From a virus, in the IMG/VR virus record IMGVR_UViG_3300025137_000055, positions 1 to 53,495 of that record: DNA of 53,495 nt. The stretch is one strand, 5' to 3'. Shown here in pieces: positions 1-53,495 of this stretch (its first letter is position 1; each line of letters starts with the position of its first letter). The notes beneath the pieces were generated by a model that did not search any database, was not told where the DNA came from, and was given only the letters and a program-made list of their open reading frames with translations. The position numbers were made by a program, and so were the translations under genes.

Positions 1-1761
1 TGTACCTCTAGGTCCTTGAGAACCTTGAGATCCTTGGACACCAGTGTCACCAGAAGGTCCTTGAGGTCCTATCGTACCTCTGGGTCCTTGAGAACCTTGA
101 ACGCCAGTAGCGCCAGAAGGCCCTTGCGGTCCTATTGTACCCCTTGGTCCGATAGAACCTTGAGGTCCCTGAGAACCTCGAATACCTTGAGTACCCCTCG
201 GTCCTTGAGAACCTTGTGGACCAACACTACCCCTAACACCCTGAGAACCTTGTGGACCTATTGTACCTCTAAGACCAGATGGTCCGATTGTACCTCTAAC
301 ACCTTGAGAACCTTGTGGACCAGACGGACCTCTTGGACCAGAAGGACCTATCGTACCTTGAGGTCCTATAGTACCTCTGATACCCTGAGAACCTCTTGGT
401 CCTACAGAACCTTCCGGACCCTGAGAACCTTGTGGACCGATAGTACCTCTTGTACCTTGAATACCTCTCGGTCCAGACGGTCCCTGTGATCCTATTGTGC
501 CTTGGGGACCTTGAGTGCCCTGTGAACCACGCGGACCTGAAGTTCCGGCTAGTCCTGTAGGACCTTGAATACCTTGAGGACCAGATGGACCCTGAATACC
601 TGTTAAACCAATCGTACCTTTAGGACCTGTACTGCCTATAGGACCTTGAGAACCCTGAGAACCTCTATCACCTTTCGATCCTTGAGGTCCAGAAAATCCT
701 CTAGGACCTATTGAACCACGCGGACCTATAGTTCCCTGAATACCATTAGAACCTCTTGGACCTTGAGTCCCGACTGGTCCTTGATCGCCTGTCGGTCCTT
801 GAATACCTTGAGTTCCTTGAGGACCTTGAGTGCCGGATAATCCAGACGGACCTCGTATTCCTGTAGGACCTTGAATACCTTGGGTACCTTTAGGCCCCTG
901 AGTACCTTGTAGACCTCTAGGTCCCTGTGTTCCCGACAGACCAGAAGGACCTTGAATACCTTGAGTACCTACTGGACCTTGAGTTCCTACTGGTCCTTGA
1001 TCACCTGTGGGACCTTGAATACCTTGAGTACCTTTAGGACCCTGTGTTCCCGACAGACCAGAAGGACCTTGATCACCTGTAGGACCTTGAATGCCCTGAG
1101 TACCCACTGGACCTTGGGTTCCTACTGGTCCTTGAGTTCCTCTGGGACCTTGAATACCTTGGGTACCTTTAGGACCCTGAGTACCAGATAATCCAGAAGG
1201 CCCTTGATCACCCGTAGGACCTTGAATACCTTGGGTACCTACTGGACCTTGGGTTCCTATGGGACCTTGTAACCCTGTAGGACCTTGAATACCTTGAGTA
1301 CCTACTGGACCTTGGGTTCCTATGGGACCTTGTAACCCTGTAGGACCTTGAATACCTTGGGAGCCCCGTAGTCCTTGAGTACCTGTAAGTCCTCTAGGAC
1401 CAGTCGGGCCCATAGGACCAGTTCCTCCTGTAGATCCAGCGACACCGATAATAGTAGGTTCACTCCAAGTATCTGTGACAGAGTCTCCATTATTTGGATT
1501 TCCAACTATACTGCGTCTACATTCCCACAATATAGGAAAGGCGGAACTCAGACTTTCTCCATTTGTTGTCCATACAACACTGTCTACACCACCATTCGGT
1601 GATGGATAACCATAAGTCCATGAGTCACTAGGAAGTTGTGATGATAAGAAGTCTGATGCTTCCGATATAGTATTTACAGTTCTAGTGTAAATAGATTCAT
1701 ATCCAGAAGCATCATTTATGTCTGTAAAGGTTATAGACTGTGAGGCTCTTATACTTGCCAT
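1..1761 (-). CDS. Collagen-like tail fibre/adhesin, 3' end outside the window
   Basis: The reading frame starts at ATG 1761 (preceded by AGGAAG on the minus strand) and stays open to base 1, so at least 587 codons are present and the C-terminus is missing. The first ~105 residues are non-repetitive (MASIRASQSITFTDIND at the start). After that the protein is almost only Gly-X-Y triplets rich in Gln, Pro, Thr and Ser (GTQGPxGTQGIQGPTG-type units). Such collagen-like stalks are known in phage tail fibres. The N-terminus resembles that of the next gene (ITFTD motif), which suggests a shared docking module. It lies last in the baseplate-tail block, consistent with a fibre. The family call is firm; the exact role is inferred. 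Confidence 0.85.
   Translation of the reverse strand, partial: MASIRASQSITFTDINDASGYESIYTRTVNTISEASDFLSSQLPSDSWTYGYPSPNGGVDSVVWTTNGESLSSAFPILWECRRSIVGNPNNGDSVTDTWSEPTIIGVAGSTGGTGPMGPTGPRGLTGTQGLRGSQGIQGPTGLQGPIGTQGPVGTQGIQGPTGLQGPIGTQGPVGTQGIQGPTGDQGPSGLSGTQGPKGTQGIQGPRGTQGPVGTQGPVGTQGIQGPTGDQGPSGLSGTQGPKGTQGIQGPTGDQGPVGTQGPVGTQGIQGPSGLSGTQGPRGLQGTQGPKGTQGIQGPTGIRGPSGLSGTQGPQGTQGIQGPTGDQGPVGTQGPRGSNGIQGTIGPRGSIGPRGFSGPQGSKGDRGSQGSQGPIGSTGPKGTIGLTGIQGPSGPQGIQGPTGLAGTSGPRGSQGTQGPQGTIGSQGPSGPRGIQGTRGTIGPQGSQGPEGSVGPRGSQGIRGTIGPQGTIGPSGPRGPSGPQGSQGVRGTIGPSGLRGTIGPQGSQGVRGSVGPQGSQGPRGTQGIRGSQGPQGSIGPRGTIGPQGPSGATGVQGSQGPRGTIGPQGPSGDTGVQGSQGSQGPRGT
1216..1341. repeat. 63-bp tandem duplication inside the collagen-like gene
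   Basis: Bases 1216-1278 and 1279-1341 are nearly identical (one visible difference). A further partial copy begins at 1342. Each unit encodes 21 residues, i.e. seven Gly-X-Y triplets. Related, less perfect copies run through 830-1200. Confidence 0.85.
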
Positions 1762-1788
1762 TTTACTTCCTACTAATTAACTTACTTA

Positions 1789-3006
1789 TTAAGGTGTAGT
1801 TACGGTAACATTACAACGAATACTGATTGGCGCGCCAGTATCCGGAATATCAGAAGGACCAACGATTACTTGATTAGTATTAATTTCACTTGCACTAGTA
1901 CTTCCGTTAGCTGAACGTCTTACAGGACTTCCGCCTGAACCCAGAGGAGCTCCTGAAGCATCTGTCTGAACTTCTAGATTTGAATTTCCTACATAGACTT
2001 GTTCTCCAGTTATCCATTCCCAATCATGTTTGACTAAAACTCCACCAACACTATCACTGATCTGCGCACCATCATTTGCATCATAAACTTTTGCTGTCAA
2101 TGTTACTGGATTACCTGAGTTATTTCGGAATACTACTGGATTATCTGCTTCTATTTCAACATATACTGCGGCACGACCAGAACGAACTTTACTAAATGTT
2201 ACAGCATCCTTACCCTGTTCACCACTTACACGAACTGTTAATGTCGCATTAGAGTCTCCAATATTTTCTGGTTTAATCTCCAATCTAGCACCAGATACGG
2301 CAGTGGTGGGTAAAGATCCTGTAGAGAATGAACCAGTGTAGTCTGTATCGTATCCACCAATACCACCAGCACCATTTGAAGTTGCAGTTTGTGTTGACCA
2401 TGCTCCACCGTCTAACGCTGTCTCATAGGTGAGAGCGCCTGGACTACCGGCAATATCAAATAGAATAGTACTATTATTCTGACTTCCCAGTAAAACACCA
2501 TCCGCATCCGCAGAGAAGATTTGACTAGAAGGTACAAGACTGATAATTGTACCACCAGCACCATCCTGAATACGGTTGACTGAAAGTGCTAAATCAAAAG
2601 ATCCAGTAGTTCCATTGTTATTATATGTAACTGGTATTAGGATAGTAGCTGAAGATGGAGTACCAATAGCATCAGCGTATATAACACCAGCGCCTTTGAG
2701 TACTCCACTACCTATATCAGTTCCGTTGGCTTGTGATACAAGGAATTCCCAACCACTTACCGTGTTAATAGAACCAATACTAAATTGTCCTTCTGAAGGA
2801 GATGCACTTGTTGTGAATATCTGCTCAGTACCACCAATAAATACTTTTACAGAACATGAAAAATCTCGTCTTGTCTCATTTGATACTACACCCACATCAT
2901 TAGCTGCAAAGGTATGATTCTCATTTGTCAAGAACGCAGTTACGGAACTTTGACCATCGGCTAAGTCCGTGAAAGTTATGGCGGCCGTTGCCGTTCTAAT
3001 TGCCAT
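1789..3006 (-). CDS. Virion structural protein, probable tail/fibre-associated
   Basis: This 405-residue protein starts MAIRTATAAITFTDLADG, which parallels the N-terminus of the collagen-like protein downstream (MASIRAS..ITFTDIND). The rest is rich in Gly, Ser, Thr and beta-type patterns, including DYTGSFSTGSLPTTAVSG and repeated D/N-rich turns. No catalytic motif is visible. It sits between two other structural genes with a 2-bp gap upstream and 27 bp downstream, so it is probably co-transcribed from the late promoter at 3921-3928. The shared N-terminus suggests that both proteins attach to the same partner. Specific function unknown. Confidence 0.7.
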   Translation of the reverse strand: MAIRTATAAITFTDLADGQSSVTAFLTNENHTFAANDVGVVSNETRRDFSCSVKVFIGGTEQIFTTSASPSEGQFSIGSINTVSGWEFLVSQANGTDIGSGVLKGAGVIYADAIGTPSSATILIPVTYNNNGTTGSFDLALSVNRIQDGAGGTIISLVPSSQIFSADADGVLLGSQNNSTILFDIAGSPGALTYETALDGGAWSTQTATSNGAGGIGGYDTDYTGSFSTGSLPTTAVSGARLEIKPENIGDSNATLTVRVSGEQGKDAVTFSKVRSGRAAVYVEIEADNPVVFRNNSGNPVTLTAKVYDANDGAQISDSVGGVLVKHDWEWITGEQVYVGNSNLEVQTDASGAPLGSGGSPVRRSANGSTSASEINTNQVIVGPSDIPDTGAPISIRCNVTVTTP

Positions 3007-3008
3007 TA

Positions 3009-3896
3009 TTAATCCTCTTGTTTATCGTTAATTGTTAATTGCAAAGGTAGGGTACCTGAATTGGGAACCGCCTGAGCTTCTATGAATATAGATTTTAATT
3101 CTCCGTTAGGAAAATTGTCCGTGACCCCAGAGTTGGTGGCAGGAACGCCATACCCTATGGGACATGTACCATCAGACCCTACTGTGACAATATTACCGTC
3201 AATGTGAGAGACATATCGCGTTGTTTCATGGACACAGACAGGTACTCCATCATTAGTCCATTCATAATCAAATTCCTTATAGTCATTCGACGATATTTCT
3301 GTACCGTCAGATGTTATAAATGCTTTTATTTCTGTTTGACCTGTATCATTACGAAAGATGACTCCATTAGTGGCCAATATATCAACTTCTAGATTAGGTA
3401 ACCCACGGTCATAAGCTAATACTGGATCTGACCAATCAGATACTTCTATGATCTTAGTTATATCATTAGAAGTGGCCACAACTCGTATTAAGAAAACATA
3501 TCTTCCTGTAGTGGGAAGATCAAAACTCCAACCATTAAAATCTGTACTTATCGTATTAGTTACAAATAAAGATCCAGTTTCAAAGTTATATGTTGTAGAA
3601 ACATTAATATCTTGATCACTAGGAAGATCGGATTGATCATAACTTTTATACAATAGTATATTAGCACTTCCTCCGTCAGGATCTATATTCGACAATTGAG
3701 AAGTTATTTCGTCTTCTACAAGTTGTTGAAGTTCTCCGGTAGTTAGACCTCCACCACCACTTCCACCACCTCCGGTAAGTGTGATAAGGTTATATAGTTC
3801 CGCAAAGTTGTCATTAATTTTCTGACTCGCATTACGAAGAGTATCGCCTTGTCCATCATTCGCGGCACCACCAGTATTAAGAATTTGTCTAGACAT
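3009..3896 (-). CDS. Virion structural protein with ANDGxGDTLR N-terminal motif
   Basis: This 295-residue protein begins MSRQILNTGGAANDGQGDTL and continues with KINDNFAELY. That N-terminal pattern recurs, from memory, in tail and fibre proteins of marine T4-like phages. A glycine-rich linker (GGGGSGGGG) follows at about residues 43-51, then beta-rich sequence. A T4-type late promoter lies 25 bp upstream of the start. It is the first gene of a three-gene run of presumed fibre components. The motif recognition is moderately sure; the exact place in the virion is not known. Confidence 0.7.
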   Translation of the reverse strand: MSRQILNTGGAANDGQGDTLRNASQKINDNFAELYNLITLTGGGGSGGGGLTTGELQQLVEDEITSQLSNIDPDGGSANILLYKSYDQSDLPSDQDINVSTTYNFETGSLFVTNTISTDFNGWSFDLPTTGRYVFLIRVVATSNDITKIIEVSDWSDPVLAYDRGLPNLEVDILATNGVIFRNDTGQTEIKAFITSDGTEISSNDYKEFDYEWTNDGVPVCVHETTRYVSHIDGNIVTVGSDGTCPIGYGVPATNSGVTDNFPNGELKSIFIEAQAVPNSGTLPLQLTINDKQED

Positions 3897-3920
3897 TAGA
3901 GTCCTCGTAAGTAGTCTCTG

Positions 3921-3928
3921 TATTTATA
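3921..3928 (-). promoter_or_regulatory. T4-type late promoter
   Basis: The plus strand reads TATTTATA, so the minus strand has the exact T4 late consensus TATAAATA, 25 bp upstream of the structural gene that starts at 3896. Confidence 0.75.
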
Positions 3929-3931
3929 AAT

Positions 3932-4963
3932 TTACAAATAGTCATCGTCATCTAAGGTCTGATATTCGGAGGATAGTGATAATGTTCCATTGTCTAAAGT
4001 CCTCGGTGTAACTCCAGCCCAATCTCCAATGGTTCCTTTAATAAAGGCAGGATTGCCGTCAGAATCTAAAGTATGATTACCGTCAGAATCTATTATCGCT
4101 GTGGAAAATAAATCTTCAATTTGTTGTAATGTTATATCTTTATATCTTTCTAATGTCTCTAGAGAACTAATCACTATTCCTTCAGCGTTAGCTCTTTGAT
4201 CACTATCTCTGGCATCCACAGAATCCGTTTCTTCCATAGTTAGTAGAGAATATAAAGGAGAGAATGATGACCTGACCATACTTCCTTGAACAACAACCGC
4301 GTAGTTTGGAGTCTCTAATGGATCGGTTCCCATACCAGCAAAAAAACCCATAGAAGCAACTTCTTGAACTTCTACTTCTGATGATAAATGCCATCCGGCT
4401 GGGTGTACCATCTTCTTATAAAAATCTTCATACTCGCTAACAGCTATTCCAGTTTTTAAAAGAATAGAAAATATTTGATATTTCTTGTCATCTTGAATAT
4501 ACTTTAAAGCTTGAGGTCCTATTAAAGAACCGCCAGGCTTATCATTTAAAATAAATATATCTTCTTTTGGATATGATACATCCACATCTTCATTAAAAAA
4601 TGCTTTGAAGAATTGTTCTACCGATAATTGAGTTCCCTTATTCCTATAGAAATTAGATAGGAGTCTAGTCATCAATCTAGGATTCTGATAGAAAGAGGAT
4701 GATTCTAATCCTTCACTTATCTCACCTATCAACAAATCGAGAGTACTTAATTCAGCATTAGATATGTTTCTTATACCAAACAAACTATGGATTTGATCAT
4801 CATATGAAACACTTCCGTCTTCTCCGGTATACTCATAGTACTTCTCTAGGAAGGTAATAAGTCTGGGATACTCTGTCCGAAAGAACTCAGGCAATACCTG
4901 AGTGACCTGACTTCTATGGAAGTTAGGGTCAGACCTATACTGACTGTTAATCAAGTTTAACAT
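3932..4963 (-). CDS. Marine T4-like baseplate/virion structural protein
   Basis: This 343-residue protein follows gp6 with overlapping start and stop (base 4963). Its N-terminal half carries VLPEFFRTEYPRLITFLEKY, then RLLSNFYRNKGT and YPKEDIFIL. This pattern is familiar from marine T4-like virion proteins encoded beside baseplate wedge genes. T4 has genes 7 and 8 at this position, but I see no convincing resemblance to either. It is therefore left as a structural protein, probably of the baseplate periphery. No enzyme motif is visible. Confidence 0.65.
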   Translation of the reverse strand: MLNLINSQYRSDPNFHRSQVTQVLPEFFRTEYPRLITFLEKYYEYTGEDGSVSYDDQIHSLFGIRNISNAELSTLDLLIGEISEGLESSSFYQNPRLMTRLLSNFYRNKGTQLSVEQFFKAFFNEDVDVSYPKEDIFILNDKPGGSLIGPQALKYIQDDKKYQIFSILLKTGIAVSEYEDFYKKMVHPAGWHLSSEVEVQEVASMGFFAGMGTDPLETPNYAVVVQGSMVRSSFSPLYSLLTMEETDSVDARDSDQRANAEGIVISSLETLERYKDITLQQIEDLFSTAIIDSDGNHTLDSDGNPAFIKGTIGDWAGVTPRTLDNGTLSLSSEYQTLDDDDYL

Positions 4964-6852
4964 TATAAACTAATCCTAGACGACCCAATATCAATATAAC
5001 CTATGGTGGAAGAGAAATCCTCATCTAAAGTAATTATATAATTTCTTAATGGACTGATAGTACTTTGATTTGCTGGAGTTGCGGATATTTTTATTCCTGT
5101 TCCCACATAACCCGACTTGTCAACTAGTAAAGAATTCAACTTAACTGTAGCTGTATTGGGTTCATAGTAACCTACGTTAGGAGACTTGACAATACCATTT
5201 AGATCTAGTAGTTGTAATTTGGTACTGCCCAGTTCATTTTTTATAGTAACATCTATTCCATTAGACTTAAATACAGATGATGTAACTATGTGGTCATCCT
5301 TATCTGGAGTAGCCAACAACACTGGGAAACTGATAGTATGATCTTGTTCTACATAGGTTAGTATTGGCAACTGAGTAACGCCAGGTACAGCATTGAATTC
5401 GTTCTTTGCAGTTTCGATTTCAGTGATAATAGAATCCATATCAATTCTTTGTTGTATGCGCACAGACATCTTAGAGTTAATGATTGCGGTAGACAACTGA
5501 TCTATTTGAGTTAACAAATTACTTCTACGGAATACTTTATCAAAAGAAGTCAAGTTATCCTCAAAGTATTGTTCTATGAAATCATCAATAGTATTTTGTA
5601 AGGATACCGCAGGCAAAGATGTTTTTACTGGGTCAATGTTAAATACTGTTTGTAATTCTAAGAAAGTTTCCCTAGGTTCAACAAACTCTGTGTTAATAGA
5701 CATAATCGAAAGGTTGGAAGTTAACTGACTATGAATTTGATTCTTAACGTCAGTTTTTGTAACTTCAGATACTCCAGTTAAAAAGTTCAATGCGACAAAT
5801 ACCTTTCCGTATTCGGGAGGAACATTATCATTACCACCCCAAGCAGTTACATCCTTTACGTACCCACTATAGTTACGTGAGATCAGTGCAGTATAATCAT
5901 TCGCAGTAACAAGTCTATTCTGTGCACTGTAGGTCCTAGGAGCATTTAATTTGATTGACTCTATAGATTCTTTTCCGTCTCCACCAGCTGAGGCGGATAC
6001 CATAACAGGATTCAAAACAATGCCAGTATCTACTACATACGCAGTTGAGAAACTCTGTGCTCCGTTTGCCTCTGCACCTGACGTAGAGATATAAGTAACC
6101 TCTATTCTATTATCTGCAGCGGGTCCAGTACCTAAAACATTTCCATCACTAAAGAATAATTCATAGTAACCATTAGACGCTTCTCGAACGATGTACACTC
6201 TAGAGTTGTCCGTAATAGAAGACACGGTATTTATTTCGCTGTACTCTTGGAAGGTACCTGACAGATAGTTATCATATACACGAACTTCCATAGTCGAAGT
6301 ATCTATAGAGGTGTCTGGTATTACATATACAGAATCATCATTAACGCTACCCACAATGAATGACTTAGTCTTTGTGCGACCCTCTTTAAGTTGCAACTCA
6401 GTAGAACCCCCTATAGTCTGAAATACATAGTCATCATTAACATCTTTAGTTGCAGAAAATTCTTCAGTAGAAAAGAAAGAATATAAATTCTCATCTACGG
6501 TTCCGGTGAACTCTGTGTTTTTAGGAATAGTTAGAGTTGACGGCCCGGTCGTACTTGTAAGGGATATAGACACCGCACCTGTAGCCGCAGTCTTGGACCT
6601 AGGAGAATAACCCAATGTCTCTGCATGGGATACCGCAGAAGAACGCAACTGCGAAGAACTCAGAAAGGATTCATTGACTGCCATATTAGCAATCAGTCCA
6701 TTGATATGAGTGTTATGCGCTAACACATCCAATAAGTTAGACAGACCACTCGCACCGAAGTCATAATCTTGAAACTCGGATTGTTGTTTTAAATAAGTCT
6801 GTAGTTGAGATTTAATCTGAAAGAAATCCAACTCGGAGTTCTGTATAGCCAT
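4963..6852 (-). CDS. 6: Baseplate wedge protein gp6
   Basis: At 629 residues it is close to T4 gp6 (about 660), which dimerises to link neighbouring baseplate wedges. The N-terminus (MAIQNSELDFFQIKSQLQTY, then DFGASGLSNLLDVLAHNT) is typical of the gp6/baseplate J family. The position directly downstream of gp25, with the start one base from the gp25 stop, matches the conserved 25-6 order. It is transcribed from the late promoter at 7315-7322. The residues around 300-330 (ESIKLNAPRTYSAQNRLVTA) also fit baseplate J-like proteins. Confidence 0.9.
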   Translation of the reverse strand: MAIQNSELDFFQIKSQLQTYLKQQSEFQDYDFGASGLSNLLDVLAHNTHINGLIANMAVNESFLSSSQLRSSAVSHAETLGYSPRSKTAATGAVSISLTSTTGPSTLTIPKNTEFTGTVDENLYSFFSTEEFSATKDVNDDYVFQTIGGSTELQLKEGRTKTKSFIVGSVNDDSVYVIPDTSIDTSTMEVRVYDNYLSGTFQEYSEINTVSSITDNSRVYIVREASNGYYELFFSDGNVLGTGPAADNRIEVTYISTSGAEANGAQSFSTAYVVDTGIVLNPVMVSASAGGDGKESIESIKLNAPRTYSAQNRLVTANDYTALISRNYSGYVKDVTAWGGNDNVPPEYGKVFVALNFLTGVSEVTKTDVKNQIHSQLTSNLSIMSINTEFVEPRETFLELQTVFNIDPVKTSLPAVSLQNTIDDFIEQYFEDNLTSFDKVFRRSNLLTQIDQLSTAIINSKMSVRIQQRIDMDSIITEIETAKNEFNAVPGVTQLPILTYVEQDHTISFPVLLATPDKDDHIVTSSVFKSNGIDVTIKNELGSTKLQLLDLNGIVKSPNVGYYEPNTATVKLNSLLVDKSGYVGTGIKISATPANQSTISPLRNYIITLDEDFSSTIGYIDIGSSRISL

Positions 6853-7293
6853 TTATCTATTCCTTGCAATATTAACATTCAATGTAACAACTCTTTGTAC
6901 ACTCACCACCGCGAAAGTTATTGTTACATCAATCGAATTATAGTCGGGTCTTAATACACTCTTAATAGTTCTTATTGTTGCTCTAGGTTCATATGCATTT
7001 ATAGCATAACGAATATTATCTTCAATGTCCGAAGACACTGGTTCTGTAGAAAGAGAGAACAATAGATCCTGTAGGTTACCACCCATCAAAGGTCTGTATG
7101 GAATCTCACCGTGATTAGTCATCAATAGATTCTTTACAGACTGAAACACCGCAGCTGCATCTGTCTTCTTATACAGATCACCAGATGGCTTAGGTTCGAA
7201 TGAACAGTCTACATCTGAGTATGTACGAGAGATAGATGTGGTAATCGGTCTCTTAGATAGGTTACCATCTTGTATTGAAAATATTTTTGCCAT
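6853..7293 (-). CDS. 25: Baseplate wedge protein gp25
   Basis: This 146-residue protein (T4 gp25 is 132) carries the family signature: QSVKNLLMTNHGEIPYRPL, then GGNLQDLLF and a YEPRATI segment. Gp25 is the core wedge protein, shared with type VI secretion TssE, and joins sheath to baseplate. It is the first gene of the minus-strand wedge operon and has a TATAAATA late promoter 22 bp upstream. Start ATG 7293 is the natural start. Confidence 0.93.
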   Translation of the reverse strand: MAKIFSIQDGNLSKRPITTSISRTYSDVDCSFEPKPSGDLYKKTDAAAVFQSVKNLLMTNHGEIPYRPLMGGNLQDLLFSLSTEPVSSDIEDNIRYAINAYEPRATIRTIKSVLRPDYNSIDVTITFAVVSVQRVVTLNVNIARNR

Positions 7294-7314
7294 AGGGTTA
7301 AATTCCTCTAGTAC

Positions 7315-7322
7315 TATTTATA
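7315..7322 (-). promoter_or_regulatory. T4-type late promoter for gp25-gp6
   Basis: TATTTATA on the plus strand gives TATAAATA on the minus strand, 22 bp before the gp25 start. It sits back to back with the early plus-strand promoter at 7368-7396. Confidence 0.85.
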
Positions 7323-7367
7323 CAGATATAGTGACGATTTATTTTTTAATTTATTTGTAAAAAACGC

Positions 7368-7396
7368 TTGACAATTGATATAAAGTGTTGTATAAT
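7368..7396 (+). promoter_or_regulatory. Early sigma70 promoter (TTGACA-17-TATAAT)
   Basis: Perfect -35 TTGACA at 7368-7373 and -10 TATAAT at 7391-7396 with a 17-bp spacer. The -35 box is preceded by AAAAACGC, as in the other early cassettes of this region. Confidence 0.9.
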
Positions 7397-7431
7397 ACTT
7401 GTATTGAGAATGAGAAGAGAGATTGAGAATA

Positions 7432-7662
7432 ATGAAAGATTTAAAAAGAGTAATAGAGGATTACATCCGAGAAGCTGTAGAACTGCCTGAGAACCGGAAA
7501 CTTTCGGGCGATATCAATTGGAATCTAGTTGATGCAGATGTGTACAAGCGTCTAAACCCAGTTAGAAACACCGTATCTCTATTCTACAAGTTGTTCGATG
7601 AGATCGCAACTGAGATAGAATACAATGACCAAATAACTAGGGACTACAAGAATCATGAGTAA
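7432..7662 (+). CDS. Small early protein, unknown
   Basis: ATG 7432 gives 76 residues (MKDLKRVIEDYIREAVELPE). A longer frame from TTG 7423 is less likely. The sequence looks helical and charged, with no known motif. It is the first gene behind the promoter at 7368-7396 and a purine-rich leader (GAGAAGAGAG). Unknown function; probably expressed early. Confidence 0.65.
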   Translation: MKDLKRVIEDYIREAVELPENRKLSGDINWNLVDADVYKRLNPVRNTVSLFYKLFDEIATEIEYNDQITRDYKNHE

Positions 7663-7683
7663 AAAAATAAATGATGTAAAGGC

Positions 7684-7712
7684 TTGACAAAGGTTGTATA
7701 CTATAGTATAAT
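7684..7712 (+). promoter_or_regulatory. Early sigma70 promoter (TTGACA-17-TATAAT)
   Basis: TTGACA 7684-7689, 17-bp spacer, TATAAT 7707-7712. From the -10 box to 7737 the sequence matches the leaders at 8546-8576 and 10084-10114 for 31 bp. Confidence 0.9.
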
Positions 7713-7747
7713 GGTTACATAAATTGATAAAGAGAGAGAGAGAAGTT

Positions 7748-7948
7748 ATGATAAAGTATGTTATTAGAGAAGTGAAGAATGATGCTCTTGCAAACAATAT
7801 CCAGTTTGACTCTATGATTGAAGCAATGAACTACAGAACTGAGAACGATATTGCGTCCGAGTCTTGGGTCGATGAAGTAAAGATTAGAGTAGACGGAAAG
7901 TTTAAATCTACTGGTAAGATAGATAAAATTGTTTTTTTCATAGGATGA
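7748..7948 (+). CDS. Small early protein, unknown
   Basis: ATG 7748 follows a GAGAGAGAGAGA stretch that acts as ribosome binding site, giving 66 residues. The frame could extend to TTG 7724, but that lies in the conserved leader shared with other cassettes and is unlikely. The sequence is mixed alpha/beta (MIKYVIREVKNDALANNIQF) without a recognised motif. It heads a three-gene cluster (to 8505). Confidence 0.65.
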   Translation: MIKYVIREVKNDALANNIQFDSMIEAMNYRTENDIASESWVDEVKIRVDGKFKSTGKIDKIVFFIG

Positions 7949-7960
7949 GGAAATTTTAGT

Positions 7961-8233
7961 ATGAAAACTAACTATATTGCAATGCGTTCTAATCCCGAAC
8001 TAGTTCACTTCAGAAACTATGTTCTATCATTCTATGCCTATGATGGTCTATACCCTATAGAGGGTCTGTCTGTCGATGCTGTAGAACGTGCTATAATGGA
8101 GTATCTAGAGATATGTTCTAGTACCACTCGCCATGAAACTTGGGGTCAGGGTGATTCACTTGACCGTGAACGTGTTCGTGATCTTATTATTGATACAACT
8201 TCCAGTAAACTTAAAGTTAGAGAGGCCGCATAA
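7961..8233 (+). CDS. Hypothetical early protein
   Basis: This 90-residue protein starts at ATG 7961, 12 bp after the preceding stop, and its stop overlaps the next start (TAATG at 8233). It contains aromatic-rich segments (NYVLSFYAYDGLYPIEGL). No domain is recognised. It is the second gene of the cassette driven from 7684-7712. Confidence 0.65.
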   Translation: MKTNYIAMRSNPELVHFRNYVLSFYAYDGLYPIEGLSVDAVERAIMEYLEICSSTTRHETWGQGDSLDRERVRDLIIDTTSSKLKVREAA

Positions 8234-8505
8234 TGAAACCAATTATTTATATATCTGATCCAAGTAACTCGTACCTAAAGATTGATGTACGCACTGTAGA
8301 GAACCTAGGATTCATTAACAAGATCTCTGAACACTCATTCTTCAACAATAAGTATGTGTGGTTAGAGTGTGATAATGATTCACAATTATACTTTGATGCT
8401 TTGGACGAACGCGGTCTGGCGGAACCTACTATCTATATGGAGACTCTTGATAAACAAGCTCCATTCAGATTATACCCACGGTTCTCTGCGAAGGTTGCGG
8501 CATAA
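8233..8505 (+). CDS. Hypothetical early protein
   Basis: This 90-residue product starts at ATG 8233 in an overlap with the previous stop, implying translational coupling. It contains YVWLECDNDSQLYFDALDER and ends APFRLYPRFSAKVAA. No family is recognised. It is the last gene before the next promoter cassette. Confidence 0.65.
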   Translation: MKPIIYISDPSNSYLKIDVRTVENLGFINKISEHSFFNNKYVWLECDNDSQLYFDALDERGLAEPTIYMETLDKQAPFRLYPRFSAKVAA

Positions 8506-8522
8506 AAAATTTTTAAAAACGC

Positions 8523-8551
8523 TTGACAATTGTTGCCTGATGTATTATAAT
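8523..8551 (+). promoter_or_regulatory. Early sigma70 promoter of the restriction-modification pair
   Basis: TTGACA 8523-8528, 17-bp spacer, TATAAT 8546-8551, followed by the same 31-bp leader as the cassettes at 7707 and 10084. Confidence 0.9.
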
Positions 8552-8583
8552 GGTTACATAAATTGATAAAGAGAGAAAAAAAT

Positions 8584-9228
8584 ATGATCCCTAGAGTGTT
8601 AGAAGATATCTGTAATAAGCTGCGACAAGAGAAGATCGCAATCAGCGAAAGTGTTGAAGGTGAAGGACGTGGTGGAAGTCTAAAAGATGAAGGAACCATC
8701 ATTCGTCTTTTGGAAAGCGATCCCAAATTAGGTGAGTATGTTCTTTCCGAAGATGCTCGTAGGTTCGGTGACATGACCGTATTAGATTACGACAATAAAA
8801 ATAAGTATGTTGTCAATATCAAAACATCAATTGGCAGTAGTGATAACGCAACTAGCAAGATCGGATTTTTATATGCTCTTACAGATATAGAACCCGAAGA
8901 AATGCCCAAAAGTATGAACTGGTCAAAGTTTATGGACTTGTTGGAAGAACGTAAATCTAATATCCCAACCAAAGATTATTGGTTCCTATGTGTCGATAAA
9001 AAAGATTCTAGTAATGTAATGATTAGAGGTGCAAAGCAAATCAATTGTTGGACAGAAAATGCAAACCCATCTAATATGCTTCAGATCAACTGGCAGAAAG
9101 AGAAAATATTACCACCCATTGATCGAACATATGATGAAGCATATGATGTTCTTGTTGGTGGTATAAAACGATGTATACAAAAATTTACTAATAATTTGCC
9201 TGAAGAGTTACGACCTAATGTTATATAA
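8584..9228 (+). CDS. Putative type II restriction endonuclease, EcoRV-like
   Basis: ATG 8584 follows the conserved leader (AAAGAGAGAAAAAAAT) and gives 214 residues. An upstream TTG frame at 8563 is leader sequence. The core FGDMTV (Asp63), then 14 residues, then VVNIKTS (Asn78-Ile-Lys80) matches the spacing of the EcoRV active site (PD...DIK). Glu36 or Glu44 could correspond to the EcoRV Glu45 position. In place of the usual second acidic residue there is Asn, so activity is uncertain. The stop overlaps the start of a DNA methyltransferase by 11 bp, the classic context of a type II restriction-modification pair. The fold call rests on motif and context only. Alternative: an inactive or different PD-(D/E)XK nuclease. 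Confidence 0.6.
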   Translation: MIPRVLEDICNKLRQEKIAISESVEGEGRGGSLKDEGTIIRLLESDPKLGEYVLSEDARRFGDMTVLDYDNKNKYVVNIKTSIGSSDNATSKIGFLYALTDIEPEEMPKSMNWSKFMDLLEERKSNIPTKDYWFLCVDKKDSSNVMIRGAKQINCWTENANPSNMLQINWQKEKILPPIDRTYDEAYDVLVGGIKRCIQKFTNNLPEELRPNVI

Positions 9229-10033
9229 TAATTCCTGTTTCGAAATATTCCCCCAACTTGAGGACAACTCTGTTGATATGGTTTGTGTTGATCCTCCATA
9301 TGGAACCACATCTATTTCTTGGGATAAGATCCTTGATTTTAATTTGATGTGGGAAGAGTTAAATCGTATAGTAAAACCGAAGGGAAACATTTTGATCTTC
9401 GGATCTCAACCGTTTTCGGCGTTAGTGATAACATCAAATCTAAAACAATTTAGATACGAGTTAGTGTGGAATAAAAATAAATGTGGATCTCCAGGCCTTG
9501 CTAAAATTAGACCACAAAAAGTTCATGAGAACATCATGATATTTTCTAAAGAATCTGGAGGCACCTACAACCCTATCATGGAATCTGGTGATCCATATGC
9601 ACGACAATCTAAAAATCCAGAAGGATATGGGTCTGGAAAAAATACACATAATTATGGGTTCGGTAAAACGAAATCAATGGGTTCAAAGAATGACGGAACT
9701 AGGTATCCTAAAAGCATACTACATGCTAGTAGAAATTTTTCAGCACAACAAACAGTCCATCCGACACAAAAGCCTACAAACCTTTTGAACTGGTTGATTA
9801 TGACATATTCAAATCCAGATGATGTGGTTATGGATTTTACAATGGGCAGTGGAAGTTGTGGGGTGAGTTGCAAACTCACAGGAAGAAAATTCATTGGAAT
9901 TGAACAAGATAAAGATTATTTTGAGATATCACGTCAAAGAATCGAAGACATTAATATATTAGAAGAGAACATTGTATCACCTAGTGATCATCAACTAACA
10001 ACACAACTTTCGAAAGATATGAGAACAAAGTAA
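9218..10033 (+). CDS. DNA adenine methyltransferase, beta class
   Basis: This 271-residue protein has catalytic motif DPPY at residues 25-28 near the N-terminus, HPTQKP at 181-186 and the SAM-binding motif DFTMGSGS at 206-213. The order IV-then-I is that of beta-class N6-adenine or N4-cytosine amino-methyltransferases; the DPPY form favours N6-adenine. It overlaps the putative endonuclease by 11 bp and shares its promoter. It would modify phage and host DNA at the sites of the partner nuclease. An orphan protective methyltransferase is the alternative. The reaction class is well supported; the target site cannot be read from sequence. Confidence 0.88.
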   Translation: MLYNNSCFEIFPQLEDNSVDMVCVDPPYGTTSISWDKILDFNLMWEELNRIVKPKGNILIFGSQPFSALVITSNLKQFRYELVWNKNKCGSPGLAKIRPQKVHENIMIFSKESGGTYNPIMESGDPYARQSKNPEGYGSGKNTHNYGFGKTKSMGSKNDGTRYPKSILHASRNFSAQQTVHPTQKPTNLLNWLIMTYSNPDDVVMDFTMGSGSCGVSCKLTGRKFIGIEQDKDYFEISRQRIEDINILEENIVSPSDHQLTTQLSKDMRTK

Positions 10034-10060
10034 TCTAGTGTGAAAAATTTTTAAAAACGC

Positions 10061-10089
10061 TTGACAAAAGTTGTTTCACTTGGTATAAT
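10061..10089 (+). promoter_or_regulatory. Early sigma70 promoter (TTGACA-17-TATAAT)
   Basis: TTGACA 10061-10066, 17-bp spacer, TATAAT 10084-10089, followed by the conserved leader to 10114. Confidence 0.9.
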
Positions 10090-10124
10090 GGTTACATAAA
10101 TTGATAAAGAGAGAGAAAAAAGTT

Positions 10125-10658
10125 ATGGCATATGTATCCCAAGAAGACAAAAAGAATCTAGCCCCTGCGATCAAAGCAGTTCTAAAGAAGTATAACGTCA
10201 AAGCGTCAATCGCTGTTCGTCATCACTCTACCCTTGTTGTGAATATTAAGTCTAGTCCACTAGATATTATCTCTGCTGTGAATGAGAGTCAACTAGAAAG
10301 AACTCGTCTTGACCTAGAGTGTAATCCACACGACTGTAAGACTACTGCTGCTCGACTTGCTGAACAATATGTCCAAGTGAATGAGTACTGGTTAGAAGAG
10401 AACTACAAGTCTGACCCCGTTGTGTTGGCATTCCTACTTGAGTTGAAAGAAGCGATGCACGGACCAGACTACTTCTGTGAAGATGATAGTCAGACTGACT
10501 ACTTCCACCGATCACACTACATCGACATCAATGTTGGATCATGGAGCAAACCATACATCTGCACTGACAGTCCTCGTGACTGGACTCCAGAGATAGAAGA
10601 ACTTAACCAACGTGCTGAACAAATTATTGAATCACAAAAGACAGCGATGGCTGCATAG
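10125..10658 (+). CDS. Hypothetical early protein
   Basis: ATG 10125 lies a few bases after GAGAGAAAAAAG and gives 177 residues; the TTG frame from 10101 is leader. The N-terminal part (LKKYNVKASIAVRHHSTLVV, then NIKSSPLDI) resembles, from memory, a small domain found in phage and plasmid polyvalent proteins, but I cannot confirm it. The C-terminal half is aromatic and acidic (MHGPDYFCEDDSQTDYFHRS). It leads a three-gene cluster ending at the terminator near 11028. Confidence 0.6.
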   Translation: MAYVSQEDKKNLAPAIKAVLKKYNVKASIAVRHHSTLVVNIKSSPLDIISAVNESQLERTRLDLECNPHDCKTTAARLAEQYVQVNEYWLEENYKSDPVVLAFLLELKEAMHGPDYFCEDDSQTDYFHRSHYIDINVGSWSKPYICTDSPRDWTPEIEELNQRAEQIIESQKTAMAA

Positions 10659-10668
10659 GAGATATATT

Positions 10669-10860
10669 ATGATGAACTTTAAATACACTGAACAAGAACT
10701 AGTCTCAAAGATTGTAAGTAACCTAGAGAACGAAAACGATTCCCCACACTATGTGATTGGTTACCTGAGTTCTATGCTGTCGGTAATCGCAGCTAAGTCT
10801 CCGATCGCGTTAGACTACATCAATGAGACTCTTGACTACACGAACCTACCTAATGAGTGA
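10669..10860 (+). CDS. Small hypothetical protein
   Basis: A clear AGGAG at 10657-10661 stands 7 bp before ATG 10669, which fixes the start (or ATG 10672, also in frame) and rejects the longer frame from 10612. The product is 63 residues, helical, ending DYTNLPNE. Its stop overlaps the next gene. Confidence 0.65.
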   Translation: MMNFKYTEQELVSKIVSNLENENDSPHYVIGYLSSMLSVIAAKSPIALDYINETLDYTNLPNE

Positions 10861-11005
10861 GGTTTGGTGCGTCGAGTGGTATGACGATAACGATGAACGT
10901 CACATAGAATGGAATGTTCGAGACCCTGAGAGTCTCCGAAAGAATTTAATTGACCTAGGTATGGACCCCACACGGATCGATATCTATCTAAAAGATGTTT
11001 CATAA
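10853..11005 (+). CDS. Small hypothetical protein
   Basis: ATG 10853 overlaps the end of the previous gene by 8 bp and gives 50 residues (MSEVWCVEWYDDNDERHIEW). It is acidic and aromatic. The region upstream is the previous gene in another frame, so the longer frame from 10823 is not preferred. A rho-independent terminator follows 22 bp later. Confidence 0.55.
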   Translation: MSEVWCVEWYDDNDERHIEWNVRDPESLRKNLIDLGMDPTRIDIYLKDVS

Positions 11006-11027
11006 CCTTTCTCTCAAGGAACCTTTG

Positions 11028-11051
11028 CCCTTCTTCGGAAGGGTTTTTTTT
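11028..11051 (+). terminator. Rho-independent terminator
   Basis: CCCTTC (11028-11033), UUCG tetraloop, GAAGGG (11038-11043), then eight T. It ends the 10125-11005 cluster and insulates it from the promoter at 11072. Confidence 0.9.
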
Positions 11052-11071
11052 AATTTATTTTTATAAAACGC

Positions 11072-11100
11072 TTGACAAAGCCCGTTAAGTGTAGTATAAT
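11072..11100 (+). promoter_or_regulatory. Early sigma70 promoter (TTGACA-17-TATAAT)
   Basis: TTGACA 11072-11077, 17-bp spacer, TATAAT 11095-11100. Its leader (ACTTGTATTGA..GAGAGAG) matches the 7391 cassette more than the other three. Confidence 0.9.
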
Positions 11101-11135
11101 ACTTGTATTGATTATGAGAACTGAGAGAGAAAATA

Positions 11136-11258
11136 ATGAATAATGAAAACTGGACAGACAACACCGAAGCTTGGGAAGATGCTACCTTCCTCACACAGGA
11201 AGAGTACGACGCCATCAAGATTGATCCGTCCAAACCAATTGACATACGAGAGGTATAA
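11136..11258 (+). CDS. Small acidic protein, 40 residues
   Basis: ATG 11136 follows CTGAGAGAGAAAAT and opens 40 codons (MNNENWTDNTEAWEDATFLT) to TAA 11256-11258. The next gene starts 2 bp later. The product is acidic and rich in Trp, Asn and Asp. Promoter, ribosome site and tight spacing support it as a real short gene. Function unknown. Confidence 0.65.
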   Translation: MNNENWTDNTEAWEDATFLTQEEYDAIKIDPSKPIDIREV

Positions 11259-11260
11259 TA

Positions 11261-11668
11261 ATGAGTAGAGTTAATCTAGTAATACACACACAGAATTGGG
11301 AAAACTATGGCGCCCACGATTGGGACGGTCAAGGCGAATGCCCACAGTGTTGGAAGGCTAAGGGTGGTGACACCTATGTGTATGGGTTCGAGTTTGAGGA
11401 CCACATTTCAGTTCGATACATGATGGAGTCTATCAATCCGCTTATCGAGTCTGCTAATGATTATGCAGAGAATAAAGTTATTGATTGGTCTGTCGAAGAC
11501 GTGGATACCGTCGCGTGGGATTCGTGGGATAAACCATACTACCTAACAAAAAACTTCTATGGTAACTACATCGCTACTCGCGAGTTGTTGTTCCCTGAAG
11601 GTGTAACAGAATCTTTTGTAATGGGTCGACAACGTGAACGTCTAGAGTATCATCGCACTGCTGCCTAG
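11261..11668 (+). CDS. Hypothetical early protein with CxxC pair
   Basis: This 135-residue protein starts at ATG 11261 right after the 40-residue gene. It contains [12 protein letters not shown] (a single CxxC pair at about residues 26-29) and is rich in Trp, Tyr and acidic residues. Similar proteins occur in early regions of large phages, from memory. No catalytic motif is identified. It converges with iscA; the two stops overlap by 4 bp with no terminator between. Confidence 0.65.
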
Positions 11669-11985
11669 ACGTGGAAACTTTCTCCGCAACCACATTCATC
11701 TTTGACATTAGGGTTTCTAAACTGGAACCCTTCGTTCAATCCCTCTCTAACATAATCTAACTCAGTCCCATCAAGATAAACCAAACTCTTAGGGTCAACC
11801 ACTAATGTAACATCGCCACATTGCATGACAACATCACCCCCCTCTGGAGTATCAACAAACTCTAATAGATAAGACAAACCAGAACACCCATTAGTACGTA
11901 CACCCAACCTAACACCAACACCCGTAGAACGATGCTCCAAATGTTTTACCATTTGTTGTTCCGCAGCTGATGTCATAGTAATCAT
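11665..11985 (-). CDS. iscA: A-type Fe-S carrier IscA
   Basis: This 106-residue protein has the three conserved cysteines of A-type carriers: Cys in TNGCSG near residue 34 and the pair in [11 protein letters not shown] at the C-terminus. The segments GVRLGVRT and [14 protein letters not shown] match gammaproteobacterial IscA almost word for word. IscA carries iron or Fe-S clusters from scaffold to target apoproteins. Its start overlaps the iscU stop (ATGA), so both are translated together. No iscS, hscA or fdx is near, so it would rely on host desulfurase and chaperones. It ends a late baseplate operon. Confidence 0.92.
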
Positions 11986-12365
11986 TTCTTTCTCTTCTCT
12001 CTCACGTCCCTGACAGCAGTCTTAATAGCATCCTCTGCCAACACCGAACAGTGTATCTTTACAGGTGGTAACGACAACTCCTGTGCCAGTTCGGTATTCT
12101 TTATTTGTTCTGCATCGTCTATATGTCTCCCCTTAACCCATTCCGTTAGGAGAGAACTAGATGCAATCGCTGAACCACACCCATAGGTCTTGAACTTAGC
12201 ATCCTCTATGATACCATCATCACTCACCTGTATCTGTAGTCGCATCACATCACCACAGGCTGGTGCACCTACCATCCCTGTCCCTACGTTGATTGACTTC
12301 TCGTCCAACACACCTACGTTCCTAGGGTTCTCGTAGTGGTCGATTACTTTGTCACTGTACGCCAT
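11982..12365 (-). CDS. iscU: Fe-S cluster scaffold protein IscU
   Basis: This 127-residue protein begins [18 protein letters not shown] and keeps all cluster ligands: Cys in GAPACGDV, Cys in KTYGCGSA and His-Cys in [12 protein letters not shown]. The LPPVK motif, recognised by the HscA chaperone, is intact. The whole length aligns by eye with E. coli IscU (128 residues). The start lies inside the last 14 bp of the upstream structural gene, which ties it to the late gp48-gp5 operon. IscU assembles [2Fe-2S] and [4Fe-4S] clusters using sulfur from IscS. Very likely functional with host partners. Confidence 0.95.
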
Positions 12366-13563
12366 TAGGTATCTCCGGTAGTTGCGGTAGTTGTAGGTCG
12401 ATGCTCATAGGAACACCGATCAGTTTGAGGAAGTCACAAAAGGTCAGAGTCAATAGGTCCATCAACGCACCCAGTCCGATCGCATCCAAGAACGATTTGA
12501 TCTTCTTTATCCATTGGTTGATCAGTTCCTTCTGCCATTGAGTGAACCAGTCTCTCGCTGCACGGACGAGGTCTTCTATCTGCACCTCCCCCACGATCAC
12601 TGTGGTTTTGATCTCTCCACCCAGTAAATCTAACAGAGAAACTCCGAATAATTGAATCTCTTTCAACATCTCGATTATAAAACTATTCACACTGAAATTT
12701 TGTATATCGTCTTTTAACTGGTCAATCTTGTCTTGGGCTTCCTTTTTTAGGTCTCCAACAAGGGTTTTCGCATCATTTTCTAATGTTTCTAACTGTTTTT
12801 GTAGATCTTTTATGTAATCTTCTGCCTGTTTTTTCAGTGTGTCTATCTGTTCCCTTATCCACGTCTCCAGATCAAACTCCAAAAGAGCGGGTAATGAAGG
12901 TAATCCGAGTGCATCCCAGATGTCCTTAAACTTGTCAATTAACTTACCAAACAGACTATGTAATAGGTTTGTACATGCCTTTACGATCTCACTTTTAATG
13001 TAATCCCATGTAAGTTTACCTTTCCACTCATTACATATGATACCAAACTCTCCCTTGTAGTACTGATATGCTTCTGGTACTATGTTATAGAATCTATCTA
13101 TTTCATCAGTGATTTGTTTCTTTATACGTTCCTGTTCTTCCTTCTCTAGTATTCTTAACAGATCAATACTTAGACCCATAATGGATATATTGAAGTTAAC
13201 AGGGATTATTTTAGAGATCAGTTCCATCATCTTTATAGGAACATACATATGGAATTCAGCAATCAACTGAGTCCATGCATCGTTAGCTTCTTTCTGCCAA
13301 TCACGTATCTGTCCTTTAGTCCACCAAGGAGAAAGTATTTCTGACTGCAACTCAAAGAACTCTTCGATCTGTTCTATGATGTCTTCTAATTGTTTTTTAT
13401 AGTCTAGGTCTATATCAGGAGTCTGTGATAGGTATACTTTTAGTTGACTAGGTATAGCTGCTATATCATTATAGAACTGTACATACTCCGCTTTGGTAGG
13501 AAGTAAGGAACCAGAGCAGGGCAACTCTGTATTGAATGTAGGGAGTTGGAATGTAGTTGTCAT
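12352..13563 (-). CDS. Coiled-coil virion protein next to the baseplate hub
   Basis: This 403-residue protein sits 1 bp after the gp5-like spike gene. It is rich in charged helices; the stretch around residues 235-290 (IDTLKKQAEDYIKDLQKQLE and on) is a clear coiled coil. The C-terminus ends with a Pro-Leu-rich tail ([14 protein letters not shown]). A hub-associated or tail-length role is plausible from position, but no T4 counterpart is recognised. The last 14 bp overlap iscU. Confidence 0.65.
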   Translation of the reverse strand: MTTTFQLPTFNTELPCSGSLLPTKAEYVQFYNDIAAIPSQLKVYLSQTPDIDLDYKKQLEDIIEQIEEFFELQSEILSPWWTKGQIRDWQKEANDAWTQLIAEFHMYVPIKMMELISKIIPVNFNISIMGLSIDLLRILEKEEQERIKKQITDEIDRFYNIVPEAYQYYKGEFGIICNEWKGKLTWDYIKSEIVKACTNLLHSLFGKLIDKFKDIWDALGLPSLPALLEFDLETWIREQIDTLKKQAEDYIKDLQKQLETLENDAKTLVGDLKKEAQDKIDQLKDDIQNFSVNSFIIEMLKEIQLFGVSLLDLLGGEIKTTVIVGEVQIEDLVRAARDWFTQWQKELINQWIKKIKSFLDAIGLGALMDLLTLTFCDFLKLIGVPMSIDLQLPQLPEIPNGVQ

Positions 13564-13564
13564 A

Positions 13565-14212
13565 TTAGGAGTTTAGTTTAACGACTGTACCGTTTACATT
13601 AATGACAGGTGATGTGACATTGATTTGTCCTGATGATATGATCGTTATAGTTCTAGCCTTAGTTTTAGTAGCGTCAATCGTCATGTTACCGTCTTTGTCC
13701 ATCTCATAGTACGTACCCGACTTGTGGGATTCTTTAATACGTTCAGCGCCAGGCGTATCATCGTATTCCTTGTAGTGTCCACTCTCTGTCTCATAGACTT
13801 TATTGTAAGGATAGTTATCTAGTGCTTTGGAGTTTGTATCGAGTTCTGTGATGGGTTTTTCTTTTTCATCTTTTTTTCCGGTGTCGTTTTCTTTGGGTAC
13901 AGTACCAATAACCATAGGCAACTGAGAGTTCTGACCATCCAAGAACATACCGAACACCTGTGAACCTACAAGGATACCTAAGTTCTGTCCTTTACCTTTG
14001 TGGATACCTTGAGTGATTGGTACAACGATCTGAGCCCAAGGCAGATCTTTTTCGGCGATTAAATATTTGTCTCCTTTTTTAGCGTCGTAAACCCCGAAAA
14101 CTCTAACCTTCACGCGACCGAGTTTCAGGGGATCGTCCTTCACATTAACAACTTCACCAAGGAACCAACGTGTCTGGTCACCATAGAAATCAACAAAAGT
14201 ATTGGGTATCAT
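13565..14212 (-). CDS. 5: Baseplate hub/spike protein gp5-like, without lysozyme domain
   Basis: This 215-residue protein has the gp5/VgrG OB-fold at the N-terminus (WFLGEVVNVKDDPLKLGRVK, then VRVFGVY) and a C-terminal beta-helix repeat (INVTSPVINVNGTVV). T4 gp5 has 575 residues because it contains a lysozyme domain between these parts; that domain is absent here. The protein would form the membrane-puncturing spike under the tail tube. Its start overlaps the gp27-like stop by 4 bp, the expected partner order. Confidence 0.85.
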   Translation of the reverse strand: MIPNTFVDFYGDQTRWFLGEVVNVKDDPLKLGRVKVRVFGVYDAKKGDKYLIAEKDLPWAQIVVPITQGIHKGKGQNLGILVGSQVFGMFLDGQNSQLPMVIGTVPKENDTGKKDEKEKPITELDTNSKALDNYPYNKVYETESGHYKEYDDTPGAERIKESHKSGTYYEMDKDGNMTIDATKTKARTITIISSGQINVTSPVINVNGTVVKLNS

Positions 14213-15570
14213 TTTACATCACCATTGTCAAGTTTAACGCATGATAGTGAGACCGTATAGGACTCTCTACTAATATTATGTTTGGCTGAGAATATGAGAA
14301 AGTCACCGGACTTCTTATTATCAAAGAAATAGTCGGTGTCTTCGGGTGCCATGTTTCTCAGGAATCGTGTGGTTAATTTCCTACCGATAGTGTAGTTACT
14401 GTCACCCGCTAAAAAATCTGTACCATTGACAGTAATGTCGATGGAGTTCTTTTTAAGCAGTTGATCCATAGCTTTATTGATAATGTTTAACTTATAGTGC
14501 GCGACATCTTTACTTTGCATATATGAATTTTGTTGAATATTTCCACCCATTGTCATTATAGGGTGGTGTGCCTGAGTACCACCAATCATAGAAATGCTTC
14601 TAGATTTTGATTTGTTAAAGGATATATTGTTGTGTTTATATATTTCGTCATAGACCAAAGATTTCATTCCAAGATCTTCTTTTATTTTTTTTATAACATT
14701 TTCCTGTACATCAAATGAGAAATAGTGGTCTTTATTCTTTGTGGGATCAATGAATCTATATTCGGCACCTATGAGTCCTTTCTGTATCAGAGACAAAAGA
14801 TCTTCATTATTTTTTGATTGATATTCCAAGATAGTTCTTCTGTTTGTCGTAGAATATACATAATCACGAGATGCAGTAGACTTAGCATAAGTATAGGGAT
14901 GATTTGGATTCATTGAACCTACAGATAACATATTTTCCAAATCTATGAAAGTTAAATATTCATCTGCTATAGTAGAATATAGATAAAAAGGATAACCACT
15001 ACTAGTACAAGCTCTATTTTTTATCCAAGACACCGCTTCAATAGCATTAAGGTTTGGTATTATTACTTTCATATTTTGACAAGACTCACCAATTATCTCA
15101 ATTTTCTTTTTATCAAGAAATTTATTCGATATTTTTTTTATAATGTTTTCGGGTTTTCCTGAATATGACAGGTTAATGTTATTAAGACTTGCTGTGTATG
15201 CTATGTCTTCTATGAGATGAAATATAAAAAATTCAGAATTCTCATTAGATTTATTGGAACTTACGATTTTTTCCAAATAAAATGTCTTTGAAATTTGTTT
15301 GGTATCATGTCTGATTAATTTTAAATTAATAATAATCTTTTCGCCTCCGGAAATTTCGGCCGAAGAAATAACATCATTAACATCTCCGAAAGCTAACCAA
15401 GCTGTAAGATAAGGCTTATCGACATGTTCAAATATCTGTATGTCAGTGGTTGTCCCAGTTATGTCGACAAGATTACCTCCCAATTTATCGGATTGCAAAA
15501 AAACCTCAAATTCTACAGAACTATTTGATTCACTTTCACCTAAACTATTTGACTCACTAATATCGTTCAT
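14209..15570 (-). CDS. 27: Baseplate hub protein, gp27-like
   Basis: This 453-residue protein (T4 gp27 is 391) lies between gp53 and gp5. It contains VEFEVFLQSDKLGGN and DIQIFEHVDKPYLTAWLAF near the N-terminus, then IPNLNAIEAVSWIKNRA, a pattern typical of gp27/hub proteins in marine T4-like phages. Gp27 forms a trimeric torus joining tube and spike. Position and pattern support the call; sequence divergence from T4 is large. Confidence 0.75.
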   Translation of the reverse strand: MNDISESNSLGESESNSSVEFEVFLQSDKLGGNLVDITGTTTDIQIFEHVDKPYLTAWLAFGDVNDVISSAEISGGEKIIINLKLIRHDTKQISKTFYLEKIVSSNKSNENSEFFIFHLIEDIAYTASLNNINLSYSGKPENIIKKISNKFLDKKKIEIIGESCQNMKVIIPNLNAIEAVSWIKNRACTSSGYPFYLYSTIADEYLTFIDLENMLSVGSMNPNHPYTYAKSTASRDYVYSTTNRRTILEYQSKNNEDLLSLIQKGLIGAEYRFIDPTKNKDHYFSFDVQENVIKKIKEDLGMKSLVYDEIYKHNNISFNKSKSRSISMIGGTQAHHPIMTMGGNIQQNSYMQSKDVAHYKLNIINKAMDQLLKKNSIDITVNGTDFLAGDSNYTIGRKLTTRFLRNMAPEDTDYFFDNKKSGDFLIFSAKHNISRESYTVSLSCVKLDNGDVK

Positions 15571-15577
15571 CGTATAA

Positions 15578-16282
15578 TTACCTTATGGCATCTCTGAATG
15601 CGTTGACAACGGTATTGACATTTTTTGGTTTTATTATTCTTATCTGTTTCAATTTATCATTCTCACTGACATAGAAATCTAAGTTGGTCACCTTCACACG
15701 ATCATTTGGTACAGGTAAGTATGGATTAATATCTACGAGATCCCCATTCAATGTGTAATGATGTGCAGCGAGATACTCATCACCAATAGAAATAAAGGAA
15801 TACGTCGAATTGTTTTCTACCAGTTTTATCAGTTGATCAGTTGCAAATGATCCATCAGACTTCACAGTAACTTGACCAAGATCCAAATTGATATGTAATA
15901 CCGTAGCATTGGTTCCAGAAGTATATCCCCTTATTTCCTGACCCACATATAATTTTGATGGTGTGTCGGTATTGAACAGGAAGGTCTGATTAGGATGATC
16001 TTTTTTGACTTTATCTGTTATCTCTTCCTGAGACATAGGCCAACCTTGTTCCCTCAGTTTTGGGTTCATAAAATAAAATACCCAATGAAGTTGAGGATCT
16101 CTGTATATTTTATAGGCAAGATGATCTGGTCTTTCACCACTTTTTATATAGTAATCTTGATAAAAACTTGAAGATAATCTAATTTCATCAAGAATCTCTG
16201 CATACGCCGACAAATTTGTCATTACAACAAGTTCTCCCTCAAAGGAATAACCCACCATTGGAAAATCTTTAAAATATGACAT
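15578..16282 (-). CDS. 53: Baseplate wedge protein gp53
   Basis: This 234-residue protein (T4 gp53 is 196) shows the family hallmarks near residues 45-80: YYIKSGERPDHLAYKIYRDP, then QLHWVFYFMNP. A LysM-like stretch (KLIKLVENNSTYSFISIGDE region) may follow. Gp53 helps bind wedges around the hub. It shares its start base with the gp48 stop (16282). Confidence 0.88.
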   Translation of the reverse strand: MSYFKDFPMVGYSFEGELVVMTNLSAYAEILDEIRLSSSFYQDYYIKSGERPDHLAYKIYRDPQLHWVFYFMNPKLREQGWPMSQEEITDKVKKDHPNQTFLFNTDTPSKLYVGQEIRGYTSGTNATVLHINLDLGQVTVKSDGSFATDQLIKLVENNSTYSFISIGDEYLAAHHYTLNGDLVDINPYLPVPNDRVKVTNLDFYVSENDKLKQIRIIKPKNVNTVVNAFRDAIR

Positions 16283-17340
16283 TAGTAACCATCCTTAATG
16301 TCTTTTTTGTCCAAAGTTGTTTCTTCGGTAAATGTAAGACTGAGATCTATCTCCACAGGTTTACCATCGGAATGAAAAGACATGGAAGATGCATTATAAT
16401 TTGTGTTTATGGTAGTCAAGTAAGAATCTAAAATATCATGACCCACGGTAACATATTTACCACTATCGTCTTTAGATTCGACTCTTATTCTGAATGGATT
16501 AGGAAATTTAAAACCAGCTTTTAACTGACCCAATGGTATAGATTCGGGATAAGCATAAAATCTAAATCTTTTTATTATATTTTCTATCATTTTGGATTCT
16601 TCGGGAGATTTTGATATAAACTTAAAAGAAAACTGAAAAGACCTAACCCCAACACCCTTAAATAATGTTCGTATATTAGGATCTGTTGTAACTCTCAAAG
16701 CTGATGTAGTTCCCAACTTCATCTCGGATGGAATTGGAAGAGCATTTGTCAATCTTGCAATACCCAAAGAAGCTGCATCACCACTGACAGAAGCAGAAAA
16801 AGAAGAGACTAGATCTGATAATCCCCTTTTTCCAGCACCGACCAAACCAGCACCACTATTTAAAGATGACTCCATCCCAGCACCAAGAATTCCTAATTGA
16901 GGACTTTCATAGTTTAACGTATCACTAGAAGAAAATCCCACAGGAAGATATATCATTATTTTTTTGTCTATGGGGTGTTTTTCCATTATAGTAAGACTAG
17001 CATTTGATTCATCAATGACCCCCTTTGCAGCACCTATAATTGCACTACTGTTTATATCCGAATCACCAGTAAATATTTTTTCGACAGTTTTTTTAACAGC
17101 ATCACCCACTGATCGCAAAGCGTCGGCCGGAGAAATATTCCCCTTAACTTTTGGTGGATCAATTTCAAATATGTCAAATTTTATTCTAGATCCGTAGTCA
17201 GTTTCTTGGTTTTGTGGATAAAATAATTCAGATTCTATTATTCCATCATCCATAGAATTCACAAAATATGGATTTGCACACGAAAAAGATTCAGATTCTT
17301 TTTCTCCGTTTTGATCTCCAGATACAGTCGTATTGCTCAT
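16282..17340 (-). CDS. 48: Baseplate tail-tube cap protein gp48-like
   Basis: This 352-residue protein (T4 gp48 is 364) starts the gp48-53-27-5 late operon. The C-terminal third contains VRSFQFSFKFISKSPEESK and FRFYAYPES, typical of tube-fold baseplate proteins of this family. Gp48 caps the baseplate and nucleates the tail tube with gp54. A TATAAATA promoter lies 37 bp upstream. Confidence 0.8.
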   Translation of the reverse strand: MSNTTVSGDQNGEKESESFSCANPYFVNSMDDGIIESELFYPQNQETDYGSRIKFDIFEIDPPKVKGNISPADALRSVGDAVKKTVEKIFTGDSDINSSAIIGAAKGVIDESNASLTIMEKHPIDKKIMIYLPVGFSSSDTLNYESPQLGILGAGMESSLNSGAGLVGAGKRGLSDLVSSFSASVSGDAASLGIARLTNALPIPSEMKLGTTSALRVTTDPNIRTLFKGVGVRSFQFSFKFISKSPEESKMIENIIKRFRFYAYPESIPLGQLKAGFKFPNPFRIRVESKDDSGKYVTVGHDILDSYLTTINTNYNASSMSFHSDGKPVEIDLSLTFTEETTLDKKDIKDGY

Positions 17341-17359
17341 TTTACTACTCTTTGTAGGT

Positions 17360-17367
17360 TATAAATA
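17360..17367 (+). promoter_or_regulatory. T4-type late promoter for gp4
   Basis: Exact TATAAATA on the plus strand, about 26 bp before the gp4 start. It lies across from, and only 9 bp away from, the minus-strand late promoter at 17377-17384. Confidence 0.8.
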
Positions 17368-17376
17368 TTATAATAC

Positions 17377-17384
17377 TATTTATA
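17377..17384 (-). promoter_or_regulatory. T4-type late promoter for gp48 operon
   Basis: TATTTATA on the plus strand is TATAAATA on the minus strand, 37 bp upstream of gp48. Confidence 0.8.
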
Positions 17385-17392
17385 CACAATTT

Positions 17393-17911
17393 ATGATGAA
17401 AACATATAAAGGTAGATACAAACCACTCAACCCCAAAAAGTATGCTGGCAATTCAGATGATATTGTGTATCGTAGCATGTGGGAACGTCATGTGATGAAA
17501 TGGTGCGACAACAATAGTTCTGTCGTCCAATGGGTATCTGAAGAACTAATCATTCCATATATATGCGAGACCGACAAACAGATGCACCGATATTACACCG
17601 ACTTCGTTATAAAATATGACACTGGTCGTATTGTCGTAGTTGAAGTAAAGCCATTCAAAGAAACGCAAAAACCCGAAGGTGGTCAGGGTAAGACACGTCA
17701 GAGACTATTGAGTGAGGGTCTGACATACGTTAAGAATCAATCTAAGTGGAAGACCGCGAGAGAGTATTGTCTGGATCGTGGATGGCACTTTGAAGTATGG
17801 ACCGAAAAGGAACTAACTGCGATGGGTATCATGCCTAAATCAACACAAAAACTTAAGACCAAGAAAATCATTAAACCCCTATCACCATTTCGCAAGAAGA
17901 AAAAGAAATAA
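17393..17911 (+). CDS. 4: Head completion protein gp4
   Basis: ATG 17393 (or the adjacent ATG 17396) gives about 172 residues; upstream codons overlap the promoter. The sequence has YRSMWERHVMKWCDNNSSVV, YYTDFVIKY and RIVVVEVKP, the TnsA/PD-(D/E)XK-like pattern (D, then E-V-K) seen in T4 gp4 (150 residues). Gp4 (also called gp50 in older maps) finishes DNA-filled heads before tail joining. The C-terminus is very basic (RKKKKK). Confidence 0.88.
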   Translation: MMKTYKGRYKPLNPKKYAGNSDDIVYRSMWERHVMKWCDNNSSVVQWVSEELIIPYICETDKQMHRYYTDFVIKYDTGRIVVVEVKPFKETQKPEGGQGKTRQRLLSEGLTYVKNQSKWKTAREYCLDRGWHFEVWTEKELTAMGIMPKSTQKLKTKKIIKPLSPFRKKKKK

Positions 17912-17930
17912 CACATTATCTTAATATTCT

Positions 17931-17938
17931 TATAAATA
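17931..17938 (+). promoter_or_regulatory. T4-type late promoter
   Basis: Exact TATAAATA, 28 bp before the GTG start at 17967. Confidence 0.75.
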
Positions 17939-17966
17939 GAACTATAGATTTTAAGAGAGTTATATA

Positions 17967-18554
17967 GTGTCAAATATATTCAATAGGTTAGAACTTCAGG
18001 CTTTCAAGGCGGGCATAACTCCCCGTACCAGAGAGTCTCGTGCTTGGTTTCAAAAGAAGGCTAAGAACCTTCGTAGTATCAACCGAGAAGCTTTGATGAA
18101 AGAAGAACCTTTGAAAAGAACCAGTAATGAGATTGTGGGTAGTATGTACATGTTTCAATACGATCCCAAACATAAGGATACTCTTCCGTATTACGATCTG
18201 TTCCCCTTGGTTGTTGTCATTGGCCCGGCGGAGGGTGGTTTTTTAGGTTTGAACCTACATTACTTACCGCCTATACTACGTGCAAAGATGTTAGATGGAT
18301 TGATGGGTATTACCACTAACAAGGCATTCAATAGCACCACACGGTTCAAGGCGCAGTATTCTCTTTTACAAAGTTCTTCTAAGTTGAAGTATTATAAACC
18401 ATGTGTAAAACATTACCTGAATAAACAGGTAAAATCGCAGTTCGCATTAGTGCCTGCACCTGAGTGGGAAATCGCAACCTTTCTACCAACCGCAGACTTC
18501 CGTAAAGCGAACAACTTCAAAGTATATAACGACTCTCAAAAGATGGTGGGTTAA
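17967..18554 (+). CDS. Conserved T4-like morphogenesis protein, possibly gp2 DNA-end protector
   Basis: The frame starts with GTG 17967 after AAGAGAG and gives 195 residues. It contains GSMYMFQYDPKHKDTLPYYD, FLGLNLHYLPP and LRAKMLDGLMG, a combination I associate with a conserved marine T4-like protein encoded next to gp4 and sometimes annotated gp2. T4 gp2 binds DNA ends inside the virion against RecBCD. The neighbour gp4 supports this, but the call is tentative. Confidence 0.55.
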   Translation: MSNIFNRLELQAFKAGITPRTRESRAWFQKKAKNLRSINREALMKEEPLKRTSNEIVGSMYMFQYDPKHKDTLPYYDLFPLVVVIGPAEGGFLGLNLHYLPPILRAKMLDGLMGITTNKAFNSTTRFKAQYSLLQSSSKLKYYKPCVKHYLNKQVKSQFALVPAPEWEIATFLPTADFRKANNFKVYNDSQKMVG

Positions 18555-18557
18555 TAA

Positions 18558-19322
18558 ATGGCTGGAATAGAACAACTAAAAGGTGCACTAATATCCAAAA
18601 ATGGCATTGCTGTGACCAACCAATATTCAGTGGAAATGCCCACGACAGTAGGAATAAATAACAAATCCAAACTATCAGGTTTGGACCCAAGAGATGCTAA
18701 TATTCTATGTAAGAATGTATCCATGCCTGGCAAACAAATACTCACCTTAGATCGACAAATGGGACTATTTAACGAAAAGGTAGTTAATGGTTTTGCAGTA
18801 GACGATGTCAGCATGACATTTTATGCGTTGAATGACTATGGAATAAAGAAATATTTTGACTCTTGGAGAAGAGTTATGATAGGAGAGGAAAGACTCTCAG
18901 ATGCGACATTGGAATCTAAAGAAACTTCTGTGGATACGGAACAAACACCAGAGTCCATAGAAAATAAAAAAAGAAAGACCGAGGAACTAGGAAATACTAG
19001 AAACCCATTAAGAAAAGGAACAGTAGCATACAAAAATGATTATGTATCCCCAATCAAAATCCATCAATTAAGAAAACCTATTATGAGAGTGGGTTTTGAT
19101 CTAGGACCTTTAAGTATAGATTTTGATTTGTTGGGAGCATCAATATATAGTATAGAACTTATAGATGCCTTTCCGACAACTATAAGTAGTATTGAACTAT
19201 CAAATGATGCGGATGGATTAGTAGAAGTAAGTGTACAATTTTCGTACACAAACTGGATAGTGATCAAAGATGAAAGAAGTCTATTCTCTCCCAAAATAAG
19301 TCTATCCGGTGGAATAATTTAA
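18558..19322 (+). CDS. 54: Baseplate tail-tube initiator, gp54-like
   Basis: This 254-residue protein (T4 gp54 is 320) shows features of tube-fold proteins: NILCKNVSMPGKQILTLDRQ near the N-terminus, VDDVSMTFYALNDYGIKKYF in the middle, and a C-terminal FPTTISSIELSNDADGLVEV segment followed by FSYTNW. These are typical of tail tube and initiator proteins in marine T4-like phages. Gp54 starts tube polymerisation on the baseplate. Gp19 (tube) is the alternative, but the baseplate context favours gp54. Confidence 0.65.
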   Translation: MAGIEQLKGALISKNGIAVTNQYSVEMPTTVGINNKSKLSGLDPRDANILCKNVSMPGKQILTLDRQMGLFNEKVVNGFAVDDVSMTFYALNDYGIKKYFDSWRRVMIGEERLSDATLESKETSVDTEQTPESIENKKRKTEELGNTRNPLRKGTVAYKNDYVSPIKIHQLRKPIMRVGFDLGPLSIDFDLLGASIYSIELIDAFPTTISSIELSNDADGLVEVSVQFSYTNWIVIKDERSLFSPKISLSGGII

Positions 19323-19341
19323 ATTATATAGGATTTATAAA

Positions 19342-20049
19342 ATGGCATTACCAAAGTTAAACTCAACACCCACATATGAAATGACAATACCTTCGTCAGG
19401 ACAGAAGGTTATTTACAGACCATTCCTAGTTAAGGAACAAAAGAATTTACTCATAGCTTTTGAGTCACAAAATAGAGGAGATCTATTGAGATCTGTAGTC
19501 AATACAATTAATATCTGTGTTGAAGATGAAATTGAGGGAACTCTATCAACATTTGATGTTGATTATATGTTTACTAAAATTCGTTCTAAATCTGTAGGAG
19601 AAGTTTCTACGGTGTTGATGAAATGTGAAGAGTGTGAGACTGATAATGAAGTAAATATTGATCTGGACGAAGTTGAAGTTGTTGGTGATATGCCTGACAT
19701 GACTATAGCTGTAACAGACGATATTGTTGTAAAGATGAAGTTTCCCACATATGAAGATTTTTTATCAAATCAAGAACTATTAGATAGTAATACTGCAACA
19801 GAAGCTTTACTTCATCTGGTCGTTAGTTGTATGGATTCTGTATTAACAGATGATGAGAGAATCTCTATAAAAGATGAACCCCAAGAAGAAATTATAAACT
19901 TCTTAGAATCTATGACAACGGATCAATTCGAAAAGATATCACAGTTTGCTGTTTCCATACCAACCTTATCAAAGGATGTGGAATTCAAATGTGAATCTTG
20001 TAATCATAATAATAAGAAAACATTAAGAGGCATGGACGATTTTTTTTGA
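19342..20049 (+). CDS. 26: Baseplate hub assembly protein gp26-like
   Basis: This 235-residue protein (T4 gp26 is 208) matches the T4-like baseplate protein pattern near the N-terminus: QKVIYRPFLVKEQKNLLIAF and VVNTINICV. It has two CxxC pairs, KCEECETDN near residue 95 and KCESCNHNN near 217, that could bind zinc. The gene ends in GAT TTT TTT TGA, with the next frame open at -1 over the T run. It stands before the tape measure, the position of tail-assembly chaperones in other phages. Confidence 0.8.
   Translation: MALPKLNSTPTYEMTIPSSGQKVIYRPFLVKEQKNLLIAFESQNRGDLLRSVVNTINICVEDEIEGTLSTFDVDYMFTKIRSKSVGEVSTVLMKCEECETDNEVNIDLDEVEVVGDMPDMTIAVTDDIVVKMKFPTYEDFLSNQELLDSNTATEALLHLVVSCMDSVLTDDERISIKDEPQEEIINFLESMTTDQFEKISQFAVSIPTLSKDVEFKCESCNHNNKKTLRGMDDFF
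20040..20049 (+). other. Candidate -1 ribosomal frameshift site (T8 run)
   Basis: Eight T at 20040-20047 give the slippery heptamer T TTT TTT in the gp26 frame immediately before TGA 20047-20049. A -1 slip enters the gp51-like frame, which is open upstream through the run. No good ribosome site precedes the TTG at 20046. Confidence 0.6.
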
Positions 20050-20228
20050 TAAATCTCTCTCACGACACTTTGACTAATTATTATCAGGTAAATTTCCAAC
20101 TGTTAAATAATTTTAACTACTCGTTGGACGAAGTGGAAGGAATGATACCTTGGGAGAGAGAGATTTACCTAACAATGTTGATGAATGATATCAATGAAAA
20201 AAATCAAAGGGCCAAACAACAAGGATAA
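20046..20228 (+). CDS. 51: gp51-like baseplate hub assembly protein, probably made by -1 frameshift
   Basis: Read alone, the frame begins at TTG 20046, which overlaps the gp26 stop, and encodes 60 residues with MIPWEREIYLTMLMNDINEK near the C-terminus, a pattern typical of small gp51-like proteins in marine T4-like phages. T4 gp51 is much larger (249 residues). The frame is -1 to gp26 and the junction is a T8 run, so a gp26-gp51 fusion of about 295 residues is the likely product. It is followed at 3 bp by the tape measure gene. Confidence 0.65.
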   Translation: MINLSHDTLTNYYQVNFQLLNNFNYSLDEVEGMIPWEREIYLTMLMNDINEKNQRAKQQG

Positions 20229-20231
20229 GAA

Positions 20232-21995
20232 ATGAGCCTTAAAAAAATAGCACAACAACTAGAATCCCAGAAAATCACTACTGATAAGATGCTAGAAAAA
20301 GTCGGCACCATAGACATGGGTATATACATTCTATCCGGTCGTGCACGTGATTCTGCTGTTCGATCTATTTTTTCTAACAATTTGATTCAGTCAATAGAAA
20401 AGAGTAATCGTGGTATACTTAAGGCAATAAGAGGATTTCAGGAAGGTAAAAAAACCGGAGATGATCTAGAAGAAAATAGAGAGAGGAAAGATTTCAATAA
20501 CAGGTTACTCAAGGCTATAGAAGGAATTCAAGGCGGAGGGAAGGTTTCAAACAAAACCGTAGATAAATCAAAAACTGTCAATAAGTCGGGTGGTTTTGGA
20601 ACTGGTATTGGAGCTGGAGTAGGCGCTGGTCTTGGATTTGCCATAAAAGGATTGGGTGCAGTCGCAACACTGGGTGCATTAGGTTTTGGTATTGGTGCAT
20701 TTTTCACTGGATTATCAGCAGGCGATAAATTAGGTGCAATGATTAACACCGACATGAGCACCATAAAAAAACAAATGGTAACATTAGGTGAGGCCTTCGC
20801 TGATACTCCCACGGAAGGTTTACTGAAAATGGGCGCTTTACTTGCGGCAGGAGGAGCATTCGGTGCATTATTTGGAGCTAAAAGTTCGGGTAAAGCGATG
20901 GTTGGTATGGGTGCAATAGGTCTTGGCTTTGGTGCATTCTTTGCTGGACTTGCGTTAGGTGATAAAGCAGGATCATGGATGAACACCGACATGTCCTCTC
21001 TCAAGAACATGATGATAAATCTTGCTGAAGGTTTAGGTGCGTTCTCTGGACAGTCACTAGTCGCTTTAGGTGCACTCTTAGGTGCAGGCGCACTATTCGG
21101 TGCAGTCGGTGGTGCAGGGGCAGCTGGTATGGCAGCAGTTGGTATGGGTGCGATAGGTGTTGGTCTTGGTGCATTCTTTGCTGGACTCGCAGCCACAGAT
21201 GGATTAATAAAAATACTCGGATTCTTCGGTGCTGATGGTACTGGGATAAGAGACTTAATGATTAACCTCGCAGCGGGTCTCAATCCACTCAGTGAACTAG
21301 ACGGAGCTAACCTGATTGCTGTCGGTAGTTCTATGGTTACTCTTGGTGGTGGATTGATTGCTCTACTAGGAGGGCAAGCACTAGGTGGCATATTGGACTT
21401 TGTTGGTAGGATTTTTGGTAAAAATGATGAAGAAGATGTATTTCAAAAAATATATAGAGGTCTTCTTCCACTTTCCACATTAAACGCAGATAACCTTCAA
21501 GGTCTTTCCGATATCGGAGAAAAAATAGATATTGTCACCAACTCAGTAGAACGTTTCGGCAAGGTCAATTTCAACAAAATTGATAGATCAGTGGCTAGAC
21601 TTGGTAAATCAATGTCCTACCTCATTCCCATGATGGGTGCTATGATTGGTAAGGGACCAAATCCTGAAAATAGATATCTTGTTGGTGAAGGATGGTTTGA
21701 TGGACAGAAAGAACTTGATTTTACGCCAGGCTTAAACTCATTCAGTGGAAAAGATATTGAAAATTTTAGTAAGGTATCATCTTTACTTAAACCAGTGCCC
21801 ACACAGGCACCCAAGATGAAGGAGAGTGTCGATACCGCCAGTCAAATTGCCGCAAATAAAACTGGAGGAAACGCAGTATTCGCACCCTCCAATAATTCCA
21901 CAAACAATACTAATAACAATAGTACTAGTTTTGTAAGTAATGGTTTATCTTCACATGATTCTATGGACCCATTTATGGGAACAAGAACTGCATAA
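20232..21995 (+). CDS. 29: Tail tape measure protein gp29-like
   Basis: At 587 residues it nearly equals T4 gp29 (590), and it follows gp26 and gp51 as in T4. The middle is a Gly/Ala-rich hydrophobic region with three 43-residue repeats at residues about 148-190, 228-270 and 308-350 (GFGAFFAGLALGDKAGSWMN type), spaced by exactly 80. The N-terminal 100 residues are helical and charged; the C-terminus is Asn/Ser rich. It would set tail length and run inside the tube. A bidirectional-looking hairpin overlaps its stop. Confidence 0.78.
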   Translation: MSLKKIAQQLESQKITTDKMLEKVGTIDMGIYILSGRARDSAVRSIFSNNLIQSIEKSNRGILKAIRGFQEGKKTGDDLEENRERKDFNNRLLKAIEGIQGGGKVSNKTVDKSKTVNKSGGFGTGIGAGVGAGLGFAIKGLGAVATLGALGFGIGAFFTGLSAGDKLGAMINTDMSTIKKQMVTLGEAFADTPTEGLLKMGALLAAGGAFGALFGAKSSGKAMVGMGAIGLGFGAFFAGLALGDKAGSWMNTDMSSLKNMMINLAEGLGAFSGQSLVALGALLGAGALFGAVGGAGAAGMAAVGMGAIGVGLGAFFAGLAATDGLIKILGFFGADGTGIRDLMINLAAGLNPLSELDGANLIAVGSSMVTLGGGLIALLGGQALGGILDFVGRIFGKNDEEDVFQKIYRGLLPLSTLNADNLQGLSDIGEKIDIVTNSVERFGKVNFNKIDRSVARLGKSMSYLIPMMGAMIGKGPNPENRYLVGEGWFDGQKELDFTPGLNSFSGKDIENFSKVSSLLKPVPTQAPKMKESVDTASQIAANKTGGNAVFAPSNNSTNNTNNNSTSFVSNGLSSHDSMDPFMGTRTA

Positions 21996-22017
21996 AAAAG
22001 GGACTCTTTCGAGTCCC
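21994..22017 (-). terminator. Terminator of the gp32 operon, shared with gp29 end
   Basis: GGGACTC (22000-22006), TTTC loop, GAGTCCC (22011-22017). Read on the minus strand the stem is followed by six U (21994-21999), so it mainly ends gp32 transcription. The stem begins 5 bp after the gp29 stop and lacks a U run in the plus direction. Confidence 0.85.
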
Positions 22018-22042
22018 TCTTCGTAACACATGACACCGAAAA

Positions 22043-22963
22043 TTAATCTTCAGCGGCCATCTTAGCAAAGTAAGATAGTGTGTCTTCCTCGTCAGAGGCA
22101 GACTGAATCACTGGTGTGGGTGCTTCAACAATCGTAGGTTCCCCTACCGCTTTAAGAGGTGCAGTCTGAGCAGACTGACTCAAAGCTTCATTCTTAACTG
22201 TCGAACCAACACCAGTAGATAGTCCAAGAACCATCTCTAGTTTCTGCTTGAGTTCATCATAAGACTTGTATTGGTTAGGATCTGCATACTCTGAGATTTC
22301 GTGCATAGAGTTGTAAGCAGTTTCCAACGCAGTCTCATCACCTTCAAGTAGAGAGGAAGATGCTTTGAACTCAGACTTGTCATAGTTGCGATACCCAGCA
22401 ACATTTCTAATCTTAAGTTGGAAGTCAGCACCACTCCAAAGGTCGAATGGGTTTACTGGGGTCTCGCCAGGAAATTCTGGTTGCATAAGATCCATAATCT
22501 TATCAAAGATCTTCTTACCATACTGGTACATGAAGACTTTTCCGTTGTTAGACGGATTTGATGGATCATTCAACACTAAGATGTTAGACACATAGTGTAG
22601 TCGACGCTTCTGTCTGCGAGCGGTTTCTTTATCTTCTTCGATACCACTATTCCATAAACGAGAGTTTAACTCACCTACTGGATCATTCTGTCCAATACTG
22701 GTGAGAGACTTTTCAATGTACCACTTTCCGGTTGGGCCTTTAAACCCATGATCCCAGTATCTTTGCCAAGGGAGGTCTTGACCTTCCATTGCAGGCAAGA
22801 AACGGACGACAGCATAACCATTGCCAGACTCATCTACAGTGGGCTTCCAGATGCGATCATCTTGGTACTTGTTAGTTTGTTGATTTGCGCCAGACGCTTC
22901 TGTTGCTGCGTTGACGAGTTTTGAGATGTCCATAGACTTGGACTTTAATGTTGCAAAAGACAT
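22043..22963 (-). CDS. 32: Single-stranded DNA-binding protein gp32
   Basis: This 306-residue protein (T4 gp32 is 301) has the gp32 layout: an N-terminal LAST-like basic segment (MSFATLKSKSMDISKL), the OB core (GYAVVRFLPA, PWQRYWDHGFKG, KWYIEKSLTSIGQNDPVGEL), and an acidic C-terminal tail (SDEEDTLSYFAKMAAED). No cysteine occurs anywhere, so the zinc site of T4 gp32 is absent. Gp32 coats ssDNA and organises replication and repair. It has a sigma70-like promoter at 23011-23039 and a late-type box further up. Confidence 0.9.
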   Translation of the reverse strand: MSFATLKSKSMDISKLVNAATEASGANQQTNKYQDDRIWKPTVDESGNGYAVVRFLPAMEGQDLPWQRYWDHGFKGPTGKWYIEKSLTSIGQNDPVGELNSRLWNSGIEEDKETARRQKRRLHYVSNILVLNDPSNPSNNGKVFMYQYGKKIFDKIMDLMQPEFPGETPVNPFDLWSGADFQLKIRNVAGYRNYDKSEFKASSSLLEGDETALETAYNSMHEISEYADPNQYKSYDELKQKLEMVLGLSTGVGSTVKNEALSQSAQTAPLKAVGEPTIVEAPTPVIQSASDEEDTLSYFAKMAAED

Positions 22964-23010
22964 ATTTTATTTCCTTCGTATTAACAGTGTATTAAATTGT
23001 ATTGTGGTTT

Positions 23011-23039
23011 ATTATACCACACATCGTATGTTTTGTAAA
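23011..23039 (-). promoter_or_regulatory. Sigma70-like promoter for gp32
   Basis: On the minus strand TTTACA (23039-23034), a 17-bp spacer and TATAAT (23016-23011), 48 bp before the gp32 start. Confidence 0.8.
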
Positions 23040-23062
23040 CTATTATTTGGCGTTTACTACTA

Positions 23063-23070
23063 TATTTATA
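23063..23070 (-). promoter_or_regulatory. Possible late promoter upstream of gp32
   Basis: TATTTATA on the plus strand gives TATAAATA on the minus strand, about 100 bp before gp32 and overlapping the end of gp33. It may be the second, late promoter of gp32, or chance in AT-rich DNA. Confidence 0.5.
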
Positions 23071-23329
23071 CATCTAATGTATTCATCTTTGGCAAGAAAT
23101 TCAAAGATCTTGCTTCAGCTTCAACATTTTCGAGAATAGCTTTATTGAGGTACCGTTTGACATCTTCGGGTTCAATATTGTTTTTCTCACATACGTGTAA
23201 TATAGCATCCATGTAACTAAGTCTCTTTGTGAAAACTGTGGTCTCTATAAGTTTACTAAACGCTTTCTTGTTCAGAAACTTGTTTTCGTCCTCGGTTCCT
23301 TTCGAGACTTCTACTTCTTTGATACTCAT
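23066..23329 (-). CDS. 33: Late transcription coactivator gp33-like
   Basis: ATG 23329 is preceded by AGGAG and gives 87 residues. The core SYMDAILHVCEKNNIEPEDV, then KRYLNKAILENVEAEAR, matches the gp33 pattern in marine T4-like phages. Gp33 binds the beta-flap of RNA polymerase and couples it to the sliding clamp at TATAAATA promoters, which agrees with the late promoters in this window. Its start overlaps the upstream gene by about 74 bp. Confidence 0.75.
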   Translation of the reverse strand: MSIKEVEVSKGTEDENKFLNKKAFSKLIETTVFTKRLSYMDAILHVCEKNNIEPEDVKRYLNKAILENVEAEARSLNFLPKMNTLDV

Positions 23330-23774
23330 CATCCATCTCCTTTGTCCAGACTTGTCCACCAATATCAGGGTAATAAAATCCTACCGTTCTTTTAGGAAAT
23401 CCATCTGGATGGTATGCTAGGGTACGGACTACAGTATTCATGCGACCTTCACGGTGTCGACCATAACGAGAGTCATGGTAGATACCACTCGCAATATACT
23501 TCTTAAGATTAGAAAGGTAAACTTCCAGATTAATATATTCTGTACGTTCTTTTCTGTCCTTGGATGTTTTCTTAGCCTTAGTTGATTTCAACTCAGTCTG
23601 TATTTCCGTTATCCAACCCTTCACCTTCTTCCAATGTATAGGACTATCCTTATCCATGTCACGAAGATTTTCATGTACTGACTTAGATCCATCGTGACCC
23701 CGAGCTTCACGTGCTTTTGCAAGTCTCTCGACCGCAGCTGCACGTTGTTCTTCTGTCATTGGTTTCCTAGGCAT
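23256..23774 (-). CDS. Conserved T4-like hypothetical protein upstream of gp33
   Basis: This 172-residue basic protein starts MPRKPMTEEQRAAAVERLAK and has RYGRHREGRMNTVVRTLAYH and PKRTVGFYYPDIGG. Proteins with this start are usual neighbours of gp33 in marine T4-like phages, from memory. The C-terminus (RSRSLERNRGRKQ) is arginine rich and overlaps gp33. Role unknown; nucleic acid binding is possible from charge only. Confidence 0.65.
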   Translation of the reverse strand: MPRKPMTEEQRAAAVERLAKAREARGHDGSKSVHENLRDMDKDSPIHWKKVKGWITEIQTELKSTKAKKTSKDRKERTEYINLEVYLSNLKKYIASGIYHDSRYGRHREGRMNTVVRTLAYHPDGFPKRTVGFYYPDIGGQVWTKEMDDEYQRSRSLERNRGRKQVSEQESV

Positions 23775-23775
23775 C

Positions 23776-24042
23776 TTACTTAGTCCAACTTAGGGTTCTA
23801 CTACTAAACTCTAGGACAGAGTCTAATCTAAACGAACGCCAACCTTCAGCATTCGTATCATAACAACGGACAACCTCACGATTGACCTTTGTCTTTCCAT
23901 TAGGATCAACTTCTTGTTTTCCAATAACAGACTCTTCTAGAGTACAAGTCATGTCACGGAAATCTCCATTAACCTTCATGAATTTTACGTTACCTCTACC
24001 GCTTTGTAACGCACGTACAACATCATCATATAATTCAATCAT
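23776..24042 (-). CDS. WYL_2/DUF2693-like small protein
   Basis: This 88-residue protein has VKFMKVNGDFRDMTCTLEES and VVRCYDTNAEGWRSFRLDSV, which fits an SH3-like family of phage proteins (DUF2693). It sits 1 bp before the next gene in a compact minus-strand operon driven from 24653-24681. A role in binding a macromolecule is likely for the fold; no specific function is known. Confidence 0.6.
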   Translation of the reverse strand: MIELYDDVVRALQSGRGNVKFMKVNGDFRDMTCTLEESVIGKQEVDPNGKTKVNREVVRCYDTNAEGWRSFRLDSVLEFSSRTLSWTK

Positions 24043-24051
24043 ATCAAATCC

Positions 24052-24333
24052 TCAAAATCTATCGTATTCAGCATCTTCTTCAGATACTTCATCTTCATCA
24101 CCTGAAGTTATGAATTTCAGGAAGTCATCGTTACCATCTAACATGATAATAACCATTTCTATAGAACGAATTAGGTCTTCAATGTTTTTGATGACACCTT
24201 CATCCTTATCTTCCTTTTCAACTTCTTCAGCGTAATCCTTACACACATCAAGATAAACTACTCGCATAAACTCACGAGAGATTAACTCGACATCATTGCG
24301 TGGGTATTTACCCAAATCAATAAGATTATCCAT
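24052..24333 (-). CDS. Acidic hypothetical protein
   Basis: ATG 24333 is chosen because GGAG stands 6 bp before it; a GTG frame from 24351 lacks such a site. The 93-residue product has a helical middle (EVEKEDKDEGVIKNIEDLIR) and a very acidic C-terminus (SGDEDEVSEEDAEYDRF). It overlaps nothing downstream (9-bp gap). Function unknown. Confidence 0.6.
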   Translation of the reverse strand: MDNLIDLGKYPRNDVELISREFMRVVYLDVCKDYAEEVEKEDKDEGVIKNIEDLIRSIEMVIIMLDGNDDFLKFITSGDEDEVSEEDAEYDRF

Positions 24334-24334
24334 C

Positions 24335-24568
24335 TTAACTCCATTCTTCACTTTTCATTGTTGCATTGTAAACATCACTGTAGTGAGCATTTGCATACAC
24401 ATCTGCATCACCCCATGATATTCTCTCTTTATGATCTTGACGATCAATTCGTATAACTTCTTCTGTTAGTTTTTTAGAACTATTTTTCAAATTACGACCT
24501 TTCTGCACTTTTTTAGCTGCTCGTCGTATCATAGCGTATCGTTCTTCCTTACTAATAGTTGCTGTCAT
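24335..24568 (-). CDS. Small hypothetical protein
   Basis: ATG 24568 has a GAGG ribosome site 7 bp upstream. The 77-residue product has a basic N-terminal helix (EERYAMIRRAAKKVQKGRNL) and aromatic C-terminus. It is the first gene of the operon behind the promoter at 24653-24681, with a leader of about 75 nt. Unknown. Confidence 0.6.
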   Translation of the reverse strand: MTATISKEERYAMIRRAAKKVQKGRNLKNSSKKLTEEVIRIDRQDHKERISWGDADVYANAHYSDVYNATMKSEEWS

Positions 24569-24652
24569 ATTATCCTCACTTTATCCATATTAAAATTTAT
24601 GTCGATTCCATACCAATAAATAGGAATCTTCGTATATCGACATATGTTACAC

Positions 24653-24681
24653 ATTATAACACAATAAAACATTATTGTCAA
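24653..24681 (-). promoter_or_regulatory. Early sigma70 promoter
   Basis: Minus strand TTGACA (24681-24676), 17-bp spacer, TATAAT (24658-24653). Confidence 0.88.
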
Positions 24682-24686
24682 GTGTT

Positions 24687-24836
24687 TTATTTGTAGTCTC
24701 CTGTTTTTTTCGCTTCTTTCTTCTTGTCGGTATGAGTAGAAGGACGATTAAACTTCTCCATATTCTTAGCTACTGGATTACCGAAGTCTTTTATCGTGTT
24801 CTTTCGACCACTCCTTTTAGATTGAGAACGTCCCAT
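24687..24836 (-). CDS. Small basic protein, 49 residues
   Basis: ATG 24836 is preceded by GAGGAGGTAGT, a strong ribosome site. The frame runs 49 codons (MGRSQSKRSGRKNTIKDFGN) to TAA at 24687. Lys and Arg are frequent, and it ends KKKEAKKTGDYK. It lies 1 bp after the preceding gene. Probably a real small gene, perhaps nucleic-acid binding by charge. Confidence 0.65.
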   Translation of the reverse strand: MGRSQSKRSGRKNTIKDFGNPVAKNMEKFNRPSTHTDKKKEAKKTGDYK

Positions 24837-24837
24837 A

Positions 24838-25134
24838 CTACCTCCTCATACTCGCGTGGTCTTTAGCTTCCTGATCGTTTATAATAGGAACCATATTAGA
24901 TTTGTGCATGGTACTGATACCTTTAACTAGAGTACCAGTATAGACTGATCTCTCTTCCTTTGTGGTGTGTACAGTGACACAATCCACAGATTGGTATACT
25001 GGTGTGGGCCTACGATAAGGTTCGTTTACCACTTCCATAGGAACAAATTTAGGGGTGGGTTTTTTCTTGGTAGTCCAAGCATTGAAAGATTTCTTCCGAC
25101 CACTAGGGTAACATCTCATATTTCCGTGTTGCAT
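24838..25134 (-). CDS. Conserved T4-like hypothetical protein
   Basis: The promoter at 25165-25193 puts transcription start near 25158, so ATG 25173 lies too far upstream; ATG 25134, preceded by AAAGAG, is chosen (98 residues). The product starts MQHGNMRCYPSGRKKSFNAW and ends NDQEAKDHASMRR, with GTLVKGISTMHKSNMVPI before it. The same arrangement is familiar from marine T4-like phages. No function is known. Confidence 0.65.
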   Translation of the reverse strand: MQHGNMRCYPSGRKKSFNAWTTKKKPTPKFVPMEVVNEPYRRPTPVYQSVDCVTVHTTKEERSVYTGTLVKGISTMHKSNMVPIINDQEAKDHASMRR

Positions 25135-25164
25135 AAAATACTCTTTCATTCGAATAATAAGTAC

Positions 25165-25193
25165 ATTATACACGCATAAACAACAAAAGTCAA
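25165..25193 (-). promoter_or_regulatory. Early sigma70-like promoter
   Basis: Minus strand TTGACT (25193-25188), 17-bp spacer, TATAAT (25170-25165). It fixes the start of the downstream gene. Confidence 0.8.
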
Positions 25194-25204
25194 GGTTTAA
25201 TTTG

Positions 25205-25212
25205 TATAAATA
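25205..25212 (+). promoter_or_regulatory. T4-type late promoter
   Basis: TATAAATA stands only 5 bp before the ATG at 25218, so the transcript would start at or next to the start codon. Confidence 0.7.
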
Positions 25213-25217
25213 TACGC

Positions 25218-25484
25218 ATGACGGAACAATTATTTGACTTTGGTTTCACACTAGTAAACGAGGAAGAACTTGAGGCGGTGCAACACGCTTCGTCTAAGTT
25301 GGAATCTGTTTCTTCTACTGTGGACGCTACACAAGATCGGTTAGACAGTTTGTTTAATGCGATCCAACCTCTTCTCAACAATCTAAAACAGAACCCTGAG
25401 AAGGAATATATTTTATGGCCTAATCGATTAAACAAAATCGAGGAATTTGAAAACTATATCCAAAATATCTACAAGGGAAATTAA
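25218..25484 (+). CDS. Coiled-coil protein, possibly leaderless
   Basis: This 88-residue protein (MTEQLFDFGFTLVNEEELEA) has one methionine only, so the start is fixed unless a rare codon is used. Residues 15-60 form a helical, coiled-coil-like stretch. No ribosome site precedes ATG. It has a late promoter 5 bp upstream and is followed 3 bp later by another gene, so it is probably a virion or late protein. Confidence 0.65.
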   Translation: MTEQLFDFGFTLVNEEELEAVQHASSKLESVSSTVDATQDRLDSLFNAIQPLLNNLKQNPEKEYILWPNRLNKIEEFENYIQNIYKGN

Positions 25485-25487
25485 TAA

Positions 25488-26357
25488 ATGTTTTTCAATA
25501 CAAAAGACGAAACAATTTTAAGAGAGACCAGCGAGAACGGTCCGGTCTATCAGTATGTTATGGGACATGAGAAAGAAGAGATGTCACGTAACCTAAATGG
25601 ACAGTTAAACGATAACATAAAAAACAATAAACTTTATCTTCGTCATTCTTCTAACAGGGTAAATACTGTGGAAGAAGTTCTATCAAGATGTCCGATGTAT
25701 TGTAACTTCCTAAGAACAAAAGATTATAAAAATATTCTTTTTGTTGGGCATTTTAATGACGGACAGACATCTTGGTTACTTCCTGAAGATGCCGATCGAC
25801 ACGTAGATCTTATGTCCCCAGAAAGGGCCCATTTAGATCAGGTATCGGACCCCAACATAGTATTACAGTTCATTCCTATGGTGTGGAAAATGTTTGGATA
25901 CAAAGGCGAAATAAAAGTCTGTAGTCCATCAGAAAGTCGTCACCGAGGAATAATGCATTCCATGTATAGGAACAATGGTTTAAGATATTGTACTATAGAA
26001 AGTAATAAACAGTACCGTCACGGAATGGACAAATTTGAGTGGAATGTCAGTCTTCCACCAAACACTGAAAAGTTTGATGCAGTGGTTTTCTTGGGTGTTC
26101 CTAAGAATGCCGGAGCTTTCGCAGAGATTGCGGTAAGAGAATGTTTTTCTCCGATATGTACTCCGGATTTTGATTTGGTAGATATGTACTACAATCAGGG
26201 AGATTCTGAGAAATTTGTTCTGGCTAGAAAGAAAGACAACACAGAATCCCTGACCACAGTCTTCTCAAACCGTAGTGAATGGGACTCTGATATAAAATCT
26301 TCCGGTGGTAGACCAGAAGAGTATATGTTAATGGATCGTATTATTTCAGTATATTAA
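25488..26357 (+). CDS. Hypothetical late protein
   Basis: This 289-residue protein contains ILFVGHFNDGQTSWLLPE near residue 84 and KFDAVVFLGVPKNAG near 205, a layout like a Rossmann or SAM-type fold, but key methyltransferase motifs are not clear. It is co-transcribed with the coiled-coil gene upstream. The end overlaps a convergent minus-strand gene by 12 bp. Function unknown. Confidence 0.6.
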   Translation: MFFNTKDETILRETSENGPVYQYVMGHEKEEMSRNLNGQLNDNIKNNKLYLRHSSNRVNTVEEVLSRCPMYCNFLRTKDYKNILFVGHFNDGQTSWLLPEDADRHVDLMSPERAHLDQVSDPNIVLQFIPMVWKMFGYKGEIKVCSPSESRHRGIMHSMYRNNGLRYCTIESNKQYRHGMDKFEWNVSLPPNTEKFDAVVFLGVPKNAGAFAEIAVRECFSPICTPDFDLVDMYYNQGDSEKFVLARKKDNTESLTTVFSNRSEWDSDIKSSGGRPEEYMLMDRIISVY

Positions 26358-26501
26358 TGCGATAATAACAGCGACAGCACACCAAATTAGGACGTTTGGT
26401 TTATACAGCCAAACGTTCTTAAAGTCGTGTAAGGTACATTGAATAAAATTCTTCACTTTAGGCAGATTGTCTTCTGCAAATTCTTTCATATTTTCAATCA
26501 T
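26346..26501 (-). CDS. Small membrane protein, 51 residues
   Basis: ATG 26501 is preceded by GGAG (in ACGGAGTAATAATATG). The frame encodes MIENMKEFAEDNLPKVKNFI and ends in one hydrophobic helix (VLIWCAVAVIIALIY), a C-tail membrane anchor. It lies 4 bp after the preceding gene in the lysis/glycan block. Possible minor lysis or membrane protein. Confidence 0.65.
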   Translation of the reverse strand: MIENMKEFAEDNLPKVKNFIQCTLHDFKNVWLYKPNVLIWCAVAVIIALIY

Positions 26502-26505
26502 ATTA

Positions 26506-27135
26506 TTACTCCGTAATAGCAACCACTTTCACATTTTTTCCAATTGGAAACTTTATTTTATCATGTCTATGATAAATTGTAAAGTTCACTTCCGAAAATT
26601 CTTTAAAGAAATTTGACCAGATAGGTCTCCAATTCGTAGCAAGTCTATGGGTATTCAAATCACTTCTATCAGATTCCAATACCAAATCAGTACAACTTCT
26701 TAAGTTCAAATCGAACATAGAATCGAATCCATATAAGTGAACTTCCGTTGCTCTCATCTTCCTACACGCATAATCTACTGCCATATGACCACAACTATAA
26801 TTAGTCGCTGCCTGAGACTTCGCATGTCCCGGCAGTTGGGCGTATGGAGGTACATGAGTCCAGAACCCTTTGATGTTCTGAGAATATTTTAAATAGAATG
26901 CTGGGTGAGATTCCATCCATCTTCTAGGTCTATTGCCTAGTATCCAGTCATACATTCCGAGATTAACACTACCTTCAGTCAGAGCAGCCATCATCTTAAA
27001 GTCCACCATACAACTTGCATAGACTTCTTCTTTAGTTAATTGAATTGGTGGCATATTACACACTAAAAGCTTGCCTTCCGTACCTCTTTTAAAGAGATCC
27101 GCCCAATCACCATTACCTAAAACATTGACCCTCAT
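26506..27135 (-). CDS. Possible glycosyltransferase-like protein
   Basis: This 209-residue protein begins with a nucleotide-fold-like strand (MRVNVLGNGDWADLFKRG). It carries YSCGHMAVDYACRKMRATEV followed by HLYGFDS, a pattern found in GT42/DUF115-type sugar transferases (from memory). It shares its start base with the nuclease stop (27135) and lies in an island rich in sugar enzymes. Fold-level call only. Confidence 0.45.
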   Translation of the reverse strand: MRVNVLGNGDWADLFKRGTEGKLLVCNMPPIQLTKEEVYASCMVDFKMMAALTEGSVNLGMYDWILGNRPRRWMESHPAFYLKYSQNIKGFWTHVPPYAQLPGHAKSQAATNYSCGHMAVDYACRKMRATEVHLYGFDSMFDLNLRSCTDLVLESDRSDLNTHRLATNWRPIWSNFFKEFSEVNFTIYHRHDKIKFPIGKNVKVVAITE

Positions 27136-27608
27136 TATAGACCCATCTTCTCTTTTAGAAGAGAATATTCACCGTCTTCACATTTTGGAAGACCCAATTT
27201 CTCTACTAATAAATCCCTATTAACTAAATGTTCATTTTCTATATCATCCTTAGATTGACCGAAATATGCGACAGCATAATGGTCTCTTATCATGATATTG
27301 TTTACAGTCATCTCAGAATCAGTCTCGTGATCATAGACAACAAATTCACCGAGGATTCTTCCGTACTTTCCTTTATTATCTAGTCTTGTACGAAGTACAC
27401 ATTTTTCTCCTAGTTTTTCCGTGAGAAACTTTGATGCAGTTTTACCAAAGATTTTCTCGATAGGATCTCTTGTACGCGATTCAGGAGTATCAATACCATA
27501 AAGCCTAATCCTTTGATTAGCAAAAACAACACCAAAGCCGAGATTAATGTCAACATCCACAGTATCACCATCGACGACTCTAATAATTTTCGCACTGTAT
27601 TCATACAT
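27135..27608 (-). CDS. Staphylococcal-type nuclease
   Basis: This 157-residue protein has the SNase core: VVDGDT (Asp13, Asp15), RIRLYGIDTPES with Arg35, Asp40, Thr41 and Glu43, and KYGRILGEF with Arg84. These match the calcium site and catalytic Arg/Glu of micrococcal nuclease. No signal peptide is present, so it would work in the cytoplasm, perhaps degrading host DNA or RNA. It is in a tight operon with spanins (2-bp gap). Confidence 0.85.
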   Translation of the reverse strand: MYEYSAKIIRVVDGDTVDVDINLGFGVVFANQRIRLYGIDTPESRTRDPIEKIFGKTASKFLTEKLGEKCVLRTRLDNKGKYGRILGEFVVYDHETDSEMTVNNIMIRDHYAVAYFGQSKDDIENEHLVNRDLLVEKLGLPKCEDGEYSLLKEKMGL

Positions 27609-27610
27609 TT

Positions 27611-28141
27611 TTATTCCTCACTCTCTTCTTTTTCTAATTTGTCATCAATTGTGACGTTTCTGTAGTACACGATTACTTCACCAAGTTCTCGAATATATCT
27701 TCTTAATTCTTGTGTGTTTGCGGACATCATCTTATAGTCTCCAACAGTCATAGCAACAAACACTACCTTACCGTTATTCTTATCTTTCATCTCATCTAAG
27801 AATCTATCTAAGTATGTATAACCTACGGGCCAGTCTGGATTTTCTCTTTCTGTTTTATCACAATCTTTAGGTCTTTTAAATCTTTCTGCGCCTTTCTTAT
27901 CATATTTTTTAGGATCAAAAGCTATTGTAGCTTTACAGGGGTTAGCAACAATAGCTTCAGATACAACATACCATTTAGGATTTTCCAAATCGATCGGTCG
28001 TGGTAATGTCGGTTGGATTATTTCTATTTTTACTGGTTTTGTTATAACTTGAATTTCTTTCTCTCCAAATATATTCTGGAAAGTGCTACAACCACTAAGG
28101 AGTGTCAGTAGTGCCAAGCTCACTAATCTTTTTGCTGTCAT
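27611..28141 (-). CDS. Lipoprotein, probable outer-membrane spanin
   Basis: This 176-residue protein has a signal peptide and lipobox (LLTLLSGCS, lipidated Cys at 18). The mature part is rich in Lys, Asp and Pro. Its gene overlaps the upstream i-spanin-like gene by 47 bp, the usual nested spanin layout. It would join the inner-membrane spanin across the periplasm and fuse the membranes during lysis. It is longer than classical Rz1, so it may have an added role. Confidence 0.7.
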   Translation of the reverse strand: MTAKRLVSLALLTLLSGCSTFQNIFGEKEIQVITKPVKIEIIQPTLPRPIDLENPKWYVVSEAIVANPCKATIAFDPKKYDKKGAERFKRPKDCDKTERENPDWPVGYTYLDRFLDEMKDKNNGKVVFVAMTVGDYKMMSANTQELRRYIRELGEVIVYYRNVTIDDKLEKEESEE

Positions 28142-28478
28142 TTTCTATGTCCTCAAATACTTCTGATGTACCATTGTTAAATCTTATCTCCATAAGACCC
28201 GGCTTTACCTGTGAAAGTTTATCAAAATTATGTCTAGAAAATATAGCAAGATACTGATCCTTTTCTTGTTCTATTTGACTATAATTTCTCTGTAAATTCG
28301 TGAGGGATTCTCCCTGTTTTTCATAAGACTTCTGAAGAACATTTATAGTTTCCTTCTGTTCTTCAAATGCATTTTCTAATTTCACCGCATTTTCTTTAAG
28401 TGTTTCATTCTCCGAGTATAACCACCAAGAACCCAGACCTAGAACTAGTATTATTCCTACAAATAATTGATTGAACAT
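28095..28478 (-). CDS. Inner-membrane spanin-like protein
   Basis: This 127-residue protein has an N-terminal membrane helix (FVGIILVLGLGSWWLY) and a long periplasmic coiled coil (residues about 25-80), then a short beta-type C-terminus (KPGLMEIRFNNGTSEVFED). This is the i-spanin (Rz) plan. The 3' end overlaps the lipoprotein gene by 47 bp. Confidence 0.75.
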   Translation of the reverse strand: MFNQLFVGIILVLGLGSWWLYSENETLKENAVKLENAFEEQKETINVLQKSYEKQGESLTNLQRNYSQIEQEKDQYLAIFSRHNFDKLSQVKPGLMEIRFNNGTSEVFEDIENDSKKISELGTTDTP

Positions 28479-28690
28479 GATTTATTTTCCTTTCTGAGTC
28501 TCTGATTATTTTCCAATACTATTCTACAAGCACTTGTTACTTCGTCAACCTTTGAAATTAAAGATTCTATGGTTCTCTTCTGTACTTCTATGGTTTTTTC
28601 TTGTGAAGAAATTTTATTCTGTGTGGATTTATAATAAAACCCAAATACAGAAGACATTACCAATATAAGTATAATTAAATATTTACTCAT
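28457..28690 (-). CDS. Small membrane coiled-coil protein
   Basis: This 77-residue protein has an N-terminal helix (YLIILILVMSSVFGFYY) and a coiled coil after it (SSQEKTIEVQKRTIESLISK), with two Cys near the end. It overlaps the next spanin-like gene by 22 bp. It resembles a second i-spanin or an accessory lysis protein. It overlaps the cytidylyltransferase stop by 4 bp. Confidence 0.65.
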   Translation of the reverse strand: MSKYLIILILVMSSVFGFYYKSTQNKISSQEKTIEVQKRTIESLISKVDEVTSACRIVLENNQRLRKENKSCSINYL

Positions 28691-29103
28691 GATCTTTCCT
28701 TGTCCGAAATTCTAGTTCTGAGTTCTGACGAAGAGAACCTGTGTGAACGTTCATTAAAGTAATTGAGTATACCCCTTTTCTTACATATATCCTTACCAGT
28801 GAAGTCCTTTTCTAGATATTCTTCTCCTAGTATTCTTACATCAATACGATACATAGAAAGAATGTCCTCTAAATCCTCTTCAGTCACATAAGGAATTATT
28901 TCATCAACATAACCCACGGCATTTAATTGGGCGTACCTCTCCACTATTGTTTGTATGGGAGAGTTTTTTTTATCTCTTTCTATGGAAGGATCTACCTGTA
29001 GTCCAGCTATAAGATAGTCGCATTGTTCTTTAGCATCACGCAACATTGTTATATGACCAGAATGTAACAAATCAAAAGCCGAACAAGTAAACCCCACTTT
29101 CAT
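28687..29103 (-). CDS. Cytidylyltransferase-like nucleotidyltransferase
   Basis: This 138-residue protein has the HSGH motif (residues 14-17, in DLLHSGHITML) and a C-terminal SSELRTRI segment in place of the usual ISTS(x)R. It matches the glycerol-3-phosphate cytidylyltransferase (TagD) family in length and layout. It would activate a small phosphate ester with CTP, e.g. for glycan decoration. It overlaps the glycosyltransferase gene by 4 bp, suggesting joint function. Confidence 0.85.
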   Translation of the reverse strand: MKVGFTCSAFDLLHSGHITMLRDAKEQCDYLIAGLQVDPSIERDKKNSPIQTIVERYAQLNAVGYVDEIIPYVTEEDLEDILSMYRIDVRILGEEYLEKDFTGKDICKKRGILNYFNERSHRFSSSELRTRISDKERS

Positions 29104-29756
29104 AACATCATTTTCCTGATTTTATCATTACCTTTATTTCCGGTATGATGAATGATTAATGGGTTTTTAACCTCTATACCGTCCACATAATCCAATCTAA
29201 GAGAGTTAAACTTATGGGGTAGGGGTTCCATAACCCCTATCTTCTCTATTTCCGACATAGAGTAATGTAGGACTTGTTGATCACCCTCAATAGGTTTTTT
29301 TTCACAAGCTAATACCCAATTTCTCAGATTCCAATTTCTGTTGGTAAGTACAACACCACTATTGTACCAAGGTCCATTATCGGGTCTTCTTTTGGACCAA
29401 GGTCGATCATGTACCATGCCAATCTTATCTTCTACGTAGTAGTCAAATATAGAACTTATATCAGAAACAACTTCACAATCAGTATCTAACCAACAAACTA
29501 GTTTGTTTGGATATGTTGCCTCGTATATAGTCCTAGGTTTTTTGAACCAACCCTTCAGATCCTTTCCAACCTGATCTACTTTGTATGGAACATACACATC
29601 AACGTCAATAGACGAAAGATGATCCAACATTTCTTCGGACATACCAAAATCAGCTACTCTTATGGGAGTACTATTGTTTCTAAAATAATTATTTAGAAAC
29701 CAAGGTAGTTGCCATTCCGTATTTCTATCGCAACCTGTAAGAAATATATTATTCAT
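29100..29756 (-). CDS. Glycosyltransferase, GT-A fold
   Basis: This 218-residue protein has a DxD-type metal motif (CWLDTDCEV near residue 90), WYNSGVVL, GDQQVLH and a C-terminal HHTGNKGNDK. These are typical of GT8-like retaining transferases. It likely moves a sugar from a nucleotide donor onto a phage or host glycan. It shares a transcript with the cytidylyltransferase. Acceptor unknown. Confidence 0.8.
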   Translation of the reverse strand: MNNIFLTGCDRNTEWQLPWFLNNYFRNNSTPIRVADFGMSEEMLDHLSSIDVDVYVPYKVDQVGKDLKGWFKKPRTIYEATYPNKLVCWLDTDCEVVSDISSIFDYYVEDKIGMVHDRPWSKRRPDNGPWYNSGVVLTNRNWNLRNWVLACEKKPIEGDQQVLHYSMSEIEKIGVMEPLPHKFNSLRLDYVDGIEVKNPLIIHHTGNKGNDKIRKMML

Positions 29757-29803
29757 ACATCTATATACACATAGAATAAATATTACTATTCTATAGATAA
29801 TAA

Positions 29804-29835
29804 AAAGGACAGACGAAAATATCCACCTGTCCTTT
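29804..29835 (-). terminator. Rho-independent terminator
   Basis: AAAGGACAG (29804-29812) pairs with CTGTCCTTT (29827-29835). On the minus strand the stem ends in a U run, downstream of the sulfotransferase-like gene. Confidence 0.8.
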
Positions 29836-29872
29836 GTAATTGTTATTCATAATATAAAATTCATTTTTAGTT

Positions 29873-30526
29873 TTAACTTAAATAAGTCACTATAGTTTCT
29901 ATTTGTTCTTCTGTAAAGACGCTCTTGGATATTCCTACACTGTCATCATACCCCATATTCTCACTTTCCCTTAGATTTTTAATCTGGGATTTTTCTACTA
30001 CGACATCTACTACTGACAAATCCACACCATCATCGTTAAGTTCCCCTATACATCTGTGAAGTATTCTAGTGATTACCGACTCAGGATTATTCACTAAATT
30101 TTCGTAGGAATACACATCACAAAAAGCTACATGTTCTATCTCATCTTCAAATACTTTGATAGTAGAAACACCAGCCAAGTTAGATAAGAAGTCTTCTACT
30201 GTTAGTTCTGGGTGACGTTTTTTATGTTTTAAGTATACCACTGAAAGACAATCGACAGGATCTCTTTTGATAAGAAACTTTTGTTCGGGATAAACCGTCA
30301 TTAAAGTGTCCATATCAGTTACAGAATCGTTACCGTCATAGTTTAGGTTCGTGGGAACTAGAGGATGGAATCCATAGTCACTACTATTGAAAGCAGTTTC
30401 TACTGAAGATTTACCTGTAACTCCGTACTTTTCAATAATGTACTGACCGACTAAAGAAGCAACTAAAAAGGCGCCTCCTTCTGGATAACTTACAGCAAAT
30501 CTTGAACGCTGTTCTTGTGTTTTCAT
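29873..30526 (-). CDS. Sulfotransferase-like protein
   Basis: This 217-residue protein has an N-terminal SYPEGGAFLVAS (residues 13-24) where sulfotransferases bind the 5'-phosphosulfate of PAPS, then KRDPVDCLSVVY (87-98) at the 3'-phosphate motif, and SYENLVNNPESVITRIL, the usual YEDLxxxP segment. The P-loop is altered (EGG instead of RSG/KSG), so activity is not sure. It has its own late promoter and terminator. Confidence 0.6.
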   Translation of the reverse strand: MKTQEQRSRFAVSYPEGGAFLVASLVGQYIIEKYGVTGKSSVETAFNSSDYGFHPLVPTNLNYDGNDSVTDMDTLMTVYPEQKFLIKRDPVDCLSVVYLKHKKRHPELTVEDFLSNLAGVSTIKVFEDEIEHVAFCDVYSYENLVNNPESVITRILHRCIGELNDDGVDLSVVDVVVEKSQIKNLRESENMGYDDSVGISKSVFTEEQIETIVTYLS

Positions 30527-30584
30527 AGAATTTTCCTCTTTAGTTCTTCTACGTTTGCCCTTTAAGAAAGGTATTTTCTAATAC

Positions 30585-30592
30585 TATTTATA
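30585..30592 (-). promoter_or_regulatory. T4-type late promoter
   Basis: TATTTATA on the plus strand is TATAAATA on the minus strand, 59 bp before the sulfotransferase-like start. Confidence 0.75.
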
Positions 30593-30619
30593 AAAATAAC
30601 CAACTATATATCAACATTT

Positions 30620-31612
30620 TCATAAGTTTTCTGGGTTTTGGAAATCTTTTAAATCAAATTCAGTTCCATGCATTTTCATAAGATCTCTTTCGTGATTGGT
30701 GTATACTAACACTTCCGGATCATCAATAAGGAAATCACAACCTTTACAAAAATCTGGATAGTTTCCGGAAGTATGTTGTTCTCTCAGTTCAGTATATTGA
30801 GGACCGTTCCATATCTCTTCTATAGTGTTGTCTTCCATATGTCCCAATACAGCCTCAGTATCTCTACCAAGAACTTGACAACAAGGATGAACCGCACCCT
30901 TCTTACCATCCAATCCACCAGCGCGAATGACCACATCAGGAGAAAATGGACGACCACATGTTTTTACTGAACCCGACCTAACACCCACATCCTCAATATC
31001 TTGCACACCAGACCAGTTGTGCATTTTCCATATCTCAGTTTTTACACCCAGTTCATCAACAATTCTTTTATACTGTTCTAACTCTTGATCAATATTTTTA
31101 TTATCAGTGATGAGATGATATGTAGAAATTACACAATCAGAACCACTAGAATTAACATACTCTACCATTTCCTCAATATTCTGACGAATACCGGCGTATG
31201 TTCCCCCTACTGCATTGTGCATCCATTTAGTGTAGTCTTCTTGGTTTGAACCAATGAAGGAGAATCTATAAAAATCAAGACCAGCATCAACACAATCTCT
31301 CATGTACTTACCTTCCATTTTAAATCCATTAGAAAAGATAAAACATTTAGCTCCGTTTTTTTTAACAACTTCTATAAATTTAGGAAGTTTCTTTTGCATA
31401 GTTGCTTCACCGGAACCGTCTAAATTTATAACCCTTACTCCGTGTTTCGCACAGTCGGCTACATAACTTTCAAACTCTTCAAGTTTCATCATACGACGAA
31501 ACCCTTTGTCTCTGCCACCCTCACGCAAATCTTGTGGACACATACTACAAGAGTAATTGCAGCCACCCACAATCTCTATTACAGCTCTGTCTATGTGTAA
31601 TGGTAATTTCAT
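30620..31612 (-). CDS. Radical SAM/SPASM enzyme
   Basis: This 330-residue protein has the radical SAM cluster motif CNYSCSMC (Cys18, 22, 25), the glycine-rich GSGEAT, and a Cys-rich C-terminal half (TCGRPF, HPCC, FCKGCD) that fits a SPASM or twitch domain with extra Fe-S clusters. Such enzymes modify peptides or sugars. It overlaps the GT9-like gene by 4 bp. It needs several [4Fe-4S] clusters, which may link it to the phage iscU/iscA. Substrate unknown. Confidence 0.87.
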   Translation of the reverse strand: MKLPLHIDRAVIEIVGGCNYSCSMCPQDLREGGRDKGFRRMMKLEEFESYVADCAKHGVRVINLDGSGEATMQKKLPKFIEVVKKNGAKCFIFSNGFKMEGKYMRDCVDAGLDFYRFSFIGSNQEDYTKWMHNAVGGTYAGIRQNIEEMVEYVNSSGSDCVISTYHLITDNKNIDQELEQYKRIVDELGVKTEIWKMHNWSGVQDIEDVGVRSGSVKTCGRPFSPDVVIRAGGLDGKKGAVHPCCQVLGRDTEAVLGHMEDNTIEEIWNGPQYTELREQHTSGNYPDFCKGCDFLIDDPEVLVYTNHERDLMKMHGTEFDLKDFQNPENL

Positions 31613-32469
31613 TGTCTAAGATCTCTTATTCTCTCTCTAAAATTATCGGCCTTCTTCTGGGAGTGTTCTAGCATTATTTCGGGGTTATCTACCCAAAACC
31701 ATATACTTGCATCAACTTCGGAATTGTGACTGGCTCTTACTGCATATTTAGTATGATACTTGGTAACTCCCTCTTCACTTATTACTATTAAGGGCTTACA
31801 GAAGTTCTTTGCAACATAGTGCCACATACCATCATAACATATAACCTGTCTACAAGTAGAAATATGCCACATAGCTTCTCTAATGGGAGTTCTGTATGTC
31901 AGTTCAACCATCTGAAAACCATGAGATTTTAACTTATCTATTATAACATCCCAGTCGTTGTTTGTCAACTGTCTCTTCCAAGTTCTTGGAGTTTCAGCGT
32001 TAAATGTGGGTCTCCAAAAAACTATTTTATTAGGGACAATATCTAAAAATGTATCCTCTCGGAAAATCCAATCATTATCAGGAACTTGTGCACCTGTTTT
32101 GTCAGAGTACCTTCCTGATTGAAATTCAAATCGAGTTTTATCTAAAAACCTTGCGACTTGTCTTTTAGAACCGTCCGGCATAAGTTCAGTATCATCTTCA
32201 TATCTCCAATTACTGTATCTACTATCAGTATTAATAACATGAGATATTTTTACATCTTCTTTTCTATCATAAAACCTATGCATATACTGCATTCTTTCTA
32301 TAATAGTTTCTGGGTCCTCAAAATGATGAAGATGATGTTCACCATGAGACCAATGCATTTCTAAATCTATTGGAGTTTTAGTACGCCAAGAATGTAAATG
32401 GACACTATTAAGTGCCCACATAAAATCACCTACGCCCGGAGTTCCTCTCCAAGTAACGAGTTCAGTCAT
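31609..32469 (-). CDS. Glycosyltransferase, GT9/GT-B-like
   Basis: This 286-residue protein starts LVTWRGTPGVGDFMWALNSV, a nucleotide-sugar glycosyltransferase-like entry. The C-terminal half has QVICYDGMWHYVAKNFCKPL, resembling the donor loop of heptosyltransferase-type enzymes (SxDxGxxHLA). It shares base 32469 with the stop of the upstream cytochrome gene. It may act on the same glycan as the radical SAM enzyme. Confidence 0.6.
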   Translation of the reverse strand: MTELVTWRGTPGVGDFMWALNSVHLHSWRTKTPIDLEMHWSHGEHHLHHFEDPETIIERMQYMHRFYDRKEDVKISHVINTDSRYSNWRYEDDTELMPDGSKRQVARFLDKTRFEFQSGRYSDKTGAQVPDNDWIFREDTFLDIVPNKIVFWRPTFNAETPRTWKRQLTNNDWDVIIDKLKSHGFQMVELTYRTPIREAMWHISTCRQVICYDGMWHYVAKNFCKPLIVISEEGVTKYHTKYAVRASHNSEVDASIWFWVDNPEIMLEHSQKKADNFRERIRDLRQ

Positions 32470-32948
32470 CAGTTTTCCAAATTACTAATGAAATCTCCGA
32501 GAGTGTCAATATCCCTATCAGACAAAAAAGATGCCTGTGACCACATTATCATGGACTGTCTTCCCCTCTCTTGTCTATTTTTATATTCCAGTAAAGCAGT
32601 TGTAATGTATTCTTTACTTTGCCCAGCTATCTTTGGAAACATTCCCATCCCTTCACCCTTCGTACCATGACATCCAGCACATCCATTCCACATAGGTGGG
32701 GTGGGGTCTTCCACGACTACAGGAGCTTCAATAACGCCTGCTGCGATAAGTCTTTCTTCTTCTATTTTAGCGACCCTAGCAACTTCTCGTCTTTCTAACA
32801 ACTTTTCATAACACTCGTTTATACACGCACTTTGGGGGTTATGACCTCTGTGTTTTGCGTTAGCAAATGCGAAGGAAATAATAAAAGCAGCCGCACAGGA
32901 AATTAGAAAGGGGAATAATATATGTGGATTTACATCTTTATGTGACAT
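32469..32948 (-). CDS. Membrane-anchored class I cytochrome c
   Basis: This 159-residue protein has one membrane helix (residues about 10-30, ILFPFLISCAAAFIISFAFA) with no cleavage site evident, a linker and a c-type domain. The heme motif CAGCH is at 90-94; PKIAGQSKEYITTAL follows; the axial Met is probably 133 or 135, just before ASFLSDRDIDTLGDFIS. This is the c4/c553 pattern, complete for its fold. Host Ccm would attach heme in the periplasm. A phage cytochrome c is unusual. It lies between an EF-hand membrane protein and a glycosyltransferase, in a late transcript. Confidence 0.9.
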   Translation of the reverse strand: MSHKDVNPHILFPFLISCAAAFIISFAFANAKHRGHNPQSACINECYEKLLERREVARVAKIEEERLIAAGVIEAPVVVEDPTPPMWNGCAGCHGTKGEGMGMFPKIAGQSKEYITTALLEYKNRQERGRQSMIMWSQASFLSDRDIDTLGDFISNLEN

Positions 32949-32958
32949 CTATCTATCC

Positions 32959-33315
32959 TTATTTTTTAGTACCCATTGCTTCTTTCGCATAGAATGCCGC
33001 AACTATAGCAGCAACCGAAACGAAGTATGTGGGAGCCATAGAACCCAGTGTCTTTGTCGCTTCATCTAGACCTACGACAGATGCAAGGACAACCGCGAAA
33101 GGATATAACAACATTCCATATAGAGAGAACCAAGCCATCTTTCGTTGTGCATCTCGCATCGCATCAGCATCTTCAAGTTCTTTTCTTTTGAACTCCATAT
33201 GCATTTCCAGTTCGGTCTCTGTTACATGACCATCACCATTTGTGTCAGCCTTTGCGAGAGATCCATCACTATCTACCGTGAGTACCTTTTCTTTTGTCTT
33301 AGTTTCTTTTGCCAT
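32959..33315 (-). CDS. EF-hand membrane protein, possible holin
   Basis: This 118-residue protein carries an EF-hand loop (DTNGDGHVTETE, residues 24-35) and two membrane helices (about 62-82 and 92-112). Small two-helix proteins of this plan in marine T4-like phages are sometimes taken for holins. It has a late promoter 36 bp upstream. The soluble EF-hand N-terminus may sense calcium. The holin role is inferred from topology and from the spanin genes in the same region. Confidence 0.7.
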   Translation of the reverse strand: MAKETKTKEKVLTVDSDGSLAKADTNGDGHVTETELEMHMEFKRKELEDADAMRDAQRKMAWFSLYGMLLYPFAVVLASVVGLDEATKTLGSMAPTYFVSVAAIVAAFYAKEAMGTKK

Positions 33316-33350
33316 TTTAAAAACCTTAATTATATATTAATTTATATGAC

Positions 33351-33358
33351 TATTTATA
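33351..33358 (-). promoter_or_regulatory. T4-type late promoter
   Basis: TATTTATA on the plus strand (TATAAATA on the minus), 36 bp before the EF-hand gene. Confidence 0.8.
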
Positions 33359-33359
33359 A

Positions 33360-33387
33360 TAAAAAAAAACCCTTCCGAAGAAGGGTT
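33360..33387 (-). terminator. Rho-independent terminator
   Basis: CCCTTC (33370-33375), CGAA loop, GAAGGG (33380-33385). Read on the minus strand it is followed by about ten U. It ends the 33386-34786 operon just before the late promoter of the EF-hand gene. Stem sequence resembles that of the terminator at 11028. Confidence 0.9.
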
Positions 33388-33634
33388 AGATTAACCACCA
33401 CCGATATATTCCCCATAAGTCTATTGTTGTAAACATAAGATTTTGAATCAACATGGGTCGGTCTTTCCAAAAAACATAAATAAAAATCATATGTCCAATG
33501 AAGAAAAGTATATACCCCCATCGACTTATATCTATTTTACTACTAAGGAGAATCCCAGCTGCAAAAAACAATATAGTACCCACCCACTTAAGAATGGATA
33601 TTTGATTATCAGTTTTCCGAAACAACGACATCAT
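33386..33634 (-). CDS. Small three-helix membrane protein
   Basis: The frame could begin at GTG 33661, ATG 33634 or ATG 33631; none has a clear ribosome site, so 33634 is a choice. The product (about 82 residues) has hydrophobic helices at WVGTILFFAAGILL, WGYILFFIGHMIFIYVF and LIQNLMFTTIDLWGIYRWW. The last resembles small inner-membrane transport or PnuC-like proteins. It overlaps the MazG-like gene. Confidence 0.6.
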   Translation of the reverse strand: MMSLFRKTDNQISILKWVGTILFFAAGILLSSKIDISRWGYILFFIGHMIFIYVFWKDRPMLIQNLMFTTIDLWGIYRWWLI

Positions 33635-33917
33635 CGTAATAAGTAGAGGTATCTTCTTCACTGAATAAGTTCGACCAAACTTTTAGTTTTTCTAACTTCT
33701 GTTGTCTAGATTCCTCGACAGCACTATAAGATATAACTTCCCACTCCTGAAGAAGTTCTATCATACAAACTAGATCGCCCACTTCTTTTGCAAGTCGATC
33801 TATATTCACACGTTCTTGACCAAACCTTTTTATCTTAGAGGCTTCTTGAATAACCTCCGCACATTCTTCTTGAAGAATGGTTAATAATTCGGTAGCAGAA
33901 TCGTTGTGTTTCAACAT
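33609..33917 (-). CDS. MazG-like nucleotide pyrophosphohydrolase
   Basis: ATG 33917 gives 102 residues; a TTG start at 33932 overlaps the previous gene and is less likely. The motif LLTILQEECAEVIQEASKI, followed by AKEVGDLVCMIELL, is the EExxE...ExxD metal site of MazG-type all-alpha NTP pyrophosphatases. Phage MazG proteins may hydrolyse (p)ppGpp or abnormal dNTPs. It is in a nucleotide-enzyme operon with the HAD gene. Confidence 0.75.
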   Translation of the reverse strand: MLKHNDSATELLTILQEECAEVIQEASKIKRFGQERVNIDRLAKEVGDLVCMIELLQEWEVISYSAVEESRQQKLEKLKVWSNLFSEEDTSTYYDDVVVSEN

Positions 33918-33919
33918 CT

Positions 33920-34195
33920 TTAGTCGGCCCAATCTTTCTTTGGATTTTTTTCTTCAACTCTATTACTATACATAGTTTCATTGAGTTGTACAGATGAAGT
34001 TTTTTCTACATCAAAACAATCAAATACTACCTCCCTTATTACAGGTGGTTCTGAAGGAGCAGAAGCTCTAAAGAACTCGGAAATTTGATCAGTTGTGATT
34101 GATTGCTTTTTATACACTTCTCCGGTGACAGGATTTTCCCAACCTTTCAGAGTAGGTACTGCATGTGGACACCAGTTAGGCGCTTTAATAGTCAT
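33920..34195 (-). CDS. Hypothetical protein
   Basis: This 91-residue protein begins MTIKAPNWCPHAVPTLKGWE and is followed 2 bp later by the MazG-like gene. It has a single WCPHAVPT segment near the start that recurs in phage virion-associated small proteins, from memory. No motif suggests a function. Confidence 0.6.
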   Translation of the reverse strand: MTIKAPNWCPHAVPTLKGWENPVTGEVYKKQSITTDQISEFFRASAPSEPPVIREVVFDCFDVEKTSSVQLNETMYSNRVEEKNPKKDWAD

Positions 34196-34204
34196 AGTAA
34201 CTCC

Positions 34205-34786
34205 TTATTCAGTAATAACTTTGTAAATTTCTTTCCAGTTTTGAACGCGTAACGCACTGCCTTTGTAGTTTGCGTTGTGTTCATGCGCAATTAAGAGACT
34301 CTCTAAACCCATTTCGATTCCTACATCGCAGTTTTCTGGTTTGTCTTCTATCCAATAACACCCAGTGTCACGATACTCTTCTAAAGCCTCATCCTTATCG
34401 GCACCAGTATCTAAATAAACATATTTCTCAAAGGGTGTTGGTCCAAATAATTCAATAAGATTTTTAGTTCTCAAATGTTGCGCATACTGATCATTACTCA
34501 AACTAGTTATCGCATGAAAAACATAACCATGTTGTTCGTGAAGTTTTCTCACATACTTCATAGCATCTCTGAGAGGGGGCAGTTTACGAATCACCGCACT
34601 CTCATTGAACATTCGAACTAATCTTTTACCTTCGTCTTTAGATATATTATATCTTTGATTGATACTGTAAATCTTGTCAGCATTAGGATCTAACTCATAT
34701 CCATGACGATCCATCCACTGAGTAAATGCGTAGACCCAGTCTAACAAAACACCATCACAGTCTACTAATATTACCTTTTCCTTCAT
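34205..34786 (-). CDS. HAD-family 5'-nucleotidase-like phosphatase
   Basis: ATG 34786 is selected because GGAG lies 8 bp before it; ATG 34798 overlaps this ribosome site. The 193-residue protein has the HAD nucleophile motif DCDGVLLDW (Asp9, Asp11) and later a conserved Thr/Ser (ITSLSND) and YWIEDKPEN. This fits 5'(3')-deoxyribonucleotidases. It may tune dNTP pools. It follows a near-consensus early promoter. Confidence 0.75.
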   Translation of the reverse strand: MKEKVILVDCDGVLLDWVYAFTQWMDRHGYELDPNADKIYSINQRYNISKDEGKRLVRMFNESAVIRKLPPLRDAMKYVRKLHEQHGYVFHAITSLSNDQYAQHLRTKNLIELFGPTPFEKYVYLDTGADKDEALEEYRDTGCYWIEDKPENCDVGIEMGLESLLIAHEHNANYKGSALRVQNWKEIYKVITE

Positions 34787-34809
34787 TTGTTTCTCCATTC
34801 AATATAGGT

Positions 34810-34838
34810 ATTATAACCTATTGAACTAGAAATGTCAA
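34810..34838 (-). promoter_or_regulatory. Early sigma70 promoter
   Basis: Minus strand TTGACA (34838-34833), 17-bp spacer, TATAAT (34815-34810), 24 bp before the HAD gene. Confidence 0.88.
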
Positions 34839-34843
34839 GTGTT

Positions 34844-35689
34844 TTATGGAACTAAAGTTCTTTCCCAAGGCATAACTCTATACTTCCTCTGATACCAATG
34901 TCTAGTCATATCGATCTTCCAATCTCCTCCGGTATAATGACAGAAATTAGCCTTCTCAAAAAAATCTTCCTCGGTATCATAATGTGGAGAATCATTCCAT
35001 TCTTGGCCTAAACATTCTAGGTCGAACTCATGTTTTCCAAGTTGTGCGGAGATATAGGGTTGATCATTCATAATTGACATATGAAAAGATGGTTGAGAGT
35101 AACACCAATCTTCCCAAGAATCAAACTCTTCTCTCGCACGAAGTCTGGCTTCCTTAGTCCATATAACTACTCCAGTATTAAGGATTGTCAACTTGGATGG
35201 TCTACTAGGAGGTAATGTCGGTAATATAGGACAGTTGTGCATATCAAACTTAGAACAAAAGTCATTGTATGTACTTTCTTTATAGTCCCAAGAATTGTAT
35301 CCACCTCCATTTGGAGTAACTATGTCAGATTCTAATACACCATAAACTTCAGCTCCAAGACAACACTCGTCGAAGATATTTTTTGTCGTATTTACTACGA
35401 TGTCGGTATCAACAAATAGAACGTTATCATATTTGTCAAACATTGGATCGTAGATTACTCGAAGACATTCATAAAGAAGTGATGTTGAACAACCATGTCC
35501 TTCAGTGAATACTCTTTTATCCGAGTAGTGATGGTCAGCGCAAATCAAATCCGCATATGCCTCGAAAGATTTTCTAGATATTGATGCGCACTCCTGATAG
35601 AGTTCTGATCGGTTTCTTCCTTTGATGTCTCCTCTTTGGTCGACAGCATCACTTGTTATCATATATTGGAAGATTGCGTTCTTAGACAT
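34844..35689 (-). CDS. Glycosyltransferase, GT8-like
   Basis: This 281-residue protein has a DxD motif in YDNVLFVDTDIVVN, then LTILNTGVVIW, NDQPY and a C-terminal FCHYTGGDWK, all in the order of GT8-type transferases. It overlaps the lysozyme stop by 8 bp. It is a second enzyme of this class, besides 29100-29756. The glycan acceptor is not known. Confidence 0.8.
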   Translation of the reverse strand: MSKNAIFQYMITSDAVDQRGDIKGRNRSELYQECASISRKSFEAYADLICADHHYSDKRVFTEGHGCSTSLLYECLRVIYDPMFDKYDNVLFVDTDIVVNTTKNIFDECCLGAEVYGVLESDIVTPNGGGYNSWDYKESTYNDFCSKFDMHNCPILPTLPPSRPSKLTILNTGVVIWTKEARLRAREEFDSWEDWCYSQPSFHMSIMNDQPYISAQLGKHEFDLECLGQEWNDSPHYDTEEDFFEKANFCHYTGGDWKIDMTRHWYQRKYRVMPWERTLVP

Positions 35690-36128
35690 TCTCTAGTCTC
35701 ACCATCAATCGTTCTGCACGATTAGTTACTTGTTTATGCCAACGAGAGTCCCTACCTTCTACCGCAGCTCTTTCCCAGTCACCGTCAAGTAGTGCGGCAG
35801 TCATATTCTTAAACTTACTGAGACGAGTCCGTCCCATATTGAACATCATATTAACCAAGATTTCTTGGACTTCGCTGGGGAAATCTCCATAAGTCCGCTC
35901 TTCGTATAAAGCTTTGCACTCGGAAATCGCGATGTCCAGATCGGTCTCAAAACATTCCCAGACTCTCTCTTCAGAGATCTCTGTTCCAACATCCTGTCCA
36001 TGTTCTGGGTCACTGTCCTTGACCAAATGCCCCACACCAAAAGTAGGGTAGCCAAGATGGTCGAGATAAATTTCATACTTAACCCCTTCGTCTATTTTTA
36101 ATGTTTCAAAAACATTTTCTCTGTTCAT
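35682..36128 (-). CDS. e: T4-type lysozyme (endolysin, GH24)
   Basis: This 148-residue protein (T4 e is 164) has the catalytic triad of GH24: Glu14 in KIDEGVKYEIY, Asp23 in YLDHLGYPT and Thr29, followed by FGVGH. It cleaves the glycan strand of murein after holin release. No signal peptide is visible, as in T4. It is near the glycosyltransferase and small genes; its promoter is not obvious. Confidence 0.92.
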   Translation of the reverse strand: MNRENVFETLKIDEGVKYEIYLDHLGYPTFGVGHLVKDSDPEHGQDVGTEISEERVWECFETDLDIAISECKALYEERTYGDFPSEVQEILVNMMFNMGRTRLSKFKNMTAALLDGDWERAAVEGRDSRWHKQVTNRAERLMVRLENV

Positions 36129-36143
36129 GTATATATTCCTATA

Positions 36144-36380
36144 TTAAGTGTTAATTGTTGAGTGCTTGCCAGCACCCTTCTTGATATTTTTTAAATGGTC
36201 ATTCCATTCCGAACCGGCCAACTGACGAGCTGTGGTATGTCCAGAAACGAGTTTAGGCGCAGATAATATTACCTGTTTAAGTTCTGGATGATTTTTTTTA
36301 AATTCGTCTAGGTCAGAAATCCGAAGAGTCTTTTCAAAGATCTCTCCAGATTCCGTATTTTTAAAATTGTAAATTGCCAT
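36144..36380 (-). CDS. FmdB-like small protein without zinc cysteines
   Basis: ATG 36380 gives 78 residues (MAIYNFKNTESGEIFEKTLR); GTG 36392 is also possible. The start resembles zinc-ribbon FmdB proteins, but the CxxC pairs are missing. Similar proteins are conserved in marine T4-like phages. The strongest ribosome-site sequence near it (36450-36462) stands about 70 bp upstream, not at the usual distance. Confidence 0.55.
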   Translation of the reverse strand: MAIYNFKNTESGEIFEKTLRISDLDEFKKNHPELKQVILSAPKLVSGHTTARQLAGSEWNDHLKNIKKGAGKHSTINT

Positions 36381-36449
36381 AATAAAATTCACTGGTCATA
36401 AAGTAGATCAATACGACAGGATACGCGAGGTCTGATCCTGAAGAGATAT

Positions 36450-36462
36450 GATCACCTCCTTA
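36450..36462 (-). promoter_or_regulatory. 13-nt perfect complement of the 16S rRNA 3' end
   Basis: Minus strand TAAGGAGGTGATC is the full anti-sense of the 16S tail (plus strand GATCACCTCCTTA). It overlaps the stop of the 30-residue ORF. No normal start codon lies 5-9 bp after the core, and a CAGGAT/ATCCTG hairpin follows. Confidence 0.7.
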
Positions 36463-36552
36463 TGAGTACTTTCCCTTAAAAGTTTGATAATTTTTTATAT
36501 TATTACCGGATATTGCAATTGATTTTACTGTAGTTACTTTAATGTTCGACAT
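36460..36552 (-). CDS. Small ORF, 30 residues
   Basis: ATG 36552 is preceded by AAAAGGAGC, a strong ribosome site. The frame gives 30 codons (MSNIKVTTVKSIAISGNNIK) ending in TAA inside the extended Shine-Dalgarno at 36450-36462. Strong initiation and position argue for translation, perhaps as a leader peptide. Function unknown. Confidence 0.55.
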   Translation of the reverse strand: MSNIKVTTVKSIAISGNNIKNYQTFKGKYS

Positions 36553-36599
36553 AATAGCTCCTTTTGTGCTGAGTCGATGGGAAAATGCTACCTTGAGGT

Positions 36600-37037
36600 T
36601 TACTTACGTATCAGATCAGGAAATGCCTCCTGTACTAATTTTTTAGTTAAGAATTTGATGGGTGATTTTTTTGCTACCATAGAAATAACCAAATCCGCAT
36701 CCTTTGGATGGATGGATTCTAGAAGTTCAATAAACTTTTTTTCTCTTCGGAAAGATGGTAAATCTGTTCCGGGCCCACCCTTAACAAAGTAACCAAACAT
36801 TTTGTGGTTTCTAAGTAAAGTGGAAGGAATAGATCTCTCTTCGTTTGGGGTGAAAGGTGGTTTGCCCTCTGGTAAAAGAAATTCCAAAGAGTCATCGAAA
36901 GTCCCTCGCAACACATCTTTGAAAGCTTGGACATCGGAATATTTATTTAGGATCTCTAAACGAGATGATTTATTTTTAGATTCGCCAAACTCTTCGATCA
37001 TCTCGAAAACTTCTGGACCTCTTTTTGGATATGCCAT
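36600..37037 (-). CDS. Conserved T4-like protein, DUF6433-type (tentative)
   Basis: This 145-residue protein contains VFEMIEEFGESKNKSSRLEI, YSDVQAFKDVLRGTFDDSLE and LLPEGKPPFTPNE. This pattern of a conserved marine T4-like phage protein (I recall DUF6433) is clear, but its role is unknown. No close promoter is visible. Confidence 0.6.
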   Translation of the reverse strand: MAYPKRGPEVFEMIEEFGESKNKSSRLEILNKYSDVQAFKDVLRGTFDDSLEFLLPEGKPPFTPNEERSIPSTLLRNHKMFGYFVKGGPGTDLPSFRREKKFIELLESIHPKDADLVISMVAKKSPIKFLTKKLVQEAFPDLIRK

Positions 37038-37062
37038 AATTTAATTACCTTTGTTAATAATA

Positions 37063-37230
37063 TTATATATATGTTTCTTTTGTCACATCTTTTACTAATC
37101 TGCGACATTCGTTGAATCTTCTAATACTTGTTAAAACACCAAACAATTCATCATCAGCTTTCTGAGAAAAACTTAACCAAAATATAAGCATTATTCTTAG
37201 TATCCAAACGCCTACTTTTCTTGAAACCAT
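37063..37230 (-). CDS. Small hydrophobic-N-terminus protein, 55 residues
   Basis: ATG 37230 has GAGAGG 7-8 bp upstream (in GAGAGGTACCAAAATG). The 55-residue frame starts MVSRKVGVWILRIMLIFWLS, a signal-peptide or membrane-like helix ending in FSQKA, then a basic part with one Cys. Its start overlaps the 3' end of the upstream gene by 19 bp. Probably real and membrane-targeted or exported. Confidence 0.55.
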   Translation of the reverse strand: MVSRKVGVWILRIMLIFWLSFSQKADDELFGVLTSIRRFNECRRLVKDVTKETYI

Positions 37231-37757
37231 TTTGGTACCTCTCGGTTAGACCATTTAGCAAAGTACTTTTTTTCTTCTCGATAGTACTTACGGTAACCTT
37301 CAGTAACATTATCATTTTTGCAATATTCGGGCATACATTGTGGCATAACAGTCTCAGGTCCTACCTGATTAATATTCTTAGGAGCAAACCACAACTGACT
37401 AGATAGTTTATCGTAAGTAGCATGTATTCGCCCGTAACGATGAGTGTATTCTTTTGCACAAGCTACAAAATGATTATACAACCATCGGTAGTTTCTTTTG
37501 TTTTCTCGTGTCCAAATAGCGGAGGGATGATTGACGTGACAAGCTTTGTATAGAAGTCTTTCTTGAGCATCACCATTGAGTCTCCATCGTTTTATTCTAC
37601 GACCACCTTTAGTTCTATCAGTATATTCTTCACCATCAATAACGCGATGAGCGGTTGATAGTAACTGGGCATATTCAATGACCATTTTGACCACATGTTT
37701 GTCACACATCATTTGAGCTGATATAACAGGGTCGTCATGTAATCTAAAAATATTCAT
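37212..37757 (-). CDS. Conserved phage/marine bacterial protein of unknown function
   Basis: ATG 37757 is chosen over a TTG at 37775; it overlaps the stop of the 46-residue gene (ATGA). The 181-residue product has CDKHVVKMVIEYAQLLSTAH, CHVNHPSAIWTRENKRNYRW and TVMPQCMPEYCK. The His/Cys/Asp-rich pattern recurs in marine phage genomes, from memory. A metal-dependent enzyme is conceivable, but no reaction can be named. Confidence 0.6.
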   Translation of the reverse strand: MNIFRLHDDPVISAQMMCDKHVVKMVIEYAQLLSTAHRVIDGEEYTDRTKGGRRIKRWRLNGDAQERLLYKACHVNHPSAIWTRENKRNYRWLYNHFVACAKEYTHRYGRIHATYDKLSSQLWFAPKNINQVGPETVMPQCMPEYCKNDNVTEGYRKYYREEKKYFAKWSNREVPKWFQEK

Positions 37758-37894
37758 TCGTAATCCCAAATACAAGAAACAATATCTTTAACAAATTCTA
37801 AAGGGAGGTCTAACTTACTAGAAATATCCTGTACTGAAACTGCTTGTTCATATAATTCTTGAACTTCAAAAACTACCGTACTCATTTTACTCAT
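37754..37894 (-). CDS. Small helix-turn-helix-like protein, 46 residues
   Basis: ATG 37894 follows TTAGGAGAAATAAA, a good ribosome site. The 46-residue product (MSKMSTVVFEVQELYEQAVS) has a helix-turn-helix-like segment (VQDISSKLDLPLEFVKDIVS). It overlaps the following gene by 4 bp. Possible small regulator; not proved. Confidence 0.65.
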   Translation of the reverse strand: MSKMSTVVFEVQELYEQAVSVQDISSKLDLPLEFVKDIVSCIWDYE

Positions 37895-38088
37895 TTTATT
37901 TCTCCTAAGTTTTTTACATTAAGTTCTTTCATTGTATCACTATCAAGAAAATGTCTGTCCATTAGATTAGGTCCAGTCGCAATGCTGTAGTAATCGATAT
38001 CTTCAGGAGTATGCACAAACATTATTTCACCAGAAAGGACACTACTCGGAGTGTCCCATTGAATTGTCTCACCAACTATACCGTACAT
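37891..38088 (-). CDS. Hypothetical protein
   Basis: This 65-residue protein starts MYGIVGETIQWDTPSSVLSG and shares its start base with the stop of the gene before it (38088). It belongs to the compact early cluster 37212-38420. No domain is recognised. Confidence 0.6.
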   Translation of the reverse strand: MYGIVGETIQWDTPSSVLSGEIMFVHTPEDIDYYSIATGPNLMDRHFLDSDTMKELNVKNLGEIK

Positions 38089-38420
38089 TATGTCTTCCCC
38101 TTATAACCAAGAGTTTCCATTGCAAAGACTGGAGAACCTCCGACTTCGTACCCATAATCTTCATTGAAGAATTTGTTGTTATGGTCAGAAAGATACATAT
38201 ACTCTTCAACACGAACATTTTTTACTAGGAAGTTAATCCACGATTTCCAAGGTTTGTAACCATGTTTGAATCTCGCGACAAAAGCAGGCTTTAACTTACC
38301 GTGCCAACCTACGTGACAGTTAGGATGAACATCTTGCATAAACTTGGCACCTTCGAAATCACCTTTGTATGTTAAGTACATACCGTCCCATTGGAAATCT
38401 TCTTTAACAAAATAAGTCAT
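38088..38420 (-). CDS. Hypothetical early protein
   Basis: ATG 38420 (MTYFVKEDFQWDGMYLTYKG) gives 110 residues; an in-frame codon further up lies in the leader. Its promoter at 38456-38484 and GAGAGAGAG leader match the early cassette pattern. It is aromatic and His rich (NCHVGWHGKLKPAFVARF). Unknown function. Confidence 0.65.
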   Translation of the reverse strand: MTYFVKEDFQWDGMYLTYKGDFEGAKFMQDVHPNCHVGWHGKLKPAFVARFKHGYKPWKSWINFLVKNVRVEEYMYLSDHNNKFFNEDYGYEVGGSPVFAMETLGYKGKT

Positions 38421-38455
38421 AATAAACACTCTCTCTCAATCATCAATACATAGGT

Positions 38456-38484
38456 ATTATACAATATTTCACACACTTTGTCAA
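38456..38484 (-). promoter_or_regulatory. Early sigma70 promoter
   Basis: Minus strand TTGACA (38484-38479), 17-bp spacer, TATAAT (38461-38456), then ACCTATGTATTGATGATTGA, shared almost fully with the promoter at 39395. Confidence 0.9.
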
Positions 38485-38492
38485 CACATTTA

Positions 38493-38729
38493 TTACTTAT
38501 TTTCAAAATAATATTTAATATCTTTCTTGTTGAACTTGCGGAACTTTCGTCTACTCACGCTCCAAGATTTTTTTGGAGCACTGAAGATTTTCACATCCTT
38601 TGTACCATAAGGAACATAACCCACAAGGTCCGTACCCTTAGTTATATACACGTGATTGGGGACTTTATACTCACCCCAATCGGTTAACTCTTCACGCCAC
38701 AAATAGTGACAGGCTTCATCAAAAGTCAT
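38493..38729 (-). CDS. Hypothetical early protein
   Basis: ATG 38729 (MTFDEACHYLWREELTDWGE) gives 78 residues and overlaps the stop region of the gene before it (38731) by adjacency. The C-terminus is Lys/Arg rich (SVSRRKFRKFNKKDIKYYF). The longer in-frame extension to 38783 lies in the previous gene. Unknown. Confidence 0.6.
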   Translation of the reverse strand: MTFDEACHYLWREELTDWGEYKVPNHVYITKGTDLVGYVPYGTKDVKIFSAPKKSWSVSRRKFRKFNKKDIKYYFENK

Positions 38730-38730
38730 A

Positions 38731-39084
38731 TTAAAACTCCACTCGGTCAAAGACTGCAACAGCACCATAGAAGTGACCACCAATCAATCGGTCACAAAGT
38801 TGGGAAAATCGTGAGTCAGATGTTGCGGCATAGTTACCACCGAACATTGTCCATTTATCCTTCTTTGATGAGGGAACAACTCTAAGACACTTACGACCAC
38901 CGATAGGTTCTTCCATAATCAGTTCCGCAGCTGGGTAATCTGAACACGGTTCGAAAGGACCCTCTGCATTAACTATAGTAAAACCCTTACTATATGAAGA
39001 CTCACCACCAGCGGTGCAGTCGACATTATCTAAAAAACTATTTCCATACGGAACTTGTTTGTACACACTAACATGAATTCCCAT
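38731..39084 (-). CDS. Hypothetical early protein
   Basis: This 117-residue protein begins MGIHVSVYKQVPYGNSFLDN and shares base 39084 with the stop of the upstream gene. Gly, Ser and Cys are frequent (DCTAGGESSYSKGF). It is second in the cluster 39359-38493. No motif is recognised. Confidence 0.6.
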   Translation of the reverse strand: MGIHVSVYKQVPYGNSFLDNVDCTAGGESSYSKGFTIVNAEGPFEPCSDYPAAELIMEEPIGGRKCLRVVPSSKKDKWTMFGGNYAATSDSRFSQLCDRLIGGHFYGAVAVFDRVEF

Positions 39085-39359
39085 TACACATACCTCACAT
39101 TATTTTTAAGAAACCACTTCTCGATGACGGGACTGCCGTCATCATTTTCATCAGTCACAACGTAAGCAACAGTCTTCTTGACCTTCGCATAACGATACTC
39201 TTGATGTAAACCACCAACCCATACTAGGTGGGGGAAACAACACCAATCCTTACACCCTTCAACTCTGTTAGCATTCTCAGAGTAATGGAAGTAATTACCA
39301 AAGTCTTTCTCAGTAAACTCACCTAAAACATTTTCAACACTCAAAGGGGCAAAACTCAT
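39084..39359 (-). CDS. Hypothetical early protein
   Basis: ATG 39359 (MSFAPLSVENVLGEFTEKDF) gives 91 residues and stands about 30 bp after the -10 box. A CCF/HLVW segment (KDWCCFPHLVWVGG) is notable. It heads a three-gene early cluster. Function unknown. Confidence 0.6.
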   Translation of the reverse strand: MSFAPLSVENVLGEFTEKDFGNYFHYSENANRVEGCKDWCCFPHLVWVGGLHQEYRYAKVKKTVAYVVTDENDDGSPVIEKWFLKNNVRYV

Positions 39360-39394
39360 AATAAACACTCTCTCTTAATCATCAATACATAGGT

Positions 39395-39423
39395 ATTATA
39401 CAACAACCAACAAGGTTTGTCAA
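39395..39423 (-). promoter_or_regulatory. Early sigma70 promoter
   Basis: Minus strand TTGACA (39423-39418, preceded by AAAACGC), 17-bp spacer, TATAAT (39400-39395). Confidence 0.9.
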
Positions 39424-39464
39424 GCGTTTTCTTGAAATTAAATGAAGTTTTTTTATGAGAAAAG

Positions 39465-39555
39465 TGGCGGAGAGGGTGGGATTTGAACCCACGATACGCT
39501 ATTAACGTATGCCAGTTTTCAAGACTGGTGCATTCAACCGCTCTGCCACCTCTCC
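39465..39555 (-). tRNA. tRNA-Ser(TGA)
   Basis: Type II tRNA with long variable arm (around GCATACGTTAATAGCGTATC). The acceptor stem GGAGAGG pairs with CCTCTCC, the anticodon loop is CTTGAAA, and GCCA is encoded at the 3' end. It is the last tRNA of the cluster. Confidence 0.93.
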
Positions 39556-39565
39556 GAAAATTTTA

Positions 39566-39649
39566 TGGTGGGGGGAGGTGGATTCGAACCACCGAAGCTT
39601 TCGCGTCAGATTTACAGTCTGATCCCTTTGACCGCTCGGGAATCCCCCC
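39566..39649 (-). tRNA. tRNA-Tyr(GTA)
   Basis: Acceptor GGGGGGA/TCCCCCC, anticodon loop CTGTAAA, type II variable arm, T-arm GGTGGTTCGAATCCACC, encoded CCA. Confidence 0.93.
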
Positions 39650-39654
39650 AATAG

Positions 39655-39846
39655 TTAATCTTTTTTACGACGAGTAATTGATGTTTCAATATCCTCTTCG
39701 TTTAAACGCTTATCTATCTCTTCAACCGAAAGATAGTCTAAGTCCCAGTGATTGCATATATCATTTCTATATCGAGTGTGATCCTTGTCAGTAGACTTAG
39801 ACTTTCTTCGATCAAAGTAGCGCAGTAATTTTTGGCTAATTCCCAT
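39655..39846 (-). CDS. Small hypothetical protein between tRNAs
   Basis: ATG 39846 (MGISQKLLRYFDRRKSKSTD) gives 63 residues; longer frames enter the tRNA-Asn gene. It is basic and then acidic (EEIDKRLNEEDIETSITRRK). It lies between tRNA-Asn and tRNA-Tyr with no clear ribosome site. Moderate support only. Confidence 0.5.
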   Translation of the reverse strand: MGISQKLLRYFDRRKSKSTDKDHTRYRNDICNHWDLDYLSVEEIDKRLNEEDIETSITRRKKD

Positions 39847-39867
39847 ATGACTATTACGGTATATTAA

Positions 39868-39943
<76 letters not shown>

Positions 39944-40131
39944 ATAAATTTGTCTGGTGACACAAAACTCTTCTTTGACCTTATACGTTGCACGTGCATA
40001 GTCTCCAAGCCTTCTGACTAACGGTACCAGCTACCGACCTACTTGGTGTCGTGTTTCTATTTGGGATGATTAATCCCATTCTCATCATAGGAGAAACAAA
40101 TAACTACTAGTCCTCAATCATAGGACTCGTA
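39944..40131 (-). ncRNA. Structured spacer RNA candidate inside the tRNA cluster
   Basis: The 188-nt spacer holds nested complementary arms: 40109-40114 with 40122-40127 (AGTCCT/AGGACT), 40052-40058 with 40092-40098 (7 bp), inner 40062-40067 with 40073-40078, and GACAC/GTGTC 39959-39963 with 40046-40050. A TGCACGTGCA palindrome lies at 39989-39998. No tRNA fits and no convincing gene exists. Confidence 0.4.
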
Positions 40132-40207
40132 TGGTGGAGGTATGCGGGATCGAACCGCAGACCTTCGCCGTGCAAGGGCGACGCTCTCCCAGCTGAGCTA
40201 TACCCCC
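40132..40207 (-). tRNA. tRNA-Ala(TGC)
   Basis: Acceptor GGGGGTA/TACCTCC (with one G-U pair), anticodon loop CTTGCAC, T-arm GCGGTTCGATCCCGC, encoded CCA. Confidence 0.93.
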
Positions 40208-40211
40208 AAAA

Positions 40212-40287
40212 TGGAGCTCGGAACAGGAGTCGAACCTGCGACCTGCTGATTACAAGTCAGCTGCTCTACCAACTGAGCTATCCGAGC
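40212..40287 (-). tRNA. tRNA-Thr(TGT)
   Basis: Acceptor GCTCGGA/TCCGAGC, anticodon loop CTTGTAA, T-arm GCAGGTTCGACTCCTGT, encoded CCA. First tRNA after the promoter at 40300-40328. Confidence 0.93.
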
Positions 40288-40299
40288 ATTAATTCGTGT

Positions 40300-40328
40300 A
40301 TTATAACACAATAAAAAAACTTTGTCAA
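40300..40328 (-). promoter_or_regulatory. Sigma70 promoter of the tRNA cluster
   Basis: Minus strand TTGACA (40328-40323), 17-bp spacer, TATAAT (40305-40300), 13 bp before tRNA-Thr. Confidence 0.9.
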
Positions 40329-40332
40329 GTAT

Positions 40333-40527
40333 TTAATCTTCAACAGTTTCCGCTACTAGGGGTGCCTTCCGACGAACCAGTTCATTTCTGGCCTTTTGTT
40401 TTTTCTTGCCCGTAGTGTTGTCTTTGGCAATAGATTCTTGAAGTTCTTCGGTAGGAACGGTGTGTATATAATACCGAGTAATATTTCTTTTCCTGTCTTT
40501 TGTATCTGATTTCCATTTGATTGGCAT
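40333..40527 (-). CDS. Conserved small T4-like protein
   Basis: This 64-residue protein (MPIKWKSDTKDRKRNITRYY) is strongly basic and has TEELQESI followed by KQKARNELVRRKAPL. The same layout occurs, from memory, in marine T4-like phages next to nrd genes. It is downstream of the GIY-YIG-like gene by 10 bp. Role unknown. Confidence 0.6.
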   Translation of the reverse strand: MPIKWKSDTKDRKRNITRYYIHTVPTEELQESIAKDNTTGKKKQKARNELVRRKAPLVAETVED

Positions 40528-40537
40528 AATAAATTTC

Positions 40538-40960
40538 CTATTTTTTCATGTTAATAGATAGGTGTTTGGAATGTACCTTACACCCAATAAACTCATTGTA
40601 AAAGTCCGAAGACTCTAGTACTTCGTATTGAAATTGGTACTTAGCTTCATAATAAGAACAGTCTCCTTTAGATTTGCATAATCTAAGTATCTCCCTACTA
40701 AAAGCTTCACCACCTTTCTGTTCAACTAAAGATTTAACATTCTCACTTGAACCATAATAATCCATCCAATCAGATTGAACTTTAGTTTTAACTCTTCTCT
40801 TTCTCTTTTTGGTGACGGGCAAAGTTTTTGGTTTCCAAAATAACTTCTTACCGATATATTTTTTACCACTATCTTTTTCGGTCACCATATAAACAAACCC
40901 GACATAAGTTTTGAGGAACTCATCGTCGGGTTTAAATTCTTTATCTTCATATATCCACAT
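40538..40960 (-). CDS. GIY-YIG-like nuclease
   Basis: This 140-residue protein has GFVYMVTEKDSGKKYIGKKL near residues 20-40, a GIY-YIG-like start, then basic KKRKRRVKTK and YYGSSENVKSL. T4-like phages often hold such Seg-like or GIY-YIG-like proteins by nrd genes. A catalytic Arg/Glu pair cannot be placed with certainty. Endonuclease role tentative. Confidence 0.55.
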   Translation of the reverse strand: MWIYEDKEFKPDDEFLKTYVGFVYMVTEKDSGKKYIGKKLFWKPKTLPVTKKRKRRVKTKVQSDWMDYYGSSENVKSLVEQKGGEAFSREILRLCKSKGDCSYYEAKYQFQYEVLESSDFYNEFIGCKVHSKHLSINMKK

Positions 40961-40984
40961 AACAATTATATATGTCTATACTAA

Positions 40985-41125
40985 CTACTCGTAATCATCT
41001 ACCTCTTCAGCGTCTATATCAGAACCACACATAGGACAGAAACGAGGGACTTCATCCTCATCTATTTCGTACCTTATTTTTACAGCGGTAAAGATATCGC
41101 ATATGGGGCATTCTATTTCCCACAT
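40985..41125 (-). CDS. Zinc-ribbon small protein, 46 residues
   Basis: ATG 41125 shares its base with the nrdB stop (TAATG overlap) and opens 46 codons (MWEIECPICDIFTAVKIRYE). Two CxxC pairs (CPIC, CPMC) form a rubredoxin-like zinc ribbon. The acidic tail is EEVDDYE. It lies in the nrd operon. Role unknown. Confidence 0.7.
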   Translation of the reverse strand: MWEIECPICDIFTAVKIRYEIDEDEVPRFCPMCGSDIDAEEVDDYE

Positions 41126-42126
41126 TACGCTAGACAACCTTTACCATCTAGACCACAAACAGGACTTTCTTCTTCCTCTTCCCATCCCCATTCACCATCC
41201 ATGCCATTTACGGAATACTCTGTCACTCTTTTTTCAAAGAAGTTATCATGCGAGGCACCATTAAGGACCCAATCTAACCAAGTCAATGGGTTATCCTTAA
41301 CTCCAAACTTTGGTTTCATTCCAAGTTGAAGAAGCCTACGATCAGCGATGTGACGAATGTACTGTTTAACATCTGTTTCAGTTAGACCTTCAATGGTACC
41401 CGACTTATATGCAAGTTTGATGAATCGGTCTTCTAACTTAACAGCGTTCTTTGCCATCTCATAGATCTTAGACTTGAGTTCGTCATTAACAATACGTGGG
41501 TGTTCTTCACAGAACTCACGGAATAGTTTTGCATTACCCTGTACGTGCATAGTCTCGTCACGGATAGACCACTCTACAATAGTTCCCATACCTTTCATCT
41601 TACCGAAACGTTGGAAGTTTAGTAGCATCACGAATGATGCAAACAGAGACATACCTTCATTGAATACGGACTGAGCTAGAACAAGTGCGAGTCCGGTATG
41701 GGAGTTTATATTCCCCTCTTTCATGAAGTCTAACTTATCTGCCATTTCACTATATTCTAGGAATGCGTGATGTTCTTCATCAGGTAAACCCAGAGTGTCA
41801 TTTAACAACGCGTAAGCACGCTGGTGAACACCTTCACGATTAGCAAAAGACGCTAACATATTTCTTATTTCATTATTCTTGAATTTGGGTATAAGAAGTT
41901 CGTGATAGTTTTCTCCTACCTGAACATCTGACTGCGTGAACAGTCTCAATATCTGAGTTATAAATTCTTTTTCTTGTTCAGAAAGTTTAGTCTTCCAGTC
42001 CTGAATATCTTCGGAAAGTTCGGCTTCATCTTCTACCCAATGAATTTCTTCATGTTTTTTTACCATATCTACCGCCCAAGGATAGGCGAAAGGTTTGTAC
42101 GATTTACTAAATTCTAATAGTGACAT
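41125..42126 (-). CDS. nrdB: Ribonucleotide reductase class I small subunit NrdB
   Basis: This 333-residue protein has the diiron ligands in order: Asp in FTQSDVQVG, Glu and His in NREGVHQRAY with Tyr radical four residues after His, Glu in FNEGMSLFASF, and Glu/His in RDETMHVQGN. It makes the radical for NrdA. It follows nrdA directly. The C-terminus (ESPVCGLDGKGCLA) has two extra Cys. Confidence 0.95.
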   Translation of the reverse strand: MSLLEFSKSYKPFAYPWAVDMVKKHEEIHWVEDEAELSEDIQDWKTKLSEQEKEFITQILRLFTQSDVQVGENYHELLIPKFKNNEIRNMLASFANREGVHQRAYALLNDTLGLPDEEHHAFLEYSEMADKLDFMKEGNINSHTGLALVLAQSVFNEGMSLFASFVMLLNFQRFGKMKGMGTIVEWSIRDETMHVQGNAKLFREFCEEHPRIVNDELKSKIYEMAKNAVKLEDRFIKLAYKSGTIEGLTETDVKQYIRHIADRRLLQLGMKPKFGVKDNPLTWLDWVLNGASHDNFFEKRVTEYSVNGMDGEWGWEEEEESPVCGLDGKGCLA

Positions 42127-44115
42127 TTATCCCTCACAAGCTCTGCATTCTTCGGATTCTTCTTGAACCGGATTGTCCAAGAACTTCATTAAATCTTCGT
42201 ACCCACCAACATATTTTCCGGAGATATATATTTGAGGTACACTTTTTACTTTTCGACCAGTGACTTCGGCCGCAGTCTTACCCACTTCTTTTAGGTTTAT
42301 ATAATCATAATATATGCCACGTAATTTTAATTCATCTTTCGCTAACTGACAGAAAGGACAATCGGGTATACCATAAACAAGAGTTCTTGTATCCTCCCCA
42401 AGAGCAACTCGTTCTACCTTCTCCGAAACATTTTCTGCACGACTCTTAGCTTCAGTTCTTAAATAATATAATCCCTTCAAACCTATTTTCCAAGCCATAA
42501 GATGAACCCTATTGACATAATGTTTATCTGCCCCAGCTGGGAAAAATATATTAACGGATTGTCCTTGACAAATATATTTTTGTCGATCTCCAGCATGTTG
42601 AACAACCCAAGTCTGATCAAGTTCTTGTGCGGTTTTAAATACCGCTTTCTCTCCTTCTGTGAGGAATGGTAAATGTTGTACCGAACCTTTATTGGTTATA
42701 ATTGATGTCCAATTGGATTCGTTATTCTCTCCCTTCTCTTCCAGTAGTTTAATAAGATAGTTATTCTTAACTAAAAAAGAACCAGCACGAGTTCTATGAG
42801 TATAGGCATTTGCTTTAGAAGGTTCTATAGAAGGACTTGTACTCAAAATAACACCAGAAGATGCGTTAGGGGCAATAGCCATCAAGTGAGCGTTTCTACG
42901 ACCACTACCCACACCATCAGGATACTCTCCTCTAAGTTCTGCAAGTAGTTTAGTTTCTGATACGGCTTCAGAGTTAATGTGGTTAAAGACTGTATTGTTT
43001 ATACTTCTGGCAGTCTCGGATTCCCATGCAACTCCGTGTTTCTGTAGTAAGGAATGAAACCCCATTGCTCCTAGACCTATAGATCTTTCTCTGTAGGCGC
43101 TGAATCTAGCTCTTTTAATACTGTCTGGTGCATTCTCAACAAAATGTTCTAATACATTATCCAACATACGCACCAAGTCTCGAACAATGTTAGTATCTTT
43201 CCATTCTTCATAGTACTCTAGATTCAATGAAGATAAACAACAGACGGCAGTTCTGTCAGAGGAAGTTGGAAGATGAATCTCATTGCATAGGTTAGATCCC
43301 TGAATTTTTAAACCCAAGTCTTTTAATGGTTGAGGGAGATCTCTATTGGCGGTATCTATAAAATTTAGGTAAGGTTCTCCTGTACGAAATCTTGTTTCCA
43401 AAATACGTTCCCATAATTTACGAGCATTGACAGTGTCTTTTATAGCGTTACCGTTAGGACATACAAGATGAAAATTTCTATTGTTTTTTACTGCTTCCAT
43501 AAAATCATCTGTTATATTGATAGCATTATGGAGATTCAAAGCTTTACGTTGAACATCCCCAGTAGGGATACGCATATTAAGGAATTCGATTATTTCTGGA
43601 TGGGAGACATCCATGTATGCCGCGTAAGAACCTTTTCGAGTTTTACCTTGACGATATGCGATCATATCCGCATCGACAGTATGTAAAAAGGGCATAGGGC
43701 CAGGCGCTATGTCGGAAACTGATCTAACATCTGACCAATGACCTCCTACTCCGCCACCCATAATAGACAACCATCTAAGTTCGGAAGAGTGTTCTATCAG
43801 TCCCTCGACTGTGTCAGGAACATAGGTAAGGAAACAGGATATAGGGAGACCTTTACTTTTCTTTTTGGATCTTGGGTTAGGGGCATTGGATAGTACTGGG
43901 GAGGCAAACATGAACCATTTTTGACTAACATATCCATAGAGTCTTTGTGCGAGATCTTCGTCAGTTTCACCTTTGTACGTTGACCATGCGGTGGCTGCAC
44001 GTGAATATGCATTTTGTGGACTAACTTCACCCTCTTGCATATAGAAGTCTTGTAACATTGATAGAGCGTAGTCTGTCAGTAACTCGTCTCTTTTCTTATT
44101 AATTTTTACTGACAT
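42127..44115 (-). CDS. nrdA: Ribonucleotide reductase NrdA with inserted glutaredoxin domain
   Basis: This 662-residue protein has class I NrdA landmarks: LPISCFLTYVPDTVEGL, the radical-site Cys in NLCNEIHLP, TAVCCLSSLNL and GLYYLRTE with the paired Tyr. No N-terminal ATP cone is present. A glutaredoxin domain begins near 576 (TLVYGIPDCPFCQLAKDEL; CPFC at 586-589; VPQIYISG). It lies before the terminal CRAC (657, 660) shuttle pair. So the enzyme may carry its own reductant. Its start overlaps the upstream gene by 10 bp. Confidence 0.93.
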   Translation of the reverse strand: MSVKINKKRDELLTDYALSMLQDFYMQEGEVSPQNAYSRAATAWSTYKGETDEDLAQRLYGYVSQKWFMFASPVLSNAPNPRSKKKSKGLPISCFLTYVPDTVEGLIEHSSELRWLSIMGGGVGGHWSDVRSVSDIAPGPMPFLHTVDADMIAYRQGKTRKGSYAAYMDVSHPEIIEFLNMRIPTGDVQRKALNLHNAINITDDFMEAVKNNRNFHLVCPNGNAIKDTVNARKLWERILETRFRTGEPYLNFIDTANRDLPQPLKDLGLKIQGSNLCNEIHLPTSSDRTAVCCLSSLNLEYYEEWKDTNIVRDLVRMLDNVLEHFVENAPDSIKRARFSAYRERSIGLGAMGFHSLLQKHGVAWESETARSINNTVFNHINSEAVSETKLLAELRGEYPDGVGSGRRNAHLMAIAPNASSGVILSTSPSIEPSKANAYTHRTRAGSFLVKNNYLIKLLEEKGENNESNWTSIITNKGSVQHLPFLTEGEKAVFKTAQELDQTWVVQHAGDRQKYICQGQSVNIFFPAGADKHYVNRVHLMAWKIGLKGLYYLRTEAKSRAENVSEKVERVALGEDTRTLVYGIPDCPFCQLAKDELKLRGIYYDYINLKEVGKTAAEVTGRKVKSVPQIYISGKYVGGYEDLMKFLDNPVQEESEECRACEG

Positions 44116-44462
44116 TTAGAAGATTCCATATAAGACTCATCAAGAGAAAGATGGGTTCCTTCTTTAATGAAGGATTTTATAGTGTCTAGTATATAGGAAT
44201 TTTCATCTTTATAGTTTTCTGAATAGTTTGACAATAAATATTTTCTTAGAGATAATTTAGGGTTAGATAATAAAAATCTGTCTGAAGGAAGATCATGATC
44301 TTTCTCTTCTATTGGGTCTAGATTCACTAGGACAACTTCTTCTTTTTTTCCGTAGTGGGCTTGAAGTACACCCCTAGCCCCACCTATCGCAGATTCATCA
44401 AAAAAGACCACCGCTTTGTCCTCAATGTTCATGACGACAACTTTCATTTTGGTAATAGACAT
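44106..44462 (-). CDS. Hypothetical protein at head of nrd operon
   Basis: ATG 44462 has a GAGG ribosome site. The 118-residue product (MSITKMKVVVMNIEDKAVVF) seems mixed alpha/beta with no motif. It overlaps nrdA by 10 bp, and its promoter drives the whole nrd operon. It may be a nucleotide-metabolism helper, from position only. Confidence 0.65.
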   Translation of the reverse strand: MSITKMKVVVMNIEDKAVVFFDESAIGGARGVLQAHYGKKEEVVLVNLDPIEEKDHDLPSDRFLLSNPKLSLRKYLLSNYSENYKDENSYILDTIKSFIKEGTHLSLDESYMESSKCQ

Positions 44463-44488
44463 TTCAAACCTCGCATAATTTAGTATGT

Positions 44489-44517
44489 ATTATATCACAA
44501 AATACAAAGAAAGTAAA
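44489..44517 (-). promoter_or_regulatory. Promoter of the nrd operon
   Basis: Minus strand TTTACT (44517-44512), 17-bp spacer, TATAAT (44494-44489), 27 bp before ATG 44462. The -35 is weaker than in the early cassettes. Confidence 0.75.
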
Positions 44518-44520
44518 GAA

Positions 44521-44712
44521 CTAAATTAAAGGATTTTCTCTTCTATCTATCATTCTTTGAAGTATTGGTGGAACATCTTTTCTTTTCTTTTTTCTGTCAT
44601 ATTTTTTTCTAACAACAACTGTAGAACTATCATCTCCAGCGCCAACAACCGAGGTGGTGTTTGTAGAAGCCATTTCTTCGAATTGATCTTGCCATTGTTT
44701 AAAAGTTTTCAT
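44521..44712 (-). CDS. Small protein with capsid-targeting-like N-terminus
   Basis: This 63-residue protein starts MKTFKQWQDQFEEMAST, resembling the T4 internal-protein signal (MKTYQEFIAEA). It has a basic C-terminal half (VRKKYDRKKKRKD). It shares base 44712 with the methyltransferase stop. Packaging into the head is inferred from the shared N-terminus (see the 48492-50075 genes). Confidence 0.55.
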   Translation of the reverse strand: MKTFKQWQDQFEEMASTNTTSVVGAGDDSSTVVVRKKYDRKKKRKDVPPILQRMIDRRENPLI

Positions 44713-45296
44713 TAATTTCTCTCCAATAAAATCATATGATTCTGTCTGTCTGTTGCTGGGTATATGTACTCTTTCAACTTATTATACGGAAAATCTAGTT
44801 TGGTCAAATAATGATCGACCAAATCTCTTGGATATATCTTATCTGTTTCCGACATACATCGCACATAATCATCTACTAATATATATTTTATGTTTGCATT
44901 GTTACATAGATTCAAATCTCTAGACATTGAATCTGTTCTATGGTCACCATCAATAAAAACCATATCATAATTTTCTATCTCATGAGGTTCTATAGAGTGA
45001 GAATTTCTATGAGAAAAGGTAAACCTCTCTCCGAACATATTCTTAAGTTTTTCCGCATTTACAAGAGTATGATCATATTGACCAATATCCACCGAATGTA
45101 AATTCAGTTCTTTCATTATACTCATAAAAGTATAAGAACTATGTCCATAATTAAAACCAATCTCAAATAAATTATTGCATTTAGTTTCTTTTAGTATTGC
45201 AGAAAATATAAGACACGTTACCTCACTAGGGACAACATGACCCTCTCTTTTGGGCCAACCTTCGGTGAGAAACTCGCAGTCTTCGACGAGATTCAT
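44712..45296 (-). CDS. Class I SAM-dependent methyltransferase
   Basis: This 194-residue protein has motif I FEIGFNYGHSS (residues about 43-53), SVDIGQYD as motif II, and DMVFIDGDHRTDS as motif IV, the layout of Methyltransf_24 enzymes. These often methylate sugars. It overlaps the gene before it by 4 bp and lies near a GT2-type glycosyltransferase. Substrate unknown. Confidence 0.8.
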   Translation of the reverse strand: MNLVEDCEFLTEGWPKREGHVVPSEVTCLIFSAILKETKCNNLFEIGFNYGHSSYTFMSIMKELNLHSVDIGQYDHTLVNAEKLKNMFGERFTFSHRNSHSIEPHEIENYDMVFIDGDHRTDSMSRDLNLCNNANIKYILVDDYVRCMSETDKIYPRDLVDHYLTKLDFPYNKLKEYIYPATDRQNHMILLERN

Positions 45297-45892
45297 TTTT
45301 TTAGTTCACCTGTGGTCACATACATGGGTTGTTGAGATTTTAGGTGTATAGCTTCATATATGTTTATACCAAAAATTTCACCACAAGGATGGGAATTATC
45401 TTCTGTTATTCTTATCTGATCATTAGATGATACTACCTCAATAAAATTCGAAGTTACCGTCTCTTCTTTTATTCTATAAACGCCAGGCGAAACTTGTTTG
45501 TTTTCTAACATAAACCATTCAGATTGTTCTTGTAGAATATCTAATATATCTATTCCGGTATCTTTATGAATCTTAGTTATTCCCCTGTCGTTCAATTCTC
45601 CGTGTTCCTTGATCAAATATAGTGCAGCTGCATATGATGCAAGACGACTACTACCGCCCGGAGCTTTCGCCATAAGTTTCTTTATATTGAAAACAAGTCT
45701 ATGAAAAGGAGTATAATAATTACGGTAAGCTTCACGTTCGTCCATAGTATTCATACTATAGTCCTTGCGTTTTTTACCATCTTTATCGATAATACCCGCT
45801 TTAAAAGTTTCGGTTTCTTCTATGGGGGTGACCAATAGTTTTAAAAATCTTACTGTATAAACTAAGTCAGCCGCTGATTTTAATAGTCCCAT
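45293..45892 (-). CDS. Conserved T4-like structural-block protein
   Basis: This 199-residue protein has MGLLKSAADLVYTVRFLKLL, then YYTPFHRLVFNIKKLMAKAP and GGSSRLASYAAALYLIKEHG. This recurring pattern in marine T4-like phages is recognised from memory. It has no enzyme motif. It adjoins the next gene with a shared base (45892). Virion or head assembly role is a guess. Confidence 0.6.
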   Translation of the reverse strand: MGLLKSAADLVYTVRFLKLLVTPIEETETFKAGIIDKDGKKRKDYSMNTMDEREAYRNYYTPFHRLVFNIKKLMAKAPGGSSRLASYAAALYLIKEHGELNDRGITKIHKDTGIDILDILQEQSEWFMLENKQVSPGVYRIKEETVTSNFIEVVSSNDQIRITEDNSHPCGEIFGINIYEAIHLKSQQPMYVTTGELKK

Positions 45893-46257
45893 TATCTCAT
45901 ATCTCTTAATGTCTTTATTACGTTTTTGTCCATACTAATACCAGTCAGATCATCATTAGTTATCGCTTTTAAAAATATAAGAAAAGGTTTCAACGCGTTC
46001 CACTGTTCAATACCTTCTATTTTTAATGCTAACATCTCTACTCCAGCTTCATTCCCAAAGACATTAAAAATCACAATGAGATGATTCAATATAAGTCTTT
46101 CTGACAATTCATTAGAAGATACGTATTTATTTAATAATCTTTTTACGTACTTGAATCTTTTTAAATCAGAAAAAAATTCTTCACTGTCTATACATGTCGG
46201 ATTATAATAATGTTGTGCTGCATATAATACTAAATTTTTACTTGTTAGTTCCATCAT
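45892..46257 (-). CDS. Conserved T4-like hypothetical protein
   Basis: This 121-residue protein contains LVLYAAQHYYNPTCIDSEEF, RFKYVKRLLNKYV and ERLILNHLIVIFNVFGNEAG. This is a known small family of marine T4-like phages, of unknown role. It overlaps the glycosyltransferase stop by 20 bp. Mostly helical. Confidence 0.6.
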   Translation of the reverse strand: MMELTSKNLVLYAAQHYYNPTCIDSEEFFSDLKRFKYVKRLLNKYVSSNELSERLILNHLIVIFNVFGNEAGVEMLALKIEGIEQWNALKPFLIFLKAITNDDLTGISMDKNVIKTLRDMR

Positions 46258-47110
46258 CTAAAAACTCTGGTAAGTTCTGATATTCCGGTAAAGTCCCCAA
46301 TTGTTCTACCATTTTATTAAATGGTCCAACCCAGTCCCAATTATTTTTTTTAACAGTTCCCTCATAGTCTTGCATATAGAAATATGTGGGTTTAGTTCTT
46401 TCTCTGTATCTTACCATATTTAGACCACCACTAAGTGCGATCCTTTTAAGTTTTAAAAATTGTATTGTATCCTCACCAATAACTAAAGAGTTATCATAAT
46501 TCATTATCTCCGCACATTTTTTAGAGAAGAAAACTATTCTACACATAGATTCGTGAGATTCTCCATATCTTTCTATTATGTTATTAAATTTTAATCTTTC
46601 TTCAGCTAATTTTTTTGCATATTCCCTAGAATAATTTCCATACTCTTTAGACATAAAAAAATCTATAAGATATTCTTTAGTTATATTTTGTTGACACAAA
46701 GAAGACTTATCAAATGGGAAGTAATGTACATACCAGTCCCCCTTTTTAGATTTTTTTACTGCTTTTTGTCGATATAAAACCAAACAATCTGGTGCATTAT
46801 ACCACATAGACATGCGTTTGTAAAGGTCTATTCCATAGTCGGTTAATATATCATCTCCATCAATATGTACCATGTATTCATTATCACTTTCTCGGAATAA
46901 TTTTAGTACAGAGTTTTTACCAGTTGCTGGAGTTCCGTCCGATTCAGTAACATAGTGTTCTATTTTATGTTTTACACAAAAAGAAACCGCAGCATCTATA
47001 TAATTCTCATCCAAAGAATTAATGACGACTACGGCTTCACCAGTAGGTATTTTGTAAAAGTGTCTTTCTAGACACTCTATATGATTAGAAGTAAGAATGT
47101 AAAATTTCAC
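46238..47110 (-). CDS. Glycosyltransferase, GT2-like
   Basis: This 290-residue protein has an N-terminal Rossmann-like fold (FYILTSNHIECLERHFYKIP) and the DxD motif in EYMVHIDGDDILTDYGIDL near residue 80. The C-terminus keeps EDTIQFLKLK and FYMQDYEGTVKKNNWDW. This is the GT-A/GT2 plan. It is a conserved member of this T4-like block. Substrate not known. Confidence 0.8.
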   Translation of the reverse strand: MKFYILTSNHIECLERHFYKIPTGEAVVVINSLDENYIDAAVSFCVKHKIEHYVTESDGTPATGKNSVLKLFRESDNEYMVHIDGDDILTDYGIDLYKRMSMWYNAPDCLVLYRQKAVKKSKKGDWYVHYFPFDKSSLCQQNITKEYLIDFFMSKEYGNYSREYAKKLAEERLKFNNIIERYGESHESMCRIVFFSKKCAEIMNYDNSLVIGEDTIQFLKLKRIALSGGLNMVRYRERTKPTYFYMQDYEGTVKKNNWDWVGPFNKMVEQLGTLPEYQNLPEFLDDGTNK

Positions 47111-47116
47111 AGAAGT

Positions 47117-47386
47117 TTATTCTGACTTAACACCACAATTTTTTAATGTGGTTAACATATCTCCCTTTTTCAAATCCTTTACTATATCTATACCATGATG
47201 ACTAGCAAGTTCAATGAGTTCCTTTTTAGTCATCTTTTCTATAGATTTGTTAGGAGGTGACTCAGTCAAAAACCTAGAAGTTAATTGTCCTGTTTTAGGA
47301 TCAGTTTTTTTAAACAAAATAACATATCCTAAAATTCCTATAGTAAGAGACAATAAAGCGCAAGTAAATAAAAATTCTGTTTCCAT
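47117..47386 (-). CDS. Membrane-anchored HeH/Rho-N-like protein
   Basis: This 89-residue protein has one N-terminal membrane helix (FLFTCALLSLTIGILGYVIL) and a C-terminal helix-extended-helix motif (KMTKKELIELASHHGIDIVK, then GDMLTTLKNCG), which often binds nucleic acid. It is 6 bp before the glycosyltransferase gene. Membrane DNA or RNA tether is a possibility. Confidence 0.6.
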   Translation of the reverse strand: METEFLFTCALLSLTIGILGYVILFKKTDPKTGQLTSRFLTESPPNKSIEKMTKKELIELASHHGIDIVKDLKKGDMLTTLKNCGVKSE

Positions 47387-47399
47387 AATAAAACCTATA

Positions 47400-48140
47400 T
47401 TATTTAGAACCTTTCACTATATTCTTGTCACCAGTCTCATTATCGTTGTGACGTTTTTTAGATTTCTTATAAGACTTTTCTGCCTTATTTATTGATGCAA
47501 CAGAATCAGCTTCATCACCAACAACTTCAGGATTATCCGCATCATGCATTTTTGCAAATTCTTTAGACTTAGGAGATTCCTTGTCCATGATACCTTCAGG
47601 TTTTGAAGCAGAATCGGGAACTTGTTTAGGTTTTGCAGCTTCTACAATTTGATCCCACATAGCATCAAAAGATTCTTTGATTTTTGATATCTCAGCTTTC
47701 TTGTCCGCAGTCTTAGGATTTTTCTTCATATCAGAACCACCATCTACTTCAGGTTCCTTGTCAGTATCAACCGGAGATTCCTCATCATCTTCCTTCTCAG
47801 CTTCAGTCTCGCCATCATCTTCCTTACCTTTCTTCTTAGGTGGGAAGGGTTTCTTTTTGTCGTCTTTTTCTGCTTCGGTATCATCTACAGCTTCATTCTT
47901 CGCGAGTTTCTTACCACCGTCAATTGCATCATCTGTAGCTTTACGCCTTTTATGCAGATACTCGTCAGAAGAGTCAACATCTCCGTCGTTATCGATATCC
48001 TTGTCTTTCCGATCTTTGAACTTTTTATCATTCGCCTTATCATCAACAGGGTCTAGAGTTTTCTTTTCCTCCAGTGCTTCTTCTTGAGAGATCATTGACT
48101 TATATGCCTCTATCGCACCGATTAATTTATTATTTGACAT
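47400..48140 (-). CDS. Highly charged protein with calcium-loop motif, possible head internal protein
   Basis: This 246-residue protein is mostly Lys, Asp and Glu. Near residue 48 it has DIDNDGDVDSSDEYLHKRRK, a dockerin or EF-hand-like loop common in marine T4-like prohead and internal proteins. The C-terminal half has EISKIKESFDAMWDQIVEAA. It is next to the other capsid-targeting candidates. Internal head role inferred. Confidence 0.6.
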   Translation of the reverse strand: MSNNKLIGAIEAYKSMISQEEALEEKKTLDPVDDKANDKKFKDRKDKDIDNDGDVDSSDEYLHKRRKATDDAIDGGKKLAKNEAVDDTEAEKDDKKKPFPPKKKGKEDDGETEAEKEDDEESPVDTDKEPEVDGGSDMKKNPKTADKKAEISKIKESFDAMWDQIVEAAKPKQVPDSASKPEGIMDKESPKSKEFAKMHDADNPEVVGDEADSVASINKAEKSYKKSKKRHNDNETGDKNIVKGSK

Positions 48141-48149
48141 TTTAGCCTC

Positions 48150-48449
48150 TTAGTTTATATTCATTGTTAAAATTTTAAACATTGTACCAATTGCAGCAGT
48201 TGCAACTACATACATAATACCATATAGGATTTTTACTGCACGATGGGATTCGTCAGCTTTACTTTCTAGATTGTCTATTTTTTCAGACATTCTATTAATT
48301 CTTTTATATTGGTTTTGATTAGAAGTCTCTATAGATAGTAATTTTTCCTCAGCTCTAGCCAAGGATATCATTGCATCGGATAGTTTATCTATCTTCTCTT
48401 CAATTCTACTGAGACGATCATCTCTCCAATTTTCTTGTGATTCCGACAT
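48150..48449 (-). CDS. Coiled-coil protein with C-terminal membrane helix (XhlA-like)
   Basis: This 99-residue protein has a long coiled coil (RIEEKIDKLSDAMISLARAE) and a C-terminal membrane helix (YGIMYVVATAAIGTMFKIL). The plan resembles XhlA/hemolysin-type phage proteins linked to lysis. It has its own late promoter 30 bp upstream. Lysis or membrane function possible. Confidence 0.65.
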   Translation of the reverse strand: MSESQENWRDDRLSRIEEKIDKLSDAMISLARAEEKLLSIETSNQNQYKRINRMSEKIDNLESKADESHRAVKILYGIMYVVATAAIGTMFKILTMNIN

Positions 48450-48478
48450 TAATGGACTTTCCCATATTATATTAGTTT

Positions 48479-48486
48479 TATTTATA
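48479..48486 (-). promoter_or_regulatory. T4-type late promoter
   Basis: TATTTATA on the plus strand (TATAAATA on the minus), 30 bp before the coiled-coil gene. Confidence 0.78.
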
Positions 48487-48491
48487 AAAAA

Positions 48492-48755
48492 CTAAAAACC
48501 TGAATTTATCGCTAACGTTCTTAGAACTCTAGCATCGACATTATATTGTTTAGATACGACACCAGCATAATATTCCAGTCCATGACGGCGTCCTTTTTCC
48601 GATTTTTTCCTATCCCAAATATCCTTTAGGATTTTAAGTGCGGCAGAATACTTTTTTTTCTGAATAGTATTTGCCATAACTCTTTTTAGTAACTGTCCGG
48701 TAGGTGCTTCAGTTACAACATCTGAAGAAACATACTCCTTAAAGGATTTCATCAC
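48492..48755 (-). CDS. Small protein with capsid-targeting-like N-terminus
   Basis: This 87-residue protein starts MMKSFKEYVSSDVVTEAPTG, like the T4 head-targeting sequence; the E|A in VTEA could be a maturation cleavage site, though T4 gp21 prefers (I/L)xE. The rest is basic and helical (TIQKKKYSAALKILKDIWDR). It overlaps the next upstream gene by 4 bp. Confidence 0.6.
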   Translation of the reverse strand: MMKSFKEYVSSDVVTEAPTGQLLKRVMANTIQKKKYSAALKILKDIWDRKKSEKGRRHGLEYYAGVVSKQYNVDARVLRTLAINSGF

Positions 48756-49105
48756 TCTACCTTTGCACTAGCACGCCACTGACGACAACTCCAGTACCTA
48801 GCTTTCCACTTAGGGCCTGGATCTGAACAATTATGTCTTGCGCGGAAACTTTTTCTTCTTTCGGGATCATCTCTTTTGATCTCCATATTAGGATCACCAA
48901 AAGATACCTTTACTACATTACCCTTATCGTTCTTTACATACACATAAAACTTCTTAGAACCACCACGTTGAATCTTATTCAACTTGACATTTTCTTTCTT
49001 ACCCTCTTCAGATACATATTCCGCATCCTCAATGACAAGTTCTTCATCTAAGGTAGAACAATCGTCACAACAAGATTCAGATAAGAACTGTGAAAATCTT
49101 TTCAT
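48752..49105 (-). CDS. Conserved protein with SFRARHxC motif, capsid-targeting-like
   Basis: This 117-residue protein begins MKRFSQFLSESCCDDCSTLD and has SFGDPNMEIKRDDPERRKSF and RARHNCSDPGPKWKARYWSC. That conserved module appears in marine T4-like phage structural regions, from memory. Several Cys (SCCDDC, HNC, WSC) may bind zinc. It overlaps the next gene by 4 bp. Probably packaged. Confidence 0.65.
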   Translation of the reverse strand: MKRFSQFLSESCCDDCSTLDEELVIEDAEYVSEEGKKENVKLNKIQRGGSKKFYVYVKNDKGNVVKVSFGDPNMEIKRDDPERRKSFRARHNCSDPGPKWKARYWSCRQWRASAKVE

Positions 49106-49109
49106 GGTA

Positions 49110-50075
49110 TTATCCTTTCATATTCATTGCTTTCTTCATAGAAGGCAATGACTTATTAATCTCATCTTGAAACTTCTTACGTACAGCAGGCTTCTTGAAA
49201 GAATCAAATTTCTTGGCAACTAATTGACAAGCCTTTTGTGGAAACTTCTGAGTCTTACCATCCTGAAAAGTTACAGTACAACCCTTAGGCATATCAACAC
49301 CGCGACGAATCTGCATAATCACATTTTTATCCGCAGCTTTACGATCATCAGAAGTTGCTTTATAATCATCAACATCAGCAGAGTCCTTTTCTGTAGATTT
49401 CTTAGGACGACCATATGAGATTGCTTCTGTTGATATATCTGAGTATGATTCACTCATAAGTTTCTTTGCTTTAACACGATCATGGAACTTAAAAGTATAC
49501 TTCTTATTGTTACCACGTTCTTGTGCTTGTACAATATACCCAGTACCAGTTACTTTGATAATTTTACCAAATACTTTGTCTCCACGTTCAGTCTCATAGA
49601 AATCAATCTCTAAACCTACTCGTGCTTCCTTTTTAGTTTCGGTGCCCATACCTTTACGTGCAAGAGTTCTGTAGTTTTCTTGTAAAACACCTTCATCGAT
49701 TTCTGGTTTTTCGTGAGAGTAACCAAGTTTCTTCATACGTTCATGATCATCTTTAGTCTTAGCGTCATACTCTTTACCAGTCTTAGGATCATACATCTTG
49801 TGAGGTTCGAAAGCCTCTGCCAAAGACCAACCTTTTCTTAGGTATTCCTTTTCTTTGGACTTATCGATTACGATAGTCTTACCACCCTTCTGAACCATAG
49901 AGTCCTTCTTAGGATTTTTCATCTGTCGGGCTTCTTCAACCTCTTCACGAGCAACTAGTTTCCAACCCTGTCTTTTCATTCGGTCAGCAGTCTTACCATC
50001 AACCTTACGAGTGTAAGGTCCTTTCTTCATGGTGTAGTTCTCTGCACCTTCTCTTATCTCTTTAAAAGTTTTCAT
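49110..50075 (-). CDS. Multi-repeat protein with capsid-targeting-like N-terminus
   Basis: This 321-residue basic protein starts MKTFKEIREGAENYTMKKGP. Three short motifs repeat: ADRMKRQGWKLV, EKEYLRKGWSLA and HERMKKLGYSHE. Possible gp21 sites follow the (I/L)xE rule at SLAE|A and VLQE|N. The mid part has GKIIKVTGTGYIVQAQERG, SH3-like. The C-terminus is rich in Lys and Cys. It is the longest candidate for an internal head protein here. Confidence 0.6.
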   Translation of the reverse strand: MKTFKEIREGAENYTMKKGPYTRKVDGKTADRMKRQGWKLVAREEVEEARQMKNPKKDSMVQKGGKTIVIDKSKEKEYLRKGWSLAEAFEPHKMYDPKTGKEYDAKTKDDHERMKKLGYSHEKPEIDEGVLQENYRTLARKGMGTETKKEARVGLEIDFYETERGDKVFGKIIKVTGTGYIVQAQERGNNKKYTFKFHDRVKAKKLMSESYSDISTEAISYGRPKKSTEKDSADVDDYKATSDDRKAADKNVIMQIRRGVDMPKGCTVTFQDGKTQKFPQKACQLVAKKFDSFKKPAVRKKFQDEINKSLPSMKKAMNMKG

Positions 50076-50103
50076 TTTCTAATTCTCTATTGTTAAATTA
50101 ATA

Positions 50104-50214
50104 TCAACCTACTGCAACTGATTCACCGAAGGTATCATCCGCAGCACCATCAAATACTGTTAGTTTAGTTGGTTGTGCAGATAGATCACTTAAATCATAG
50201 ACATAGTTTGCCAT
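50104..50214 (-). CDS. 36-residue orphan propeller-repeat protein
   Basis: ATG 50214 opens 36 codons (MANYVYDLSDLSAQPTKLTV) to TGA at 50104. The sequence is one half-repeat of the FG-GAP-like propeller in the 51978-53495 gene (YVYDISDLSAQPIKLTAFDA there). It looks like a clipped copy of that gene's end. The ribosome site (ACGAGAATAAAA) is weak, so expression is uncertain; it may be a remnant. Confidence 0.5.
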   Translation of the reverse strand: MANYVYDLSDLSAQPTKLTVFDGAADDTFGESVAVG

Positions 50215-50271
50215 TTTTATTCTCGTGTTAAAAAGTTTATAATTATTTGTTAAAAATTAATGAGGGAGGTA

Positions 50272-50281
50272 CCCCCCCCCC
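50272..50281. repeat. C10/G10 homopolymer
   Basis: Ten C on the plus strand (10 G on the coding strand), between the stop at 50293 and the 36-residue ORF. It may vary in length or be hard to sequence. Confidence 0.8.
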
Positions 50282-50292
50282 ATATTTAATTA

Positions 50293-51885
50293 TCACTCAG
50301 GAGCAGAGATAGTTACTGGTCTAGCAAATTTATCTGAGAAAAGTGTAAAGTCATCCATCTTAACAAACAACGTCGAAGGTTCGAAGTATGGAATTGAAGA
50401 ACTATTCAAGTCAGAACTTGTGATATAATCCGCAGAAACAACTTCCACCTGATTTTCATCAATATATTTTACAATACTATATCCTATTTGATGGTGGTCG
50501 CTATGCTGCTGGATCATATTGCTATGAATATCTTCAGCCCAAATAACCATAAAATGATCATCATTTAACCACATAGTTTGAATAGACTCCGAAGAGCTTC
50601 CTAAACTTATTTCATCATTTATACTTGGTCCAGAAAAATTGCTAGGATTTATCCCTAGTTTTCCACCACCTTCTGCACCATTGACTATAATTTCATAGGC
50701 TCCAACACTAATCCAAGTTTTACAATGTTGTTGATCATCATAAAACCGACTATCATCGATCATTGATTTACTAGAAACTGTATTTAATGGTAACCAACAA
50801 AATTGTTCATTGCTGGTGATGTTAGCAGAGGTATTAGATCTTCGACTAGTGGTATGCCAAGTATTGGTAGATTTTTTATATGTGATTACGTAATATTGGT
50901 AAGCTGAAGAAAGCGAATTAACATCATGGTTCCAGCTGCTCGTGTTACTAGCATGTTGTCCCATCAGAACAAAATGAATACTATCACCATCTCGACTATG
51001 AGTGACATTAAACCACCCATTGTTACCCTGAGATTCCCAATTAGCTGGCATATCATAACTACCTCCGCCTTGGATGCCTCTCGCATCACTAAAACCACTT
51101 ATAACTGGAGCATAGGGAGATGACCTAACTCCAATATTGTTTGCATCATAAGCGTCAATTACATAGTGGTCACCTTTAAATTGTGGAAGTCTACCAAAAT
51201 TAGTATGAGAAGACAATCCAGTACCAGTAAGAATATCGGTTACCGTTACAGTTTTATTGACTGGGTCCCAATCAATTTGACTAAAACCGCTGCGATATTG
51301 ACGAGATCCTGATGAAGTAGGAGTAGTTACATACTCGGAATCATAACTAGAATACATTACTATACAATTTTCTTTGACCGAATACATAAATTGTTGATAT
51401 AGACCTCGGCCACGTAAATTTCCATCATAACTACCATACCCATAAGAACCACCTTTAGTTAAAGGTTCACCAACTTGATTATCTATATTAGTTACACTAA
51501 CTGAATTGTCAGATTCATCCATCTCAACAATAAAATGTGTTGAACTCCTGTTACCAGTGAAAATTTTCATATATGCTGTTGTGGAGTTTAACCTTCTCAT
51601 TCTTACATTATGGTTACTATGATGATTATTACTGATATCACTGGTTGATCGTGTAAGACCACCCAAATCAGAAAAGGTTGGAGTAGATGATTTAATATCA
51701 TCAACTTCAAATACATGAGTATGGTAAAAGTTTGGTGAATTCTGGAATCTTATGGAGATAAATTTATTATTATTATTACCCCCAACCCAAACAAAAGCAC
51801 TCCCAGGCGAATTCCATAAGTAGCCTTCAGTTATGCTGTTTGTGTTCCCGCCGTTAAACGGTATATCTACGTCTACAAGTGACAT
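50293..51885 (-). CDS. Beta-rich tail/adhesin protein
   Basis: This 530-residue protein starts MSLVDVDIPFNGGNTNSITE and is rich in Ser, Asn, Tyr, Trp and His, with recurring short blade-like strands (WVGGNNNNKFISIRF, HFVLMGQHAS, HFMVIWAED). A beta-propeller is possible. It has a late promoter 68 bp upstream. It lies beside the FG-GAP-type gene, so it is taken for a virion receptor-binding or fibre part. No enzyme motif seen. Confidence 0.6.
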   Translation of the reverse strand: MSLVDVDIPFNGGNTNSITEGYLWNSPGSAFVWVGGNNNNKFISIRFQNSPNFYHTHVFEVDDIKSSTPTFSDLGGLTRSTSDISNNHHSNHNVRMRRLNSTTAYMKIFTGNRSSTHFIVEMDESDNSVSVTNIDNQVGEPLTKGGSYGYGSYDGNLRGRGLYQQFMYSVKENCIVMYSSYDSEYVTTPTSSGSRQYRSGFSQIDWDPVNKTVTVTDILTGTGLSSHTNFGRLPQFKGDHYVIDAYDANNIGVRSSPYAPVISGFSDARGIQGGGSYDMPANWESQGNNGWFNVTHSRDGDSIHFVLMGQHASNTSSWNHDVNSLSSAYQYYVITYKKSTNTWHTTSRRSNTSANITSNEQFCWLPLNTVSSKSMIDDSRFYDDQQHCKTWISVGAYEIIVNGAEGGGKLGINPSNFSGPSINDEISLGSSSESIQTMWLNDDHFMVIWAEDIHSNMIQQHSDHHQIGYSIVKYIDENQVEVVSADYITSSDLNSSSIPYFEPSTLFVKMDDFTLFSDKFARPVTISAPE

Positions 51886-51952
51886 TTTTTGTCTCCTAAA
51901 AATTAAATTGTTGTTTTTGTTAAATTGTTGTTTTTTTCTTTAATAATAAGTT

Positions 51953-51960
51953 TATTTATA
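51953..51960 (-). promoter_or_regulatory. T4-type late promoter
   Basis: TATTTATA on the plus strand (TATAAATA on the minus), 68 bp before ATG 51885. Confidence 0.7.
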
Positions 51961-51977
51961 CCAAATATTTGTTACAC

Positions 51978-53495
51978 CTAATCATCATACTTACTAGTTG
52001 AGGCAAATGCTGTGTTAGTTGCGACACCTATAGTTAGTGGTGCACTCCAGTCAACAGAAACCGGAGTTGGTGATGGTATTCCTAAAATTGCAACTGAAGA
52101 TCCAAATAAATCATAAGACGACGCATCGAATGCAGTCAACTTAATTGGTTGTGCAGATAAATCACTTATGTCATAAACGTAGGCTGCGCCTCTTCCTCCA
52201 TCTTTTGATCTAGATGATACTAATATTTTATCTGAAGTCACATCAACTGAATAACCAAATTTATCACCCTGTTCGGCATCAAATGGAGTTAACTTAGTTG
52301 GTTGTGCGGTTAAATCATTTGCATCATAGACGTATACTGCTCCAGAAGAAATTTCATCCTCTTCATGACTCGGTGCACCGACAATTATTTTATCTGAAGT
52401 TGCAGAGACAATTTGAGCAAAATTACCATATTCTACAGCATCATCGACAGATGGTGTTAGTATGGTTGGTTGTGCGGATAGATCATTTGCGTCGTATACA
52501 TAAACCGCACCAGTATCAGTTCCCACATCGTCAGAATAACGTGAACCCACAACTATTTTATCTGAAGTTATAGCAACCGAATTACCAAACTGTTGATGAT
52601 CATTTTGGTAATCAGGTGTAATTTTAGTTGGTTGAGAAGATAAATCATTGGCATCAAAGACATAAATCGAGCCTATATTTTGTCCAACTTCTTCCTCTCT
52701 ATGTGCCGCTACAACAATTTTGTCTGAATTTGCAGCAATACCACTTCCTTCTCCAGTGGCTGAAGGACCCCCAAAGTGATCACCAATAACACCATCAAAG
52801 GCAGTTAGTTCTATTGGTTGCGCAGAGAGATCGTTTCTGTCATAAACCCAGACTGCACCAGTAGTTCTATTGATTTGATCCAACCCTACAAGTATTTTAT
52901 CTGAAGTTATAGCAACTGAATTACCCATCTTAACACTACTATCTGCTGACCCACCAGAACCAATGGTGCCCAATGGAGGAACAAGTTTAGTTGGTTGCGC
53001 AGATAAATCGTTAGTATCAAAGACATAGACCGAACCCGACTGATAGAAAGAAGCACTATCCGACTCAGCTGTCACAACAATTTTTTCCGAATCAGCCGCG
53101 ATATGACCACCAAAGTATATCGATTGATCACTTGATGTTGCATCAAATCTTGTTAGTTTAGTTGGTTGCGCAGATGTATTATTCGCATCAAATACATAAA
53201 CCGCACCATTATTAGACGATACCTCGTCGTCGTGAGTTGCACCTACTAAGTAATATCTTGCGGTTAATTCTGATGATGCGTTAGTCGATGTTCCACCACC
53301 AATAGTAGCTCCACCTGTAACAGTAGAACCATCAGCATTATACTTACTGGTTGAGGCAAATGCTGTGTTAGTTGCAACACCAATCGCTAATGGTGCACTC
53401 CAACGAGTCGTTGTTGATGTTCCACCACCAATAGTAGCTCCACCTGTTACGGTAGAACCGTCAGCATTATACTTACTAGTTGAAGCGAATGCGGT
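51978..53495 (-). CDS. Seven-repeat FG-GAP-like propeller tail protein, 5' end outside the window
   Basis: The frame stops at TAG 51978-51980 and stays open to the window edge, so the N-terminus is missing (a GTG at 53075 is not the start). Seven repeats of about 50-60 residues share VYVYDANDLSAQPTKLTP and SDKIxVG; they form one likely seven-bladed propeller of integrin/FG-GAP type. Before it come two copies of STSKYNADGSTVTGGATIGG and part of the spacer SAPLAIGVATNTAFA. The same ATNTAFASTSKY is at the C-terminus. Host or glycan binding is likely. Confidence 0.75.
   Translation of the reverse strand, partial: TAFASTSKYNADGSTVTGGATIGGGTSTTTRWSAPLAIGVATNTAFASTSKYNADGSTVTGGATIGGGTSTNASSELTARYYLVGATHDDEVSSNNGAVYVFDANNTSAQPTKLTRFDATSSDQSIYFGGHIAADSEKIVVTAESDSASFYQSGSVYVFDTNDLSAQPTKLVPPLGTIGSGGSADSSVKMGNSVAITSDKILVGLDQINRTTGAVWVYDRNDLSAQPIELTAFDGVIGDHFGGPSATGEGSGIAANSDKIVVAAHREEEVGQNIGSIYVFDANDLSSQPTKITPDYQNDHQQFGNSVAITSDKIVVGSRYSDDVGTDTGAVYVYDANDLSAQPTILTPSVDDAVEYGNFAQIVSATSDKIIVGAPSHEEDEISSGAVYVYDANDLTAQPTKLTPFDAEQGDKFGYSVDVTSDKILVSSRSKDGGRGAAYVYDISDLSAQPIKLTAFDASSYDLFGSSVAILGIPSPTPVSVDWSAPLTIGVATNTAFASTSKYDD

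Follow-up and report, generated by a model that had tools for sequence, protein, structure and literature searches.

Predicted −1 frameshifting at the gp26/gp51 tail assembly chaperone locus of T4-like phages, with a conserved downstream RNA stem as candidate stimulator

In the window (the whole 53,495-nt stretch of viral DNA that was analysed), a gp26 gene ends within a run of eight T residues, and a gp51-like reading frame overlapping its end continues up to a gene in the position of the tape measure. This layout raises the question of whether gp51 is a small gene of its own or the second part of a longer protein that is reached by ribosomal frameshifting. The features on which the answer depends are as follows.

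19342–20049, plus strand: gp26-type tail assembly chaperone, short form (TAC-N), 235 aa; matches PF12322 and phrog_150
20016–20228, plus strand: −1 reading frame, gp51-like, open up to the TAA at 20226–20228
20040–20046, plus strand: putative slippery heptamer T_TTT_TTT, zero-frame Phe-Phe, with the TGA stop directly after; seen in the sequence and conserved in relatives
20046–20225, plus strand: predicted C-terminal extension of the long form (TAC-NC), 60 residues in the −1 frame; matches phrog_634 and phrog_150
20054–20062, plus strand: 5′ arm of a conserved long-range RNA stem, from RNAalifold, covariation and synonymous recoding
20151–20159, plus strand: 3′ arm of the same stem, in Trp-Glu-Arg-Glu codons
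20232–21995, plus strand: next gene, 587 aa, with an ATG start; in tape-measure position, assigned by position only

A re-check of the sequence bore out the coordinates of the initial annotation and the exact −1 relation between gp26 and the gp51-like frame. The gp26 product matches Pfam PF12322 (E 2e-57) and phrog_150 (E 9e-59), and its gene ends in GAT (20038), TTT (20041), TTT (20044) and TGA (20047), with the T8 run at 20040–20047. The extension matches phrog_634 (E 1e-22) and columns 235–281 of phrog_150, and the long form predicted from gp26 plus this extension (TAC-NC) has 295 aa. A gap of 3 nt separates the end of the −1 frame (20228) from the ATG of the next ORF (20232). The window comes from an IMG/VR virus fragment, and its closest annotated phage match is C48C1, placed in the Kyanoviridae.

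We propose that, very probably, a programmed −1 ribosomal frameshift yields two forms of a tail assembly chaperone from the gp26 locus. Most ribosomes would terminate at the TGA at 20047 and release the 235-aa gp26 (TAC-N), and a minority with tRNAPhe on TTT TTT (20041–20046) would slip back by one base and translate on to 20228, producing gp26 fused to the 60-aa extension (TAC-NC). An RNA stem situated about 7 nt past the heptamer would probably pause the ribosome and set the ratio of the two forms. Both forms would be chaperones assisting entry of the tape measure into the tail, as suggested by homology to T4 gp26 and gp51 and by analogy with lambda G and GT. A point against this reading is that, in E. 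coli, U_UUU_UUU slips less than A_AAA_AAG (PMC5009743).

The T8 run is in itself ordinary in this AT-rich window, which has 12 such runs over its two strands (11.0 expected); it is position, frame and conservation that carry the case. Among 265 loci with a gp26 match, 217 distinct gp26 3′ ends were compared; separate scans with the gp26 of nt-1, HTVC008M and IG49 gave 2, 11 and 1 loci, respectively. The heptamer T_TTT_TT(C/T/A) occurs in the same frame in 216 of the 217 ends, as T_TTT_TTC in 133, T_TTT_TTT in 75 and T_TTT_TTA in 8. The exception is a truncated gene (locus L182), 99% identical to HTVC008M, in which gp26 stops early, at 1986, and the stop lacks a slippery run; this is probably a sequencing error or a decaying copy. 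In every close relative examined, GAT TTT TTT runs straight into a TAA, TAG or TGA stop and the −1 frame is retained. TTTTTTC is used by cyanophages, Vibrio phage nt-1, Aeromonas phages Aeh1 and PX29, Rhizobium phage IG49 and Pelagibacter phage Mosig, and TTTTTTT abuts the stop in HTVC008M, C48C1 and the clade of the window. The slippery run and the −1 frame that the initial annotation proposed to look for in relatives are thus kept in 216 of 217 distinct 3′ ends, the conserved unit being the heptamer and not, as first described, T8. In these comparisons, what goes beyond chance is the in-frame conservation at the end of gp26 among relatives, not T8 as such.

Codon statistics, taken over 106 representatives with less than 75% identity, point the same way. 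The first Phe codon is TTT, and the preceding codon ends in T, in all 106, with 873 TTT and 259 TTC among the 1132 Phe codons in the rest of the gp26 gene; the log10 probability that codon usage alone gives this pattern is about −41, without correction for shared ancestry. Upstream of the heptamer, by about 10 nt, the window carries a Shine-Dalgarno-like AGAGGC (20027–20032). An upstream stimulator of this type was considered and rejected: pairing with the anti-Shine-Dalgarno sequence is strong, yet not clearly above that of synonymous recodings (mean rank 0.43). A GG at −10/−11 is present in 105 of the 106 representatives inside a conserved glycine codon, and may reflect merely this conserved glycine.

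The homology to T4 indicates what the two products would correspond to. A profile of the frameshift fusion aligned with T4 gp51 over columns 17–291 of 302 (hhalign 99.1%, E 9e-19) and with T4 gp26 over columns 14–241 only (99.5%), ending just past the Phe-Phe; T4 gp51 itself matches PF12322 over residues 1–201 and phrog_150 end to end (13–280 of 282). By these alignments T4 gp26 and gp51 are one family, the short form corresponding to gp26 and the long form to gp51 over its full length. Since gp51 matches the whole fusion and gp26 only its upstream part, T4 would encode the short and long forms as two genes. Genes 26 and 51 are divergent neighbours in T4, JS98, Aes012 and a Raoultella phage, with a gp51 of about 250 aa. 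The homologous Phe-Phe reads TTC TTT in gene 26 of T4, JS98 and the Raoultella phage; in this comparison the slippery run is missing where two genes make it unneeded, which provides a natural control. The proposal that gp26 and gp51 are paired by frameshifting is supported for the window and its relatives but does not apply to T4 and its close kin, which have two genes and in which gp51 is the whole long form. In Aeromonas phage Aes012 (locus L095, 1238–1843) the conserved terminal Phe-Phe of gp26 has been lost, suggesting that a long form encoded by a gene of its own leaves the short form free to diverge. A separate match was found in the 32-kb record MG010123.1 of Staphylococcus phage SAJK-IND (25876–25998), with 38.1% identity to query residues 7–48; many gp51 genes of coliphages share this stretch and identity, a sign that the record may be mislabelled or contaminated. 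The fusion by slippage that the initial annotation foresaw is supported by the conserved heptamer, the −1 frame and the alignment of the fusion to T4 gp51.

Downstream of the heptamer, RNAalifold predicted for the window clade a single helix, exactly 20054–20062 with 20151–20159, which has 9 bp and starts 7 nt after the heptamer; 97.2% of its cells are paired, compared with at most 78.9% in slid registers. A 12-bp alternative register is possible in the window (20050–20061 with 20156–20167; window MFE −31.1 kcal/mol, z −3.5); this register showed no covariation within the window clade, and the 9-bp register is therefore preferred. Over all 102 sequences, 80.7% of the cells are paired. Stems that start near the spacer were also scored in the 106 representatives: a strong long-range stem was present in 66, a strong local hairpin in 35, and at least one of the two in 88, and the best of both exceeds recodings with a mean z of 2.18. 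At about nt 4–29 after the slip, most of the T_TTT_TTA lineage (L258, L239, L242, L268, L235 and L263) has a local hairpin, perfect or nearly so (for example GGGCTCTC ACAT GAGAGCC), that replaces or accompanies the long-range stem. From these scores, the other lineages appear to have a long stem or a local hairpin at that place, more than coding explains.

A somewhat unlikely reading, although the strongest of the alternatives, is that the frameshift is real while the stem arises from codon conservation (CTC TCT CAC; TGG GAG AGA GAG) and is not a stimulator. Both arms do lie on conserved residues, RNAalifold across all lineages returned an empty consensus without structure, and the covariation comes from a few wobble pairs. 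Against this, the pairing beats recodings that preserve the protein: the 120 nt after the slip had a mean folding z of −2.24 with permuted codons and −2.66 with usage-matched codons, where a control stretch within gp26 scored −0.76. A helix scan limited to third-codon positions ranked extension nt 9–21 with 114–102 first of 405 wobble-wobble helices. Compensatory cells numbered 8 in the window clade (3.3 in shuffles) and 48 overall (28.5 in shuffles), neither count being reached by any shuffle, and several lineages without the long stem bear a local hairpin at the same place. Structure, selection and covariation together make the downstream stem probably a candidate frameshift stimulator. Whether, more generally, the stem tunes the frameshift of T4-like chaperone genes we regard as evenly balanced; it would do so from a near-constant place a few nt past the heptamer, closing either across some 90 nt inside the extension gene or locally as a hairpin, with much the same 5′ arm having swapped partners in evolution.

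The reading that gp51 is a separate small gene, translated by coupling from the TTG in the gp26 stop or from a later ATG, is very improbable. It draws on the TTG at 20046–20048, the sole early start codon of the −1 frame in the window, which overlaps the gp26 stop, and on the short gp51 genes that databases list, for example in C48C1, HTVC008M, S-SM1 and P-HM1. These listings are not uniform: S-CAM1, Aeh1, ACG-2014j and ACG-2014d leave the extension out, and the annotation of C48C1 starts it part-way (about 35 aa). The untruncated extensions all have 57–69 aa in the −1 frame and a well-conserved core (LSH..L..YY..NF.L...YSL.E.E.M.PWEREIY). Their first ATG, GTG or TTG lies at a median of codon 18, inside the conserved domain, and 68 of the 106 representatives have none before codon 10; this start-poor first part is strongly conserved nonetheless. 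Five of the 106 representatives do have a start codon within the first three codons, as the window does with its TTG, and these tell against the frameshift; in most relatives the conserved −1 frame lacks an initiator of its own, and the window is an exception that few share. Many relatives read TTA instead of TTG at that point because their stop is TAA or TAG. Moreover, T4 gp51 has both parts in a single chain, and separate initiation leaves the conservation of TTT TTN and of the −1 frame unexplained.

With the same very small probability, RNA polymerase slippage on T8 would add a base and bring gp51 into frame in a fraction of the mRNA. Transcriptional slippage is known at long runs, and T8 is a homopolymer; but 141 of the 216 relatives carry just T6 followed by C or A, which fits tandem tRNA slippage better, the codon phase is invariably T_TTT_TTN, and polymerase slippage would give no role to a downstream stem at ribosome spacing. 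An error of sequencing or assembly at the homopolymer, conceivable for a T8 within a metagenomic contig, has a negligible probability and is already refuted by conservation: the break recurs in every close relative, across many samples, and in T6C-bearing isolate genomes. Programmed ribosomal frameshifting remains our preferred explanation.

The proposed chaperone function relies on homology and analogy. For T4, both gp26 and gp51 are given as hub assembly chaperones in PMC3004832, where gp51 is described as required yet absent from the final particle. An AlphaFold2 model of gp26 (mean pLDDT 86.6) had no match with E <0.001 in a Foldseek search of the PDB; the tail assembly chaperone HK97 gp13 (2OB9_B) had the top probability among the matches listed (0.84; 62 columns, rmsd 4.2, E 0.69), a likeness that covers part of gp26 only. 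The initial annotation called the next gene gp29-like. The 587-aa product showed no Pfam or PHROG match and no recognised homology to the annotated tape measure of HTVC008M, and the profile of its ORF family had no similarity to T4 gp29 (hhalign probability 0.2); with homology undetected, gp29-like applies by position only.

How does this locus compare with known systems? The lambda G/GT heptamer differs from the T_TTT_TTT found here. Another difference is the conserved downstream stem in the T4-like phages. Lambda makes a short chaperone and, in lesser amount, a −1 extended form from genes that precede the tape measure (PMC5009743), which the layout predicted here resembles. Ahead of the tape measure, the TAC locus of the Vandenendeviridae (Pseudomonas phage Adele) likewise carries a −1 frameshift, its GTTTTT motif being invariant (PMC12846349); this is another phage family, and the likeness drawn is one of arrangement. 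The nearest system is the TAC-N/TAC-NC pair of T4-like phages, which is of the same protein families as T4 gp26 and gp51; the marine clade of the window differs in having T_TTT_TTT directly against the stop. The abstract of the 2022 study by Vladimirov and colleagues reportedly names T4 genes 26 and 51, with frameshifting kept in several T4-like groups. Later work credits that study (Vladimirov, Gautam and Davidson, Virology 2022, 566:9-15, doi 10.1016/j.virol.2021.11.003) with identifying the TAC genes of T4-like phages; a 2016 review had still given T4 as the exception (PMC5009743). The citing papers further describe some T4-like phages that, in place of frameshifting, carry one short gene alongside a longer fused one (PMC10885494), and polyT slippery sequences in TAC-N genes of T4-like phages (PMC12846349). 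The idea that gp26/gp51 is the counterpart of lambda G/GT agrees with Vladimirov et al. (2022) as cited in these two papers. To the extent that the citing papers convey it, the frameshift arrangement of T4-like phages was in print in 2022 and is not new; the new part is the conserved downstream stem, of which no description was found in the literature searched, where the 2022 study is represented through papers citing it.

These results extend the known T4-like arrangement to an uncultured marine clade and add a candidate stimulator. The 216 sequences, many from uncultured marine phages, confirm that gp26/gp51 of T4-like phages would be one chaperone in two forms, and in T4 the same chaperone is spread over two genes and the slippery run has disappeared. 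The second part, the extension, is missed or truncated in several public annotations. The covarying stem is a directly testable candidate stimulator, with natural long-range and hairpin versions for comparison.
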